Below are positions 1 through 49,588 of a DNA stretch of 49,588 bases, in pieces. The position numbers were made by a program, and so were the translations under genes. Source of the stretch: Candidatus Aenigmatarchaeota archaeon. Its GTDB lineage: Archaea > Aenigmatarchaeota > Aenigmatarchaeia > QMZP01 > QMZT01. Below the pieces are notes generated by a model. That model made no database searches and was not told the origin of the DNA. It worked only from the letters and a program-made list of their open reading frames with translations. Location of the stretch: NCBI GenBank assembly GCA_016932215.1, contig JAFGDH010000001.1, forward strand, positions 1 through 49,588, given 5' to 3'. Numbering within the stretch: the first letter of the stretch is position 1; each line of letters starts with the position of its first letter.

Positions 1-533
1 ATTGGTAATCCCTCAAACCAACCCTCCATTGGGCAGTTCTCGAACATAGCTTCCCGTCCGTGGTCCATGGCGTGTTTTAACAGATCAGGAAATACTTTCC
101 CGTATTCTATCAGACTTTCATCCACCGTTTTGGTCTGGTTCCTGCCCGGGAATATGCCTATGTGCTTGACACCCAGTTTCTCCGCCGCCAAAACGAGATT
201 CTTAAAGTGGCTATGGAAGTATTCTCTTTGTGATGGATCAGCGGTTAGCATGTTCTCGTAGAATGCCAGTGAAGATATTCCATTCATGCCGAATTTCAGG
301 ATTGTTGAATTGATATCGTCTGCCATCATTTGCGTGAAATTCTTCGCATCCCCCAGATGGTTTGCTATGTATGCCGCTTCGCCTTCTCCTCTACTGGTTT
401 CTTCCGGCCATGCCGCTAATTCCAGATATTCGAATTCGTTTTCCCCTCCGAACTTGGCAACCTCTGCCAAACTATGGTCTGCCAGGGGTACTGTCAAAAA
501 ACCGATAGGTACAACCTTCTTTTCACTCCCCAT
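1..533 (-). CDS. Sugar phosphate isomerase/epimerase-like TIM-barrel protein (3' end outside window)
   Basis: The reverse-strand frame opens at the ATG at 533 and runs off the window edge, so only about 177 N-terminal residues are present. The start is preceded by a strong Shine-Dalgarno-like GGAGGG at 541-546. The protein begins with a beta strand (GFLTVPLAD), then a segment (EFEYLELAAWPEE) typical of the xylose isomerase-like / AP endonuclease 2 TIM-barrel family. Later blocks (KHIGIFPGRNQTK, REAMFENCP) match the beta strands carrying metal ligands in that family. Such proteins isomerise or epimerise sugars or sugar phosphates; the substrate cannot be told. It lies downstream of pheST on the same strand with an 87-base gap holding AT-rich, TATA-like sequence, so it may have its own promoter. 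The family is fairly sure; the exact role is unknown. Confidence 0.75.
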   Translation of the reverse strand, partial: MGSEKKVVPIGFLTVPLADHSLAEVAKFGGENEFEYLELAAWPEETSRGEGEAAYIANHLGDAKNFTQMMADDINSTILKFGMNGISSLAFYENMLTADPSQREYFHSHFKNLVLAAEKLGVKHIGIFPGRNQTKTVDESLIEYGKVFPDLLKHAMDHGREAMFENCPMEGWFEGLP

Positions 534-620
534 AATCAACCCTCCTAAAAATTTAAAACAAATATATGTAACTGTTTGTGAAAATAATTATAAATGGAAA
601 GTGTTCCATACAAGTAGAGT

Positions 621-2291
621 TCATTTTTTCATCACCGAAAATAAATCGGTAAGATTAATCTCGAAGCACGTAACAGGCACTTCGATGCCCCAGTTCTCCA
701 GCACCTGCGGGTGGACTTCGCCTATGTATGCAATACCCTTTCCATTAACGTAAACCCTTCCTGTCCTTCCTGGTATGAATGAAGGGTGATCCTTCTCCTT
801 TATCTCATATCTGATCCCTAGATAATCCATCAGAAAATCGAGATTTTGCTTCGCCTGTGTGAACCCGGCGTCCTTTCCCGCGAGACCCCATGCCAGCCTT
901 GTGGGGTTAGAACTCATTGTTTCCCTTTGGCTGTCAGGTATCACGACTTCCCCTACCTCGAATATTCTTTGCGGGTATTCTTTCTTCTTGTTCCTGCTGA
1001 AGAATTCAATGAGGGATGGGATTAACCATGTCCTGAAGATACACCAGTTATCGGAAACGGGATTCTCAACCTCCACCACGTTCATGTCTTCCAGGTTCAT
1101 TCTTTCGATTAGATTTTCTTTGTTGGTGAGGTAATAAGATAATATTTCCTGGGCACCCGTACCTATCATCAGATTCCTTATCACTGAAGAGAAAACGCTC
1201 GTTTCGGTCTGTGATCCTGTTGTGGGTATTTTCGGGATGGCTGGTTTTATGTTGTTGTACCCGTACCTTATTATTATGTCTTCAACAACATCGGAAGGAT
1301 GCATTATGTCCTGCCTGTATGACGGGTATTCGACATCAACATTGTTGCCGGAAATATTCGCATTGAACCTGGCCCTTGAAAGAAGATTTTTTATCTCTTC
1401 CTTTTTCATGTCGAGTCCTGACCTCTTTTTTATGTAATCCAGATCAACCTTAATCCTTCCTCTTTCCATTACAGGGGTCACGATCGTTTTATCAGGGAAT
1501 ACAACATCCACGCTTTCGATCGTTCCTCCCCTGTCTGCCATTGCAGCAACCATTATATCGAGGGCAGGCATCTGGAATTTCATGTCGAAACCGGAACATT
1601 CTATGAACACGTCCCTGGTCTCTGAAGTGACCTTCCCCGTGTAATTGGAGTTTATTATCGGAGGAAGGGAAAGAACGTTTTTACCTGCATCTATGAAAAC
1701 CGGATATTTGTCCATCCCTTCCAGCAGATGCCCGTATTCCTGCCCCTTCGGATGCTGGAGAAGTATCTGCCTAAGATCGAGTTCTTTCTCAAAATCTAGT
1801 GGAACGAATTTGATCTCTTCGGGCGGGAATGCCTTGAATGTTATGGGGGATTTTATCTTGTGCATGTCGTATATGCCCAGCGCGACCTCCTTTCGTTTTC
1901 TCCCGAACGTCTCGCATACCTTCTCCTGTAGCTGGATCATTTGCATAAGGGTTTCTTCGTCTATGTTCAGGTTTCTTACGACGGCGCAGACGGTTATCGG
2001 CCTGATGTTCTTCAGGTTCCTGTCAACTATTACCTTTATCCCGGATTTTTTGATTTTGTAATCCGGTACGCCTCTTTCACTAGAAACCTCGGTCCTTATC
2101 TCCCTGGCTATGCCTTCCGTTGACCAGAGATCAGGCCTGTTGGTGTCCGCTATCTCGATCTTTACCCTGTCACCTTCCACGTTTTCTATCTCCCCTTTCA
2201 CGTATTCCAGATATTTTTCAAGATCTTTCATGCTTATCTTTTTACCGATAAGCATCTGCAGGTCTTTCATTGATATTTCAATGGTCGGCAT
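621..2291 (-). CDS. pheT: Phenylalanyl-tRNA synthetase beta subunit
   Basis: This is the beta subunit of the alpha2-beta2 phenylalanyl-tRNA synthetase, which charges tRNA-Phe in the cytoplasm. The 556-residue length fits the compact archaeal and eukaryotic form, which lacks the bacterial N-terminal tRNA-binding-like extension. The start is the ATG at 2291 (MPTIEISMKDLQMLIGKK); a longer open frame upstream lies inside pheS and is not credible. The N-terminal domain contains ADTNRPDLWSTEGIAREIR, typical of PheT, followed by a B5-like region and a catalytic-like core (PQRIFEVGEVV near residues 455-470). The pheS stop (TGA, 2293-2291) shares a base with this start, so the pair is translationally coupled. 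Confidence 0.95.
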   Translation of the reverse strand: MPTIEISMKDLQMLIGKKISMKDLEKYLEYVKGEIENVEGDRVKIEIADTNRPDLWSTEGIAREIRTEVSSERGVPDYKIKKSGIKVIVDRNLKNIRPITVCAVVRNLNIDEETLMQMIQLQEKVCETFGRKRKEVALGIYDMHKIKSPITFKAFPPEEIKFVPLDFEKELDLRQILLQHPKGQEYGHLLEGMDKYPVFIDAGKNVLSLPPIINSNYTGKVTSETRDVFIECSGFDMKFQMPALDIMVAAMADRGGTIESVDVVFPDKTIVTPVMERGRIKVDLDYIKKRSGLDMKKEEIKNLLSRARFNANISGNNVDVEYPSYRQDIMHPSDVVEDIIIRYGYNNIKPAIPKIPTTGSQTETSVFSSVIRNLMIGTGAQEILSYYLTNKENLIERMNLEDMNVVEVENPVSDNWCIFRTWLIPSLIEFFSRNKKKEYPQRIFEVGEVVIPDSQRETMSSNPTRLAWGLAGKDAGFTQAKQNLDFLMDYLGIRYEIKEKDHPSFIPGRTGRVYVNGKGIAYIGEVHPQVLENWGIEVPVTCFEINLTDLFSVMKK

Positions 2292-3808
2292 CAGAAAAAC
2301 CCCCTCGACGATCTCAGATAACTCAGGTCTCTCGTGAAAAGTTCCCTGATATCCTTTATATCGAGTTTCATCATCGCGAGCCTGTCTATCCCGAAACCCC
2401 AGGCTATTACCGGTTCCTTTACACCGAGAGGTTCGCTGAGCTCCGGCCTGAATATGCCCGCGCCCGCGAGCTCCATCCATCCTATTTCCGGATGCTTTGC
2501 GGATATCTGGACAGAAGGCTCTGTGAACGGGAAGTAATCCGGCAAGAATTTCACCTTCTCTATCCCGGTCATTTCAAAAACGAATTGCTTAAGCAAACCG
2601 AGAAGATGCCTGAAATTCAGGGATTCACCGACCACGAATCCCCCGAGCTGATTAAACTCGACGCCGTGATTGCTGTCTATAACATCCGGCCTGAAGCATC
2701 TTACCAGCGAGAAATATTTTCCCGGTATCTCAACGTTCTTTGAAAGGTATCTCGGGGATATTGCAGTATCGTGAGCCCTTGCCACCAGCTGGCTGGCGGT
2801 CTTCTCGTCCCATTTGTATCCCCATCCGCTCGATCCCGTCTTCCACCCGTTTTCGTGTGCTCCTTTGACCCTTTTTACAACTTCCTCTTTGGGAAGCCTG
2901 CCGTACCTGTTGTTCTTTATCTTATAGCTGGCACTCCAGTCCCTCGCCGGGTGATTTTGCGGCTGGAAAAGAGCATCGAAATTGAAAAATTCCAGTTCGA
3001 TAACAGGTCCTTCCATTTCCCTGAATCCCATCTCAACCAGCTTTCTTCTGGCATTTTCAATGAACTGCACGTATGGCTGTTTCTTACCCGCGAATATTTT
3101 CGGAACGTTTATCTGAACATCATATCTTCGGAACTTTTTCCCTTTCCATGAACCATCTTTTATGATACCGGGTGTGAGCCTCTCTATCATGGATTTTGAA
3201 CCCTTCACTTTCCTGAATTCTGAAATAAGTTTTTTACCTTCTACCGTACAAATCCAATATTTTAGTTTTTCCACATCCCTCTTGATGACCTTCTTTCTTT
3301 TCATCAGATTCGACACTATCGTTTTTTCTTCCCCGCCTACCGATGATACATCGAGGGGGAGTTTCGAAAGGAATGCCTCTTCCGGGAATCCCCGTTCAAG
3401 CAGTTTTCCTCTTTCCGATGTGGGTTCAATTTTATCCCCGACAACAGAAATTGCATACTTGCCTTTGAGAATGCCTATGCATTTCACCATCTCATTGTCG
3501 TCGAGACCGGTCTTTTCTTTCAATTCTTTGTAGCTAATTTCTCCCCTCAGCGCTTCCAGAAACCTTTTCTCCGGGAGTCCGGATTTGAGGTATTCCTCCC
3601 CGTTGGAATCCAGGCTTATGATTTCTCTCGAGACCGAGCTTATCTTTATCATTTTTTTGTTTTCCATCCACTGAAGGGCGCGCATGGCTTCCACTTCCTT
3701 CAGTCCGGATTTTTTCGCCAGTTCCTTAAGTTCCATTTTTTCTTCAAGAAACGGGAGTATCTTTCTCTCCAGTGGGTGGAGTGATTCGATAAGCCTCATA
3801 GTATCCAT
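2291..3808 (-). CDS. pheS: Phenylalanyl-tRNA synthetase alpha subunit
   Basis: This 505-residue catalytic alpha subunit of PheRS is a class II synthetase of the archaeal type. Residues 1 to about 150 form tandem winged-helix domains (HPLERKILPFLEE, MELKELAKKSGL) used for tRNA contact. The catalytic domain follows, with the motif 1 region MGFREMEGPVIE, then NFDALFQPQNHPARD, motif 2 (YFSLVRCFRPD) and motif 3 (GFGIDRLAMM). Two in-frame ATGs exist, at 3808 and 3799 (MRLIESL); the first is reported, the second is equally possible. It heads the pheS-pheT operon, in the order usual for archaea when the genes are adjacent. The short divergent gap to the methyltransferase gene holds a TATATAAAA-like sequence. 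Confidence 0.95.
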   Translation of the reverse strand: MDTMRLIESLHPLERKILPFLEEKMELKELAKKSGLKEVEAMRALQWMENKKMIKISSVSREIISLDSNGEEYLKSGLPEKRFLEALRGEISYKELKEKTGLDDNEMVKCIGILKGKYAISVVGDKIEPTSERGKLLERGFPEEAFLSKLPLDVSSVGGEEKTIVSNLMKRKKVIKRDVEKLKYWICTVEGKKLISEFRKVKGSKSMIERLTPGIIKDGSWKGKKFRRYDVQINVPKIFAGKKQPYVQFIENARRKLVEMGFREMEGPVIELEFFNFDALFQPQNHPARDWSASYKIKNNRYGRLPKEEVVKRVKGAHENGWKTGSSGWGYKWDEKTASQLVARAHDTAISPRYLSKNVEIPGKYFSLVRCFRPDVIDSNHGVEFNQLGGFVVGESLNFRHLLGLLKQFVFEMTGIEKVKFLPDYFPFTEPSVQISAKHPEIGWMELAGAGIFRPELSEPLGVKEPVIAWGFGIDRLAMMKLDIKDIRELFTRDLSYLRSSRGFF

Positions 3809-3855
3809 AAATCTATATAAAAGTTAACAAATTAAAAAGATTTGTGAGGGCGGAT

Positions 3856-4596
3856 ATGGACACTAACAAATATAACGAGATTTTTTATTCTGACATATTC
3901 GGTAAGAAGTCGACGAAATACTACAAAATACAGAAGAAAAAAATAGAAATAATAATGAAGATGTTCGAAACCCATCGGAACGGGAGGATTCTTGATGTTG
4001 GCTGCGGTGACGGGCTCATATCTTCCATGCTCGCCAAAAGAACCGGCGCCAAAGCATATGGTCTTGATATAAGCAAAAACTCCATAGAGAAGGCAAAAAC
4101 CAGGGGGGTGGAAGCGGCGGCGGTTAACATAGACAGGGACGGAATACCTTTGCCTGAAAATTACTTTGACGGTGTTCTTTGCGGGGACATAATAGAACAC
4201 ATATACGATACGGAAGGTCTTATAGAGAATGTCAGGAAGGTTCTGAAACCGAATGGTTATGTCGTCATTTCGACGCCAAACATAGCTTCATGGTATAACA
4301 GGTTTTTCCTCATGATGGGACTCATGCCAACGTGGATAGAATCATCATCGAAGACATTCACCGGCAATCCCTTCATAAAGGAGGGGGTTGGTCATATACA
4401 TGCCTTCACAAAAAGATCCCTTACGGAGCTTTTGAAGCTTAACGGCTTCAGAATAGTGGAGACCAAGGGAAGTCCCGTGATGGGTGACGGTACGAGATCA
4501 AAAACGAAGGAAATGATATGGAACACTGTTGATTCTGCCATATCAAGGGTTACTAGCTGGTCGTCAACAATAATAGTTAAGGCCAGAAAAAAATAA
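3856..4596 (+). CDS. Class I SAM-dependent methyltransferase
   Basis: The protein has the Rossmann-type SAM-binding motif I (ILDVGCGDGLISSML, near residues 43-57), an acidic motif II end (AYGLDIS), and the post-I sequence FDGVLCGDIIEHI characteristic of methyltransferase family 11/23 proteins. A C-terminal cap (HIHAFTKRSLTELLKLNGF) is common in enzymes acting on lipids, quinones or small molecules. The substrate cannot be read. The ATG at 3856 is preceded by GAGGGCGG; a GTG at 3844 would add four residues. A TATATAAAA box at about 3814-3822 lies roughly the right distance upstream. The next gene encodes a UbiA-like prenyltransferase, which makes a polyprenyl or membrane-lipid substrate thinkable, but this is only context. 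Confidence 0.85.
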   Translation: MDTNKYNEIFYSDIFGKKSTKYYKIQKKKIEIIMKMFETHRNGRILDVGCGDGLISSMLAKRTGAKAYGLDISKNSIEKAKTRGVEAAAVNIDRDGIPLPENYFDGVLCGDIIEHIYDTEGLIENVRKVLKPNGYVVISTPNIASWYNRFFLMMGLMPTWIESSSKTFTGNPFIKEGVGHIHAFTKRSLTELLKLNGFRIVETKGSPVMGDGTRSKTKEMIWNTVDSAISRVTSWSSTIIVKARKK

Positions 4597-4678
4597 TGAC
4601 GTATAACGATATGTGTTAAAAAAGTCTCACGAAAGAAATAAATAGGATACCAGATAAAAATTATTCTGTGGTGTGGGG

Positions 4679-5698
4679 ATGTTACTAAAGATTTTGTTCA
4701 ACAGCATAACGATAAGCCTCCCGAAGAACATAATACAGTTTCTTCTCGGGGTCATTCTGTTCTGGTTTGTTATCGGTGTTCCTGATACATACATCACACT
4801 CATTGCCATGGCCGGGTTCATAATAACATACTCCTGCGTTTACCTTTTCAACGACATTTTTGATTACAAGGAAGATATGGGCGACAAGGAAAAGATGAAG
4901 TGGAAGCCCATAGCCAGCGGCCACCTTCACATCGAGCACGCAAAGGGCCTGGCGTTAGCATTCGCGTTCGTGGGCATGGTAATTTCATTTTTCGTCAATG
5001 AATGGTTTTTTGCCATCATGGTGATCATGCTTTTCCTGAACATGCTCCATTCATCCCCCCTGACCAAATTCAAGAAGGGTCTTTATAAAACTACGATAAA
5101 CATGACAGCGATAGAATTCCTGAAATATTCATGCGGTTGGTTCGCGCTTACCACAAACATATCCAGATTCCCTTTCTGGCTCATACTGGCATTCTCGGTA
5201 GTTTACACGACGAGTTACATAATATACAAATTCAAATTCAAGGGCAAGGTCATAAAGGAAAACAAAAAACTGTTCTGGGGGCTTGGTATACTCGGCGTGG
5301 TATCATATCTAGTATCACTGATCCAGTATGGATTTCCCCTGACACTGATATTCCTTGTCCTGGCACCGCTGGTGATATTGATCATATTCAAATACATGAA
5401 CGTCGAGGTTCACAGGATAAGCAACATGATAATGATAGAGTACCTACTTCTTCCCCTGGTTATAATATGCTTCGTTATCCTTACCGTTCCGATGGTAGGG
5501 AATGCCAACGACCAGATAGCGGACAGCCTGACAAACATATCGGACAGGATAACCGATACGATAACCGAAAACATTCCGGATACGGTGATGAGACCAATAG
5601 AAAACCTTTCGGTAGAACTGGAAAGATACGAGACACTGGAGGATATCATCAGCGAGGTAAACAAGACGATATCAAATATAACCGATCCGATCATATAA
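4679..5698 (+). CDS. UbiA-like membrane prenyltransferase with hydrophilic C-terminal tail
   Basis: This integral membrane protein of 339 residues has about eight hydrophobic segments. The aspartate-rich NDIFDYKED motif at residues 58-66 and the nearby KWKPIASG match the first Mg/polyprenyl-diphosphate site of the UbiA family, whose members prenylate quinone heads, sugars or glycerol lipids. The second Asp-rich motif expected near the cytoplasmic end of TM5-6 is not obvious, so activity is less certain than fold. Residues about 274-339 form a polar, amphipathic tail with four N-X-S/T sequons (N286, N309, N328, N333). The start at 4679 is preceded by GGTG at 4670-4673; a GTG at 4673 is an alternative. 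Its end overlaps the convergent PHP gene by 8 bases. Confidence 0.7.
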   Translation: MLLKILFNSITISLPKNIIQFLLGVILFWFVIGVPDTYITLIAMAGFIITYSCVYLFNDIFDYKEDMGDKEKMKWKPIASGHLHIEHAKGLALAFAFVGMVISFFVNEWFFAIMVIMLFLNMLHSSPLTKFKKGLYKTTINMTAIEFLKYSCGWFALTTNISRFPFWLILAFSVVYTTSYIIYKFKFKGKVIKENKKLFWGLGILGVVSYLVSLIQYGFPLTLIFLVLAPLVILIIFKYMNVEVHRISNMIMIEYLLLPLVIICFVILTVPMVGNANDQIADSLTNISDRITDTITENIPDTVMRPIENLSVELERYETLEDIISEVNKTISNITDPII

Positions 5699-6362
5699 TT
5701 CTGTATCTTCTGAGTGACGTCTTCAGGTGAGGTTTAATACCCGAGCATTTGCCGTCCGCCTTCGTTTTCCCTTCCCTCACCGCTTTCAGAATATCATTCC
5801 TGTTCCTGGCGGAATCTATGACAGTCCACGCGTTCCCGAATTCCTCCAGAAAATGAGCGTCGGAACTAGCTATCATCGGTATATTGTTTTTTTGCGCGAA
5901 TGAGAGATTCTTTTTGTTAAAGGAAGAAAACATAGTTCTTGAGTTGAAGACCTCTACCGCATCTATGTAATTTAATATTTTCAGGGAAGAATTACCGAGA
6001 CCCTTTCTGAATCTGTCGAACGGATGGGGAAGGATGATGAACCCCCCCTGTTCCCTGACGAGTTTGCATGCTTCCATGGGACTGAGTTTTTTGGGTATTT
6101 CCTTGGAAATGCCCAATGCTATTATCTCCCCACCTTTGACGCGTATCTCCTCACCCCTGAATAAAATAAGGTCCTTGTATAATTTTTTCGCCTCACTTTC
6201 AACCTCCCCGAACCCGTCGATGGTGTTGTGATCCGTTATGGCGAGTATGTCAATTCCCATCACCTTCGCCTTCAAGACAAGGTCTTTTGGTTTTATGTTG
6301 GCGTCCCTGGAGTGATACGTGTGAACGTGGAAGTCTGCCTTTAGCATAATATTATTCTTCAT
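5691..6362 (-). CDS. PHP-domain metal-dependent phosphoesterase
   Basis: A 223-residue stand-alone PHP domain. The metal-site motifs are all visible: HVHTYHS near residues 12-18, DHNT near 43-46, a GEE at the third strand, a conserved HP (ILPHPFDRF) and SSDAH near 166-170. Stand-alone PHP proteins of this size hydrolyse phosphoesters such as nucleoside bisphosphates or oligoribonucleotide ends; the substrate here is not determined. An in-frame ATG at 6347 (MLKADFHVHT) starts immediately before the first motif and may be the real start. It is convergent with the UbiA-like gene (8-base overlap) and divergent from glyS. Confidence 0.88.
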   Translation of the reverse strand: MKNNIMLKADFHVHTYHSRDANIKPKDLVLKAKVMGIDILAITDHNTIDGFGEVESEAKKLYKDLILFRGEEIRVKGGEIIALGISKEIPKKLSPMEACKLVREQGGFIILPHPFDRFRKGLGNSSLKILNYIDAVEVFNSRTMFSSFNKKNLSFAQKNNIPMIASSDAHFLEEFGNAWTVIDSARNRNDILKAVREGKTKADGKCSGIKPHLKTSLRRYRII

Positions 6363-6426
6363 GGAAAACTAATAAATTAAACTAATAAATCTTATTGGAT
6401 AAATCATTTACCATAAAAGGGATGTT

Positions 6427-7920
6427 ATGAACAAATACAAGGAAATAACCGAATTTGCAGACAGGAGGGCTTTGTTTTTTCCCACGGCCGAGATACATTC
6501 GGCTTTGTCCGGGTTCTGGGATTTCGGTCCCATGGGAGCCGCCCTCAGGAGGAAGATAACGGAGCTGTGGAGAAAGGAGATTGTGAAAAAAGTTGATTCT
6601 GTCGAAATAGAAGGCTGCGTCATTCTTCCCAAACAGAATTTCGAGGCTTCCGGCCACCTTAAGAACTTTGTGGACCCGCTGGTTCAGTGCAAGAAATGTC
6701 ACAAGATATTCAGGGCAGACAAGCTGATAGAGACTGAAACCGGCAAGGAGGTCCCGGAGGCGGCCGGTACAAAGGAGTTCGACGGAATAATAAAAAAAAA
6801 CAACATAAAATGCCCCGCTTGCGGGAAAGAACTTGCAAATGTAAAGAAGTTCAACATGATGATAGGACTTTCAGTAGGTCCGGTCTCGAAGGAGTATAAT
6901 GCTTTCCTAAGGCCTGAGACCTGCCAGAACATATTCACTTCCTTCCAGAAGATATACAAAAGCTCCAGGGTTTCACTGCCCCTTGGCATTTCCCAGATCG
7001 GTAAGGCATTCCGGAACGAGATATCACCCAGGCAGACACTCGTCCGTTTGAGGGAGCTTACACAGCTGGAGACGGAGATATTCTTCAACCCGAAGAAAAT
7101 AAACGAAGTTGAAGAGTGGGACAGATACAAAAATCACATGCTGAGACTGAAATTGCTGAAAGAGAAGGATACAAAATCCTTTTCCTGTGAAGAGGCGGTG
7201 AAAAAGAAGCTGGTGTCAGGTAAACTTGTAGCATATTATCTTGCCATAACACAACAGTTCTTCGAGAAATGCGGGTTTTCCCCGGAAAACTTCCGTTTCC
7301 GTGAACTAGAAGACAAAGCCAAGGCATTCTATTCAAAGGAAACCTGGGATTTCGAGGTCAAAAGCGAGGTAGGCTGGCTGGAGCTCGTTGCCAACAACTA
7401 CAGGACTGATTATGACCTAAGTTCGCATCAGAAGGTTTCCGGAGTGGACCTTTCAGTGGTGGAGGATGATGAAAAATTCATACCACATGTGTGGGAGATA
7501 TCGATGGGGCTTGACAGAATATTCCTTTACGTCCTTGAAAACTCCCTCGCCACGAGGGACAACAAGCCAATATTCAAATTCCCTTATTATCTGAATCCCC
7601 TGCACGTTGTTGTTCTTCCGCTGGTCAGAAAGGACGGCCTTGACAAAAAATCAAGGGAGATATCAGAACTCCTAAAGGAAAGATTTGACGTTAAATATGA
7701 CGAAAAGAGTTCCATAGGAAAGAGATACGTGATATATGACCAGTTTGGTGTTCCTCTAGCGGTAACAGTCGATTATGATACGATGAAAGAAGACACTGTT
7801 ACGCTCAGGGACAGGGACACCCAGAAACAGGTCAGGATCAAAATAAATAAACTCCCGGAAGCAATTGAAAAGTTCTTCAGCGGTGAAAAAATAGAGAAAC
7901 TGGGAAATATTATAAAATAA
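6427..7920 (+). CDS. glyS: Glycyl-tRNA synthetase (alpha2 type)
   Basis: This 497-residue class II synthetase charges tRNA-Gly. The start region ALFFPTAEIHSALSGFWDFGPMGAALR is the typical N-terminal signature of homodimeric glycyl-tRNA synthetases. A zinc-knuckle-like insert has CKKC at 88-91 and CPAC at 129-132. Motif 2 appears as IGKAFRNEISPRQ near 191-203, and motif 3 as SMGLDRIFLYVLE. The C-terminal anticodon-binding domain (LHVVVLPLVRKD onwards) includes KRYVIYDQFGVPLAVTVDYDT. It is shorter than many archaeal GlyRS (about 570 residues), suggesting trimmed insertions. GGGATG lies just upstream of the ATG. The stop is only six bases from the convergent CBS gene. Confidence 0.95.
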   Translation: MNKYKEITEFADRRALFFPTAEIHSALSGFWDFGPMGAALRRKITELWRKEIVKKVDSVEIEGCVILPKQNFEASGHLKNFVDPLVQCKKCHKIFRADKLIETETGKEVPEAAGTKEFDGIIKKNNIKCPACGKELANVKKFNMMIGLSVGPVSKEYNAFLRPETCQNIFTSFQKIYKSSRVSLPLGISQIGKAFRNEISPRQTLVRLRELTQLETEIFFNPKKINEVEEWDRYKNHMLRLKLLKEKDTKSFSCEEAVKKKLVSGKLVAYYLAITQQFFEKCGFSPENFRFRELEDKAKAFYSKETWDFEVKSEVGWLELVANNYRTDYDLSSHQKVSGVDLSVVEDDEKFIPHVWEISMGLDRIFLYVLENSLATRDNKPIFKFPYYLNPLHVVVLPLVRKDGLDKKSREISELLKERFDVKYDEKSSIGKRYVIYDQFGVPLAVTVDYDTMKEDTVTLRDRDTQKQVRIKINKLPEAIEKFFSGEKIEKLGNIIK

Positions 7921-7926
7921 ATTATT

Positions 7927-9024
7927 TCATTTTCTGCGTAAGCGGAAACTCGATCTTCCTAACTTGTTTTCAATTTCTCTTTCTATTTTGCCCAGGAATT
8001 TTTTCATTGCCTTGGTGGAGTCCCACTCGTAATCGTTTGCGTGAAAACTGCCTTTCCCGGTTTCTATCCTTCCGTGGACGGAGTATTTCATTCTCTCCCC
8101 GCCTTTCCTGTGCTTGGTTACGTTTATCGCCAGATAATTCACGCTTGTTTTCTTAAGAATCTTGCCAATGGAATTATTTATCATCTCGTCTATCTTCTCC
8201 TGTATGAATTTGTCCTCTTCCTGGAGCCCGCTCACGCGAATGTAAAGGGTTTCCATGGACCTGCCTATCAGCTTGAATATGTCCTTTGGGGTTATTATGC
8301 CCATGAATTTCCCGTTCTTTTCAACAACAACCGTCTGTATATTTTTCCTTTGTATGGAATTCACGATCTTTTTCACGCCTTCCTCCGGCCCCACTCGCAT
8401 GAAATCCGTTTTCATGACGGAAGAGACGCTTATCCCCCTGACGCTTATCTTTTCCCCTCCTTTCTCTCCCCTGCTTAGTCTCTTTTTGGACATTACGGCT
8501 TTCAGCAAAGAGATGGAATCCACTATCCCGACCACACTGGAACCGCTGTCCAGAACCGGGATTCTGGAAAGCGAAAAATCCCTCATTATCGAGATCGCGG
8601 TGGAAAAGCTGTCATCCGTGCTTATGCAGTACGGGAAAATCATGAGATTTCTCGCTTTTTTACCGGAAAAAACATCATCCTTTATGAATTTCAGAAGAGC
8701 CTGCTTCCTTACCATGTAAACATCCTCCCCATGCTTTACAGGAACGGACTTGAGATCGCTTACGAGGACGTAGTTTATCAGGTCTGCAACGGGCGTGTCT
8801 GCGGGGAACGGGGTAATTTTATGGATGAAATTGGATATTTTCACCTTGTCCGGATTGCTTATGCTTCTTTTGGCGATTTCATCAGCGGTAACTATGCCCA
8901 GGAAGTCCCCGTTCCAGACAAAAACTTCATTCACCCCGCCCTTAATCATTCTGGAGGCTACGTGGGAAAGACTGTCGTCTGGCCTGACCTTTAATGCTGG
9001 CTCCAAAACACCCTTTAGTTCCAT
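7927..9024 (-). CDS. Four-CBS-domain protein with C-terminal HPF/RaiA-like ribosome hibernation domain
   Basis: Residues 1-255 contain four CBS repeats, at about 4-53, 62-114, 125-176 and 200-252, each ending in a strand-helix such as FLGIVTADEIAKR or FMGIITPKDIFKL. CBS pairs bind adenine nucleotides and act as energy sensors. Residues 259-358 differ: a strand LYIRVSGL, a long helix, strands with VNYLAINVTKHRKGGERMK and KYSVHGRIETGKGSFHAN, then a helix AMKKFLGKIEREIENKL. This beta-alpha-beta-beta-beta-alpha order and the basic C-terminus match the HPF/RaiA (S30AE) family, which binds the decoding centre of idle ribosomes. The gene follows rps17e by six bases on the same strand, supporting a ribosomal role. 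The fold assignment of the last domain is by pattern only. Confidence 0.75.
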   Translation of the reverse strand: MELKGVLEPALKVRPDDSLSHVASRMIKGGVNEVFVWNGDFLGIVTADEIAKRSISNPDKVKISNFIHKITPFPADTPVADLINYVLVSDLKSVPVKHGEDVYMVRKQALLKFIKDDVFSGKKARNLMIFPYCISTDDSFSTAISIMRDFSLSRIPVLDSGSSVVGIVDSISLLKAVMSKKRLSRGEKGGEKISVRGISVSSVMKTDFMRVGPEEGVKKIVNSIQRKNIQTVVVEKNGKFMGIITPKDIFKLIGRSMETLYIRVSGLQEEDKFIQEKIDEMINNSIGKILKKTSVNYLAINVTKHRKGGERMKYSVHGRIETGKGSFHANDYEWDSTKAMKKFLGKIEREIENKLGRSSFRLRRK

Positions 9025-9030
9025 ATTATA

Positions 9031-9231
9031 TCATAAACCGGATTTATTTATTCTCTGAATTTCCTTTGTTATATAACCAGCTAACACGTTTCTTATCTTT
9101 TTCGATTTTATGTCCTTTATGGTTGCTAAAACTTCCTTGTTCTTGTCGAAGTCCTCGCTGAACTTTTTTCCGTGCACTTCTATTATCTCGTTTCCAAGGG
9201 TCTTGATAGCAACCTGTTTTATCCTTCCCAT
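9031..9231 (-). CDS. rps17e: Ribosomal protein S17e
   Basis: A 66-residue small basic protein of the 30S subunit found in archaea and eukaryotes, absent from bacteria. The sequence MGRIKQVAIKTLGNEI at the start, KFSEDFDKNKEVL in the middle and KIRNVLAGYITKEI near the end match the S17e family throughout. The start chosen is the ATG at 9231, since family members begin MG(R/K)I or MGNV; upstream ATG (9237) and GTG (9240) codons are in frame but would add residues not seen in the family. It is the first gene of a two-gene operon with the CBS/HPF-like protein, and a perfect 9-bp palindrome lies at its promoter. Confidence 0.92.
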   Translation of the reverse strand: MGRIKQVAIKTLGNEIIEVHGKKFSEDFDKNKEVLATIKDIKSKKIRNVLAGYITKEIQRINKSGL

Positions 9232-9252
9232 AAACATCACTTGTTCTCCAGA

Positions 9253-9276
9253 GAAGCAGGTATAACCACCTGCTTC
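9253..9276. promoter_or_regulatory. Perfect 9-bp inverted repeat upstream of rps17e
   Basis: GAAGCAGGT at 9253-9261 and ACCTGCTTC at 9268-9276 are perfect complements around a six-base centre. On the gene's strand, an AATATAAG-like TATA element at about 9283-9290 predicts a start of transcription near 9261, inside the repeat. The element could therefore be an operator at the start site or, if transcription begins earlier, a hairpin in the leader. Its repetition elsewhere was not seen. Function is inference. Confidence 0.5.
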
Positions 9277-9308
9277 ATACTCTTATATTCATTATTATGC
9301 GAACGTAT

Positions 9309-10166
9309 TTAAAATAATCTTATCTGGAACTGGCTCAGGAACGAGAAAATCGTGTAACCTATGGTTATCAGCAGCAGGGAATGCTTAAGCCCTGCTATTA
9401 TTGAACCCTCTGCCATCTTGCCGGTCGCAAGCCCGGCGAAAAAACCCTGGACTATTATGAAATTTATGAAGGTCTGCGCGAACAATTCTGGAGGTATTTC
9501 CGCTCCCGTGGCGGACACGTCGGTTCCCGTCGTTGATGGGAGGGCGGGAAGAAGGAACGTCTGTAGTATTATCAGAATGAATATGAAAACGAAGAATATC
9601 AGGTATGACGTCACGAGCTGGCTTTGCACGGATGCTGACCTTTCCTGCTTGATTTTGTTTATTTCTATGAGAGATCTACCGATTGCACGAAGCGTGTCGG
9701 ACAGTTTTCCCCCAACCTTGTAAGTTTCTATTATCGTGGAAACGCTCCTTTTTATTGGTGTTGATTTTGACTTTTCCGCGAAAAGGAGCAGCGCTTTTTC
9801 GAACGGGATACCCCAATCCACTTTAGTGGATATCTCCTTCACATAAGATGTGAGTGATCTGTAATCCCTTTTTGCCGAATGCTTAAGAGCGATTGGAAGA
9901 GTCATGCCGCTGTCTATCGATTCCGTGAGGTCGGTTACGAAAAGGATGAACTCACCTTCCATTTCCTTGCTGATTTTGTATTTTGAATAGTACAGTAGGA
10001 ACGGGGGGACTATTGCTATAAGAGCGCCCGTTATGTTAAAAAGAGGAACAAGTATGGGCACCATCTCGGAAAAAACGAATATGTTAAGGAGAAGTATCGA
10101 TGCACCTATCACTACGAAAATCACTTCAAGTATTATGTTCTCGTATTTTTTAGCTATTTCTACCAT
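9309..10166 (-). CDS. Type II/IV secretion platform protein, TadC-like (T2SSF domain)
   Basis: A 285-residue inner-membrane platform protein of type IV pilus or Tad-like machines. Two N-terminal membrane segments (about 12-62) precede a cytoplasmic helical domain with the T2SSF pattern (FVTDLTESIDSGMTLPIALKHSA, then DWGIPFEKALLLFAEKS and VGGKLSDTLRAIGRSLIE), and at least three C-terminal membrane segments follow. The ATG directly abuts the stop of the upstream T2SSF gene (TAG then ATG). The pair thus resembles separate TadB/TadC proteins more than the single fused archaeal FlaJ. The likely motor is the VirB11-type ATPase encoded at 15869-17356. The substrate pilins are probably among the secreted proteins in the window, by inference. 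Confidence 0.85.
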   Translation of the reverse strand: MVEIAKKYENIILEVIFVVIGASILLLNIFVFSEMVPILVPLFNITGALIAIVPPFLLYYSKYKISKEMEGEFILFVTDLTESIDSGMTLPIALKHSAKRDYRSLTSYVKEISTKVDWGIPFEKALLLFAEKSKSTPIKRSVSTIIETYKVGGKLSDTLRAIGRSLIEINKIKQERSASVQSQLVTSYLIFFVFIFILIILQTFLLPALPSTTGTDVSATGAEIPPELFAQTFINFIIVQGFFAGLATGKMAEGSIIAGLKHSLLLITIGYTIFSFLSQFQIRLF

Positions 10167-11069
10167 CTATATCCCTGGGTATGTCATCTGAAGGAAGGCT
10201 ATGTACCCTATGTTAAATATTGGTAAAACAACGAAAGTCACCAATACTATCAGCTGTGGTATTTCCAGGCCAAGAACCTGTCCTCCTATTATAAGCATGG
10301 TTGCCAGCAGCGCAATCATCATCAGTGGGGCTGCCACCAGAAGGGCTGTGTATATGTCTGCATACGTCGAAAGCGTTTTAAGGTATTTTTCCCTCTTGAT
10401 TCTGTAGTCAAAAAGCGCTTTGTCTGACATCTCTTTGAGGTATTCTATCAGATCCCCGCCCCCCTCAATGGTTGAAACCACTCCAAGGAGAAGTTCCCTG
10501 AAATTCTTGGATGGGGTTCTCTCCCCCACGCTCTTTATCGCATCCACCGAGCTCATTCCGAATGTCTTTATGTTTCTCATTACCATTTTCGATTCATTCG
10601 ATATCTCGCCATATTCCTTGAAACCGGTCAGCAGTTCAAACATGAATTCCGGAGGTATCCCCGAAGAGGCGATAGCGGCCATGTGTGTGGTTGCAAAAGG
10701 GAGATTGTTATCTATGGATTTTTCGATGCTTTTTTCCCTCTCTAACGGATAAACGTAAAAAAGAATGAATGTTATGGATGCCACCATTATCGGGAAGAAT
10801 ATAATCGAAAATATGTATATCACGAAGTTTATTTCGAAGAATGACGTGAAAAAGACATACAGTGCCAGTAAGGAAGCGAAGAAGGATATTACGGTTGAAA
10901 GCAGGATCATGCACACCCACGTTTTAAGAAGTATTCTCATCCTGGAATTTTTCATGTGAATTTCCATAGACTTGAAGTGTTCAATATTCTTTTCAACTAT
11001 CCCCTCGAAAAAGAATAGTGATATTTTTTTGTATAATGACAACATGATTAAATATTGTGATTCTTTCAT
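10167..11069 (-). CDS. Type II/IV secretion platform protein, TadB-like (T2SSF domain)
   Basis: A 300-residue membrane protein with the same layout as its downstream neighbour: membrane segments near 48-105, a cytoplasmic helical T2SSF region (NNLPFATTHMAAIASSGIPPEFMFELL, then VGERTPSKNFRELLLGVVSTIEGGGDLIEYL), and C-terminal membrane helices (YTALLVAAPLMMIALLATMLIIGG, LIVLVTFVVLPIFNIGYIAFL). The motif A..SG.PPEFMFELL corresponds to the platform protein helix that contacts the ATPase. The two genes form a two-gene operon transcribed away from the SRP RNA. The start used is the ATG at 11069; an ATG eight codons in (MLSLYKK) is also possible. Confidence 0.82.
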   Translation of the reverse strand: MKESQYLIMLSLYKKISLFFFEGIVEKNIEHFKSMEIHMKNSRMRILLKTWVCMILLSTVISFFASLLALYVFFTSFFEINFVIYIFSIIFFPIMVASITFILFYVYPLEREKSIEKSIDNNLPFATTHMAAIASSGIPPEFMFELLTGFKEYGEISNESKMVMRNIKTFGMSSVDAIKSVGERTPSKNFRELLLGVVSTIEGGGDLIEYLKEMSDKALFDYRIKREKYLKTLSTYADIYTALLVAAPLMMIALLATMLIIGGQVLGLEIPQLIVLVTFVVLPIFNIGYIAFLQMTYPGI

Positions 11070-11097
11070 AAATAAAATTCAAAAACACCGCGAAGAG

Positions 11098-11108
11098 CAT
11101 TTAAATAA
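11098..11108 (+). promoter_or_regulatory. TATA-like box of the SRP RNA gene
   Basis: The sequence CATTTAAATAA lies with its centre about 26 bases upstream of the predicted 5' end of the SRP RNA, the spacing normal for an archaeal TATA box. It sits between the divergent pilus platform operon and the RNA gene. Promoter activity is inferred from position and composition only. Confidence 0.5.
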
Positions 11109-11128
11109 CTGTTTTCCAAAAAAATACT

Positions 11129-11410
11129 TGGCAGGGACTAGAATGGGGGGTTTGGCGTCCCCTGTTGCCATAAACCGCCATCACGATGGATTCGAAGCCT
11201 GAAGGAGGTATTGGGATATCTTAAGACCCCATGCCCCTGACGTCGAAGCTCTGTCCCGCAGGGTCGTTGGTTTGATGAACCAGGTCAGGACCGGAAGGTA
11301 GCAGCCTTAAGTCATGTTAATGACGCTTACGGGGTAGCGGAGTGGAGGAAGGGGTTTGGACAAGTCTTTCGCGATTCCAGTATCGACTGATGGCGTGTTC
11401 CTGCCACTCT
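11129..11410 (+). ncRNA. ffs: Signal recognition particle RNA (7S RNA)
   Basis: The stretch GGTCAGGACCGGAAGGTAGC at 11282-11301 is the hallmark helix 8 (domain IV) of SRP RNA, with the GGAA tetraloop and the asymmetric loop that binds SRP54. Near the 5' end, GGGGGGTTTGGCGTCCCC followed by TGTTGCC and AAACCGCC matches the archaeal Alu domain. The ends close: TGGCAGGGA at 11129-11137 pairs over nine positions (one G-U) with TTCCTGCCA at 11398-11406, which is the archaeal helix 1. A run of five T follows. The size of about 280 bases fits archaeal 7S RNA. Exact ends are estimated from helix 1 and the T-run. Confidence 0.95.
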
Positions 11411-11414
11411 TTTT
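11410..11414 (+). terminator. T-run terminator of the SRP RNA
   Basis: Five T residues immediately follow helix 1 of the SRP RNA. Archaeal RNA polymerase terminates at such T-runs without needing a hairpin. It lies 24 bases before the ATG of the next gene, so read-through could feed that operon. Confidence 0.5.
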
Positions 11415-11437
11415 AATTTGTGATTCAAATAATTTTC

Positions 11438-11842
11438 ATGGTAGATATCGAACTTCTCAAAAGATTCCATACGCACATAGGTCCATTCGTTATTCTAGGA
11501 TACCGGATAGGGGAATACGCCAGAAAGGAATTCCCTGAGAATTCCAAAATCAGATGTGAAATCAGAATCAGGACCTCCCCGCCAGTTTCCTGTATGATAG
11601 ACGGTATACAGATCAGCACCGGCTGTACACTCGGCAGGGGTCTCATAAAGGTTATAGAAAATGACGGGCATGGAGTATCCATCAATTTTTTTTCCAGTGA
11701 GAAGTCCGTCAAAATAAGACTCAGAGAAGAAAAAACAAGCAGAATTTTAAAAATGTTGAAGGAGAATAGAATAAATGAATCCGTCGATTTCGTTATGAAT
11801 TCGGATATTGATGAGTTGGTGGTGTCTGATGAAAAAGATTAA
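11438..11842 (+). CDS. FmdE-like domain protein
   Basis: A 134-residue protein with the signature of the FmdE family (formylmethanofuran dehydrogenase subunit E N-terminal domain): RFHTHIGPFVILGYRIGEYA near the start and SPPVSCMIDGIQISTGCTLGRG in the middle. The His and Cys residues in these blocks form the metal site in known members. The C-terminal zinc-ribbon found in subunit E of methanogens is missing, and no other formylmethanofuran dehydrogenase subunit is in the window, so a link to methanogenesis should not be assumed. The ATG at 11438 gives the usual family start; a GTG at 11420 is in frame. The end overlaps the S16 protease start by 14 bases. Confidence 0.82.
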   Translation: MVDIELLKRFHTHIGPFVILGYRIGEYARKEFPENSKIRCEIRIRTSPPVSCMIDGIQISTGCTLGRGLIKVIENDGHGVSINFFSSEKSVKIRLREEKTSRILKMLKENRINESVDFVMNSDIDELVVSDEKD

Positions 11843-12593
11843 AATACTTACCGTCCTCATATTCCTCTTCTTCGTACTAGGTTTCCTGTTCGGTGTCCAG
11901 TTCAACAAGACCACGGTAACGGTATACAACGAGACAAAACCAATACAGAAAATAGTATACACACCTTTCGACAGCGTGGCCAACTCCTCTTTTTCGACGA
12001 TAGCCATACCGGCGGTTGATCAGGAGGGCGAAGGACTGACTACAATCCTTACGGTCCAGGTAGTTCCCGGTTCTGGCAGGGTTCTCGCAAACATTGACCG
12101 CTTGCTTTTCTGGACAGATACGCAAAACAGCATCCGCACGTCCCGCTCTGTGGCAGCCGAAGTCACAGGGTTGAACCTCTCGGAATACGACATAATATAC
12201 ACCATAGAAACAAACGCCACATCCGTTGAAGGCCCGTCAGCGGGGACAGCCTTGACGATCGCGACAATTGCTGCCCTGCAGGGGAAGGAGATAGATACTT
12301 CTATCCTGATAACAGGTGCTATAAACCATGACGGGACAATCGGTCCGGTAGGTGAAATCCTGCAGAAGGCGATCGCGGCGAAGGAGGCAGGATACCGCCT
12401 GTTTCTCGTTCCACTCATGCACTCAGAACAGATCACGTACCATACGGAGAAGTTCTGCGAACCTGTAGGACCTTCCCAGATATGCACTACCGAGAGGATC
12501 CCGGACAAGATCAGCGTCGAGGAAGAGGCCGGAATCAGAGTGGAGGAAGTCCAGGACATACATGAAGCACTTGAATATTTTCTGACTGATTGA
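11829..12593 (+). CDS. Membrane-anchored S16 (Lon-type) serine protease
   Basis: A 254-residue protein with one N-terminal membrane segment (residues 4-23) or uncleaved signal, then an exported region with N-X-S/T sequons, then a Lon-type proteolytic domain. The catalytic Ser is in VEGPSAGTAL (S137) and the Lys in GEILQKAI (K180). The 43-residue spacing equals that between the Ser and Lys of E. coli Lon. There is no AAA+ ATPase domain, so it is an ATP-independent extracytoplasmic relative, probably in quality control or processing of surface proteins. The ATG at 11829 gives MKKIKILTVLIFL, a good membrane-targeting start, and is inside the end of the FmdE-like gene, implying translational coupling. 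Confidence 0.85.
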   Translation: MKKIKILTVLIFLFFVLGFLFGVQFNKTTVTVYNETKPIQKIVYTPFDSVANSSFSTIAIPAVDQEGEGLTTILTVQVVPGSGRVLANIDRLLFWTDTQNSIRTSRSVAAEVTGLNLSEYDIIYTIETNATSVEGPSAGTALTIATIAALQGKEIDTSILITGAINHDGTIGPVGEILQKAIAAKEAGYRLFLVPLMHSEQITYHTEKFCEPVGPSQICTTERIPDKISVEEEAGIRVEEVQDIHEALEYFLTD

Positions 12594-12627
12594 ATAATTT
12601 TTATGCACCCGATCCAAAAATACAGGT

Positions 12628-13389
12628 ATGATTGACGTACATGCCCATCTGTGCTTCCCTGATTTTGACAAAGATATGGAAGAAGTTATCGCCAGATGTA
12701 AGGAAGAGCTTGCAGGAGTGATCGTCAGCTCTGCCAGATGTGACGAGGGTTTGAAAGCACTGGAAACTTGCAGTGAACATCCTGATTTTTTGTTTCCTAC
12801 GTTAGGATTTCATCCAACCGAGGGGACGGAATATGAGAAAGTGATAGAACTGATAAAGAACAATCCCGGTAAAGTCGTCGGCGTGGGGGAGGTCGGCCTG
12901 GATTATCACTGGGAGAAAGACCCCCGCAAACGCGAAGCGCAGAAAGAAATATTTTTAAAATTTATTAAGCTCGCGCAAAACCTCCGGAAGCCACTGGTGA
13001 TCCATTCATGGGACGCCGAACGGGATTGTTATGAAATGGTAAAGGATTCGGGGCTTGTTTGCGTGTTTCATTGCTTTTCCGGTGACAATGTGCTTGCGGA
13101 AGAGATCGTTAAAAACAGGGATTTTTACATTTCAATTTCCACCCAGGTCCTGTTTTCGAAGAATACCAGAAAGATCGCAAAAAACGTCCCGTTTGATCAG
13201 TTTCTTCTCGAAACGGACGCGCCGTTCCTCTCCCCGAACAAGGACACAGACAGGAGAAATTACCCCTGGAACATAAAACTTTCAGCCAGGAAGATAGCGG
13301 AACTGAAATCAATAAAATTCGAAGAAGTAATGGAAAAGGCTAAGGAAAACGCCGTTAAGGTCTTTGATTTAAAAATAGACCGGGCATAA
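12628..13389 (+). CDS. tatD: TatD-family metal-dependent DNase/hydrolase
   Basis: A 253-residue TIM-barrel hydrolase. Metal-site motifs are complete: DVHAHL at the start, TLGFHPTEG, the GEVGLDYHW glutamate strand, VIHSWDAERD, VFHCFSG, and LLETDAPFLSP with the final aspartate. TatD proteins are Mg-dependent 3'-5' exonucleases or deoxyribonucleases, and archaeal members may also process other substrates. It starts 34 bases after the S16 protease and is followed 16 bases later by pus10, in a same-strand series running to DUF655. Confidence 0.92.
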   Translation: MIDVHAHLCFPDFDKDMEEVIARCKEELAGVIVSSARCDEGLKALETCSEHPDFLFPTLGFHPTEGTEYEKVIELIKNNPGKVVGVGEVGLDYHWEKDPRKREAQKEIFLKFIKLAQNLRKPLVIHSWDAERDCYEMVKDSGLVCVFHCFSGDNVLAEEIVKNRDFYISISTQVLFSKNTRKIAKNVPFDQFLLETDAPFLSPNKDTDRRNYPWNIKLSARKIAELKSIKFEEVMEKAKENAVKVFDLKIDRA

Positions 13390-13405
13390 TTCTTATAGTG
13401 GTACA

Positions 13406-14611
13406 ATGGATGTGACGGAAAAGGCAATAAAGATAATGAAGAATTCATACGTATGCGATCACTGTCTCGGAAGGCAGTTCGCAGAACTGCTTAGCGGTTA
13501 CTCCAACAAAGAACGCGGCGAGACGCTTCGTAAGGCGGTAGCCATGGATTACGATTCAAAACCCTTCCCCATACACCTCCCCAATTTTTCCGGGCTGAGA
13601 TTCAGGAACTCGAAACCAGACATCGGCAAATCCGGAAGATGCTGTGTCTGCGGAGACCTTTTTTCATACATGGAAAAATACGCAAAAGAATCGGAGAAAA
13701 AAATGAAGATTTACGAATTCGATACATTTGTGGTGGGATCAAAAATGAGCGATTCGCTCGTAATGAAGGAAGAGTCTTTATGGGAAAGGGTCGGCATAAA
13801 AGGCTCGGAGCATCTGCGTTCCGAGGTGAACAGGGAACTCGGCAAACTGATAGAATCCATGACAGGCAAGCAGGCCGATGAAAAGAACCCAAACGTAACC
13901 GTGCTTCTGGACCTTCAGAAAAAAAGAGTGGAAATCAAATCCAACCCGCTGTATGTTTACGGAAAATACAACAAGCTGATCCGCGGGATTCCCCAGACGA
14001 AATGGAGCAAGTACAAGGTAAGCGTGGAGGACATAATAGCAAAGCCCTTCATGAAATTTTCCGGGGCGAATGGCCATTCGATGCACGCATGCGGCAGGGA
14101 GGATATCGATGCAAGGTGTCTCGGGTGGAGACCTTTCGTGTTAGAGCTTGAGAATCCGGCTAAAAGGAAACCGGACCTGTCAAAAATGAGAAAAGAAATT
14201 AACAGGGCAGGGAAAGTGAAGGTAAAGGACATGAAATTTTCAAACAGGAAAGAAGTGGTGGCCGTCAAAACAATGCAGCCCGACAAGGTTTATAGCGTTG
14301 TGGTGAAATTTGAAAATCCGGTGGAGGCCATGGAAAGGATAAAAAAGGCCATCGGAACGATAAAACAGCGCACCCCGAAGAGGGTTTTGCACAGAAGAGC
14401 CAACAAACTAAGAAATAAAAAGGTTAAAAGTATAAAATGGACAAAGATTAATAAAAGTAAATACAAAATAGTGATACATACTGAGGCCGGTGCCTACATA
14501 AAGGAATTCGTAAGCGGGGATGATGGAAGAACAAAACCATCGATTTCCGAGATACTGAAAAACAGGGCCGTGGTAGAAAGCCTCGATGTGATAAAGATAA
14601 TGGTGAGATAG
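13406..14611 (+). CDS. pus10: tRNA pseudouridine synthase Pus10
   Basis: A 401-residue archaeal Pus10, which makes pseudouridine 54 and 55 in the T loop of tRNA. The N-terminal part carries CDHC (17-20) and CCVC (79-82) for zinc binding and a THUMP-like region. The catalytic motif GREDIDARCLG lies at 230-240; the catalytic aspartate is inside REDIDAR. C-terminal blocks RTPKRVLHRRA and AGAYIKEFVSGDDGRTKPSISEIL are typical. The L21e start codon follows its stop codon directly. The gene neighbourhood (pus10, rpl21e, rpoF, DUF655) is widely conserved in archaea. Confidence 0.95.
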   Translation: MDVTEKAIKIMKNSYVCDHCLGRQFAELLSGYSNKERGETLRKAVAMDYDSKPFPIHLPNFSGLRFRNSKPDIGKSGRCCVCGDLFSYMEKYAKESEKKMKIYEFDTFVVGSKMSDSLVMKEESLWERVGIKGSEHLRSEVNRELGKLIESMTGKQADEKNPNVTVLLDLQKKRVEIKSNPLYVYGKYNKLIRGIPQTKWSKYKVSVEDIIAKPFMKFSGANGHSMHACGREDIDARCLGWRPFVLELENPAKRKPDLSKMRKEINRAGKVKVKDMKFSNRKEVVAVKTMQPDKVYSVVVKFENPVEAMERIKKAIGTIKQRTPKRVLHRRANKLRNKKVKSIKWTKINKSKYKIVIHTEAGAYIKEFVSGDDGRTKPSISEILKNRAVVESLDVIKIMVR

Positions 14612-14899
14612 ATGGTAACCAGAAGCAAAGGAATGAGGAGAAGAACGAGAAACAAGCTTAAGGGAGATGTACGTTCAAAATTCAAGATAACCCCGTTCCT
14701 TCAGGAATTCAGGATTAAGGACAAGGTAGTGCTGAAAATAGACCCCTCATCACAGAAGGGTTTTCCCCATCCCATGTTTAAGGGTAAGACCTGTGAAGTC
14801 GTCGGTAAGAGGGGAGATGCTTACCTGCTGGAACTCAGGTTCGGAAACAAATTGAAGAAGCTGATAGCCAGGCCAGAGCACCTGGTCCTGAAAAAATAA
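14612..14899 (+). CDS. rpl21e: Ribosomal protein L21e
   Basis: A 95-residue protein of the 50S subunit with full L21e similarity: MVTRSKGMRRRTRNKL at the start, then KDKVVLKIDPSSQKGFPHP MFKGKTCEV and the C-terminal ARPEHLVLKK. Length is normal for archaea. The ATG directly follows the pus10 TAG, so the two genes are coupled. Confidence 0.96.
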   Translation: MVTRSKGMRRRTRNKLKGDVRSKFKITPFLQEFRIKDKVVLKIDPSSQKGFPHPMFKGKTCEVVGKRGDAYLLELRFGNKLKKLIARPEHLVLKK

Positions 14900-14916
14900 A
14901 GATTTTGGGTGATTTT

Positions 14917-15243
14917 ATGGATATCAAGGGAGAAAAGCAAATAAGCTGGTTTGATGTTAAAAAAATTCTTTCTGGCAAGGAAAAGGAAAAGGAACTGGGT
15001 TATGAGCAGAAGAATGCTCTTGACCATTTGAGAAAATTCTGCAAGATTTCCGAGAAAAAGGCCGCTTCAATGAGAGAAGATCTGGAAAAGATGGACAAGC
15101 TGAAGGAAAAGCACGTGAATTCGATAGTGAACTTCCTGCCCGAGAATCTGGATGATCTCAGAACTGTGTTCGCTCATGACAGGGTCGTGCTTTCGGAAGA
15201 CGAGAAAAAGAAGATATTGAAGATAATAAAGGACAACCGATAG
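14917..15243 (+). CDS. rpoF: DNA-directed RNA polymerase subunit F (Rpb4 homolog)
   Basis: A 108-residue subunit of the RNA polymerase stalk, partner of RpoE (Rpb7). The helical pattern (QISWFDVKKILSGKEKEKELGYEQKNALDHLRKF, then KMDKLKEKHVNSIVNFLPENLDDLRTVF) and the closing HRC-like segment LSEDEKKKILKIIK fit archaeal RpoF. The ATG at 14917 is preceded by GGGTGATTT; a TTG at 14905 in the same frame is less likely. Its position after L21e is the conserved archaeal arrangement. Confidence 0.93.
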   Translation: MDIKGEKQISWFDVKKILSGKEKEKELGYEQKNALDHLRKFCKISEKKAASMREDLEKMDKLKEKHVNSIVNFLPENLDDLRTVFAHDRVVLSEDEKKKILKIIKDNR

Positions 15244-15297
15244 AGCCTTTATAAATCCGGATTTTATTTTATATTTTATACCAAAAGGTGAGATTTA

Positions 15298-15867
15298 ATG
15301 ATGAGAGAGCTCAAAAAAGACGAGTGGGCAATAACCCTCGACTTCCTGCCCCATGGGTATTACGGCATGCGAATTTCGCAGCCCGTTTCCCAGGTACTTG
15401 GAGAAGAATATTTTTCATTACTTGAAGTTATAGTCAGGGAAGACGTTCACCTCAAGGTCGGCCAGAGGGTATACATAGGTGATGGCAAGAGAGACGAGGT
15501 AAAATTCATAAAGAAGAGAATAGATTTCAATGATCTTACGGGTGGTGCGAAGGAAGAGGTTGAGGACATAGTGAAAAACATAGTTGAAAAAAACCCCAAA
15601 AAATTCCTAGATTTCTTCAACAGGGCCGGTCCAATAACAACCCGTTTGCACCAGCTGGAGCTGCTTCCCGGTATCGGGAAAAAACATCTCTGGGCTATAT
15701 TATCCGAAAAGAAGGAGAAGGATTTCGAATCATTCAGTGACCTGAAAAAGAGGGTAAGCATGCTGCCTGATCCTGAAAAAATGATAATAAAGAGGATAAT
15801 GGAAGAACTTCAGGACATGGACAAATACAGAATATTCGTACCGAAATTCGAGAAAAATCAGAGATAG
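15298..15867 (+). CDS. DUF655 family protein (helix-hairpin-helix)
   Basis: A 189-residue protein of the archaeal DUF655 family. It has an N-terminal beta-rich part (AITLDFLPHGYYGM, GQRVYIGDGKRDEV) resembling an OB-like nucleic acid fold, followed by a helix-hairpin-helix (LHQLELLPGIGKKHLWAIL). These suggest RNA or DNA binding; a role tied to translation or transcription follows from its conserved place next to rpl21e and rpoF. In many archaea the next gene is the 16S rRNA dimethyltransferase ksgA; here a convergent pilus ATPase starts one base after the stop, so ksgA is not linked. GGTGA precedes the ATG. Confidence 0.9.
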   Translation: MMRELKKDEWAITLDFLPHGYYGMRISQPVSQVLGEEYFSLLEVIVREDVHLKVGQRVYIGDGKRDEVKFIKKRIDFNDLTGGAKEEVEDIVKNIVEKNPKKFLDFFNRAGPITTRLHQLELLPGIGKKHLWAILSEKKEKDFESFSDLKKRVSMLPDPEKMIIKRIMEELQDMDKYRIFVPKFEKNQR

Positions 15868-15868
15868 T

Positions 15869-17356
15869 TCATTTCTTTATTTTTTTGAGGAGCACGTCCG
15901 GTTCCTTGTAATAATCGGATATTATTCTCCCCACCTTGTCTATTTCATTTATTTTATTGTTTACCATCCAGAGAAGTATTCTTTTTTTATCCGCTAAATT
16001 GTCAAGTATTTCATTATCGTTCATCCCGGAGAACAGCTTTATGTCGCTTAACACCCTCTGGGATTTGCTCCACTCTATTATTTTGTCGCTTGAGGGAACC
16101 CATTTATGTATCGTGTTTAGTTCTATCTTCATCTCCTCCAGCCTCCCTCCCGGGATAAGTTCCGTGATCTCGAACAGCCTCCTTATACCCTTTCTCCTGT
16201 CCCTGTGCATGACGGCAATCAGCTGTAGTGAAGTGAGGAGAGATGTCGGAATGTTTATCGGAGGGTTTACAAGCCTCTTGAAGGTCTCTTCTGCTGTGTT
16301 TGCGTGCATCGTGGAATAAACCGAATGGCCAGTGTTTATTGCCTCGAATAGGACTTCAGCTTCCTTACTCCTTCTTATCTCACCCACTATAACCCTGTCC
16401 GGCCTCATCCTGAGCGCATTTATCATAAGATCCAGCATCTTCACCTCGCCCTTGCCTTCTATGTTGGGTGGTCTGGTGGTCATAGGGACCCAGTGAAGGA
16501 AATGCGGAAGCTGGATTTCCCTGGTATCCTCTATGCTTATTATTCTTTGTGTAGGCGGAATGAACATGCTTAGAACGTTAAGGAAGGACGTCTTTCCGGA
16601 AGCAGTGCCTCCGGTACATACTATGTTCATTTCATACTGTATTGCGAGCCAGAGGAATGCTGCCACGTCCGATGACACTGTGTTTGCCTTTATGAAATCC
16701 GTTATTGTCCAAGGTGTTCTCGCGAATTTTCGTATGGTAAGCGTGTTTCCGTTAGAAGATATCGGAAAAAGCGTTGCGTTTGCCCTGTCACCGGTCGTGA
16801 GATACGCATCCATCAAAGGCTTGAGGTTAGTTATCTGCGTGCCTACTCTTCTTCCGATCTGGGAGGCATAATTGTAAATCAGCGCTTCGTCCTTCAGCAT
16901 AATATTGGTTTTAAGCCAGCCGAACTGCCTGTGGTAAACCCATATGGGATCCTTTGCGGAATTTATTACAATTTCCTCAAGGTTCTGATCCTTTAGCATG
17001 AATTCCACAGGACCCAGCCCGAGGGACTCCTGCAGGAGTATTCCGACCAGTATGTGGTTGTCTCCCTGTGAAAGATGAGGAAGCTCTTTGTTGAGCATGG
17101 CCTCAGCCTTCTCGGTGAATTTCTGCTTCATTTCTGTCATTTCTTCGGGGTTGAGTATCTCCTCGGTTTTGAACGTTAACTGTGTGACTATCTCTTCCCT
17201 TATCGCATCCAGAACAGCTCTAGTTGCCTGCTCTATTTTGGGGTATTTTACCCTGTATATAGGAACGTATTCCCTTTCCTCCTCTGATATCCTTACACTG
17301 GCTTTCACACCCTCAGAATCTACGCTATAATTTTGCGAAATAGGATTTTCCTTCAT
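15869..17356 (-). CDS. VirB11/TadA/FlaI-type secretion ATPase
   Basis: A 495-residue type II/IV secretion motor ATPase. Walker A is CTGGTASGKTSFLN near residues 243-256. The Asp box is ISIEDTREIQLPH, Walker B is RPDRVIVGEIR, and the His box is GHSVYSTMHANTAEE. The N-terminal domain (LGLGPVEFMLKDQNLEEIVINS) is standard. This motor drives assembly of type IV pili, archaella or Tad-like pili. It overlaps the upstream gene by four bases (ATGA), so it ends a three-gene operon. Its platform partners are probably the TadB/TadC-like proteins at 9.3-11.1 kb. A typical archaellum set (FlaH, FlaF/G, flagellins) is absent, which favours an adhesive or secretion pilus. Confidence 0.93.
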   Translation of the reverse strand: MKENPISQNYSVDSEGVKASVRISEEEREYVPIYRVKYPKIEQATRAVLDAIREEIVTQLTFKTEEILNPEEMTEMKQKFTEKAEAMLNKELPHLSQGDNHILVGILLQESLGLGPVEFMLKDQNLEEIVINSAKDPIWVYHRQFGWLKTNIMLKDEALIYNYASQIGRRVGTQITNLKPLMDAYLTTGDRANATLFPISSNGNTLTIRKFARTPWTITDFIKANTVSSDVAAFLWLAIQYEMNIVCTGGTASGKTSFLNVLSMFIPPTQRIISIEDTREIQLPHFLHWVPMTTRPPNIEGKGEVKMLDLMINALRMRPDRVIVGEIRRSKEAEVLFEAINTGHSVYSTMHANTAEETFKRLVNPPINIPTSLLTSLQLIAVMHRDRRKGIRRLFEITELIPGGRLEEMKIELNTIHKWVPSSDKIIEWSKSQRVLSDIKLFSGMNDNEILDNLADKKRILLWMVNNKINEIDKVGRIISDYYKEPDVLLKKIKK

Positions 17357-18501
17357 TTTTTACCCCGTTTTCCCCCCCTTTTTTCAGGCTTATTTTTGTG
17401 CGGTTTGTTTTTCCTGCGTTTTCTGATGATCTTTACAAGAATTACCAATACTATTAAAATTATTACCCCGGCGGCTAAATAAATTTCCTTTCCGGATATA
17501 AGATAGCGTATGTAATGTATGTTTATCAAGTCGCCCAACGATGTGAAAATGTCTGTGATGTTTTGCGGCAGCCTGCCGGTATAATACAGTATGAAAATGA
17601 AGAAAGCCATTATTATAACGACATTCATGATGACAGGCTTTTTGCCAATTTTTTTCCGTTCCCTCCTTCCCTCCTTCCCTCCCTCCTTTATCTTAGCCTC
17701 GGGCTTGTATTTTTTAAGTATCAGGTAGGGTTCCCCGAATGGTGGATAATGGAGAATGATCAGGTCATGGTTTTCCAGTATCCTTCCCCACTCCTCTATC
17801 TTTTCCCGGTTAACGTTGAATTTTTTTGCCGCAGCCTTTACCTTTAACATTCCTTTCTTAGTAACCATTTTGTACAGCCTATCTATTTCAGTTTCTATAT
17901 AACCTTCAGGTGTGTGGACTTCTTCCTTCTCCATTTTTTTTTGAATGATTTTTTTCGGCACATCGAGAATTTTTTTTACCTTTTTGATTTTATGCAATCT
18001 GCTCCTTTTTCCTTCATCCCTTTTTACCGGTTCAGGTTCCTTCTTTACAGACTCGGATTCTTTCTTTTTCTTTTCTGGTTCTTCTTTTGGGGCTTTCTTC
18101 CCCCTTTCAGCATCTGCCACTTTCCTTATCCCCTTCTTCGCGGCCTTTGGTTTTTTTTGGGCTTTCTTTCTGACTTTTGGTTTTTTGGCAGTCCTTTTTT
18201 CCCCGGGTGACCTCTTCTTAGATTTCTTAGGCTTTTCTTCGCCTTTCTTAATTTCCGGTATTTTTTTCTTTAGGCTCGTTATTGTTCGGTAAACAGAAAC
18301 ATAATCGTCCAGATCCATTTTCGGCTTCATTTTTTTGTAATAAGAAAGCAGTTCATCGTACAGTTTCCTCGCATCATCGTTTTTTCCCTGATTTATATTT
18401 TTTTCTATCTCTTTGGAAAAACTTACTATCTTCTTTGAGACATCGCTTTTTTTAACGGATTCCTTCTTCACTGTCTTTTTAGGATTCCTTTTAGCTGCCA
18501 T
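17353..18501 (-). CDS. Lysine-rich membrane protein with winged-helix-like domain, pilus operon
   Basis: I do not recognise the family. Residues 20-75 form a helical hairpin resembling a TPR unit (IEKNINQGKNDDARKLYDELL). Residues 80-185 are a very lysine-rich, low-complexity linker. Residues about 195-262 look like a winged helix (DRLYKMVTKKGMLKVKAAAKKFNVNREKIEEWGRILENHDLI). Two membrane segments follow (about 290-310 and 340-362) before a basic tail. The protein thus has a large cytoplasmic basic part tethered to the membrane. Lying between the secreted N-X-S/T-rich protein and the ATPase in one operon, it may be a scaffold or regulator of the pilus machine; that is inference. Confidence 0.65.
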   Translation of the reverse strand: MAAKRNPKKTVKKESVKKSDVSKKIVSFSKEIEKNINQGKNDDARKLYDELLSYYKKMKPKMDLDDYVSVYRTITSLKKKIPEIKKGEEKPKKSKKRSPGEKRTAKKPKVRKKAQKKPKAAKKGIRKVADAERGKKAPKEEPEKKKKESESVKKEPEPVKRDEGKRSRLHKIKKVKKILDVPKKIIQKKMEKEEVHTPEGYIETEIDRLYKMVTKKGMLKVKAAAKKFNVNREKIEEWGRILENHDLIILHYPPFGEPYLILKKYKPEAKIKEGGKEGRRERKKIGKKPVIMNVVIIMAFFIFILYYTGRLPQNITDIFTSLGDLINIHYIRYLISGKEIYLAAGVIILIVLVILVKIIRKRRKNKPHKNKPEKRGGKRGKK

Positions 18502-18502
18502 T

Positions 18503-19702
18503 TCACCCCTCGTACAGTTCAGTTAAACCGTATTTTGTTGCCATTGTCTGATTTATCTTAAACCAGCTCTGCAGACCCCTCACGGTGTACCCAATATAAT
18601 CTTGTTCCGAGAAATATAAATAGCACAGAGAGACTTGGTTTTCCTTTATCGGAATGCTGTAAGTTTCGAGATCTCTCGCGTTGATGAATGTTTCCAGTGA
18701 ATTCTGGGAAGGTGAGAGATCACCCTCCAGCCTTTTGAGATAATCCGGCCCGTTTCCTTCGATATAATAACCCTCATCAAGTTCATCCCTCAGCGGCAGG
18801 TGCCATGCAGAGACCGTTTTGTTATCTATGTAAATATCGCCGTAACCCGTCGAGCTGATTGTGGAGTTGATCATTTCCAGAGCGCTGGAGTTTCCTGAAA
18901 CAAAGCAGTTTATCGACCCTGAAAGGTTAACGGAATCCCCGATAACCATGCCATCGAAGCACCCGAAGCTAACGCCTGAAGCATTGTCCGCGACAAGTAT
19001 TTTTGAATTGCAATCCATTTTGTCGAACGTCACTTCCCCAGAACAATATCCTTCGGAAAACGTACCCGTTACAATCTTTTTTGCCCTGTAATCGTAAGGG
19101 GACATTTTTATGGATCTTGTTATCAGACCGTTGGTATTTAGCGGGAACAGCGGGTCTTCCATGCTCTCGAGAGAAATATCGGCATAATTGTATACGTTTA
19201 CCCTTTCCATTTTTGCAATTCCGTTATTATCCGACACGGATATGTTGAAATTCACGCTTGCCCTTATGTGAAATCCGTCATAATTAACAACGGAAAGATT
19301 TGAATGGTTCATGCTGACTATGAAATTAACCGGTATTGAGAGAATCTTGGTCGTCCAGTTGGATATAGTGTTATTCACCATTATCATGCTTTCGTTTCCG
19401 TATAGCGTGCCGTTATCCATCATTTCCATCAGGCTCATAGCGGAATCGTTATAATCTGAACCATTCAGGATGATTTTGTCGCTAAGACCTATTATGGCCC
19501 TTTTCCCGGAAGTTACGAGTGCACGTTCGAAATCCTTTTCTATATTTCTTTCCGCCTGATGGACCTGGTCGGATATAACCCTTTCGAATATTTCCGGTCC
19601 CCTGGTCTGGGAAAGCAAGTATTGCGTGACAAAAATGGTTATCGGGATTATTATCAGTATGGCTATTACGGAATAAAACTGACCCCTTCTCCCCGAATTC
19701 AT
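18503..19702 (-). CDS. Pilin-like secreted membrane-anchored protein
   Basis: A 399-residue protein with an N-terminus (GRRGQFYSVIAILIIIPITIF, shown here minus its neighbours) that has a basic tip, a GQ and one long hydrophobic helix, like archaeal class III (prepilin-type) signals, although the cleavage consensus is not exact. The rest is extracytoplasmic: about ten N-X-S/T sequons, a beta-rich middle, and three to five Cys (GYCSGEV, KMDCNSK, SFGCFDG, INCFVSG) that may pair. It heads the operon with the lysine-rich membrane protein and the secretion ATPase, which supports a role as pilin or pseudopilin. At nearly 400 residues it is much larger than ordinary pilins. Family unknown to me. Confidence 0.6.
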   Translation of the reverse strand: MNSGRRGQFYSVIAILIIIPITIFVTQYLLSQTRGPEIFERVISDQVHQAERNIEKDFERALVTSGKRAIIGLSDKIILNGSDYNDSAMSLMEMMDNGTLYGNESMIMVNNTISNWTTKILSIPVNFIVSMNHSNLSVVNYDGFHIRASVNFNISVSDNNGIAKMERVNVYNYADISLESMEDPLFPLNTNGLITRSIKMSPYDYRAKKIVTGTFSEGYCSGEVTFDKMDCNSKILVADNASGVSFGCFDGMVIGDSVNLSGSINCFVSGNSSALEMINSTISSTGYGDIYIDNKTVSAWHLPLRDELDEGYYIEGNGPDYLKRLEGDLSPSQNSLETFINARDLETYSIPIKENQVSLCYLYFSEQDYIGYTVRGLQSWFKINQTMATKYGLTELYEG

Positions 19703-19778
19703 ATGATTAAATTTGGAGATTTTTCTTAATTAAGATTCAAGCTTTGTATAAATAAAAAAATCTTTCTAAATATTAACC

Positions 19779-21506
19779 ATGCTATATAAAAATCTGGTCG
19801 AACTGTACGAATCCCTGGAAAGCGAGCCCTCGAGACTAACGAAAGTAAGGCTGATTTCCAACTTTCTCAGGAAATCTGAAACAGACGAACTGGCAATGAT
19901 AACTTTGATGGTAAGCGGCAAGATTTTCCCTTCCTACTCCGACGAGGAGATAGGGATAGCAGAAAAAACAGCGGTTAAGATAATATCCATATCCACCGGT
20001 TTTCCCGAGGGTGATGTTAGCAGTAATTTCAACGAGACGGGCGATCTCGGGCAGACATGCGAGAATCTCATGTCGAAAAGAAAGCAGCTCACGCTAGGGA
20101 AAAAATCACTCTCTGCCGAAAACGTGTTTGATAATTTCCGGAAACTTGCCACAGTCGAAGGAAAAGGATCCCAGGACGTTAAGATGAACCTGATAAAGGA
20201 ATTAATAACCCACGCATCCCCCAAGGAATCGAAATACATAATAAGAACATCGGTTAACGAGCTCAGGATAGGTGTGGCCGAGGGGGTACTGAGGGACGCC
20301 ATCGCAGAGGCGTTCCTTGACACGGAAACGATGGAAAAGAAAAAGGAATCCGTTTCCGCAGTTGAGTGGGCCTGGTTTTTGAACCCCGATTACGGGAGTA
20401 TAGCCATGATCGCCAAAAAGAGGGGAATAGAAGGCCTGAGGAAAGTCAGGGTAGAGATAGGAAAGCCATATCACGTCCTTCTTTCCGAAAAGTCCCCCGG
20501 ACTGAAAGAGGCCATGGAGTTGTATGAAAAAATAGCACTGGAATTCAAGTACGATGGTGCCAGGATAGTTATACACAAGAAGGGAGATAAGTTATGGTTC
20601 TACACCAGGCGCCTTGAAAACGTTACCAGACAGTTCCCGGAGCTTCGGGAATTCGTAATGAATGGGGTGGACGCGGATGAATGTATAATAGAGGGAGAGA
20701 TGCTCGGATTTGACAAAAGAACAGGCAAACCAATGCCATTCCAGTTTTTATCCCAGCGTATAAAGAGGAAATACGAGATTGAAAGGATGGTAAGCGAGAT
20801 TCCGATACAGGTCAAAATATTCGACATAATCTATCTCGACGGTAAAGAGCTCTTTGACAAAAAGCTCTCGGAAAGGTGGTCCATTCTCAAAAAAATAATA
20901 AATACATCGAAAGGGTTCCAGCTGGCTGAGCACATCGAAACTAAGGAAATGAAGAAGGCAGAAGAATTCTACAGGAAGGCTCTCGAAGCCGGTCAGGAGG
21001 GCCTTATAGTTAAGAATCTTGACGCATACTATCATCCCGGAAGAAGGGTTGCCGGTGGCTGGCTGAAGGTGAAGCCAATAATGGAAACGCTTGATCTTGT
21101 CATCACCGGGGCCACGTGGGGAACAGGAAAAAGAGCTACGTGGATGGGATCATTCGTTTTGTCCTGCAGGGACGGGGATAAATACCTCGAATGCGGGATG
21201 ATGGGAACCGGGATAAAGGAGAAAATTACCAACGAAGGCGACATAACATTCGAGCATCTCACCAAAATACTGAAACCATACATGGAAAAAGAGGATGGTA
21301 ACGAGGTAAAGATAAAACCGATGATAGTAGTCGAAATTGCCTACGAGGAAATTCAGAAATCCCCTAATTATTCATCAGGCTACGCTCTCAGGTTCCCCAG
21401 ACTCGTCAGGCTCAGGGATCTCGATAAAAAGCCAGAGGATTCTGACGATATTGAAAGGATAAAAAAGCTCTATGAAATGCAAAAGGGACGCTCAAAACCT
21501 GGATAA
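19779..21506 (+). CDS. lig: ATP-dependent DNA ligase (archaeal ligase I)
   Basis: A 575-residue replicative ligase. The N-terminal DNA-binding domain (1-200, with SPKESKYIIRTSVNELRIGVAEGVLRDAIA split over its end) is followed by the nucleotidyltransferase motif I FKYDGAR at 256-262, K257 being the adenylated lysine. Motif III (YTRRLENVTRQFPE), motif IV (IIEGEMLGF), motif V (EGLIVKNL) and VAGGWLKVKP follow, then the OB domain. All are intact. It joins Okazaki fragments with ATP. It stands alone between the divergent pilus operon and the TrmB-like gene. Confidence 0.96.
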   Translation: MLYKNLVELYESLESEPSRLTKVRLISNFLRKSETDELAMITLMVSGKIFPSYSDEEIGIAEKTAVKIISISTGFPEGDVSSNFNETGDLGQTCENLMSKRKQLTLGKKSLSAENVFDNFRKLATVEGKGSQDVKMNLIKELITHASPKESKYIIRTSVNELRIGVAEGVLRDAIAEAFLDTETMEKKKESVSAVEWAWFLNPDYGSIAMIAKKRGIEGLRKVRVEIGKPYHVLLSEKSPGLKEAMELYEKIALEFKYDGARIVIHKKGDKLWFYTRRLENVTRQFPELREFVMNGVDADECIIEGEMLGFDKRTGKPMPFQFLSQRIKRKYEIERMVSEIPIQVKIFDIIYLDGKELFDKKLSERWSILKKIINTSKGFQLAEHIETKEMKKAEEFYRKALEAGQEGLIVKNLDAYYHPGRRVAGGWLKVKPIMETLDLVITGATWGTGKRATWMGSFVLSCRDGDKYLECGMMGTGIKEKITNEGDITFEHLTKILKPYMEKEDGNEVKIKPMIVVEIAYEEIQKSPNYSSGYALRFPRLVRLRDLDKKPEDSDDIERIKKLYEMQKGRSKPG

Positions 21507-21702
21507 AAATGGAACATTTGGGCACATTTTGTTACACGCAGGAACACGTAACGCTTAAAAAGATAAAAAAACATAATCACTAATAGGTAGCAAAAGACTT
21601 ATAAAACTTATGAGGCAATAATTATAATCATTAAGTCAAAAAAACTGGAAAATTTATAAATACGAGAGTGTAAAGATAAACATAAATAATGAGGGATAAA
21701 AA
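21507..21702 (+). promoter_or_regulatory. Longest intergenic region: promoter of the TrmB-like gene
   Basis: This 196-base AT-rich gap holds a short inverted repeat GTTAC/GTAAC (21531-21535, 21548-21552) just after lig, which may mark its end. A direct repeat CTTAT-AAAA-CTTAT lies at 21598-21611. A clear TATA-like TTTATAAATAC sits at 21653-21663, and a GAGGGAT ribosome binding site at 21691-21697 before the ATG at 21703. The predicted transcript start is near 21684. The upstream repeat could be an operator for the regulator itself. I see no tRNA or other RNA gene here. Confidence 0.5.
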
Positions 21703-22488
21703 ATGGTTGCAACCATAAAAGCATTAGATGCACTGAAGAGCATCGGACTGAATCTGTACGAAAGAAAGATTTTTGTAGCACTTTTAGCTAGGGGTGTTGC
21801 TACAGCGGGTGAGCTTTCTCAGATAGCGAACGTTCCGAGATCTCGTTCTTACGACATTCTGGAAAGTCTGGCGGAAAAGGGTTTTGTCGTTGTTCAGCCT
21901 TCTAAACCAATAAGATATGTTGCTTTGGCCCCAAAAGACGCTTTGGACAGGACCAAGGATAACCTCAAAAGGAACTATGAAGAGATGGCCGGCAGGATAG
22001 AGGAACTGAAGACTTCCAGCGTATCAGAGGAGCTGGAGAAGATTTACAAAGATGGCCTGAACATGGTCCAGCCTTTCGAGATGACGGGAACACTCAAGGG
22101 AAGACATTCTATAAACCAGCATCTGAACTCCTTGTTCAAGAAAGCAACAAAGGAGATCAAGATAATCACAACCGATGACGGGATGAATGAGCTGTATTCG
22201 AACCACTACAACTCTCTGAAGAGACTCGTGAAGAGAGGAGTTAAGCTTAAGATCCTGGCACCGATGAGTGAAACAGCGCCTTTCAAAGCATTTTCGGAAA
22301 TAGCTGAAGTCAAGAACATAAAGAAACCGCTTAACAGGTTATACTCGATAGACGACAAACATGTTGTATTCTCGCTCACTGACGACAAGAAGGTTCATCA
22401 CACGCAGGATGTCGCTTTCTGGGCGCAGTCTCAGCATGCGGTCAAGAACTTCGCAGAACCATTCTTCGGTTTCGCATGGGTATCTTGA
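21703..22488 (+). CDS. TrmB-family transcriptional regulator
   Basis: A 261-residue regulator. Residues 8-75 form a winged helix (GLNLYERKIFVALLARGVATAGELSQIANVPRS is the helix-turn-helix part, with SRSYDILESLAEKGFVVVQ) of the TrmB type. A coiled-coil linker (about 85-115) follows, then a phospholipase-D-like effector domain (KEIKIITTDDGMNELY, LKILAPMSE, FSLTDDK) like that of TrmB proteins, which usually bind sugars. The sugar-binding C-terminal TrmB-C domain is not complete, so the ligand is open. It has its own strong promoter. It points towards the unrecognised cluster at 22.5-27.4 kb and could regulate it, but this is only proximity. Confidence 0.85.
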   Translation: MVATIKALDALKSIGLNLYERKIFVALLARGVATAGELSQIANVPRSRSYDILESLAEKGFVVVQPSKPIRYVALAPKDALDRTKDNLKRNYEEMAGRIEELKTSSVSEELEKIYKDGLNMVQPFEMTGTLKGRHSINQHLNSLFKKATKEIKIITTDDGMNELYSNHYNSLKRLVKRGVKLKILAPMSETAPFKAFSEIAEVKNIKKPLNRLYSIDDKHVVFSLTDDKKVHHTQDVAFWAQSQHAVKNFAEPFFGFAWVS

Positions 22489-22535
22489 TTTCATAAATCA
22501 GTCCTTTGAGAAGGTAGAGATGTTTTTATTATTCT

Positions 22536-24347
22536 CTATCTCAATTCTTCCTTTCTAAATTCTTTTTGCTTACCCTTCCTTGTTGCCGCTGAAGACAGGA
22601 AGCCCCATTCTTCTTCAGGGACCTCCAGAAGGTCCTTCAGCGGCTCGAAACGGTGATCCATCATTATCTGCCTCTGGCGTTCGACATCGCCGGCCGTCAT
22701 CTTAAGACCGTAGAAATCCATTGGCAGGTCTTCGGGTTTTATGTCCTTCTCCAGGAAATTGGCCATTATTCTTAGCGCATCAACGGCCTGTTTAAAGGGA
22801 TCCTCACCGCCGCCCCTCTCGAAAATCAGATATACCGGATGTTCCCTGCCCATCCCGCTTCTCCTCATGTAATGTAGGCACTTGTACAGCTTCATGTCAC
22901 CAAGCTCTATCGGGTAATGTGAATGCAGAGGGTTCGGCGAATTGGAATGAACTGAAACTATGTACTTCCCGAAATCCTTGATTTTTTTGGTCAGTTCATC
23001 CAGTTCCTCCACCGGGTCAAGCCCCTGGGTGGCCATGTGCTCGAAATCCATTGTTATGAACACCCTGTTGGTTTTCAGAGTCTTCCTGATGGTCTTTATC
23101 GCGGCGTAAAGCTGTTTAGGGTGGTATATCATATACAATCCCGCGTATTTCGGGTCCCTTGCATCGGGGACCTCGAACGTCAGCTTGAGTTCCTTCGCGT
23201 ATTTCACGAGCTCCGGCTTGTTCTTCAGCTCATTTTTTATGTAATCCCCTTCCAGCCAGTCCAGTATCTTCTTTGTGTGGCCTTCCAGGAACTTCGCCCC
23301 GCAGGCGGCGTAATAGAATTCCTTGAACACTCGGTCGTTCCCGTCTTCCGCTCTCTTCCAGGCATTGTCCAGCCAGTAGAAATCACTGTAATCCAGCTTG
23401 TATTCCCCGACAACCTTATCCTTATATACCTCCACCATGGCTTTCCAGATAGGATCCTTGGTGTAGAAGAGATAATGTGACATGATCTTGTAAGCATCAC
23501 TCAGGCGGCCGTAAGTCTTGACGTTCCAGTCCCTCACATCCTTGTCATTGCTTTCGATCTTTTTCCTGACAATCTTTTCCATATAACTTCTCGCCAGTTT
23601 GGATTCATCAACACCTATTTTTTCTGTTATATGCTTAATCTTTGCCTGGGCATCCTTGTTTATTTTTTTCATCTCTTCCATCATCTCTTCCTCAGTAGTC
23701 TCCCCGGCCTTGAATTTAAGCTCCGCCTGTTTTGCCTTCAATCCGGCTTCCTGCTCGATTCTCGAGGTCTCTTCCCTCTCCCTTACCCTCATCTCGGAGT
23801 GCGCCGTCTGGGCCGCTTCCACCCTTTCCTCCTCGTTCATTATCTGGGCCGGGTATCTTCCCTCCCCCAGATCCCACATATGCTTGATGAACCATTTCCC
23901 GAGCTTTGGCTCCTCGTGCATCACCTCGGAGATGAACCTGCCCTCATGGTCGCACATGGTGATTTCCAGCTTCGTACCCACGTAAGTGAGCATCTCCACC
24001 CAGAAATGGAGGCACGAATGGAACAAGGAATATTTGCATCCCGAATTGACGGCGGAACGTATGGATTTCTGCATGTGGTCGTATGCGTCCCTCCAGTCAG
24101 ACCTTTCGGGAATCGTTATCGGCACCGTCAGGGAACCGTGAAAAAGAAGGTCAATCCCCTGCTTTTCCGATATATAGCGAACCTCCTTTCCGTCAGTATA
24201 ATCTATCTCGTGAGGCACGTCTCCGGATATTTCGATGACATTCGCTCCCCTGGTCAGCCCGTAACCTATCTTTTTCACGATCGTTGCGAGTTCTTCCGCC
24301 CTCGCCACGTAATACAAACCCGTAGTAACTCCAACCTTCAGTGGCAT
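22536..24347 (-). CDS. Xylose isomerase-like TIM barrel split by a long coiled-coil insertion
   Basis: A 603-residue protein. Residues 1 to about 120 begin like an AP endonuclease 2 / xylose isomerase TIM barrel (VGVTTGLYYV, GANVIEISGDVP, IDLLFHGSL, GCKYSLFHSC). Residues about 385-560 complete it (YAGLYMIYHP, VFITMDFEHMAT, KYIVSVHSNSPNPLHSHYP, VYLIFERGGGEDPF). The acidic and histidine residues in MDFEH, VHSNS and FERGG are positioned as metal ligands. Between them lies about 260 residues, including a charged coiled coil (175-245) and an aromatic-rich helical part (280-370). I know no described enzyme with this insertion. The ATG at 24347 directly abuts the stop of the upstream 570-residue gene, so the two are coupled. 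Confidence 0.7.
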   Translation of the reverse strand: MPLKVGVTTGLYYVARAEELATIVKKIGYGLTRGANVIEISGDVPHEIDYTDGKEVRYISEKQGIDLLFHGSLTVPITIPERSDWRDAYDHMQKSIRSAVNSGCKYSLFHSCLHFWVEMLTYVGTKLEITMCDHEGRFISEVMHEEPKLGKWFIKHMWDLGEGRYPAQIMNEEERVEAAQTAHSEMRVREREETSRIEQEAGLKAKQAELKFKAGETTEEEMMEEMKKINKDAQAKIKHITEKIGVDESKLARSYMEKIVRKKIESNDKDVRDWNVKTYGRLSDAYKIMSHYLFYTKDPIWKAMVEVYKDKVVGEYKLDYSDFYWLDNAWKRAEDGNDRVFKEFYYAACGAKFLEGHTKKILDWLEGDYIKNELKNKPELVKYAKELKLTFEVPDARDPKYAGLYMIYHPKQLYAAIKTIRKTLKTNRVFITMDFEHMATQGLDPVEELDELTKKIKDFGKYIVSVHSNSPNPLHSHYPIELGDMKLYKCLHYMRRSGMGREHPVYLIFERGGGEDPFKQAVDALRIMANFLEKDIKPEDLPMDFYGLKMTAGDVERQRQIMMDHRFEPLKDLLEVPEEEWGFLSSAATRKGKQKEFRKEELR

Positions 24348-26060
24348 CTATGGTCCCACACCGCTTAGTCGATAGCAGGTTTCTTTTATAAGCTCGTTTA
24401 ATTCTGCAACCTGCGGTCCGAAGTAATCCCCGAACGTTTTGTTTATCCTTTCCCTTACAGTGTGCTCGTATGGCCCGGGCTTCAAGAAATAATATCTCAG
24501 GGGCATGAACATACCCTTCAGCCAGCCCCCGAAAGATTCACCTGTTTTGACGGTTTTCTTCTTGAACTTGAACAATGATTCCAGCCTGCGGACGGCTTCT
24601 TCCTCTTTCTTGAATTCATCCTCAATGCTTTTTAGAAATCCCTTTTCCACCTTGCTCAGCCCTATGAGTTCCTCCACTTCGCGGTCGAATGCCTTCTCCT
24701 TAACCGCCATTTCCATGTGGAAGAGAAGCATGACATTCTTGGAAAGTATGAAAGGATAGATATGGAAGTACTGGTCCTCCATCACCATCGGGCCGCTGGA
24801 ACCCTTCTTGTACTGGCATTCATAGTCTATGTCAACGAACGCGTAATAAGCGAACCTCTCGTCGAAAATCGGGCCGGGATGGGCTCCCAGTATCTCACCT
24901 TTCTTGTCCCTAGCTCCGGTCATACGTATTTTCTTTATGAAATCCCTTGCGACTATGTAATATGGATTGTGGCCTTCCTTATTCTCCCTTTTTTTCATGT
25001 CCGCTTTGTCGTGGTATATCCTGACATTGTATTTTTTCTCAAGAATCTTGCACTTCTTCTTTACCCAGTCATCGTACGGGTCAAGTTCGTAACCCTGACC
25101 CTGAAGTATGATCGGCTTGGCCATCTCCTCCGGCATGATCGGCTTGTACATCCAGAGTTTGGCGTAAACGTAACCCTGCGGCGTGTTTGCGAAAACCAGG
25201 GGATTGTGAAGGTTGGCTGAAGGAACCTGTATCTCTTCCTGTTCCCTGATCTGCTTATAAAGCGATACTATCGGCTTCAGCCATTCCCTGTACTGGTCTA
25301 TCGACCTTTCCCTCGATTGTAACAGATTGCGGATGCGTGCGTACCTTTCCTTTACGTCCGGGAAGAATAGCTTCTTCCATTCCTTGTAAAGCTCGTTCTT
25401 CGTGCGTAGCACGACAGCCTCTGCTTTCGAGACCTTGACCTCCTTCATTATCTCCTCAGGGCTGTCTAGCTTCGTGGGCATTCTTATGAAATCTGAGATT
25501 ATGGTAGGCCACCTCTTGGCCATGGTAATCATCGAATAACCCTCACCCGTGTATGCGTCTACCCTGTCGACGAATAGCGATCGAAGGACGTGCTCGTCAC
25601 TCTCGTTCTCCGCCTTCTTGAAGAAGTCGAGTATGTCCCTGTACTTCCTGAGGTCATGCTTCAGAAGCTCGTAATCTGCGACCGCCTGGGCGGCGCTCGC
25701 CATACCAGATTTTATTCTTCCTTCCAGCCGCTCCTTTTGAGACATCAGCGGAACGAAAGCGGGCGGAGCGGCGGGGGTGACCGCAATGAATTCATCTGCC
25801 TTGTAAACGTTCCAGTGCCACTTCGCCGATCTGTAAAGCCATACGTTGTATATTATCTCAGACTGCCCTTCCAGCGTGACCGGATTAATTGATGTTCTCT
25901 GGTCGATAAGGGCCGGAGAAACCACCGCCTCCCCCAGCAAGCCCTTTTTCGCCCTTGCCTCGTCGAGAATATCGTCGACGAGCAGCCCAGACGGGACTTC
26001 GATTTCCTTTTTCTTCTTCCTCAGTCCGAGATCAACCGCGATATCATTTATTATTCCCAT
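24348..26060 (-). CDS. Conserved-looking protein of unknown function, 570 residues
   Basis: I do not recognise this family. There is no signal peptide and no clear membrane helix. The N-terminus (DLGLRKKKKEIEVPSGLLVDDI) is basic, and the body is aromatic-rich with several charged helical stretches (LKHDLRKYRDILDFFKKAE, IRNLLQSRERSIDQYREWLKP). A region around 370-450 has beta-like segments (YYIVARDFIKKIRM, FAYYAFVDIDYECQY, QYFHIYPFILSKNVMLLFHMEM). The C-terminal half holds another coiled-coil-like stretch (LKSIEDEFKKEEEAVRRLESLFKF). Context: it is coupled to the split TIM-barrel gene and lies 49 bases after a small two-helix membrane protein. It may form a complex with both; that is inference. 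Confidence 0.6.
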   Translation of the reverse strand: MGIINDIAVDLGLRKKKKEIEVPSGLLVDDILDEARAKKGLLGEAVVSPALIDQRTSINPVTLEGQSEIIYNVWLYRSAKWHWNVYKADEFIAVTPAAPPAFVPLMSQKERLEGRIKSGMASAAQAVADYELLKHDLRKYRDILDFFKKAENESDEHVLRSLFVDRVDAYTGEGYSMITMAKRWPTIISDFIRMPTKLDSPEEIMKEVKVSKAEAVVLRTKNELYKEWKKLFFPDVKERYARIRNLLQSRERSIDQYREWLKPIVSLYKQIREQEEIQVPSANLHNPLVFANTPQGYVYAKLWMYKPIMPEEMAKPIILQGQGYELDPYDDWVKKKCKILEKKYNVRIYHDKADMKKRENKEGHNPYYIVARDFIKKIRMTGARDKKGEILGAHPGPIFDERFAYYAFVDIDYECQYKKGSSGPMVMEDQYFHIYPFILSKNVMLLFHMEMAVKEKAFDREVEELIGLSKVEKGFLKSIEDEFKKEEEAVRRLESLFKFKKKTVKTGESFGGWLKGMFMPLRYYFLKPGPYEHTVRERINKTFGDYFGPQVAELNELIKETCYRLSGVGP

Positions 26061-26109
26061 AATATCCTGTTAATAATTGTAGCAGGAGAATTAAAATTGT
26101 TTGCATTGA

Positions 26110-26301
26110 TTATTGTATCATTATAAGGTATATTCCCACTACCAGGAGTATCAAACCCATTATTATCCCGTTGACGTCAAACTTGGGTCCTGACTGGGGA
26201 TTCTGGTGCGACTGGATTCCTGGAAAAAACACCGTCAGAAACAATCCTATCAAAATAAGCACAACACCTACCAGTTTCAGGGCGATCCATTCCAAAACCA
26301 T
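26110..26301 (-). CDS. Small two-helix membrane protein
   Basis: A 63-residue protein with two hydrophobic helices (about 6-27 and 46-62) joined by a short polar loop (GIQSHQNPQSGPKFDVNG). No family is recognised. It is first in a three-gene reverse run (membrane protein, 570-residue protein, split TIM barrel) and shares a 45-base divergent promoter region with the pair of paralogs on the other strand. It may anchor the downstream products to the membrane. The single ATG at 26301 is the only good start. Confidence 0.55.
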   Translation of the reverse strand: MVLEWIALKLVGVVLILIGLFLTVFFPGIQSHQNPQSGPKFDVNGIIMGLILLVVGIYLIMIQ

Positions 26302-26346
26302 ACTAATTTATAGTTAACTTAAAGAAAATATAAATAGTGATGAAAT
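26302..26346. promoter_or_regulatory. Compact divergent promoter
   Basis: The 45-base gap between the divergent genes contains AATATAAATA at 26326-26335. Read on the plus strand it is a TATA-like box about 20 bases before the ATG at 26347, implying a leaderless or nearly leaderless transcript. Read on the minus strand (TATTTATATT) it lies about 28 bases before the ATG at 26301. A single AT-rich element could thus serve both directions and co-regulate the two gene groups. Inference from position only. Confidence 0.4.
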
Positions 26347-26859
26347 ATGCCCGCCTTTGCCCGAACAAAAATGGTTCTGCAGGAAGACTGTTATCAGGAC
26401 AAGCCTGAAAGGCCGCTGATGAAGTATGTCGGCCCCAACGTGATAAAGCTTTATTACAAGTCCTACGAACTTCTTAAAGCGATATTCCAGTGTTCTGACG
26501 CCGACATAGAGGAAGAAAGGTTCAACTGGGGGAAGGGGGAAAAGGAGAAGTTCAAGGTCAGATGGTTTGTCCACAAGGACATAGACGCTTACACGTACCT
26601 TTACATAAGGGTTGACGTTTCTGGATCAGGTGATGAAAAGAACGGTAGCGCCAAGATACAACTCAAACCGGTCATGAGGACCGAATACCCTCAGGACACC
26701 ATATGGCAGAGGTCATTGTTTTACGAGATGATGAGGATGTTCTGGCACAGGGCGTTCTACCATGAAAAAAGGGAAAGGATCGGCGAGGAGTGCAGATCAC
26801 TCGTTATCCAGTTCCAGCGGCAGATGAATGAATTCTTCAAGCAGTTAAGGGAAATGTGA
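26347..26859 (+). CDS. Unknown protein, first of a tandem paralog pair (170 residues)
   Basis: I do not recognise the family. The protein aligns over its length with its downstream neighbour: LQEDCYQ / IQDDCFA, MKYVGPNVIKLYY / VEYAGPDPFAFYR, ELLKAIFQCS / NILRPVFEIG, FKVRWFVHKDIDAYTYL / VQLYVHWLAKRSYSAFT, AKIQLKPVMRTEY / FRMEIEPILRHNI. The order is helix, several antiparallel strands, then a long amphipathic C-terminal helix, vaguely like START/SRPBCC helix-grip proteins, but this is weak. There is no signal peptide. The ATG at 26347 lies just after a TATA-like box. Overlapping GTG and close spacing make an operon with the second copy. Confidence 0.6.
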   Translation: MPAFARTKMVLQEDCYQDKPERPLMKYVGPNVIKLYYKSYELLKAIFQCSDADIEEERFNWGKGEKEKFKVRWFVHKDIDAYTYLYIRVDVSGSGDEKNGSAKIQLKPVMRTEYPQDTIWQRSLFYEMMRMFWHRAFYHEKRERIGEECRSLVIQFQRQMNEFFKQLREM

Positions 26860-26864
26860 CCTGC

Positions 26865-27362
26865 ATGGCCAAGGTAGAGATACAGGATGATTGTTTTGCA
26901 CCAAGGAGAACGAGATGGGTAGAATATGCCGGACCTGACCCGTTCGCTTTCTATCGCGAGGGAAGGAACATACTCCGTCCGGTCTTCGAGATCGGTACGT
27001 CATCCACGGGAGAGCCCAGGTTCATGTGGGACTGGACAGGCGATCCCGTCCAGCTGTATGTTCACTGGCTGGCCAAAAGGAGCTACAGCGCATTCACCAC
27101 TATGATGTTCAGCTGCAGGTGCGTGGGTTTCAAGTCCAAAGCGAAAAACGAAGGGACCTTCAGGATGGAGATAGAACCCATACTGAGGCACAACATATCG
27201 GGAAGCAGGCTCGTGATATTTTTCTGGTGGATGTACTGGTATCTTTTTTACAACCGGGCGAGGCAGGGCATGATCGAAAGGTGCAAGGACCAGGCCGAGA
27301 GGTTCATGAACGTCATAAAGACAATGTACCATCTCGGGACTTTCACCGAAGAAACAATCTGA
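26865..27362 (+). CDS. Unknown protein, second of a tandem paralog pair (165 residues)
   Basis: This is the diverged duplicate of the preceding gene (see aligned blocks there). It keeps the DDCF, YAGPDPF, YVHWLAKRSYSAF and MEIEPILRHNI blocks. Its C-terminal helix is more aromatic and hydrophobic (LVIFFWWMYWYLFYNRAR), which might insert into or lie on a membrane, unlike the charged equivalent in copy one (EMMRMFWHRAFYHEKRER). The ATG at 26865 is preferred; a GTG at 26856 overlaps the upstream stop. The stop lies one base from the convergent ABCE1 gene. The two copies may form a heterodimer; that is inference. Confidence 0.6.
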   Translation: MAKVEIQDDCFAPRRTRWVEYAGPDPFAFYREGRNILRPVFEIGTSSTGEPRFMWDWTGDPVQLYVHWLAKRSYSAFTTMMFSCRCVGFKSKAKNEGTFRMEIEPILRHNISGSRLVIFFWWMYWYLFYNRARQGMIERCKDQAERFMNVIKTMYHLGTFTEETI

Positions 27363-27363
27363 A

Positions 27364-29157
27364 TTATTTTAAGTAATAATATTCCCCGGATTCCTTCTGC
27401 TCCCTGTCTTTCTGGGAATCGGGCTTGTTGGCCCTTGCCCTGCCGGTTGACGGATCCCTTCTGAAGGTAACCGAAAGGCTCTTCAGGAAGGAATTCATAC
27501 CCTTCTGGATTTCGCAAGGTCTCCTTCCGATTCCGTTCGAACCGGACTTCCCCTCGAAAACCATTATCCTGTCCGATACCGAATCTATGACCTGCAGGTC
27601 GTGGTCTATCACGAATGCGGATACACCCCTTTCTTCGACGTGCGAACGGAGTATTTTGCAGACGCTGAGCCTCTGTTCAACATCAAGAAAAGCGGATGGC
27701 TCGTCCATGAGAAGCATGTCATGTTCCCTCCCGAGGCATGCTGCTATGAATACGGCCTGGAGTTCCCCGCCTGAAAGATTCTTCATTCTCTTGTCGAGGT
27801 TTCTCGTTATTACCAGTGATTCCAGCAGCCTTTTGAATTCAGAGTCGATGCAGGTTTTTCCGGAATTCTTTTCAAGGTATTCCCTCACCGTAATCTCACC
27901 CTCGTCATTCCCGATTACAAGTCTCTGGGGCTTGTATGAAATCTTCAGTCCATCTGTGGGCTTTCCCTTATCCGGTTCAAGCTCGCCGACCATCATCCTT
28001 ATGAAGGTGGTTTTCCCTATGCTGTTCGGGCCGAGTATCCCTATTATCTCGCTTTGGTGTATTTCCCCGGCCTCCGTCCGCATCTCAAAACCTTCGAACT
28101 TCTTCTCAAAACCATCGAAATCCAGGAATTTCTGGTTCTTTACGGACATCTGGGGCCTGTTCCTGAATATTATGGGTTTATCACGGAAACGCACGTTCTC
28201 CTCCTTTATGTAGCCTTCCAGATACGTGTTTATTCCGACACGGACGCCTGAAGGATTGGACACGACACCGAAAACCCCGGGTTTTCCGTAAAGTATGTGG
28301 ACATCATCGCTCAGATAGTCCAGTATAGCCAGATCGTGTTCTACCACCATTACCATGGCCTTCCCGGAAAGAGATCGGATTTCCCTTGCCGCGAGAAGTC
28401 TCTGTTTTACGTCCAGGTAAGATGATGGTTCATCAAAAAAATAGAAGTCAGAGTCCTTGGAAAGCACGGCCATTATGGCAAGCAGCTGGAGCTCCCCCCC
28501 GGAAAGTTCTGATACCTTCTTCATCATCATTTCGGTTACCCCGAATTTTTCAGCGAGTTTACCGACCCTTTCGGCATCACCTGTCTTTTCCAGGAGTTTT
28601 TTCACGCTCCCTGACCATGTGTTGGGGATCAGGTCAACATGCTGGGGCTTGTATCCCACCTTTATTCCCTTTCCCCTGAGGGTTTCAAGATAACGCTGGA
28701 GTTCCGTGCCCTTGAATCTCTCGATGAATCTCTCCCAGTCGAACTTTTCCCCGGGTACACCCGTGTTTGGCTGTATATCCCCTGAAAGTATGTTAAGAAC
28801 AGTCGTCTTTCCCACACCATTCGGACCGATAAGGCCAACTACCATGTTGCTCTTCGGCACCGGAAGCCTGAACAACGCGAACCCGTTCTTTCCGTACCTG
28901 TGGACCGGATTCTCCTCCAGTTCCTTGGGGAGATTTACCACGGAAAGCGCATGGAATCCCATCTTGTCGCATTTCTTTATGCACAGCAGGCAACCAATAC
29001 ACAATTCCTCGTTTATCGCGGGGAAAACGCTGGTGTCATCTATGTAAATGCATTCTTCCCCGCTCCTGTTGACAGGACAGGCCTTCTGGCAGTGATACCC
29101 GCATTTTACGTTCCTGCAAAGCTCCCTGTCGATCACGGCTATCCTTTTCTTTTCCAT
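27364..29157 (-). CDS. rli: Ribosome recycling ATPase ABCE1 (RNase L inhibitor homolog)
   Basis: A 597-residue protein that splits post-termination ribosomes in archaea and eukaryotes. The N-terminal Fe-S domain has Cys blocks CRNVKCGYHCQKACP and CIGCLLCIKKCD for two 4Fe-4S clusters. Two ABC domains follow, with Walker A GPNGVGKTT and GPNSIGKTT, signature motifs LSGGELQLLAI and LSGGELQAVFI, and Walker B YFFDEPSSYLD and LLMDEPSAFLD. A hinge region joins them. The tail (SFLKSLSVTFRRDPSTGRARAN) carries the basic Rxx patch usual in ABCE1. It is the last gene of a reverse operon behind a VanZ-like gene (one base away) and two surface-protein genes, an unusual setting. Confidence 0.97.
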   Translation of the reverse strand: MEKKRIAVIDRELCRNVKCGYHCQKACPVNRSGEECIYIDDTSVFPAINEELCIGCLLCIKKCDKMGFHALSVVNLPKELEENPVHRYGKNGFALFRLPVPKSNMVVGLIGPNGVGKTTVLNILSGDIQPNTGVPGEKFDWERFIERFKGTELQRYLETLRGKGIKVGYKPQHVDLIPNTWSGSVKKLLEKTGDAERVGKLAEKFGVTEMMMKKVSELSGGELQLLAIMAVLSKDSDFYFFDEPSSYLDVKQRLLAAREIRSLSGKAMVMVVEHDLAILDYLSDDVHILYGKPGVFGVVSNPSGVRVGINTYLEGYIKEENVRFRDKPIIFRNRPQMSVKNQKFLDFDGFEKKFEGFEMRTEAGEIHQSEIIGILGPNSIGKTTFIRMMVGELEPDKGKPTDGLKISYKPQRLVIGNDEGEITVREYLEKNSGKTCIDSEFKRLLESLVITRNLDKRMKNLSGGELQAVFIAACLGREHDMLLMDEPSAFLDVEQRLSVCKILRSHVEERGVSAFVIDHDLQVIDSVSDRIMVFEGKSGSNGIGRRPCEIQKGMNSFLKSLSVTFRRDPSTGRARANKPDSQKDREQKESGEYYYLK

Positions 29158-29158
29158 T

Positions 29159-29572
29159 CTATTCCCCTTTCGAACGTTTTAATAAATTCTTGTGATACCA
29201 GAGTTTAAAATCAATTTTCTTAAATGAAATCCATGCTCCGAATGCGGCACCGGCCGTATCCACTGCAATATCAATAATATCCGCCATCCTCGCCGGGACG
29301 AATAATTGTATGCTTTCGCAAGCCGTTCCGACGAAAAAACCGATCAATATGGGCATTATCATAACTTTCCTTCTTCCCGCGCCAATGTGCGAGAAGACCC
29401 TTCCCCAGAGCAGGCCGTAAACCAGGTAGGCGATGAAATGTTCGATATCACCTCCTCTCAGGAAATCCGTCCTCACCGTCGGGACTGACGGAAGGAAGGA
29501 GAACCACAAAAGGAATAACGTTTCTGCCAATGCGAGTGCAAGATAGGCGTAAAATTTACGGTTATTCTCCAT
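29159..29572 (-). CDS. VanZ-like membrane protein
   Basis: A 137-residue protein with four membrane helices. The VanZ-family pattern is seen: a first helix, then SFLPSVP, then DIEHFIAYLVYGLLWG (conserved His), GFFVGTACESIQLFVPARMADIIDIAVDTAGAAFGAW (conserved E, R, D and D residues). VanZ-like proteins are linked in bacteria to teicoplanin resistance and cell-envelope lipids; the archaeal role is unknown. It lies one base upstream of ABCE1 and 34 bases downstream of the thioredoxin-fold gene. Confidence 0.82.
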   Translation of the reverse strand: MENNRKFYAYLALALAETLFLLWFSFLPSVPTVRTDFLRGGDIEHFIAYLVYGLLWGRVFSHIGAGRRKVMIMPILIGFFVGTACESIQLFVPARMADIIDIAVDTAGAAFGAWISFKKIDFKLWYHKNLLKRSKGE

Positions 29573-29605
29573 ATGATTTTTTGATCTGGGTGGTTAATAA
29601 ATGGT

Positions 29606-30328
29606 TCACTTCTTTCTTTTTTTTCGTCCCTTTCCCATCTTCACGATCACTAATACGATAAATAAAATTACAATTATAAATATTGCCGCTATTATCAGGT
29701 AATCTTCCATGCTCTGTGGGTTTGTTATGTTTTCAATAGCATTTGTGATATCATCTATACCAATTATTTGATTCCCCCCGTTTTCTTTCCCTTCTTCGTC
29801 TCCGGGAATGATATACTCTTCCCCGCTGTCCTGCGGGATTTCCCCGACCTGATCCCCGGCGATGACAGCGGGTTCGCCTGGGAGATCCGTTCCTTCGCCG
29901 ATATCGTTCGGCGGTGTTGTCGTGCCGTCAACCATCGGGCACTCGTTGCCGTCCTGTGTCGTGAAGTGTATTATCCTCTTTTCCAGACCGGCGCGTATGT
30001 CATCCATGCTGATCAGGAAGTCATACTTCCCGAAGAGAACGGAAGGAAGATACCTGTAAATCCCGTACTTCTGCCTGTAAAGATTGAATACTTGCTCGTT
30101 CCCCGGGAGGCTGAGATCGTATGTTATGACCATAGTGTTGTTGTATATCTGAGTCATGTTCTCCATGAATGCATCGATGGTCAGACAGTTGGGGCAGTTC
30201 TGTTCGGTGAAATGAATGAAGCACACATCGTTAGTTTCCTGTGATCTTATCTGAGGAATGATCAGCAGAGAAAAAAATAACAAAATTATGATAACATTCA
30301 GTTTCATGATTAATTTTTTGTCGGCCAT
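29606..30328 (-). CDS. Secreted thioredoxin-fold protein with C-terminal membrane anchor
   Basis: A 240-residue exported protein. Residues 8-28 form a signal or anchor (NVIIILLFFSLLIIPQI). A thioredoxin-like domain follows, with CPNC at 45-48 in CFIHFTEQNCPNCLTID, then VITYDLSLPGNEQVFNLYRQKYGIY and a region near YLPSVLFGKYDF that replaces the usual cis-Pro loop (P before S-V). A 75-residue Gly/Glu/Pro-rich linker leads to a C-terminal membrane helix and a basic tip. It may form or reduce disulphides in surface proteins. The ATG at 30328 follows the VWA stop by five bases; an ATG at 30343 would overlap it. The cysteine-rich VWA protein upstream is a plausible client. Confidence 0.72.
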   Translation of the reverse strand: MADKKLIMKLNVIIILLFFSLLIIPQIRSQETNDVCFIHFTEQNCPNCLTIDAFMENMTQIYNNTMVITYDLSLPGNEQVFNLYRQKYGIYRYLPSVLFGKYDFLISMDDIRAGLEKRIIHFTTQDGNECPMVDGTTTPPNDIGEGTDLPGEPAVIAGDQVGEIPQDSGEEYIIPGDEEGKENGGNQIIGIDDITNAIENITNPQSMEDYLIIAAIFIIVILFIVLVIVKMGKGRKKRKK

Positions 30329-30333
30329 GATAT

Positions 30334-33300
30334 TTATCCCCATATTCTTATCTCCAGCTCCGAGGGTCCCCAGAGGGATGGTATCTGCGAAATATAATCG
30401 GCGGAAAAGCTCACCTCTGGGGTTATCTCCAGATCTATCGGGTTCGTCTGGTTAACCGCGTCATATGGTTCACCAAATGTCCCGTCGCCGTACGTGTTAG
30501 GGTTGGTGTCATTTATGAAATTCAGCATGTCCATGAGCCTCATGAAAGCGTCATCGACACTGTCGTTCTGGGGGTCGAACACATCCGAAGGGAACGGGCC
30601 CACCTGTACCTGGCTGGAACCGTCAGGAACATTGTCACCGTTGGAATCGTAATATATTGTTACGGTTGAACCCTTGAGTTTCTGGAAAACCCCGCTGTAT
30701 CCCTGGAGACCCACGCCGGTTATTCCCAATGTGTAAATCACGCGCGAATCCGGGGAGCCCCCCGTTCCGTTTACTGGCCCGAGTCCTGTTCCCAGGCGGA
30801 CCGAATTGTTCCCGCCGGGCTTCAGCAGGTTGACGGGTATGTTGATTACGTACGGATCACCTATGTCCCCGTAATCGCTCGAAAAATTCCCGAGCCAGTA
30901 AACGTTGGTCCAGTTCTGGTTCGGTGTGTTTGACGAATTGATCCACAGCCGGTCTGTCCAGTAATATGATGAGTACGACGTTATCTTGGAATCCAGTACC
31001 CTGGTGTTGTTCTGTATGAAGAACCATCCCTCCTTTGTCCCTGTAAGGTTATCGGTTATCGTTGAATTGCCGGTCACATCCCCAAGCCTCGGGGATTCGA
31101 ATTTAAGGGTTATTTCCCCGTAGCTCAGAGGTTCTGATATAGGTTTGTATTCATAGGAAATGTAAGAATCCGGATAGAGCGTATTGTTGGTTTTGACTTC
31201 CCCTGTTATGACGACTGCCTGCGCCTTGAACGCGATCTCCAGGATATCCCTCGCTATCTGCCTGTATATCTCAACAAGCTCGTCCGAATCAGAGCTTACG
31301 TAAAAATTAGAGCAGTTGTCGCAGCAGGCGATGTCACGAAGCGTGTCGGTATCCGCTCCCGACCCGAAGGCGACGGAATATATGCTTATATTGTATTTGT
31401 CATGGGCCTCGCATGCCTTGTCTATTGCCTCCTGAGACGGGGTGGGATCCCCATCCTGGCAGTTGTTGCAGTCTCCTATCCTTGTGTTTGCGTGGCCATC
31501 GCTCATCACGAGCATGGCCTTGAAGCGGTTGTAAGGGACATAGTCAATGCTTTCGGTGGTGGTGATACTTACGTTACGGAATGACCACGTGTTACCGCTT
31601 CCCGTCCTCCTGCATCCACCGTCTATTCCCGTTCCAGGATCCTCCATAGATCCTGCGGTAAATGTCAGGTTATTCTCCCCGTTGTTTATCCAGAACGCCG
31701 GAAGATCGAACGTTACGTTCTGCCACACGTTGGTACCGCTCCATTCTTGGTGCCTTACCCTTCCTATGAAATTATCGTTCAGGTATATGCAGTTGTAATA
31801 ATACGGATCCACGTCCTTGGCTTCGAACACGAGCCTTCCTGCCTTCAGGTTGGATTTATTTATGGACATATCCATCGTAACGTTTATAATCTCGCTTGTC
31901 GGTGGGGAGTAATAAGATGAATTGGTGATTCCAATTGCTATATTGTCGAACATGAAATAGCCCCATTCCGAGCTCTCGGTACCTAGTATTTTTCCTCCTA
32001 TATCAAGATAGTACATTCCCTGCCCTTCTATCCATTGGGTCAGGTTCTGGTAGAAATTACCGGAAAAGTCATCATCAGGATTGTTTCTCGTGTCTATCTC
32101 TTCGTCACCGTCTGATCCCCAGTCGCCGGAATCCATATCACTTCCAAGGTAATGGTATCCGGAAGTCGGGGAATACCATCTTCCCTTTATCCATACCTGG
32201 TCGGAGTCCTCGAACGGTTCGTCATTACCGTCCCATTCGTAATCCATCGAAAAATATAACCAGTCGCCTCCGGCTATGTAAGAATAAATCTCATCGGTTA
32301 TGTTAACCTCTATACCATACGCCCCCGAACAGTCGTAGTTGGAGCACCTGTTTCTGGCCGGCGATCCTGTTACCATGTCAAGCACCAGTTCACCCCCCGT
32401 AACAGGTGCGTAATCCACGTTATCGTCCCATCCATAAGGTCCGCTGCCATCCTGATTATCCCAGTCCCACCCATCGTCGCCTGATCCCGGGCCGAACGTA
32501 TTGAAGGTCCAGTTAAGCCCGCTGGTAAAATCTATCGGATACGGCAGGTCGGATGTCAGTTCCCAGATGTCCGCATAATCCTTGAAGACAAACCCGCCCG
32601 GGTAATTGATTGTCGTTTCAATGTTGTCTTTGAACTCTTTTGTGTTTTTTGTGAGGTTCTGGAGCTCCCATAATGTTATCCTCACGTCCTTGAAGTTCCA
32701 GTCGTCATGGCTCCCGCCGATCTCGTTGCAGTCGGCTGTTGTCCCGGAAGTCACATTTACGATATTTATGCCCTGGTTGAGCCATTCCTGCCTCACGTCA
32801 TAGACGCAGTCGTGATAACCGTCAGAACTGTCCTCCGCCGGGTAGCACATCCTTCCCAGGTATTTCCCGTTCAGGTAAACACAGTTTTTGTAATATTTGT
32901 TGTTCGCGTCAAGATCCCTTCCGAACACTGTTAATCTCGCCTTGACGAATCTCTGCGGATCGAACGTTATGTTAACGGCAACGTTTACGGATCTAGGTTT
33001 CCCGGCATAATCGTCGCCTATATCGTACCATGTGGTGTTCACTTCAGATGTCATGTTAGTCGCGTATAACGTCTGGGTTTCCATTGCAAGCTTCGTGGCG
33101 GATTCAATCCCGCATGATATGCATGTCCATCCGCACCACTCGTTTGCGTAGTCATCTATTCTGTCCCTTAAGGATTCGTTATCGCCGGTAAGGTCCCTGA
33201 AGGAGCATACGGGACTCGCCCTCTTCCCGTAACCTATCATACCAACCCTGTTGCCCGTCGTGTTGAGAATCGCATCCAGGAAAGCCTTGTTGGAGTCCTG

Positions 33301-34635
33301 GACGATCTTGTATCTCCTTTCGTGGCACGGACTCCATGGATCACATATTCCCGGTTCGCTGCACGAGATGTCGACATCACATGAATCCATGCTGCCAGTC
33401 CTGTCGGTTATGAGAACAACGTCCGCCCTCTGACCCAGTCCGAAAAGATAGCTCAGGTTGGCCGTTCCCATCCTTATCGGAACGGTCCTGTTGCTTATGT
33501 AATTCAGGTGTTCTATTCCGGTCCCCTTGAATATGGAGGAATTTATGAAGGAATTGTTTATTATCACCATCTTCTCGCTGGTGTTCGAGTCGCTGTACAA
33601 AGTAACGTTTCCGATGGTGAAATAAACCGGATAGTTGCTCTTGTAATGAAGATACGCCGAAATATTGCTGAGAGTTCCGGGCACGTGGAAAGAGGAATAC
33701 AGGTTTATTATTCCCTCTATCCCCGGAAACCAGTATTTATCGGTGCTCGTGTTCCCGGTGTAAAGGAATCCGGTAAGCTCTGATGTCGTGTATGTAATCT
33801 TCATGTACCCTCCGCCTATCGATGAATTCTCAACGGACGTGAAATTGATCTCTATGGTATTGTTACCTCCGCCGAAAAGGGAACATATTCCGGGATTCAA
33901 TGCGGAGGAGCAGACCGTCCACTTGTCCGCGGAGAAATTGCCCTTTGTTTTGTTGTACGTGCCTGCATAATTGTCGTTGATATAAAATGAAAAGTTATTC
34001 CCGATATTCATTTCCATGTAGACAAGTGAGACATTGGCGTCTGCCGGAAGTTCCGTCAGTCTCGAGATGTTACCCTCCCCCACGTAACCCCCGAAGTAAA
34101 GGAAGTCCGACGTTGTCTTCTTCGCCTTCGAAAGATAGACCTTAGCCACGTAACCGTCCACCGGCTTCGTTTTTTCGTATCCGGAAACAAGGGTTGTGAG
34201 CCTTGCGAGGAAATTATTAACGGGCGGTGCTGAAGAGTTGTATATCCTCTCCCCACCAAACATTATTTCATATTCGTGACCCGTTTCATTAAGCAGTGCG
34301 TCAAGAATGTCTTTGGTTATGTTGCCAGCCTCAGAGATGTTCCCTGATGTCCACAGCGATCCGATCACATCGAGTATCGACCTTCCCATGTCCCCCTCCT
34401 CCAGTACCCCGGTTGCGAGATAGTTCTGGATAACCGGCAAAAATTCTACTGATGACATGGGAGTCTGCTCGAAAATGTATACCATGTCCTTCCCGGTGTA
34501 ATAATATCTCTGGTATCTGAGATCAGGCGAGGAATATGTGTGCAGCAGGGAAACCATGAAGAAACCCACGAGAACGAGTATCGATACTGCGAACACGGCA
34601 TCCATTGAAAGCAGGAAACCCCTTGAACCCCTCAT
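30334..34635 (-). CDS. Giant secreted von Willebrand factor A protein with split VWA domain and duplicated modules
   Basis: A 1433-residue surface protein. The N-terminus (RGFLLSMDAVFAVSILVLVG) has a basic tip and one hydrophobic helix, resembling prepilin-type signals. The VWA domain starts at about 404 with the MIDAS motif DRTGSM at 411-416 and continues through EYGIGYGKR-like strands to about 520. Its second half (MLVMSDGHANTRIGD, ISIYSVAFGSGADTDTL) does not appear until 1040-1135. Inside the gap are two similar modules (559-657 and 923-1029) with CVYLNGKYLGR / CIYLNDNFIGR cores and W-N-F/R endings. A third, looser copy is at 205-281. Sequons are abundant and cysteines numerous. It heads an operon with the thioredoxin-fold protein, VanZ-like protein and ABCE1. 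Confidence 0.8.
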   Translation of the reverse strand: MRGSRGFLLSMDAVFAVSILVLVGFFMVSLLHTYSSPDLRYQRYYYTGKDMVYIFEQTPMSSVEFLPVIQNYLATGVLEEGDMGRSILDVIGSLWTSGNISEAGNITKDILDALLNETGHEYEIMFGGERIYNSSAPPVNNFLARLTTLVSGYEKTKPVDGYVAKVYLSKAKKTTSDFLYFGGYVGEGNISRLTELPADANVSLVYMEMNIGNNFSFYINDNYAGTYNKTKGNFSADKWTVCSSALNPGICSLFGGGNNTIEINFTSVENSSIGGGYMKITYTTSELTGFLYTGNTSTDKYWFPGIEGIINLYSSFHVPGTLSNISAYLHYKSNYPVYFTIGNVTLYSDSNTSEKMVIINNSFINSSIFKGTGIEHLNYISNRTVPIRMGTANLSYLFGLGQRADVVLITDRTGSMDSCDVDISCSEPGICDPWSPCHERRYKIVQDSNKAFLDAILNTTGNRVGMIGYGKRASPVCSFRDLTGDNESLRDRIDDYANEWCGWTCISCGIESATKLAMETQTLYATNMTSEVNTTWYDIGDDYAGKPRSVNVAVNITFDPQRFVKARLTVFGRDLDANNKYYKNCVYLNGKYLGRMCYPAEDSSDGYHDCVYDVRQEWLNQGINIVNVTSGTTADCNEIGGSHDDWNFKDVRITLWELQNLTKNTKEFKDNIETTINYPGGFVFKDYADIWELTSDLPYPIDFTSGLNWTFNTFGPGSGDDGWDWDNQDGSGPYGWDDNVDYAPVTGGELVLDMVTGSPARNRCSNYDCSGAYGIEVNITDEIYSYIAGGDWLYFSMDYEWDGNDEPFEDSDQVWIKGRWYSPTSGYHYLGSDMDSGDWGSDGDEEIDTRNNPDDDFSGNFYQNLTQWIEGQGMYYLDIGGKILGTESSEWGYFMFDNIAIGITNSSYYSPPTSEIINVTMDMSINKSNLKAGRLVFEAKDVDPYYYNCIYLNDNFIGRVRHQEWSGTNVWQNVTFDLPAFWINNGENNLTFTAGSMEDPGTGIDGGCRRTGSGNTWSFRNVSITTTESIDYVPYNRFKAMLVMSDGHANTRIGDCNNCQDGDPTPSQEAIDKACEAHDKYNISIYSVAFGSGADTDTLRDIACCDNCSNFYVSSDSDELVEIYRQIARDILEIAFKAQAVVITGEVKTNNTLYPDSYISYEYKPISEPLSYGEITLKFESPRLGDVTGNSTITDNLTGTKEGWFFIQNNTRVLDSKITSYSSYYWTDRLWINSSNTPNQNWTNVYWLGNFSSDYGDIGDPYVINIPVNLLKPGGNNSVRLGTGLGPVNGTGGSPDSRVIYTLGITGVGLQGYSGVFQKLKGSTVTIYYDSNGDNVPDGSSQVQVGPFPSDVFDPQNDSVDDAFMRLMDMLNFINDTNPNTYGDGTFGEPYDAVNQTNPIDLEITPEVSFSADYISQIPSLWGPSELEIRIWG

Positions 34636-34733
34636 AAAATTATATTTGAATCGGTGTATAAAATGGTTTTTTCGCCCGTCCGCGTTTATTTTTAAAGATT
34701 TATAGCAAATTACTAAATATTAAAGGTGATAAG

Positions 34734-35336
34734 ATGGACTTCAGGAAATTTATAAAATCGACTTTCGGAAAGGACGTCTTTAAAATCAGCGAGGACGACA
34801 TAATCAAGGAAAGGGTCCGGGTAGAGAAGGAAGTGGAAAACATCTCGGACGACATAAAGGGCATACAGGAAAAGATACAGAAGCTGATGATAGAGTCGAA
34901 AGGCCAGCCTTCAACCCTGAAAATGCTTAACGTGCAGAAGATCAAGGCACTCAGGCTTGAATCCAGAACCAAGCAGATGGAAGCGAACCACTACATACAG
35001 CAGATGCAGGTCCTTCTTCTCGTCGAGGCGATGAAACAGAGGGAAAAGGAAGACAAGGAATCAAAGATAACCGACGAGATTCTGGATTCGGATATGGACA
35101 AGCTCAGCGCGGTTCTTCTGGATACGGACGTGAAGGAAGCCCTCAAAGAGGGAAGAATCGATCTGGTTAAAGACAAGCTGGGAAGGGTTTTCGGGAAGGA
35201 GCAGCTTTTGGTCGACGACGAGTCCCAGGAACTAATGAGCGCGATAGACGATCTTGAGAAGGTCGACGAGCAGACTGCGATCAGGATGGCCGGGCAAAAG
35301 GCGAAAGAACTTGCCGACGAGAAGGTCGACGAATAA
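34734..35336 (+). CDS. ESCRT-III/CdvB-like coiled-coil protein (candidate)
   Basis: A 200-residue, almost entirely helical protein without a membrane segment. Residues 22-55 form one long helix and 62-108 a second, joined by a short turn with Gly and Pro (SKGQPST). This is the basic helix 1-helix 2 hairpin of the Snf7/ESCRT-III core. The N-terminal half is basic to mixed, and the C-terminal part is strongly acidic with shorter helices (120-155, 163-198), again like ESCRT-III. No clear MIT-interacting motif is seen at the C-terminus. GGTGAT precedes the ATG. The adjacent Vps4-like ATPase at 35865 strengthens the idea. Generic coiled-coil proteins can look the same, so this is moderate. Confidence 0.5.
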   Translation: MDFRKFIKSTFGKDVFKISEDDIIKERVRVEKEVENISDDIKGIQEKIQKLMIESKGQPSTLKMLNVQKIKALRLESRTKQMEANHYIQQMQVLLLVEAMKQREKEDKESKITDEILDSDMDKLSAVLLDTDVKEALKEGRIDLVKDKLGRVFGKEQLLVDDESQELMSAIDDLEKVDEQTAIRMAGQKAKELADEKVDE

Positions 35337-35388
35337 TGCCTTCCCAATTCCATTATTTTTGAATTTTTCAGAAATTCCAGCACTGTCG

Positions 35389-35808
35389 CTATAACCTGAA
35401 ATAATCCCTGATCATTTTCTTGAAGCTTTCATGCCCCGTATCGAAATCGTCTGACATGAATTCTTCCGGGCTGACCCATTTGTATTCCGTGAGGTTCTCC
35501 TCTTTGTCCGTGTTTTTGCCCAGGTCCACTTCCCCTGAAACATGCCTGCAGAGAAACGTCGTAAGAACAACCTGGTCGCCGCCGTTTTCCCTGAAAAAAT
35601 ACCATGTCCCTACTGGTTTTATGACTTCCACGTTCATATCAGTCTCTTCCCTGAATTCCCTAATGAGGCACGACACGGGATCGCTGCCGTATTTTATCCT
35701 CCCACCCGGAAGATCCCAGACGGAAAAACCGGACAATTTTTGCTTAACGATGAGGAATTTCCCGTTCCTCATGAGGATTCCCTTGACCGCGGCCTGCACA
35801 TTTGGCAT
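35389..35808 (-). CDS. NUDIX hydrolase
   Basis: A 139-residue NUDIX-fold protein. The Nudix box region GGRIKYGSDPVSCLIREFREET retains the metal-binding REFREE core, but the first Glu of the consensus (GX5E) is Ser, so catalysis could be altered. Flanking strands (AVKGILMRNGKFLIVKQ, VWDLPGGR) and the C-terminal EYKWVSPEEFM are typical. Such enzymes clear nucleoside diphosphate derivatives. It lies in the gap between the ESCRT-III-like and Vps4-like genes on the opposite strand, which breaks the forward run but is probably coincidental. Confidence 0.88.
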   Translation of the reverse strand: MPNVQAAVKGILMRNGKFLIVKQKLSGFSVWDLPGGRIKYGSDPVSCLIREFREETDMNVEVIKPVGTWYFFRENGGDQVVLTTFLCRHVSGEVDLGKNTDKEENLTEYKWVSPEEFMSDDFDTGHESFKKMIRDYFRL

Positions 35809-35864
35809 TTTATTGAATTAGAGAACAGTTTTAAAATCTTTAATCAAAATATAAACAGGGTATT

Positions 35865-36989
35865 ATGGGAGAAATACGGGAATCCGTCCTTAAGCAGCAG
35901 CTCCAGAAGGAGATGGACGAGGCAAAGAAGCTGGAATCCAGGGGCAAGGGAAAGCAGGCAGCAGTCCATTACCAGAACGCGGCCAACATCTACAGAAGGC
36001 TCGCTTACATAGCCCCGAGGGATTACGCCGAGACCTTTTTTTCATCCGCTTCACAGTACGAGAACCTCGGAAACACACTGAAAACGACCACACCTTACAC
36101 CAGAGCCGAATCCACCGAGATGATCGAAACAATGATAATATCGGAGCGGCCCAAGATCAAATGGGAAGAGATAGGCGGCCTGGAGGAAGTCAAGTCGACC
36201 ATAAAGGAGGCGATCGTTCTCCCATTCATCAACAACAAGCCGGATTTTGTGGAGGCCCCGAAGGCGATACTTCTGTACGGTCCGCCGGGTACCGGCAAGA
36301 CCCTTCTTGCCAAGGCGGCAACCAATACCCTCGAAGCGACGTTCTTCGAGGCAAGGACTTCAACACTGCTCTCTAAATATTTCGGGGAGAGCAGCAAGAT
36401 AATATCTATGCTTTTCTCCAAAGCCAAGGAGAAGCAGCCATCCGTCATATTCATGGACGAATTCGACAGCATAATGGTAAGCAGGGACAGAGACCTGAAC
36501 GAAAGCACACGAAGGGTGGTTGGGCAGCTTCTTCAGGAAATCGAGGGATTCGCTTCCAAGGTTGAAGACAAAATAATACTTATTGCGGCAACAAACAAAC
36601 CGTGGGACCTTGATGACGCCATGATATCGAGGTTCCAGCGGAAGATATACGTTCCTCTTCCGGATCAGGAAGCAAGAAAGGCGATAATAGAGATACATAT
36701 CAAGGGAGTAACACTCGAGGGCATAACGATAAACTCCCTTTCAGAAAGAACGGAAGGTTTTTCCGGCAGGGATATAGCCAATTTGTGCAGGGAGGCCGTT
36801 ATGACAATGATAAGGGAGAAGAACCCGAAACTGGAAGAACTGACCTCCGGCCAGATAGAGAAGTACACGATGAGCTATCGTCCTCTGAAGGAAAAGGATT
36901 TCAAAAAGGCCTTCGAAAAAATAAGACCGAGTGTCGAACCTGATTCCATAAAGAAGTATTCTGAATGGGGAAAACAAATGGGAATGTAA
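35865..36989 (+). CDS. Vps4/CdvC-like AAA ATPase
   Basis: A 374-residue single-domain AAA ATPase. The N-terminal 75 residues form helices in a MIT/TPR-like pattern (AKKLESRGKGKQAAVHYQNAANIYRRLAY), as in Vps4 and CdvC. Walker A is GPPGTGKT at 139-146, Walker B VIFMDEFD near 194-201, sensor 1 IAATN, and the Arg finger in SRFQRK (R256). The pore-loop 1 (LLSKYFGES) and the segment KIYVPLPDQEAR strongly resemble Vps4 (KRIYIPLPE). The C-terminal EVLTPSD-like end includes a long helix finishing KKYSEWGKQ. Vps4 disassembles ESCRT-III polymers in division and budding. The next gene starts three bases later, so it is in one operon with the TPR protein. Confidence 0.8.
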   Translation: MGEIRESVLKQQLQKEMDEAKKLESRGKGKQAAVHYQNAANIYRRLAYIAPRDYAETFFSSASQYENLGNTLKTTTPYTRAESTEMIETMIISERPKIKWEEIGGLEEVKSTIKEAIVLPFINNKPDFVEAPKAILLYGPPGTGKTLLAKAATNTLEATFFEARTSTLLSKYFGESSKIISMLFSKAKEKQPSVIFMDEFDSIMVSRDRDLNESTRRVVGQLLQEIEGFASKVEDKIILIAATNKPWDLDDAMISRFQRKIYVPLPDQEARKAIIEIHIKGVTLEGITINSLSERTEGFSGRDIANLCREAVMTMIREKNPKLEELTSGQIEKYTMSYRPLKEKDFKKAFEKIRPSVEPDSIKKYSEWGKQMGM

Positions 36990-36992
36990 ACC

Positions 36993-38741
36993 ATGAACAT
37001 TTTCGATGTGATGAAAGAGGAGAAGAAATTCTACAACAAAGAAAAGCTCCAGCACAATCTGGACGATCTTCTGGAAAAGATAAAAAAATCCAGAAGGGAT
37101 GAAAAATTCGAAAAAACCGCGCTGCTCTTCCGAGAAGCAGGGAACGTTGCTCACCTTTTGGGTGACTCACGTGCCTCCGAATTCTACATGAGTTCTGCCC
37201 AGGAAAACCTGAAGGCAAAAAACATGTACAATGCCGCGTGGGCCTACAGGAACGCGGCACTCGTTTCATTCGAGAACGGTGATTATGGCAATACGATTTC
37301 GTTCTCCCAGAAATCAGCTGAATTATTCGAAAAGTCTCATACACAGTACGGGCTTGAGTGGTGCTTCAACCTCATGGGAGAGGCACTGGAAAAAACCGGA
37401 AAGAATTCCGAGGCAATAAAATACTACAAAAAATCCCTTGACATACAGAAGGATGAGGAAATCGAGGAAAGGGTCAGCCAGCTGATGAAAAAAACACCGG
37501 AAATTTCGGTAGATCATAATTCCGATAAAGATTCTGTAAAGGAAAACGGAAATGCCGAATTCAGGCTGGAAGTCAGGAATCTTTCAAACGGCACAATAAA
37601 GGAAATAAAGGTGATGGATTCCGGTTCTAAGATGATAGATTCCTTAGGTAATATTAAACCAAATGAGATACACGTCTTCAAAAAATCAGTAAGAGCGGGC
37701 AAGAACGGAGTTTCATCCCCCTTCAGCCGGATAGAGTGGGAAACATCCGACGGAGATAAAACAGAAAGGGAGATAGAACCGATCGAAATTAAGATTAAAC
37801 CAAATGTCGGAATTAACGCTTATTTTCGCGAGAAACCCAGTGTCGGGAAGCAGTCATTTTTCGTGGTTTTCGTAAGGAACGATTCGGAAAAGGAAATTAC
37901 AAACGTATGCCTTCATATGGATTTTCCGGTAGAGATCAGGGTGAAACCCGTTACCGGGTATGTCCTTGAAAAAATTCAGCCTGGCGAGGAGAAGGGATTC
38001 GTTTTCAAGGTCCTTCCCACCGCCCTGGAGTCGGTCATGCTGAAACCCTCAGTGACTTATGAACACTGCAGAAGGAATTTCGAGGAGACGATGGAACCAT
38101 TCTTCATGAAGGACACGCTGGAACTACCGGAAGACAAGACCATTTCAAGGGAACCTTCCAGGATACTGGACAATAGGATGATCGAAAAAATGAATGAAGC
38201 CCGCGAGGAAAAGAGATTCATCGTTTCAAGGCTGGAACCATTCCAGATCAGCGAGATAGATTTCATAGAATTCCAGAAGGAGATGGCCTCGGTAAACACC
38301 GGATTTTCCCTGAAAAACACCAAAATAGAGGAGACGTTCTCCCTGATAAAGGAGGAACTGAAGGACCTTTATCTCGTTTCGGAAAGGAGGAACGATGAAT
38401 CATGCCTGTTGCTTTATTCATGCAAGACGAGAGGAGAAGGGGAGACCTATCTTCTGAAGATCGTCATAAAGGAAGAAAGGGGCATAGTATTCGTCGTGTC
38501 CAGATTGTATTCTGACAAGGAGGACGGGCTGGACGATCTGCTCACTAAAATATCCAGGGTGCTCGAGCACACGATAACCGCTATGACCTTCGCTACTGAG
38601 GTACAGAATATTGAGGTAAACGAGACAATAAACATAATAGATTCCGTGGTCCAGCGCTCGAAAATAGGCGGTGACGAAGATAAAACAGAGAATAAAAAAA
38701 TAAAATTAAAGGATTCAGTGGTACAGAAGACTGATCTGTAA
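36993..38741 (+). CDS. TPR/SNAP-like protein with beta-sandwich middle and repeated DSVVQ tail
   Basis: A 582-residue protein of unrecognised family. Residues 33-170 are tetratricopeptide-like helices (FREAGNVAHLLGDSRASEFY, AAWAYRNAALVSFENGDYG, MGEALEKTGKNSEAIKYY). Two beta-sandwich-like stretches (about 185-270 and 272-365) follow, resembling CARDB or adaptin-ear folds (FRLEVRNLSNGTIKEI, FFVVFVRNDSEKEITNV). Residues about 400-545 are an alpha/beta region. The tail carries DSVVQRS at 550-556 and DSVVQKT at 574-580. It starts three bases after the Vps4-like gene, so it is almost certainly coexpressed and may be its adaptor; that is inference. No membrane segment is present. Confidence 0.65.
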   Translation: MNIFDVMKEEKKFYNKEKLQHNLDDLLEKIKKSRRDEKFEKTALLFREAGNVAHLLGDSRASEFYMSSAQENLKAKNMYNAAWAYRNAALVSFENGDYGNTISFSQKSAELFEKSHTQYGLEWCFNLMGEALEKTGKNSEAIKYYKKSLDIQKDEEIEERVSQLMKKTPEISVDHNSDKDSVKENGNAEFRLEVRNLSNGTIKEIKVMDSGSKMIDSLGNIKPNEIHVFKKSVRAGKNGVSSPFSRIEWETSDGDKTEREIEPIEIKIKPNVGINAYFREKPSVGKQSFFVVFVRNDSEKEITNVCLHMDFPVEIRVKPVTGYVLEKIQPGEEKGFVFKVLPTALESVMLKPSVTYEHCRRNFEETMEPFFMKDTLELPEDKTISREPSRILDNRMIEKMNEAREEKRFIVSRLEPFQISEIDFIEFQKEMASVNTGFSLKNTKIEETFSLIKEELKDLYLVSERRNDESCLLLYSCKTRGEGETYLLKIVIKEERGIVFVVSRLYSDKEDGLDDLLTKISRVLEHTITAMTFATEVQNIEVNETINIIDSVVQRSKIGGDEDKTENKKIKLKDSVVQKTDL

Positions 38742-38742
38742 C

Positions 38743-39018
38743 CTACTTTTTCTTCTTCTTGGGCTTTTCCTCTTCCTCTTCGAATTCCTTGCTCATTTTG
38801 AGTTCGTCAGCCTCTAGCCATACCACTAGCAATCCCACCAGTATGAGAAGTATCGGAATCACGCCTGTGAGCACTATTACAAAGTTATCCAGCCAGTTGA
38901 TACCGAGGGTTCCCGCGGTTCCCGTTATTGGATACACTGAATCAACGAAGAGCCCTAACCCGATCAAAATCAGGATAAGCCCGATTATTATCTTAACTGC
39001 TGCGTGCATTTTTTTCAC
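38743..39018 (-). CDS. Small two-helix membrane protein with basic tail
   Basis: A 91-residue protein with two hydrophobic helices (about 7-27 and 44-68) and a charged C-terminus (EADELKMSKEFEEEEEKPKKKKK) that switches from acidic to basic. The family is not recognised. It is convergent with the TPR gene (one-base gap) and divergent from rpl15e. Function unknown; the layout resembles the two-helix membrane protein at 26110. Confidence 0.55.
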   Translation of the reverse strand: MKKMHAAVKIIIGLILILIGLGLFVDSVYPITGTAGTLGINWLDNFVIVLTGVIPILLILVGLLVVWLEADELKMSKEFEEEEEKPKKKKK

Positions 39019-39059
39019 CTTATTCCGTTATTACAATATTTAAAAACTATTAACTTTAA

Positions 39060-39098
39060 ATTTATATACTTTATAAAGCGTAAATAATTAATTCGGTG
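39060..39098 (+). promoter_or_regulatory. Promoter and ribosome binding site of rpl15e
   Basis: TTTATATACTTTATAAAG at about 39060-39077 offers TATA-like boxes about 30-40 bases before the ATG at 39104. GGTGA at 39094-39098 is the ribosome binding site, complementary to the usual archaeal 16S 3' end. This is one of the clearest translation signals in the window. Confidence 0.5.
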
Positions 39099-39103
39099 AA
39101 AAA

Positions 39104-39598
39104 ATGATAAAGGCGAAAAACATTGTGGAAAGAAAGAAGATCACCCCTAAACTCATTGAATGGAGAAGGCAGGGTGTAGTTGAAAGAATCCCGAAGCCAA
39201 CGCGTCCCGCCAGGGCACATTCACTGGGATACAAGGCAAAACAGGGTTTCGTTGTCGTAAGGACAAGGATAGTGAAGGGGGGCCGCAAAAGGCCAAAGAT
39301 GACCGGGGGAAGGGACCCCAAGAAATCGGGAAGATTCTTCTCCATGGGAAAATCCAAGAAACTGATGGCCGAGGAAAAGGCTTCCCGCAAGTACCCAAAC
39401 ATGGAGCTGCTGAATTCCTATTACGTCGGAGAGGACGGCAAGCACCTTTGGTATGAATGCATACTAGTGGATCCAAGCCACCCATCAGTTCCGAAATCCA
39501 AAGAAACCAGATGGATCACCAGCGGAAAGCACACAGGAAGGGTTCACAGGGGCAGGACGTCCGCCGGACAGAAATCCAGGGGACTCAGGAAGAAGTAA
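39104..39598 (+). CDS. rpl15e: Ribosomal protein L15e (short form)
   Basis: A 164-residue 50S protein. Core motifs are RPARAHSLGYKAKQGFVVVRTRIVKGGRKRP near residues 34-64 and the C-terminal GRVHRGRTSAGQKSRGLRKK. Typical archaeal L15e is about 190 residues and starts with an extra helical segment ending in a Trp-rich stretch before the RPTR motif; here only KITPKLIEWRRQGVVERIPKPTR precedes it, so about 25 N-terminal residues are missing. No extension is possible because no upstream start exists. Length reduction is common in streamlined lineages. Assignment is otherwise secure. Confidence 0.93.
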   Translation: MIKAKNIVERKKITPKLIEWRRQGVVERIPKPTRPARAHSLGYKAKQGFVVVRTRIVKGGRKRPKMTGGRDPKKSGRFFSMGKSKKLMAEEKASRKYPNMELLNSYYVGEDGKHLWYECILVDPSHPSVPKSKETRWITSGKHTGRVHRGRTSAGQKSRGLRKK

Positions 39599-39656
39599 AT
39601 TTTTCTGCTTCTTGGAACAAAATTATAAGCATAGCTACAATAATAAAGAGATAAAT

Positions 39657-40340
39657 ATGAAAATTGTGTTTGACATCGGGGGGTCGGTTCTCTGCTCCGA
39701 GGGTACTCCGAAGGAGGAAATGATAAGACATTATTCGGAATTCCTTCTCTCCCTCACCGCTGAGGGGCATGAGATAGTAGTAATCGTGGGGGGAGGCAGG
39801 CTCGCGAGAAACTACATTGACATCTCTGGGAAATTTTCGGATGAAAGGGATTTTCTTGACAATATAGGGATACACGCGACGAGGCTGAATGCGATGGTGC
39901 TGATATCTTCGCTCGGTGAGCATGCAAACAAAAAGGTGCCTGCCAGCATAAGCGAACTAAAAAGGTCAATAGGAACGAAAAAAATCACCGTTATGGGCGG
40001 GCTGAAACCAAGGCAAACGACAGATGCGGTTTCCGTCCAGGCAGCAAAGGTTTTGGGCGCGGACCTCATATTAATATGCACCGACGTTAACGGCATATAC
40101 GACAAGAACCCCAAGCACCATTACAAGGTGAAGATGTTCCTTAAAATTTCCCCCGCACAGGTAAACAAGATAATAGAGAAAGACGCTTTCATTCCCGGCC
40201 ATTCTTCCGTGATAGACCCGGTTGCCGTGAAACTTCTCATGAAGAACAAAATAAAAGCGATCGTCCTTAACGGAAAGGACATAGAAAATATAAGAAACGC
40301 CATCAAAGGGAATGAATTCCTGGGGACAACGGTTGAGTGA
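39657..40340 (+). CDS. pyrH: UMP kinase
   Basis: A 227-residue amino-acid-kinase fold enzyme, converting UMP to UDP. MKIVFDIGGSVL at the start, IVVIVGGGRLARNYI near 45-60, then VMGGLKPRQTTDAVS and ADLILICTDVNGIYDKNPK match archaeal UMP kinases. The ATG at 39657 (after GATAAAT) is preferred over an upstream TTG frame. Its stop overlaps nothing, but cutA begins four bases after it, so they are coexpressed. Confidence 0.92.
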   Translation: MKIVFDIGGSVLCSEGTPKEEMIRHYSEFLLSLTAEGHEIVVIVGGGRLARNYIDISGKFSDERDFLDNIGIHATRLNAMVLISSLGEHANKKVPASISELKRSIGTKKITVMGGLKPRQTTDAVSVQAAKVLGADLILICTDVNGIYDKNPKHHYKVKMFLKISPAQVNKIIEKDAFIPGHSSVIDPVAVKLLMKNKIKAIVLNGKDIENIRNAIKGNEFLGTTVE

Positions 40341-40344
40341 TCGA

Positions 40345-40668
40345 ATGTATGTTATCGTTATTATAACGTGCCCTGACAATGAAAGCGCTGAAAAGATTTC
40401 CGGCGTGATACTCGGTCAAAGGCTGGCGGCATGTGTAAACATAGCGAAGGATATAAAATCCTTTTTCTGGTGGGGAAAGCGGAGGAAGAAAATACATTCC
40501 GCCGAAGAGATGATGCTTTTTGTTAAAACAAAACAGTCGCTCCTCAGAAAGCTAATAAGGGAGGTCAAGAAGGTTCACCCGTATTCGGTGCCTGAAATAA
40601 TAGCCCTTCCCATTGTGGGAGGTTCGAAGGAGTATACGCAATGGATTGAAGAGGAAACACGGAATTAA
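40345..40668 (+). CDS. cutA: CutA1 divalent-cation tolerance-like protein
   Basis: A 107-residue trimeric protein. MYVIVIITCPDNESAEKISGVILGQRLAACVNI is the CutA start signature, followed by SFFWWGKRRKKIHSAEEMMLFVKTK and HPYSVPEIIALPIVGGSKEYTQWIEEE. CutA1 is linked to copper tolerance in bacteria, but its function is debated and in archaea unknown. ATG at 40345 follows the UMP kinase stop by four bases. Confidence 0.93.
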   Translation: MYVIVIITCPDNESAEKISGVILGQRLAACVNIAKDIKSFFWWGKRRKKIHSAEEMMLFVKTKQSLLRKLIREVKKVHPYSVPEIIALPIVGGSKEYTQWIEEETRN

Positions 40669-40692
40669 ATATATTCAAACAAAATTATTATC

Positions 40693-42414
40693 ATGAGTCC
40701 CGAAATTTCAGAAGGGAACGATTTCGAGAGAGAAGTCAGGAATCTTCTGGGAAAACACGTAAAAAATGAAAAAATTATTCTCGAAAAGACGAGCCAGCCT
40801 GAATTCGGCGATGTTTCTTTCCCCTGCTTTACGCTTTCCAAGGAAATGAAAAAGAGCCCGGTGAAAATAGCGGAGGAGCTGTCTAAAAAAATAAAGCCCG
40901 CTGATCTTGTAAAAGGGGTGGAGGCAAAGGGGGGTTATCTTAATTTTTTCGCGGACTGGGGCAAGATTTTCCGGGACGTTTATGAGCGCATTGAAAATGA
41001 TCCCAAAAAATTCGGTTCAGAAAAAGCGGGAAAGAAAGAGAAAATCCTGATAGAGTATTCCGCCCCTAACACGAACAAGCCACTCCACCTCGGCCATGTC
41101 AGAAATAATTCACTCGGAATGGCCCTTTCCAGAATACTCGGGTTCTCCGGCTTTGATGTCGTAAAGGTGAATCTGGTCAACGACAGGGGAATCCATATAT
41201 GCAAGTCAATGCTCGCATACATGCTTTTCGGGGACGGAAAAACGCCGGAAAGCGAGGGCAAGAAGGGAGACCATTTCGTGGGAGACTACTACGTTTTATA
41301 CAATAAAAAATCCAAGGAAGACCCTTCCCTCGAAAGCAGGGCGAGGGATCTCCTCAAAAAATGGGAGGACGGGGACAAAGAGACGATAGAACTGTGGAAA
41401 AGGATGAACTCATGGACGTTCGACGGATTCAGAAAGACTTACAAGGAATACGGATGCGAATTCGATAAGTGGTATTACGAAAGCAAGACGTACGAGCTCG
41501 GGAAGAAATTCGTCACTGAAGGTTTGAGGAAGGGAATATTCAGCAGGGGAGAAGAAGGGGAGATATACATCGATCTCACCGGACAGGGCCTTGACAAGAA
41601 AATACTGATGCGTTCTGACGGAACGACAGTGTATATGACGCAGGACCTGGGAACCACGAAGCTGAAATATGATGATTTCCATCCAGACAGGATGATATGG
41701 GTTGTGGCAAGCGAGCAGAATTATCATTTCCAGGTACTTTTCAAGATAATTGACATTCTCGGGTACGAATGGTCTAAAAAATGCTACCATCTGAATTACG
41801 GCATGGTTTTTCTGCCGGAAGGGAAGATGAAATCCAGGGAAGGGAATGTCGTGGATGCCGATGACCTTCTGGAGAATCTTACAAAAGATGCGGTAACCGA
41901 GATAAAGAAAAGAGATATCATACAGGGGGCGGATGAAATCAAAAAAACGGCCAGGATGATATCGCTTGGCGCGATAAAATTCTACATGCTCAGGACAAAC
42001 CCGATGAAGGATGTCAGCTTCAACCCCAAGGAATCCCTTTCCTTCGAGGGGGATACCGGCCCGTTCATCCAGTATTCCCACGCAAGGATAGAGGGGATAC
42101 TCAGAAGACTGGGAAAAACCGGTAAAAATCCTGATTTTTCGCTTCTAAGCTCGCCGGAGGAAAGGGACCTTATGAGAATGGTCTGCAGCTTTCCTGATGC
42201 GGTTAAACAGGCCGGCGATAAATATACCCCCTCCGTTATCACAGGTTACCTTCTGGACGTCGCAAAATCATTCAACAGGTTTTACGAGAAGCACAACGTC
42301 ATGAAATCCGGCGATGACGTGAAGGCAGCCAGAACTTCACTTATAAAATCAGTAAGGGTCGTCATCAGGAACGGTCTGGACCTTCTCGGGATAGAAGCGC
42401 CAGAGAGAATGTAG
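40693..42414 (+). CDS. argS: Arginyl-tRNA synthetase
   Basis: A 573-residue class I synthetase. The N-terminal Add1 domain spans about 1-110. The HIGH-like motif is APNTNKPLHLGHVRNN near residues 124-139. The KMSKS-like motif is GKMKSREGN, with the third Ser replaced by Lys (KMKSR). The C-terminal all-helical anticodon-binding domain (SHARIEGILRRLG onward) is present. It charges tRNA-Arg and needs tRNA for activation. The stop lies one base from the convergent KaiC-like gene. A second class I enzyme was considered, but the domain order and insertions fit ArgS. Confidence 0.93.
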   Translation: MSPEISEGNDFEREVRNLLGKHVKNEKIILEKTSQPEFGDVSFPCFTLSKEMKKSPVKIAEELSKKIKPADLVKGVEAKGGYLNFFADWGKIFRDVYERIENDPKKFGSEKAGKKEKILIEYSAPNTNKPLHLGHVRNNSLGMALSRILGFSGFDVVKVNLVNDRGIHICKSMLAYMLFGDGKTPESEGKKGDHFVGDYYVLYNKKSKEDPSLESRARDLLKKWEDGDKETIELWKRMNSWTFDGFRKTYKEYGCEFDKWYYESKTYELGKKFVTEGLRKGIFSRGEEGEIYIDLTGQGLDKKILMRSDGTTVYMTQDLGTTKLKYDDFHPDRMIWVVASEQNYHFQVLFKIIDILGYEWSKKCYHLNYGMVFLPEGKMKSREGNVVDADDLLENLTKDAVTEIKKRDIIQGADEIKKTARMISLGAIKFYMLRTNPMKDVSFNPKESLSFEGDTGPFIQYSHARIEGILRRLGKTGKNPDFSLLSSPEERDLMRMVCSFPDAVKQAGDKYTPSVITGYLLDVAKSFNRFYEKHNVMKSGDDVKAARTSLIKSVRVVIRNGLDLLGIEAPERM

Positions 42415-42415
42415 T

Positions 42416-43078
42416 TCACACTGTTCTTACGTGTATTCCTGTAGGGCCTATTATCAGCGGGTGTATGTCCGTCGAGTGGTTTGTCATTCTCATTTTTCTT
42501 ATGGAAAGCGACCGGTTGTATTTCGTCATACCCAGATACTGCAGAACTATGATCGAATCCACCATGAATTCAATCACACCCGATCTGGAAAGGGACTTGG
42601 TGTCCTCCAGGATCTCCGATGTCACCACAACTATTTTGTTCATATCCCTCAGCCTCTGGAGGATCTTGTAGAGAAATTTTCTTATCTTGAACGGTTCGTG
42701 TATGTACAGCTCAAACATGCTAACGGAATCAATCACTATTCTCCTGGCCTTCAGGGACTCAACGTTGTTCATTATCCTGTCCATGAGGGTTTCGACATCG
42801 AAAGGTTCGATTTCAATCATCTTTATCATGTTTTTCTTTTCCAGTGTGTCAAGGTCCCAGCCGAATTTTTTAGCCTGTTTCCTGACGTTCTCGATGGTTT
42901 CCCCGGTCGTTATGTAAAGTCCCTTGTCCTTGTATTTTTCCGCCCCGTTGTATATGAACTGGGTGGAAAAGATGGACTTGCATGTGCCCGTTTTACCGGA
43001 CACCAGGGTTATGCTCCCTTCCTCGAGCCCCCCTTCCATCAGGCTGTCAAGACCAGGTATCCCCGTTTGCACCCTCAT
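42416..43078 (-). CDS. KaiC-like single-domain ATPase
   Basis: A 220-residue RecA-superfamily protein with one KaiC domain. VQTGIPGLDSLMEGGLEEGSITLVSG opens the domain, Walker A is SGKTGTCKS near 27-35, and the Walker B strand is RRIVIDSVS near 114-122. LYITTGETIENVRKQAKKFGWDL and IVVVTSEILEDTKSLSRSGVIEFMVDSIIVLQY are typical of archaeal KaiC-type proteins, which act in signalling, in archaellum control as FlaH relatives, or other roles. Alone in the genome context, the role is unclear. It could work with the pilus ATPase, as FlaH does, but it is 25 kb away. Confidence 0.88.
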   Translation of the reverse strand: MRVQTGIPGLDSLMEGGLEEGSITLVSGKTGTCKSIFSTQFIYNGAEKYKDKGLYITTGETIENVRKQAKKFGWDLDTLEKKNMIKMIEIEPFDVETLMDRIMNNVESLKARRIVIDSVSMFELYIHEPFKIRKFLYKILQRLRDMNKIVVVTSEILEDTKSLSRSGVIEFMVDSIIVLQYLGMTKYNRSLSIRKMRMTNHSTDIHPLIIGPTGIHVRTV

Positions 43079-43136
43079 AACTTTCTTTTCTTTTCCCGAC
43101 TAATAAATTTTTTAATCAGCTACCGAAAAATAATGC

Positions 43137-43943
43137 ATGGAAAAGAGACATCCGGTTGTATCTGGGGTTTTTTACGAGTCGGATCCTCGTAAACTCAGAA
43201 ATTCCCTGGAGTCCATGTTCAGGAACACGAAAACCCACGGCAACCTCGGGGTGATTTCCCCCCACGCCGGGTACGTTTATTCCGGCAAGACATCCGCCTT
43301 CTCAATCGCTTCCCTCAAACCCTCCGAAAGTTTCCTTCTGATCGGGCCGAATCACAATCTTCTCGGACACGAGTTTTCTGTCTCGAGGGGAATATGGGAA
43401 ACGCCTCTTGGAGAAGCGAAAATCGACGACAACCTCGCGGATGATCTTATGAAAAATGAGCTGATAAATGATGATTACATCTCCCATTCGCATGAACACT
43501 CCCTGGAGGTGCAGATACCGTTCCTCCAGCACAAATTCCGGAATTTCAGATTCGTTCCTCTGTCAGTCGCAAACATGGACTACTCTTTCAGATTCCTCTC
43601 AAAATGCGAGTCCGTTGCAAAAACCATCTCTTCTGCGCTGAGGAAGAAAGACTTTAGGATAATCGTTTCTTCCGATTTCTCCCATTACCTTCCCCAGGAT
43701 GAGGCGGACGAAAAGGACGAAAAAGCGATCGGGATGATAAGGAATCTGGACGTCAGGGGTTTCTTCACGGAACTTGAAAGAATGGACGCGTCGGTTTGCG
43801 GATACGGCCCTGTGGTTATTCTCATGGCGGTAGCGAAGGAGATGGGCTGGAAAAAAATAGACGTGATGAACCATTCCTCGTCCGGGGACGTGACGAAAGA
43901 CAGGTATTCGGTCGTCAATTATTATTCGATAGGATTCCGGTGA
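43137..43943 (+). CDS. MEMO1-family protein
   Basis: A 268-residue protein of the MEMO (AmmeMemoRadiSam) family. VSGVFYESDPRKLRNSL, VISPHAGYVYSGKTSAF (His), LLIGPNHNLLG (His), HSLEVQIPFLQH, FRIIVSSDFSHY and SVCGYGP (Cys) include the conserved His, His and Cys of the metal site. In prokaryotes the protein often pairs with AMMECR1 and a radical SAM enzyme; neither lies nearby. Function in archaea unknown. The 3' end overlaps the convergent HIT frame by 22 bases. Confidence 0.92.
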   Translation: MEKRHPVVSGVFYESDPRKLRNSLESMFRNTKTHGNLGVISPHAGYVYSGKTSAFSIASLKPSESFLLIGPNHNLLGHEFSVSRGIWETPLGEAKIDDNLADDLMKNELINDDYISHSHEHSLEVQIPFLQHKFRNFRFVPLSVANMDYSFRFLSKCESVAKTISSALRKKDFRIIVSSDFSHYLPQDEADEKDEKAIGMIRNLDVRGFFTELERMDASVCGYGPVVILMAVAKEMGWKKIDVMNHSSSGDVTKDRYSVVNYYSIGFR

Positions 43944-44523
43944 AACCATTTCTCTTTCAGCAATCTGACTTCTTTCGATGCTTCTTTCATGATCCTTTCG
44001 TTCTTGTCCATCTCTTTCCAGTTTCCCCTTTCCTTCTCTCCGAAATATTCAGCGAAACGGTCCCTGAAGAACCTCGGCTTTCCTATCTTCGTGTCCGCAG
44101 AAAATAAATCATTATTTATCTGGAGGAAGAGATATTTTCCGTTCTTTTTGAATAATTTTTTTAATTTATTAATGGAATCAATTTTATTTACAATTTCATT
44201 TCTCTTTATAATATCTTGAATATTCCCTTTGAATGGAAGGAAATGCATGTGGGCGTGGAAGACTGTCTGCCCGGTTATGCCGTGCTCGAAAACGGCGAAC
44301 GATCCGTACTCTTTCCTGAGGAATCCGACGACATTATTGTATAATTTTTGAACTCTCCGAATTCCTTCCCGAGGGAACCCATGCAGTAAACGTGATCATT
44401 CGTTATTATCAATACATGTCCCTCTGTAATGTTATGGATGTCCGCGTATACTGATAATTTTTTTCCTCTGAAAAGCGGGACGCTCAACGCAAAAGAATCA
44501 ATGTTACAATGAACGCAATGCAT
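43922..44523 (-). pseudogene. HIT-family nucleotide hydrolase, frameshifted
   Basis: Two reverse frames together form one HIT protein of about 200 residues. The first frame from the ATG at 44523 encodes MHCVHCNIDSFALSVPLF, HNITEGHVLIITNDHVYCM, then leaves the family pattern. The second frame encodes YNNVVGFLRKEYGSFAVFEH, then the catalytic HIT triad HAHMHFLPF. The switch is at a run of five T (44345-44349; A on this strand): adding one base joins LGKEFGEFKK to LYNNVV perfectly. HIT proteins hydrolyse or transfer dinucleotide phosphates; the triad is intact. The break is either a recent mutation or a sequencing or assembly error in a homopolymer. It is last in the hydrogenase-type operon. Confidence 0.85.
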
Positions 44524-44524
44524 G

Positions 44525-44920
44525 CTAACTCCTTCTGAGCGGGTTTTTGGGCGACTGTTCTGCGAGGAACAACCGCTTCGGATTGGGATGTCCATTGACG
44601 GTCACGCCCAGCATCTCCATGAGTTCCCTCTCGAATAGGTCTGCTCCGGGAAATATCCCGGTGATGGTGTCGATTTCCGGTTTCTCCTTGGGCAGGGTTG
44701 TCCTGAGATTTATGACTGTGCCCTCGTGTTCCATGTGATAAATAACATCTATCCCTTCTGCCACATCCACGCCGCTTATTGTAATGACCCTCTGTATCCC
44801 TGAATCATGTAGTTTTTTCATGATATTTTTTAACTTCGAACTGTCGAATTTAGTCCATATTTCATTACCCTTGACAATGACTTCTTCCATGAGACCTTTG
44901 AGAATATCTTCCGCGTTCAT
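44525..44920 (-). CDS. mbhK: Membrane-bound hydrogenase/NuoC-like subunit
   Basis: A 131-residue peripheral subunit homologous to complex I 30-kDa NuoC. Core motifs include ITGIFPGADLFERELMEMLGVTVNGHPNPKRLFL, whose FPGADxFERE-type pattern matches MbhK-type subunits of group 4 membrane-bound hydrogenases. It couples the catalytic subunits to the membrane arm. ATG overlaps the MbhJ stop (ATGA). In hydrogenase operons the large Ni-Fe subunit gene follows directly; here the frameshifted HIT gene follows after one base instead. Confidence 0.85.
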   Translation of the reverse strand: MNAEDILKGLMEEVIVKGNEIWTKFDSSKLKNIMKKLHDSGIQRVITISGVDVAEGIDVIYHMEHEGTVINLRTTLPKEKPEIDTITGIFPGADLFERELMEMLGVTVNGHPNPKRLFLAEQSPKNPLRRS

Positions 44921-45369
44921 TTACACCCCTCCATCCTTTTCAATATTTTTACCACACCCGCTATTATAGCTTCCGGTTTGGGAGGACAGCCCGGAACGTA
45001 GACATCTACCGGGATGATTTTGTCCAGCGGGCCATCGGAATTATACGAATCGTAAAAAACACCCTTTGATATCGCACATGAACCTACCGCCATTACGTAT
45101 TTAGGATCGGGCATCTGCTGATATACAGTTAGTAACCTGTCTTTCACCTTCTTTGTCACAACCCCCTCAACTATCAGTATATCCGCATGCCTCGGGGACC
45201 CCTTTTCCATTATACCGAACCTTTCCACATCATACTTTGGCGTGAGGCTTGCCAGTATTTCGATAGAGCAGCCATTGCATCCCCCTGCTCCGAAATGTAT
45301 TATCCATGGGGATTTTTTTCTGCAGTATTTCACAAGCCTGCCCATAACCGAACCGCTTTTTTTATTCAC
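44917..45369 (-). CDS. mbhJ: Group 4 hydrogenase small subunit / NuoB-like
   Basis: A 150-residue electron-transfer subunit with a 4Fe-4S cluster. With GTG at 45369 as start (overlapping the upstream TAG as TAGTG), the cluster ligands are C31 and C34 in GGCNGCSIE, C98 in VGSCAISKG, and C128 in VPGCPPKPEAI. The CNGC arrangement (two Cys separated by two residues) is that of group 4 Ni-Fe hydrogenases and Mbx relatives; respiratory NuoB has adjacent Cys. An ATG at 45345 (MGRLVKY) is an alternative start. A frame starting further upstream would lie inside MbhI and is unlikely. Confidence 0.88.
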   Translation of the reverse strand: MNKKSGSVMGRLVKYCRKKSPWIIHFGAGGCNGCSIEILASLTPKYDVERFGIMEKGSPRHADILIVEGVVTKKVKDRLLTVYQQMPDPKYVMAVGSCAISKGVFYDSYNSDGPLDKIIPVDVYVPGCPPKPEAIIAGVVKILKRMEGCK

Positions 45370-45665
45370 TAAATCACCAAAACCATAATAACTATCATCA
45401 CTATCCCGACAACCATCCATATGACATAATCAGACAGATTTCCAGTGTGAACATCCCTAAGCCTGTTCAGACCCATGGATTCTATTATTGCCTGGTAAAA
45501 ATTATCCGATGTCACGGACACCTTCTGGAAAGGCTCCCCGCAGGTGTATGTCTCTCCCTTTTTACCTTCCGGTCTGAATGACCTGTTACCGATCAGATAT
45601 ATGAGGAATCCTAAAAGAATGAAACCCATGAAGGATCCTATGAATAATGTCCAGTTTTCGAACAT
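45369..45665 (-). CDS. mbhI: Small membrane subunit, MbhI/NuoA-like
   Basis: A 98-residue protein with two membrane helices (about 5-25 and 76-97) and a loop containing YTCGEPFQKV, a hallmark of the small subunit that joins the antiporter and hydrogenase modules. NuoA has a comparable role. By order (H, I, J, K) the P. furiosus naming fits, but NuoA is an equally acceptable name. Stop and next start overlap by one base, so translation is coupled. Confidence 0.7.
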   Translation of the reverse strand: MFENWTLFIGSFMGFILLGFLIYLIGNRSFRPEGKKGETYTCGEPFQKVSVTSDNFYQAIIESMGLNRLRDVHTGNLSDYVIWMVVGIVMIVIMVLVI

Positions 45666-45666
45666 A

Positions 45667-47094
45667 TTATATCACACTACCCCCCAGAACAGCATTAATA
45701 TATTGGCTCTGGTTTAATAAAGCGTTCGTTGCCGGCTCTACAAACATGATACCTATCTGAGGAAAAATCCCTATAACTATGCACATGATAGTGATTATTA
45801 TCACCGGAATCAGCATCATCTTGGGCGTTTTATTCACTATTTTTATGTTGGAATGTCCCATAAAAATGCATGAAAATACCTTGATGTAATAAGCCATAGT
45901 AATGGCTGAAACTATTATCGCTATTGCAGTTATTACCGGGCTTACCTGCCATGTGGCCATATATATCAGCCATTTGGAAGCGAACCCGTTCAAAGGAGGG
46001 ACTCCCGCAGTACCGAGCGCACCGACACCGAAGCAAAAAGCCACCCATGGCATCTGCTTTCCAATCCCTCCGAGCCTGTTCATATCCCTTGTCCCTGTAT
46101 GCCAGAGAACAATCCCGAAAGACATGAAAAGCAGACTCTTGAGCAGTATATTGTTCAGCAGATGGAAAAGACCGGCAGTTACCCCGAGAGAAGTACCGAT
46201 TCCGATCGCAACGAAAATGTACCCGATCTGGCTGACAGTCGAGTAAGCTATCAGCCTCTTGGCATCCTTTTGGATTAATGCCATCAAACCCCCTAATATC
46301 ATCGTGACCAGCCCGAGTAATATCAGCATCCAGAAAACACTTACAATTCCGAATACGGTGAATATTACCCTTATCATCATGTAAACACCGGAACCCACTA
46401 TGACGCTGGAAAGGAGAGCGGACACAGGCGAAGGGGCGGCGGGATGGACATCCGGCAGCCAGAAGTGGAAAGGAACTATTGCTGATTTCAGGGAAAGACC
46501 CCCGAGTATCAGGCCAAGAACAACCAGAAAAGCAGGTCCGCCGTAAACCTTCGTTGCCAGGTCCGCCATGTTGAGGGTTCCCGCGAGGCCGTAAAGCATC
46601 GCTATCCCCAGCAAAAGGAATGATGATGACAATGACCCCACGACAAGATATTTGAATGCGGCCTCTGTCGATTCTTTGTTCAGAAGGAATGCGACCAGCG
46701 CATAGGAAGAGACGGACATAAGCTCGAAAAACACGTACATGTTGAATATGTCACCGGTGAGGGATATCCCGAGAAGCCCTATTGTGAGCAGGCAAAGAAG
46801 GGTGTAGTACCTGTGTTTCCTTTTCTTGATGTATTTTACGGAGTATATTGCAGTGAGGGACATTATGCCTGTTATTAGAAGCGCCATGAAAAGCCCGAGA
46901 CCGTCAAGCACCCATACTATACCGAATGGAGGGTTCCATCCCGAGAACGCAAAAACCATTGTTTCAGGTGCGAGATAAATGAAAATCAAAAAGAAGAATG
47001 AAAAAACTATCGCTGATATGGCTATCATGTCCTTCTTCAGCACAAGCACTAGAAACGCGGCCAAAAATAAAACGCTTATCGCTATCGTTATCAT
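45667..47094 (-). CDS. mbhH: Proton/sodium antiporter-type subunit MnhD/MbhH
   Basis: A 475-residue polytopic membrane protein (about 14 helices) of the Nuo L/M/N and Mrp family. It translocates protons or Na+. Key residues are the Glu in YVFFELMSVSSYAL, the Lys in GLSLKSAIVPFHFWLPDVHPAAPSPVSALLSS and following GRLIAYSTVSQIGY-like KRLIAYST. The order and neighbours (MnhB, MnhC, then MnhD) are those of Mrp antiporters and of Mbh/Mbx complexes. Two bases separate it from MnhC, one from MbhI. Confidence 0.92.
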   Translation of the reverse strand: MITIAISVLFLAAFLVLVLKKDMIAISAIVFSFFFLIFIYLAPETMVFAFSGWNPPFGIVWVLDGLGLFMALLITGIMSLTAIYSVKYIKKRKHRYYTLLCLLTIGLLGISLTGDIFNMYVFFELMSVSSYALVAFLLNKESTEAAFKYLVVGSLSSSFLLLGIAMLYGLAGTLNMADLATKVYGGPAFLVVLGLILGGLSLKSAIVPFHFWLPDVHPAAPSPVSALLSSVIVGSGVYMMIRVIFTVFGIVSVFWMLILLGLVTMILGGLMALIQKDAKRLIAYSTVSQIGYIFVAIGIGTSLGVTAGLFHLLNNILLKSLLFMSFGIVLWHTGTRDMNRLGGIGKQMPWVAFCFGVGALGTAGVPPLNGFASKWLIYMATWQVSPVITAIAIIVSAITMAYYIKVFSCIFMGHSNIKIVNKTPKMMLIPVIIITIMCIVIGIFPQIGIMFVEPATNALLNQSQYINAVLGGSVI

Positions 47095-47096
47095 TA

Positions 47097-47453
47097 TTAT
47101 CCCTTCAGCCTGTTCATTTCCTCCGTGTTGAGCGTGTTGAAATGCCGGTATGCGATTATTGATATGCCCAGCGCGAGTGCTGTTATGCTTATGCTTATCA
47201 CTATAGAAGTAAGCACCAGTGCCTGTGGCACAGGGTCAACCGATAACTGCGCGAAAGTGTTGACGTTTTCATGCGTCATTATGGGAGGTATTCCGTTTCC
47301 CCTGAATCCTATTGTTATAAGAAGCAGATGTATGGCATCTGTGAAAATAGCAAGACCTATTATTTTCTTTATCAGGTTTGGTTTCATTGCTATGCAGTAG
47401 ACTGCCAGCATCATCATCAGACCGGACGTTAAATACAACTCTATCATATTCAT
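47097..47453 (-). CDS. mbhG: Mrp/Mbh subunit MnhC (NuoK-like)
   Basis: A 118-residue protein with three membrane helices, NuoK-like. The core (GLAIFTDAIHLLLITIGF, then NTFAQLSVDPVPQALVLTSIVISISITALALG) matches MnhC/MbhG, which contains the VPQALVLTSIVIS signature of the family. It is part of the antiporter module and sits between MnhB and MnhD with overlaps. Confidence 0.92.
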   Translation of the reverse strand: MNMIELYLTSGLMMMLAVYCIAMKPNLIKKIIGLAIFTDAIHLLLITIGFRGNGIPPIMTHENVNTFAQLSVDPVPQALVLTSIVISISITALALGISIIAYRHFNTLNTEEMNRLKG

Positions 47454-47845
47454 TCCTTCATCAGCAAAAACACTATCATGGTCAGCGCCATCGTTACCAT
47501 TATCCCCCCGAATATGTTAAGCAGCAGTATCTGCTGGGCGCTCCATAGGTTAAAAATCATACCGGTCGGGGCAAGGATGCTCCTGAAAAACGTTTCGAAC
47601 AGAACGATGAATATGAGGAAGAAGGCCATGATTCCCTCAAGTATATGTGCCGTCTCCTCCTTTATTATCCTTTCTGCCTTTTTGAGCCCGAAAGCCAAGG
47701 CAACGAGCGTTAGGCCAACAACTATCATGGTTCCTCCGGGGAAGGAACCTCCGGGGGTCAGGTGGCCATGCATTATCGTATACACGCCGAAAAGGAGTAT
47801 GAATGGGAAGATGCCCTTTATCATGGTCCTCACTATCACATCCAT
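47450..47845 (-). CDS. mbhF: Mrp/Mbh subunit MnhB C-terminal-type
   Basis: A 131-residue membrane protein with four helices. GVYTIMHGHLTPGGSFPGGTM is the MnhB family signature, and LLNIFGGIMVTMALTMIVFLLM is a C-terminal helix. It belongs to the Mrp antiporter part of the complex. It shares a four-base overlap with MnhC and one base with MbhE. Confidence 0.92.
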   Translation of the reverse strand: MDVIVRTMIKGIFPFILLFGVYTIMHGHLTPGGSFPGGTMIVVGLTLVALAFGLKKAERIIKEETAHILEGIMAFFLIFIVLFETFFRSILAPTGMIFNLWSAQQILLLNIFGGIMVTMALTMIVFLLMKE

Positions 47846-48126
47846 TATTCCCCCTCCTTCCCGAGACCGAACATTATGAGGCTGAATACCCCTATCGCGG
47901 CGGTGAAAAGAACCGTTTCTTCACCCAGCGTGTCGAAACTTCTGAAATCCCATACTATCGCCCCTACAACGTTCGCGGAGTTGGTTTCCTTGAAAGCGTT
48001 CCTGAGATAATAATCAGCTACTGACTTGTTTTCCCAGTCGCCGAAACCGGGGAAGAAAAATACGGAAAGCATGAATGAAAATATCAGACCCATGCATACG
48101 ACTACCACAAGGTTTTTCACCATCAT
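47845..48126 (-). CDS. mbhE: Mbh subunit E-like
   Basis: A 93-residue protein with a first membrane helix, a soluble loop and a second helix. DFRSFDTLGEETVLFTAAIGVFSLI is the signature of the MbhE/MnhA C-terminal part. Its homologue in Mrp is the end of MnhA, separated here as a small gene as in hydrogenase operons. Overlaps by four bases the MbhD gene upstream. Confidence 0.85.
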   Translation of the reverse strand: MMVKNLVVVVCMGLIFSFMLSVFFFPGFGDWENKSVADYYLRNAFKETNSANVVGAIVWDFRSFDTLGEETVLFTAAIGVFSLIMFGLGKEGE

Positions 48127-48356
48127 TTTTCCAGCCTCACCGTCTTTTGAATGGCTATCACGAATATCAGCGTCATAAGCCCGGCCTTTACCGTAGCTTC
48201 TGTTATTGCTATGTCAGGGGCCTGGAGAATCAGGAAGGACAACGAGAGCATAAGGGAAACGAAGGCGAGAAAAATTACTGAATACAGTAGGTCCTTTGAA
48301 ATCACGGCGAAAAGGGCAAATGCGATCATCCCAGCAAGGAGAACTATAATTATCAT
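48123..48356 (-). CDS. mbhD: Mbh subunit D-like (DUF4040)
   Basis: A 77-residue protein with three membrane helices. SFLILQAPDIAITEATVKAGLMTLIFVIAI matches the MbhD/DUF4040 signature. It opens the operon; subunits A-C (MnhE, F, G homologues) that precede it in P. furiosus Mbh are missing here. Upstream, 12 bases away, is the prefoldin gene on the same strand, so transcription may start there. Confidence 0.85.
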   Translation of the reverse strand: MIIIVLLAGMIAFALFAVISKDLLYSVIFLAFVSLMLSLSFLILQAPDIAITEATVKAGLMTLIFVIAIQKTVRLEK

Positions 48357-48368
48357 ATAATAATATTA

Positions 48369-48815
48369 TTATAACCCCGATAAATTACTATTGGGTTCTT
48401 GCATTTTTTGTTTGCCCGCCATCGACTGTATTTCGGAACCGATTTCATTCATCTTTTCAGCCATCTGCTCGATCTGGGCCTGTATCTCTTCCATTACCTT
48501 TTCTATCTCTTCTGATCTTTCATCAAGAATTTTCTTCACGTCTGCCGTTTTTTTGTCCGAAATAACCCCTGCGCCTATGCCCGTAAGCAGGGATTCCCTG
48601 CCGGTTATTTTCCCCTTTGCAAAACAGCCGCTCCCTAACGGGATCAGAACTTCGTTGTCGTTGCCGATAGTTTTCATTTCTTCCAGCGCGTTCAGTGTGC
48701 TCTTCGTCTCAAGAAACTGTTTTTCTATCATATCCTGCTGGTTTTTGAGGGCTTCTATGTTCTGCTGGAATATCTGCAGCATGACGTATTTTTCTGTAAT
48801 CTTTTGATCGCTCAT
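48369..48815 (-). CDS. pfdA: Prefoldin alpha subunit
   Basis: A 148-residue subunit of the archaeal chaperone prefoldin, which delivers unfolded proteins to the thermosome. N- and C-terminal coiled coils (15-48 and 95-135) flank the beta hairpins (EVLIPLGSGCFAKGKITGRESLLTGIGAGVISDKKT). This order and the GSGCFAKGKI region are typical of prefoldin alpha. It is 12 bases upstream of the hydrogenase-type operon. Confidence 0.9.
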   Translation of the reverse strand: MSDQKITEKYVMLQIFQQNIEALKNQQDMIEKQFLETKSTLNALEEMKTIGNDNEVLIPLGSGCFAKGKITGRESLLTGIGAGVISDKKTADVKKILDERSEEIEKVMEEIQAQIEQMAEKMNEIGSEIQSMAGKQKMQEPNSNLSGL

Positions 48816-48856
48816 ACTGGTCTAATAGTATTGCAAGCTTATAAATTTTCAAAAAA

Positions 48857-49195
48857 TCAGAGCAACTTCAGGTGCTTGGTTATCTTGTCTATTTCTTTCT
48901 CTTCACATGGACCTATTCCCAGAACGGTTATGGTTCCCGGCTCTATTTGAGTCCTTCCCGCGTCCCTTATCAGCGAGCATGGGAATTTCTTCCTGACCCT
49001 TTCATATATGCTCATTAAACCCTTAAGGTCATCCACCTTGAGAATTACCTTCTTTGACCCTTCGGATTCCCATCCAGCTTTTTCTTTCGCATCAGACTTC
49101 TTGTACGCCTCTATGCTTGCATGCGCGACCTGGGCGGCAATTTTTCCCTTGTCCATCTTGATGTCTTTCCTTACGATGATAACCTGCTTGAACAT
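48857..49195 (-). CDS. pth2: Peptidyl-tRNA hydrolase Pth2
   Basis: A 112-residue Pth2, which rescues peptidyl-tRNAs that drop off the ribosome. The catalytic basic-acidic block is KQVIIVRKDIKMDKGKIAAQVAHASIE (minus its ends), then CSLIRDAGRTQIEPGTITVLGIGP. Start is ATG at 49195; a longer frame upstream would add a hydrophobic stretch and is not credible. It lies 41 bases upstream of the prefoldin gene on the same strand. Confidence 0.95.
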   Translation of the reverse strand: MFKQVIIVRKDIKMDKGKIAAQVAHASIEAYKKSDAKEKAGWESEGSKKVILKVDDLKGLMSIYERVRKKFPCSLIRDAGRTQIEPGTITVLGIGPCEEKEIDKITKHLKLL

Positions 49196-49273
49196 AATAT
49201 TATTTGGGAACGGTTGAATAAAAACAGAGATAAAAATAAAAAAAATGGCAAAAATGAATGGGGGCAATCGTTT

Positions 49274-49588
49274 TTACACTTTTCCCGTTACCGTGGCAGT
49301 GTCAACCGCCTGGTAACCGCCTTGCGGTGTGTAAGTTACTGTTACCTTCAGCGAATAGGATGATCCTGTTGTCAGTCCCATTGTTGTGCAGTTCACCGTC
49401 GTCTCTGTTATCTGACCGGGTGCTATGCTGAATGCAGTCGAATTAGTCGTGCATCCGGCACCTCCAGCGGTAGGAGCTACAGCGACGGAACCAACTGATA
49501 TGGTCTTCCCTACCTGATTTGGTAGCTTTATCCTGAATGTTCCGCCCGTTTCAAGTATGTGAGCTGTCGAGGCCCCAAGAGTCTGGAA
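49274..49588 (-). CDS. C-terminal part of a secreted beta-rich protein (5' end outside window)
   Basis: The reverse frame enters at the window edge and ends at the TAA at 49274-49276, giving 104 residues. It is Thr/Ser/Gly-rich, beta-like, with two Cys (GAGCTTNSTAF, VNCTTMGL) that might pair, and N-X-S/T sequons. The last part (SLKVTVTYTPQGGYQAVDTATVTGKV) resembles the C-terminal beta domain of archaeal pilins and surface proteins. It could be a pilin of the Tad-like system; only the end is visible, so this is not sure. The 78-base gap to pth2 holds the pth2 promoter region. Confidence 0.6.
   Translation of the reverse strand, partial: FQTLGASTAHILETGGTFRIKLPNQVGKTISVGSVAVAPTAGGAGCTTNSTAFSIAPGQITETTVNCTTMGLTTGSSYSLKVTVTYTPQGGYQAVDTATVTGKV

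Follow-up and report, generated by a model that had tools for sequence, protein, structure and literature searches.

The window analysed here, a 49,588-nucleotide stretch of DNA from Candidatus Aenigmatarchaeota, comes from a draft genome that is 89% complete. It contains a divergent cluster of five genes, A to E, and an ORF read-out placed all five, and their divergent layout, where an earlier note on this DNA had put them, with the TrmB-like gene that the same note had reported lying convergently at the end of the cluster. The features are as follows.

21703-22488 (+): TrmB-like gene, convergent with gene A; TrmB HTH domain (Pfam TrmB E = 1.3e-20).
22536-24347 (-): gene A, 603 aa; TIM barrel of the endonuclease IV superfamily (AP_endonuc_2), interrupted by a helical insertion.
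23208-23981 (-): insertion of gene A, approximately residues 123-380, between the barrel halves, with approximate borders; holds the invariant H357.
24348-26060 (-): gene B, 570 aa, mainly helical; abuts A.
26110-26301 (-): gene C, two-helix membrane protein of 63 aa that opens the C-B-A run.
26302-26346 (no strand): C-D spacer of 45 bases; putative bidirectional promoter, its two TATA-like stretches facing opposite ways.
26347-26859 (+): gene D, 170 aa, strand-rich domain and long C-terminal helix; paralog of E.
26856-27362 (+): gene E, 168 aa paralog of D.

No base separates the end of B from the start of A, in agreement with the abutment noted earlier, and D and E overlap by 4 bases. The spacer between the starts of C and D measures exactly the 45 bases previously given for it and reads actaatttatagttaacttaaagaaaatataaatagtgatgaaat, with a TATA-like stretch ~35-40 nt before D and another ~25-33 nt before C; from these stretches, one facing each way, the shared promoter that had been proposed is retained as putative.

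The proteins were compared with Pfam, NCBIfam and PHROGs. Pfam recognised only A and the flanking TrmB-like gene; B had no family in any of the three collections, and D and E gave nothing at a meaningful level, so that the earlier view of genes lacking a clear known function stands for B, D and E but not for A. The latter matched PF01261 (AP_endonuc_2) above the curated cut-off (E=4.4e-8, 33.6 bits against 31.1), and its nearest solved structures, by profile match to the PDB, were those of endonuclease IV (2x7v/4hno, E=6e-5). This match covered profile positions 61-122 and 356-421 and left the intervening stretch unmatched, and the split TIM barrel previously read in this gene is accordingly an AP_endonuc_2 barrel broken by a long insertion, which is helical, spans ~260 residues, and keeps H357 in 85 of 85 sequences.

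Across the same 85 sequences, the residues corresponding to metal ligands were either invariant (H70, H110, E392, D434, and E510, each 85/85) or nearly so (H437 81/85, H467 84/85, H477 82/85). For five of these eight, the profile match itself sets the residue against an endonuclease IV ligand, and the other three were placed by order along the endonuclease IV ligand series, which we take to be H69-H109-E145-D179-H182-H216-D229-H231-E261. At the position of the ninth ligand (Asp229; position 475 in A) the residue varied, being H in 43, P in 21, and T in 9 of the 85, and A therefore keeps eight of the nine ligands that make up the full trinuclear zinc site of endonuclease IV. Sugar isomerases of the AP_endonuc_2 superfamily require only an E-D-H-E metal quartet. 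A has this quartet together with near-invariant H70, H110, H437, and H477, and does not fit a single-metal isomerase; because isomerases need the quartet only, A is better read as having a multi-metal phosphodiesterase site.

A matched no NCBIfam model, those for deoxyribonuclease IV included. A second AP_endonuc_2 protein encoded in the genome (G000:C32; PF01261 E=1.8e-34, NCBIfam nfo E=2.4e-15, under that model's cut-off) is canonical-looking and, by its sequence, appears to resemble an ordinary deoxyribonuclease IV, and because the genome has this separate protein, A is probably not the housekeeping repair enzyme. Compared with endonuclease IV (Nfo/Apn1), A has the barrel fold in both halves and the eight ligands in the same order, but it differs in its length of 603 aa with the helical insertion and invariant H357, in the loss of the ninth ligand, in matching no deoxyribonuclease IV model, in being encoded with B, C, D, and E, and in having the canonical-looking paralog elsewhere in the same genome.

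The structure of B alone was predicted using AlphaFold2 with 90 homologs (pLDDT 85.7, pTM 0.81). In the model, two long helices frame a conserved core, followed by a C-terminal strand-and-helix region; the core carries the motifs HD..R.Y, D..D..TGE, and RWPTI..DF, and D136, D165, D168, F191, L218, K221, and W228 are invariant. Comparison of the model with the PDB using Foldseek gave no significant match, the best being at E=0.07, and the fold that is confidently predicted for B would be a new one. In a strict motif scan for B over 84,980 species, the 80 relatives listed among the matches were all Aenigmatarchaeota or seemingly mislabelled or mis-binned records. Several candidate features were tried and set aside: a D-like domain within B, hinted at by secondary structure, found no support in profile-profile comparison; an amphipathic N-terminus is present in the window protein (MGIINDIAVDLGLRKKKK), but its hydrophobic moment is weak and it is not conserved; and a viral origin was rejected, with no B relative in viral contigs, no PHROG match below 0.05, and viral structure matches of D at low TM-scores. 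Charge, too, was tried as an indication that nucleic acid is bound and was discarded, B and D being no more basic than neighbouring genes.

Two hydrophobic segments were found in C, as expected of the two-helix membrane protein that it had been taken for. D and E, which had been called paralogs, proved to be so by profile-profile comparison (hhalign, E = 1.3e-35). The AlphaFold2 model of D (pLDDT 89) consists of antiparallel strands and a 45-residue C-terminal helix, and its fold matches were weak (TM-scores ~0.1-0.36), some of them to START-type lipid-transfer proteins (Ups1/PRELI, CERT START). D is like the START/SRPBCC helix-grip lipid-transfer proteins in its antiparallel strands, long C-terminal helix, and weak Foldseek matches, but has no sequence similarity to them, and TM-scores in this range establish no shared fold.

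Conservation was followed through 156 Aenigmatarchaeota genomes from 32 families and 104 genera, of which 39 were at least 90% complete and are referred to as high-quality; ~100 neighbourhoods were collected, and families were mapped by iterated profiles. A was present in 142 of the 156 genomes, B in 144, and the D family in 143, and each of the three was found in 38 of the 39 high-quality genomes. Of the 95 loci with room for it, 87 had A immediately downstream of B and on B's strand, frequently with overlap or abutment; D/E were divergent and upstream of B in 69 of 84 loci, 72 D-E tandem pairs were counted, and a C-like two-helix protein stood upstream of B in 46 of 97 loci, always on B's strand. 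When neighbours were clustered blind to the gene list of the earlier note, B, A, D/E, and C-like proteins were among the top families. Departures from the layout include a locus in which A is relocated behind E with the set still together (L078), another with the entire set on a single strand (L113), and families in which D/E or A lie elsewhere in the genome (f1 in part, f28, f30, f31, and f32). Since the layout recurs over the whole phylum, it is far beyond chance, and the cluster members are, these exceptions apart, neighbours across Aenigmatarchaeota rather than unlinked.

The only high-quality genome without B (G013, 94% complete) was also without A, D, and the nucleotidyltransferase described below. 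Joint absence of all four families was observed in 4 genomes, against 0.009 expected under independent losses; the weight of this co-loss rests on G013, because the other three genomes are less complete and draft genomes can miss clustered genes jointly.

Profile searches covered Aenigmatarchaeota and a second phylum, called Nanoarchaeota here by inference from the label of one genome, Woesearchaeota. The B profile found remote homologs of ~400-590 aa in 110 of 279 Nanoarchaeota genomes (E down to 3e-19). Of 40 neighbourhoods, 35 had room for a gene after B, and in 28 of these a long-insertion AP_endonuc_2 barrel came after B on its strand. Seven of these A homologs were tested against Pfam, giving E 1e-9 to 1e-20, and profile-profile comparison between the two phyla gave E = 1e-20 for B and E = 2e-14 for A. 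The eight ligands recur in the Nanoarchaeota A proteins (H71, H113, E312, D356, H359, H396, H407, and E438; 10-11 of 11 each). Distant D-like proteins of Nanoarchaeota occur as pairs or triplets near FttA, MetRS, DnaG, and a nucleotidyltransferase, and not beside B-A. In many Nanoarchaeota loci a gene for 170-200 aa separates B from A; it was considered as D-like and rejected, its products being diverse and mostly charged coiled-coil-like or disordered. A record labelled 'Woesearchaeota' (L230) was considered as a cross-phylum transfer and dismissed, its genome also having a Nanoarchaeota-type D-like pair; contamination by a stray contig is more likely.

After these families, the partner seen most often is a Pol-beta-type nucleotidyltransferase whose second domain is HEPN-like. 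Its gene lies downstream of A and on A's strand in 59 of the 97 Aenigmatarchaeota loci, and it is downstream of A in 21 of 40 Nanoarchaeota loci. The family is present in 138 of the 156 Aenigmatarchaeota genomes (38/39 high-quality). Its GS..SDxD motif is invariant (G83, S84, S94, D95, and D97, 25/25), and most sequences retain the HEPN-like Rx4H motif (R 21/25, H 23/25). In the family to which the window's genome belongs, the gene is not beside A, and within that genome the family profile found none at E<=1e-10; the sole match there, in the second gene of an adjacent nucleotidyltransferase/HEPN-like pair, was not accepted. Among solved structures, the linked protein comes closest to kanamycin nucleotidyltransferase (E=1.7e-7) and the Mnt antitoxin (E=7e-4), with the sequence similarity to kanamycin nucleotidyltransferase and MntA-HepT confined to the nucleotidyltransferase core. 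The GS..SDxD motif and HEPN-like domain resemble those of type VII toxin-antitoxin systems (MntA-HepT), but the linked protein is fused, near-universal in the phylum, and tied to A/B, whereas the toxin-antitoxin systems consist of two genes and are patchy. In fused MNT-HEPN proteins the predicted RNase residues are typically missing, and such proteins are regarded as modifying enzymes (PMC3710099).

Other recurrent neighbours include a small protein, found beside E and B, in which a low-complexity linker joins a short basic N-terminus to a coiled-coil-like C-terminus, and housekeeping genes (ABCE1 in 24 loci, YchF/OBG in 22 loci, and ribosomal proteins). The DNA ligase gene LigB lies near the cluster in the window and in 11 loci. 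None of the recurrent neighbours was recognised as a sugar gene or a lipid gene. The flanking gene shares the HTH domain of TrmB-family regulators, but TrmB adjoins the cluster in only 15 of 97 loci and is for this reason not counted as part of the conserved cluster; in the window protein, the sugar-sensing-domain match was under cut-off, and the best NCBIfam match, TrmBL2, was far below its cut-off.

The common job that the earlier note had suggested for these genes is strongly supported by the synteny across the phylum, the B-A pair in a second phylum, and the joint absence in G013. We read the five genes as the Aenigmatarchaeota form of a core DPANN cluster whose invariant heart would be the B-A pair, and tentatively propose that the cluster encodes a membrane-associated, metal-dependent phosphodiester-cleaving complex acting most likely on nucleic acid, a reading to which we give a probability of roughly 38%. 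In such a complex, A would be a metal-dependent hydrolase of the endonuclease IV superfamily, using a centre of two or three metals to cut a phosphodiester (or phosphate ester) bond, and B, translated with A, would be its dedicated partner or scaffold. C may anchor the assembly at the membrane, and D/E may supply another subunit, probably as a heterodimer or as a binding domain present twice. The nucleotidyltransferase-HEPN protein, encoded alongside in most relatives, would point to RNA or another nucleic acid as substrate, and because of this partner and the housekeeping, information-processing neighbourhood, nucleic acid is the likeliest substrate. What the computation shows is homology, conservation of the metal site, synteny, and co-occurrence. 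Four observations weigh against the reading: the variable ninth ligand of A, the failure to find the nucleotidyltransferase in the window's own genome, the ordinary charge of B and D, and the typical loss of predicted RNase residues in fused MNT-HEPN proteins. The membrane association named in the earlier note is plausible, given the C-like two-helix protein on B's strand in 46 of 97 loci, with the location itself only inferred. The carbohydrate modification named alongside it is disfavoured by the endonuclease IV-type metal site of A, which goes beyond the isomerase's four ligands, and sugar-linked control by TrmB is disfavoured by the rarity of TrmB at these loci and by its sub-threshold sugar-sensing and TrmBL2 matches. 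The lipid modification that the note gave as its other option is kept among the alternatives.

Of the alternatives, taken from the likeliest downwards, the one that stays closest to the proposed chemistry is the processing of lipid or envelope phosphodiesters by a membrane-bound assembly, in which A would hydrolyse a phospholipid or envelope phosphodiester and helix-grip-like D/E would carry lipid. Trinuclear zinc centres like that of endonuclease IV are also found in phospholipase C, and both the membrane protein C and the START-type proteins among the weak fold matches of D would suit this role; it is nevertheless rather unlikely, given that those matches reach TM-scores of ~0.1-0.36 only and that none of the genes recurring nearby was recognised as a lipid gene. 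A mainly structural machine, such as an envelope, division, or attachment scaffold built of B and D/E with A as a regulatory or processing enzyme, would account for the long helices and new fold of B, the small coiled-coil-like proteins recurring beside E and B, and the near-universal presence of the cluster in the phylum, but A and the nucleotidyltransferase both carry invariant residues of catalytic type, which suggests that chemistry is what counts, and we regard it as unlikely. We rank as improbable a role in DNA repair, with A as a variant AP endonuclease accompanied by accessory subunits: the endonuclease IV fold and metal ligands of A and the proximity of LigB speak for it, and against it stand the separate canonical-looking deoxyribonuclease IV in the genome, the failure of A to match any NCBIfam model for that enzyme, and a membrane subunit that is hard to account for.

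The function favoured in the earlier note, a sugar isomerase or epimerase in a glycan pathway under TrmB control, is distinctly improbable. Pfam AP_endonuc_2 does include sugar isomerases, a TrmB-like gene adjoins the cluster in the window, and one Nanoarchaeota A homolog gave a weak NCBIfam match to D-psicose 3-epimerase (E=0.0036, far under cut-off), but the closest solved structures of A are those of endonuclease IV, the four extra His ligands beyond E-D-H-E are near-invariant in two phyla, and the neighbourhoods hold neither recognised sugar genes nor, in most loci, TrmB; it was set aside on the endonuclease IV-like metal site and the lack of conserved linkage to TrmB. Least probable by far is a toxin-antitoxin or anti-phage defence module. 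The MNT-HEPN partner resembles both type VII toxin-antitoxin parts and PADLOC candidate families, but presence in 38 of 39 high-quality genomes among housekeeping neighbours is the opposite of the patchy pattern of defence genes, no B relative was found in viral contigs, and PADLOC models gave no match to A, B, D, or E at E<=0.01, only the nucleotidyltransferase core matching; on this negative PADLOC result for A, B, D, and E, the defence reading was rejected.

Parts of the cluster have probably been counted already among lineage-specific 'dark matter'. Castelle 2021 lists an Aenigmarchaeota-specific Module 128 whose proteins are wholly without functional prediction (PMC8204110), and Makarova 2019 describes the DPANN clusters cls.004340 ('alpha helical protein') and cls.004259 ('MNT fused to HEPN') as DPANN-specific, in a housekeeping context, and of top priority for experiment (PMC6393860). 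It is plausible, as a lead, that B corresponds to cls.004340 (NEQ484) and the nucleotidyltransferase to cls.004259 (NEQ050). In the passages covered, however, Module 128, cls.004340, and cls.004259 are not presented as one cluster with an endonuclease IV-like enzyme, and the passages and abstracts covered describe neither the genes as one linked system nor A as their endonuclease IV-like partner. That B-A-(MNT-HEPN), with D/E and C in Aenigmatarchaeota, is an unrecognised membrane-tethered nucleic-acid processing machine, perhaps breaking down and salvaging nucleic acid from the host on which these symbionts depend, which unites several top-priority 'dark matter' families, is a long shot; if true, several such DPANN families would be joined in one system.

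Most DPANN archaea have small genomes, live as symbionts or parasites, and are uncultured, and hardly any of their lineage-specific genes carry an annotation. The linkage described here turns separate unknown families into one testable system, with a catalytic site open to assay and mutation, a gene pair kept in two phyla, a partner of predicted new fold in B, and components in nearly all high-quality Aenigmatarchaeota genomes. Because it is kept in 38 of 39 high-quality genomes of ~1 Mb, the cluster is very likely essential. B and A are probably parts of a machine basic to the cells of these tiny archaea, and solving the role of the cluster would expose a basic process of this DPANN branch.

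D-like proteins, related to the tandem paralogs D and E that diverge from gene B (a 570-residue helical protein), were found in Nanoarchaeota, frequently as tandem pairs or triplets (neighbourhoods L257-L264), with genes for FttA, MetRS, DnaG or a nucleotidyltransferase as neighbours, and make up a broader, uncharacterised domain family of DPANN. In Aenigmatarchaeota, E is repeatedly adjoined by small proteins whose N-terminus has a basic 'MGIFxxIKxxFxKK'-like stretch and which also have a low-complexity linker and a coiled-coil-like C-terminus; in Nanoarchaeota, such proteins recur divergent from B. These small recurrent proteins were located, by neighbourhood, at:

L131:541-783
L146:2714-3115
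L119:4134-4460
L288:9461-9787

Three further features of the window were recorded:

18-365 (-), contig end, further AP_endonuc_2 match (E=1.7e-9)
9309-11069 (-), two adjoining ArlJ/FlaJ-like membrane protein genes, and 15869-17356 (-), ArlI/FlaI-type ATPase
44525-47845 (-), consecutive NuoC-, NuoB-, MrpD/NuoN- and MrpB-like genes

AP_endonuc_2 matches in this genome include the first of these, a canonical-looking one on contig C32, and gene A (the TIM barrel). The second is a type IV pilus-like system, and the third suggests a membrane-bound hydrogenase or Mrp-type complex; its MrpD/MrpB-like genes contrast with the apparent absence of Mrp antiporter families from DPANN reported in PMC9258230.

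A Woesearchaeota-labelled MAG (G156) carries a complete Aenigmatarchaeota-like D-E/B-A contig (C109, L230/L255), and Nanoarchaeota-type D-like genes on another contig; the former is probably bin contamination or transfer. D/E and B are duplicated within genome G117, the second copy (C1 879045-880688, CP070801.1, L199) likewise divergent and ~140 kb from the first. A, B, D and the nucleotidyltransferase are all missing from G013 (family f10, Aenigmatarchaeota, 94% complete), making this genome a natural case in which to ask what takes the system's place.

Follow-up and report, generated by a model that had tools for sequence, protein, structure and literature searches.

Three genes carried by the 1.14 Mb genome of an Aenigmatarchaeota (DPANN) archaeon probably make up an ESCRT-type membrane-remodelling system of one order of this phylum, serving membrane or protein sorting and including a new adaptor. 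They lie in the 49,588-nucleotide stretch of DNA analysed here (the window), and their products appear to be a divergent ESCRT-III-like protein (gene 1), a Vps4-like AAA ATPase (gene 2) and a putative adaptor (gene 3). The computed evidence consists of sequence homology and domain content, predicted folds, gene order and co-occurrence; from it we infer polymerisation, membrane binding, ATP-driven disassembly, the adaptor role and the cellular function. An ESCRT-like module conserved in a DPANN order, its adaptor built on appendage-like lines, bears on the view that this group is without ESCRT. A 2021 review describes ESCRT machinery proteins as absent in DPANN archaea (PMC10117752), and a 2022 paper places Cdv proteins in three of the four archaeal superphyla, by implication not in DPANN (PMC8970359). 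Our literature search, with little reach into subscription journals and full texts, found no published ESCRT system in DPANN.

The locus and its conservation

Gene 1 (34734..35336, 200 aa), gene 2 (35865..36989, 374 aa) and gene 3 (36993..38741, 582 aa) all lie on the + strand and begin with ATG, with three bases between genes 2 and 3, exactly as the preliminary description of this DNA had placed them. They are not chance open reading frames, because all three are conserved as proteins, being present in 27, 25 and 13, respectively, of the 61 genomes searched, a set covering one phylum. The alignments used below hold 25 of the 27 gene 1 proteins (G004 and G009, which are fragments, left out), 24 of the 25 ATPases (without the truncated copy of G033) and 12 of the 13 gene 3 proteins (without G008, in fragments), and the set for the ATPase N-terminus has 21 of the 24 members. 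A scan of genome contigs with gene 1 turned up one partial relative; viral contigs yielded nothing related to gene 1 or gene 2, and plasmids no gene 3 relatives beyond one TPR match (E 0.1).

Genes 1 and 2 tend to occur together. Within one order, 25 of the 29 genomes holding either gene hold both, and 12 of the 41 genomes hold neither; with fragments excluded the within-order counts are 23/4/2/12 (Fisher p 1.6e-5, a value that ignores shared ancestry). The two genes are on the same strand and at most 2 kb apart in 15 of the 25 genomes with both, counting contig-end fragments, and are apart in eight. The preliminary description had named a lack of co-occurrence in related genomes as grounds for refuting it; the genes do co-occur, and they are often adjacent.

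Between genes 1 and 2, on the opposite strand (35389..35808), lies a NUDIX hydrolase gene (Pfam NUDIX 68.1 bits, cut-off 21.1). It does interrupt the run in the window, as had been noted, but the interruption is not seen in the 14 other genomes with genes 1 and 2 within 2 kb, where tblastn found no NUDIX relative between them (about 0.3 kb of the gap in G009 was not covered). Since no relative was found at this place in the other genomes examined, the NUDIX gene is probably not part of the conserved module.

Domain make-up and neighbourhood of gene 3

The third protein had been described as a TPR/beta-sandwich protein and a possible adaptor. Its TPRs and sandwiches are indeed predicted, although the sandwich part can be described more closely as a pair of Ig-like domains and, distinct from them, a b-a-bbbb-a domain. 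Residues 16-167 (37038..37493, + strand as for all features of this gene) are an alpha-SNAP-like TPR superhelix by Pfam SNAP and by structure matches, followed in the predicted fold by a first Ig-like domain (residues 171-269, 37503..37799), a second Ig-like domain that would be the first half of an appendage-like unit (residues 272-366, 37806..38090) and, after a 50-residue linker, the b-a-bbbb-a domain, which resembles an appendage platform (residues 421-532, 38253..38588). The order of an Ig-like sandwich and then a platform domain is that of an appendage, as judged from the predicted fold, and the model has a pTM of 0.38. Two conserved DS[VI]VQ[RK] motifs mark the tail (38640..38732, starting at 38640 and 38712), one closing the last predicted helix and the other within the disordered tail.

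The likeness to alpha-SNAP is shared with other TPR proteins. Pfam SNAP (PF14938) passes its cut-off narrowly (26.4 bits against 25) and is matched at E up to 10 by 8 of the 12 orthologues, the generic TPR_12 scores higher (41.4 bits), and Pfam MIT also touches five of the 12 (best E 0.0039). In structure comparison the TPR part matches alpha-SNAP/Sec17 at Z 16.8-17.6 and LGN, higher, at 19.3. For the C-terminal half, the predicted fold resembles COPI and AP2 appendages with Foldseek E-values of 3e-9 to 7e-7, including beta2-adaptin at 1.1e-8 and a COPI chain at 3e-9, at TM-scores of 0.1-0.4 and an rmsd of about 14; by VIA the same comparison gives Z 11-12 over 186-207 residues at an rmsd of 13-15. 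In fold, gene 3 resembles alpha-SNAP/Sec17 of the eukaryotic NSF/alpha-SNAP system with its TPR part and AP2/COPI appendages with its C-terminal part, but it is a single fused protein, and its sequence tie to them is the Pfam SNAP match. One archaeal protein, encoded next to a Vps4-type ATPase, would then combine two folds familiar from eukaryotic trafficking. The make-up is adaptor-like, in keeping with the earlier suggestion, and on predicted domains and folds we regard gene 3 as a putative new adaptor.

Appendage-like domains have been reported in archaeal ESCRT loci, where the Meth_adaptin and Halo_adaptin systems have ESCRT genes beside adaptin-appendage-like proteins that are described as Ig-like and, for Meth_adaptin, also TBP-like (PMC10936438). 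Gene 3 differs in having both appendage halves after an alpha-SNAP-like TPR superhelix in one chain, and none of the seven haloarchaeal locus proteins compared with it is similar in sequence. In a Pfam scan, five neighbours in the window showed no GOLD, SPFH, ProX or CetZ match. Against 13 Thermococcus, haloarchaeal and Chlorohelix locus proteins in all, nothing firm emerged (best 9.6% probability).

It is also conceivable, though we consider it unlikely, that genes 1 and 2 are a pair and that gene 3, which just happens to lie downstream, has a scaffolding or signalling role of its own. This would fit the failure to find gene 3 in any of the 11 genomes of family f4 that have genes 1 and 2, and in G003, from the same family as the genome studied here. 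It would also fit the five genomes in which genes 2 and 3 are apart (G010, G012, G014, G016 and G018). Against this, gene 3 lies downstream of gene 2 and on its strand in seven of the 13 genomes that have it, with a gap of 1.1 kb in G009 and under 0.2 kb in the six others, and it does so also where gene 1 sits elsewhere (G005 and G008). Gene 2 is present in 12 of the 13 gene 3 genomes (counting a contig-end fragment in G004), and the reported appendage-like domains of archaeal ESCRT loci likewise speak for an adaptor that belongs with the pair.

Homology of genes 1 and 2

The preliminary description had called the 200-residue protein ESCRT-III-like, and this call held because the protein has homologues in a Vps4 locus of Thermococcus. 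The locus (L090) is on a plasmid of T. peptonophilus and encodes a Vps4-like ATPase, a kinase, a phosphatase and proteins of 607 and 172 aa; from the description given by Makarova et al. (2024, PMC10936438), in which the 'Main' clade of archaeal ESCRT systems comprises Thermococcales and others, we read it as a member of that clade. The gene 1 family HMM matches two L090 proteins over full length at 28.6 and 19.4 bits, where the best of 3,015 shuffled or reversed sequences reached 10.1 bits and the best other ORF 7.5; among the 554 ORFs of the set are the candidate proteins and 21 copies of gene 1. Tpep_9882 and the haloarchaeal and Chlorohelix candidates did not rise above noise with this HMM. 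Comparing the gene 1 family with the Thermococcus locus proteins, hhalign gave 95.3% over the full length (reversed control 1.2%). A reverse profile from the Thermococcus locus and a bacterial one returned 12 matches at E <0.001 in the 61 genomes, all of them gene 1, which was thus the sole such match in 12 of its 27 genomes. In the other 15, even a limit of E 1 brought no match at gene 1, and in two of these the profile matched another place (G017, E 0.08; G034, E 0.06). Eleven of the 25 gene 1 rows went into alignment A6, from which Tpep_9882 was omitted.

The two loci are alike in having a Vps4-like ATPase with Vps4_C over the cut-off (35.8 bits in L090) and in that L090 carries two small gene 1 homologues upstream of its ATPase, with the kinase gene in between. 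They differ in the additional kinase, phosphatase and 607-aa and 172-aa proteins of L090, three L090 proteins showing nothing firm against gene 3 (best, second Ig-like domain against kinase, 9.6%).

A direct match to Snf7, which the preliminary description had looked to as support, did not appear among the 25 families listed of 49 for the 25 gene 1 members. Nor did gene 1 profiles match Snf7 in the PDB; hhalign against yeast Snf7 and fly Shrub gave 0.1%, and PF03357 run on the own genome gave two weak hits, both below the cut-off and away from gene 1. An indirect chain of weak steps runs from Tpep_5503 to Tpep_9882 (BLASTP 2e-5 in a 16-sequence set) and from Tpep_9882 to Pfam Snf7 at 20.5 bits, below the cut-off of 27.3. 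A direct Snf7 match is too strict a yardstick for archaea, because with the same tool Pfam Snf7 passes its cut-off nowhere in S. acidocaldarius, and in none of 11 candidates from Thermococcus, haloarchaeal and Chlorohelix Vps4-like loci.

The predicted layout of gene 1 fits ESCRT-III, with an N-terminal helix (3-11), a long hairpin (20-54/60-106), shorter helices and C-terminal tail helices (162-175 and 179-195). Its model contains helices only and no winged helix, with pLDDT about 90 in the hairpin and below 50 in the middle. Eight of the 50 structure matches listed are ESCRT-III or Vipp1. Foldseek gave no match at E up to 0.001, and VIA placed Snf7, CHMP1B and CHMP2A/3 at Z 7.4-8.0 with other hairpins equal (best 8.4), so neither tool separates ESCRT-III from other helical hairpins. 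The strict consensus pattern of the MIT-interacting motif MIM1 occurs in none of the 25 gene 1 proteins; a looser core, L-x-x-[ATV]-[IL]-x-x-[LV], occurs in all 25, having been derived from the same alignment. An amphipathic N-terminal membrane helix found no support: of 554 N-termini taken as background, 21.5% reached its mean moment of 0.39, as did 38% of shuffles. Taken on sequence homology, a divergent ESCRT-III-like identity for gene 1 is supported.

A Vps4-like identity is likewise supported by sequence for gene 2, where the earlier call stood. The KIYVPLPD motif and the FGES pore loop are present as noted, the latter within KYFGES, Pfam AAA scores 138.4 bits, and Walker A (variants allowed), Walker B, the aromatic pore loop and sensor 1 are found in all 24 aligned members. 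The C-terminal Vps4_C domain (36822..36983, +) scores 32.9 bits against a cut-off of 21.3 and is matched at E up to 1 by 24 of 24 members. Over the cut-off it occurs at 33 places in the 61 genomes, 24 in gene 2 (the copies of G018 and G022 fall short) and nine elsewhere, eight of the latter in ORFs of 735 residues or more; of 14 control genomes only M. jannaschii and S. acidocaldarius were positive, and of six plasmid ATPases scanned only the Thermococcus one. CdvC is narrowly the best NCBIfam model (245.1 bits, residues 8-371), ahead of CDC48 (237.6) and PAN (222.3); for the L090 ATPase CDC48 ranks above CdvC. In a tree that is unrooted (drawn at the midpoint) and has ten distinct Cdc48 domains but no PAN, katanin or canonical Vps4, gene 2 groups with Vps4-locus ATPases and is separated at 100/100 from Cdc48 D1/D2 (the genome's own Cdc48 was entered twice).

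The N-terminal helical region of gene 2 (35865..36089, +) may be MIT-like or TPR-like. Residues 20-60 align to Sulfolobales MIT with an hhalign P of 5e-4 (reversed 0.26), and the gene 3 TPR control gives 8e-4. Among PDB profiles 4lcb (E 0.16) and 2v6y (E 0.18) ranked under designed proteins, and Pfam MIT is absent among the 15 families listed for this region.

These results also bear on a reading in which gene 2 is an AAA unfoldase, gene 1 its dedicated coiled-coil substrate and gene 3 a TPR co-factor, the set acting in protein quality control or pulling a surface protein out of the membrane and forming no ESCRT-III-type polymer. We judge it unlikely. The want of direct Snf7 evidence, the closeness of the Cdc48 models to CdvC and the VWA surface-type protein encoded divergently beside gene 1 in 15 of 27 genomes would all suit it, but it is at odds with the full-length homology of gene 1 to proteins of a locus that has a Vps4-like ATPase and a Snf7-like protein, with gene 1 as the sole confident reverse match in 12 genomes, and with the Vps4_C domain of gene 2.

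Cell division and a proposed mechanism

The preliminary description had also offered a Cdv reading, and in its cell-division sense this was not borne out. The pair does resemble the Thermoproteota Cdv system (CdvA, CdvB, CdvC) in joining an ESCRT-III-like to a Vps4-like protein with CdvC as its best NCBIfam model (the gene 1 model differs in having no winged helix), and some archaea are reported to have both FtsZ and ESCRT, with Thaumarchaea encoding FtsZ and reportedly dividing by ESCRT (PMC10936438); nevertheless, a division machine in which genes 1 and 2 play the parts of CdvB and CdvC, with or without FtsZ, is very improbable, because FtsZ/tubulin-family proteins occur in 59 of the 61 genomes and 26 of the 27 with gene 1 (two in this genome), gene 1 was not found in 14 of the order's 41 genomes (incomplete in some cases), and gene 2 lies far below the curated cut-off of the CdvC equivalog NF041006 (245.1 of 650 bits).

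In the ESCRT-type sorting system that we favour, gene 1 would be a divergent ESCRT-III-like subunit that polymerises on the cell membrane, and the Vps4-type ATPase of gene 2 would grip its acidic C-terminal tail and pull subunits from the polymer. Gene 3, with its alpha-SNAP-like superhelix, Ig-like domains and adaptin/COPI-appendage-like unit, would act as the adaptor, recruiting cargo or partners either to the polymer or to the ATPase. The job of the system would likely be vesicle formation, membrane repair or the sorting of surface proteins rather than division, a task that FtsZ can perform. Such a compact three-protein system would lend itself to reconstitution.

A bolder version, which we put forward tentatively as a possibility, is that this DPANN order runs true ESCRT-III/Vps4 scission with a single-chain adaptor of alpha-SNAP-like TPR and adaptin/COPI-like appendage, and that sorting or shedding of the VWA surface protein may be among its tasks, perhaps where the cell touches a host cell. 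Were this so, a SNAP-like loader on a Vps4-type ATPase would link the logics of NSF/SNAP and ESCRT in one archaeal operon. The VWA gene itself (30334..34635, - strand) encodes 1433 aa with a hydrophobic N-terminus; a relative adjoins gene 1 in 15 of the 27 genomes, and the VWA protein is a possible client of the module.

Homology of gene 1 to a Thermococcus plasmid locus

The preliminary description proposed three open reading frames whose positions proved exact: gene 1 (34734-35336, + strand, 200 aa), gene 2 (35865-36989, + strand, 374 aa) and gene 3 (36993-38741, + strand, 582 aa), on contig C18 of a 1.14 Mb genome in 43 contigs. Gene 1 would encode an ESCRT-III-like protein; for us the deciding point is that its sequence is homologous to proteins from a type of locus already known. 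The locus in question, L090 on a Thermococcus peptonophilus plasmid, holds a Vps4-like ATPase, a kinase, a phosphatase, a Snf7-like protein (Snf7 20.5 bits, under the Pfam cut-off of 27.3) and two further small proteins. This gene content fits the ‘Main’ archaeal ESCRT clade as described in PMC10936438. With the gene 1 HMM these two small proteins scored 28.6 and 19.4 bits; the highest score among 3,015 shuffled or reversed controls was 10.1, and that of any other ORF in a set of 554 was 7.5. Profile-profile comparison of gene 1 with Thermococcus gave 95.3% probability over the full length, the reversed control reaching 1.2%. A reverse profile of four rows (three Thermococcus proteins and one Chlorohelix protein), run on six-frame translations of 61 genomes, returned 12 matches at E < 0.001, which all fell on gene 1 and came from 12 of its 27 carrier genomes; the best match elsewhere stood at 0.026. 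The other 15 carriers gave no match to gene 1 up to E = 1, and two of them, G017 and G034, had a match at another place (0.08 and 0.06).

The tie to canonical Snf7 is indirect, since the gene 1 HMM scored the Snf7-like protein of L090 and the haloarchaeal and Chlorohelix candidates all within noise, and hhalign with yeast Snf7 and fly Shrub gave 0.1%. Pfam Snf7 was absent among the best 25 of 49 families for 25 full-length gene 1 members, profile searches of the PDB did not find ESCRT-III for gene 1, and structure searches with its model did not place ESCRT-III above other hairpins. In the model itself a short helix at the N-terminus precedes a hairpin predicted with confidence (35 + 47 residues); the short helices after it are poorly predicted, and two confident helices lie at the C-terminal end. 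The mean net charge is +5.7 in the N-terminal half and -12.6 in the C-terminal half. Such a predicted helix order, combined with a basic N-terminal and an acidic C-terminal half, fits the ESCRT-III layout.

The ATPase and the putative adaptor

Gene 2 contains the Pfam domains AAA, AAA_lid_3 and Vps4_C (32.9 bits, cut-off 21.3). Among 14 control genomes Vps4_C matched only in Methanocaldococcus jannaschii and Sulfolobus acidocaldarius. The domain is not exclusive to gene 2: 33 places pass in the 61 genomes, 24 being gene 2 and nine lying elsewhere, mostly in ORFs of Cdc48 length or longer, and gene 2 of the relatives G018 and G022 does not reach the cut-off. Among the NCBIfam models CdvC comes top (residues 8 to 371) at 245 of 650 bits, far below the equivalog cut-off, with CDC48 (237.6) and PAN (222.3) close behind; because of this, and because CDC48 scores above CdvC for the Thermococcus ATPase of L090, the models alone are not decisive. 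In a maximum-likelihood tree of 24 gene 2 family members, seven single-AAA plasmid ATPases (Thermococcus, haloarchaeal and Chlorohelix) and ten distinct Cdc48 domains, Cdc48 was separated from all others with support of 100/100, the tree being unrooted, drawn at the midpoint and built without PAN, canonical Vps4 or katanin. Residues 20-60 of gene 2 are in register with the Sulfolobales CdvC MIT domain, a TPR control scoring about equally. Elsewhere in its own genome gene 2 finds AAA matches (E up to 1e-10) at G000:C27:70384-72000 alone, in the two domains of an ORF of 775 aa that resembles Cdc48.

The Chlorohelix locus (L094; NZ_CP128401.1, 1-2455) lies on a plasmid of the Chloroflexota bacterium Candidatus Chlorohelix allophototropha, and its order is two small hypothetical proteins, a Vps4-like ATPase and a Ser/Thr kinase. 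BLASTP pairs the first of these small proteins with T. peptonophilus L090 4907-5503 (5.7e-7, 16-sequence set). The ATPase of L094 joins the archaeal ATPases on a long branch of the tree, and Vps4_C was not found in it at E up to 0.001.

The gene 3 model (mean pLDDT 80, pTM 0.38) predicts a TPR superhelix (residues 16-167), two Ig-like domains (171-269 and 272-366), a linker followed by a b-a-bbbb-a domain (about 421-532) and a mostly unstructured C-terminal tail. Pfam SNAP narrowly passes (26.4, cut-off 25), and VIA ranked LGN first (Z 19.3) and put alpha-SNAP/Sec17 near the top of the TPR matches (Z 16.8-17.6). Foldseek with the whole protein ranked COPI chains and the beta2- and alpha-adaptin appendages top (E from 3e-9), at low TM-scores and rmsd of about 14; the first 18 matches also hold the gamma-COP appendage, TRAPPII and a complement complex, and transglutaminases come later. 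VIA aligned 186-207 residues with the appendages (Z 11-12, rmsd 13-15), and we take this to reflect the right domains in another mutual orientation. In the tail (38640-38732) the motif DS[VI]VQ[RK] is duplicated in 12/12 aligned orthologues; a DNA pattern for it matched 13 times across 11 of 41 genomes, always at gene 3, and never when reversed.

Conservation and gene order

The 61 genomes comprise that of the window and 60 relatives. Gene 1 was found in 27 of them, gene 2 in 25 (E up to 1e-85) and gene 3 in 13 (E up to 1e-10), a profile search raising the last to 14 by one weak, partial match. A single order holds every genome with any of the three, and a search of 156 genomes from the phylum recovered gene 1 in the same 27 only, none outside that order. 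A public sequence scan gave a partial match to gene 1 in one named relative (53 residues, 75% identity), at a contig end of a Candidatus Aenigmatarchaeota MAG. Across the 41 genomes of the order both genes 1 and 2 occur in 23, gene 1 alone in four, gene 2 alone in two and neither in 12 (Fisher p 1.6e-5, shared ancestry ignored); with gene 2 fragments at contig ends included (G001, G004) this becomes 25/2/2/12 (p 9e-7, shared ancestry likewise ignored).

In 15 of the 25 genomes with both, genes 1 and 2 share a strand and lie no more than 2 kb apart; they are apart in eight, and contig ends obscure two (G004 and G006). In 7/13 genomes gene 3 comes after gene 2, both on one strand; in two of these gene 1 is elsewhere. 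Genes 1 and 2 can be separated and both kept, as in G017 (L049, G017:C4), where about 285 kb of one contig separate gene 1 from the ATPase. The 742-kb contig G020:C1 has genes 1 and 3; a Vps4-like ATPase was not found in this genome, rated 72% complete, at E up to 1e-85. The NUDIX gene between genes 1 and 2 (35389-35808, - strand) is probably an incidental insertion, since a relative of it was seen at that place in this window only.

Host group and possible role

ESCRT proteins are stated to be absent in DPANN by one review (PMC10117752), another (PMC7617429) gives FtsZ as the means of division in Euryarchaeota and DPANN, and literature searches, mostly at the level of listed titles, turned up no published ESCRT system from DPANN. 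The kind of system is known, since appendage-like proteins in archaeal ESCRT loci (PMC10936438) and Asgard relatives with TPR repeats are already published. New to us are the host group, a DPANN order, and the fusion of SNAP-like and appendage-like parts.

FtsZ/tubulin-family proteins occur in 59/61 genomes and in 26 of the 27 with gene 1, so cell division would be served by a machine other than genes 1-3. Complex ESCRT systems alongside FtsZ are argued, in PMC10936438, to act in vesicle formation and protein sorting, and we adopt such a role on that argument. Gene 1 would polymerise on the membrane, gene 2 would disassemble the polymer and gene 3 may recruit cargo or partners. A candidate client is the large VWA protein (30334-34635, - strand), of 1433 aa with a hydrophobic pilin-like N-terminus; a relative of it is the divergent neighbour of gene 1 in 15/27 genomes, including some with the ATPase elsewhere.
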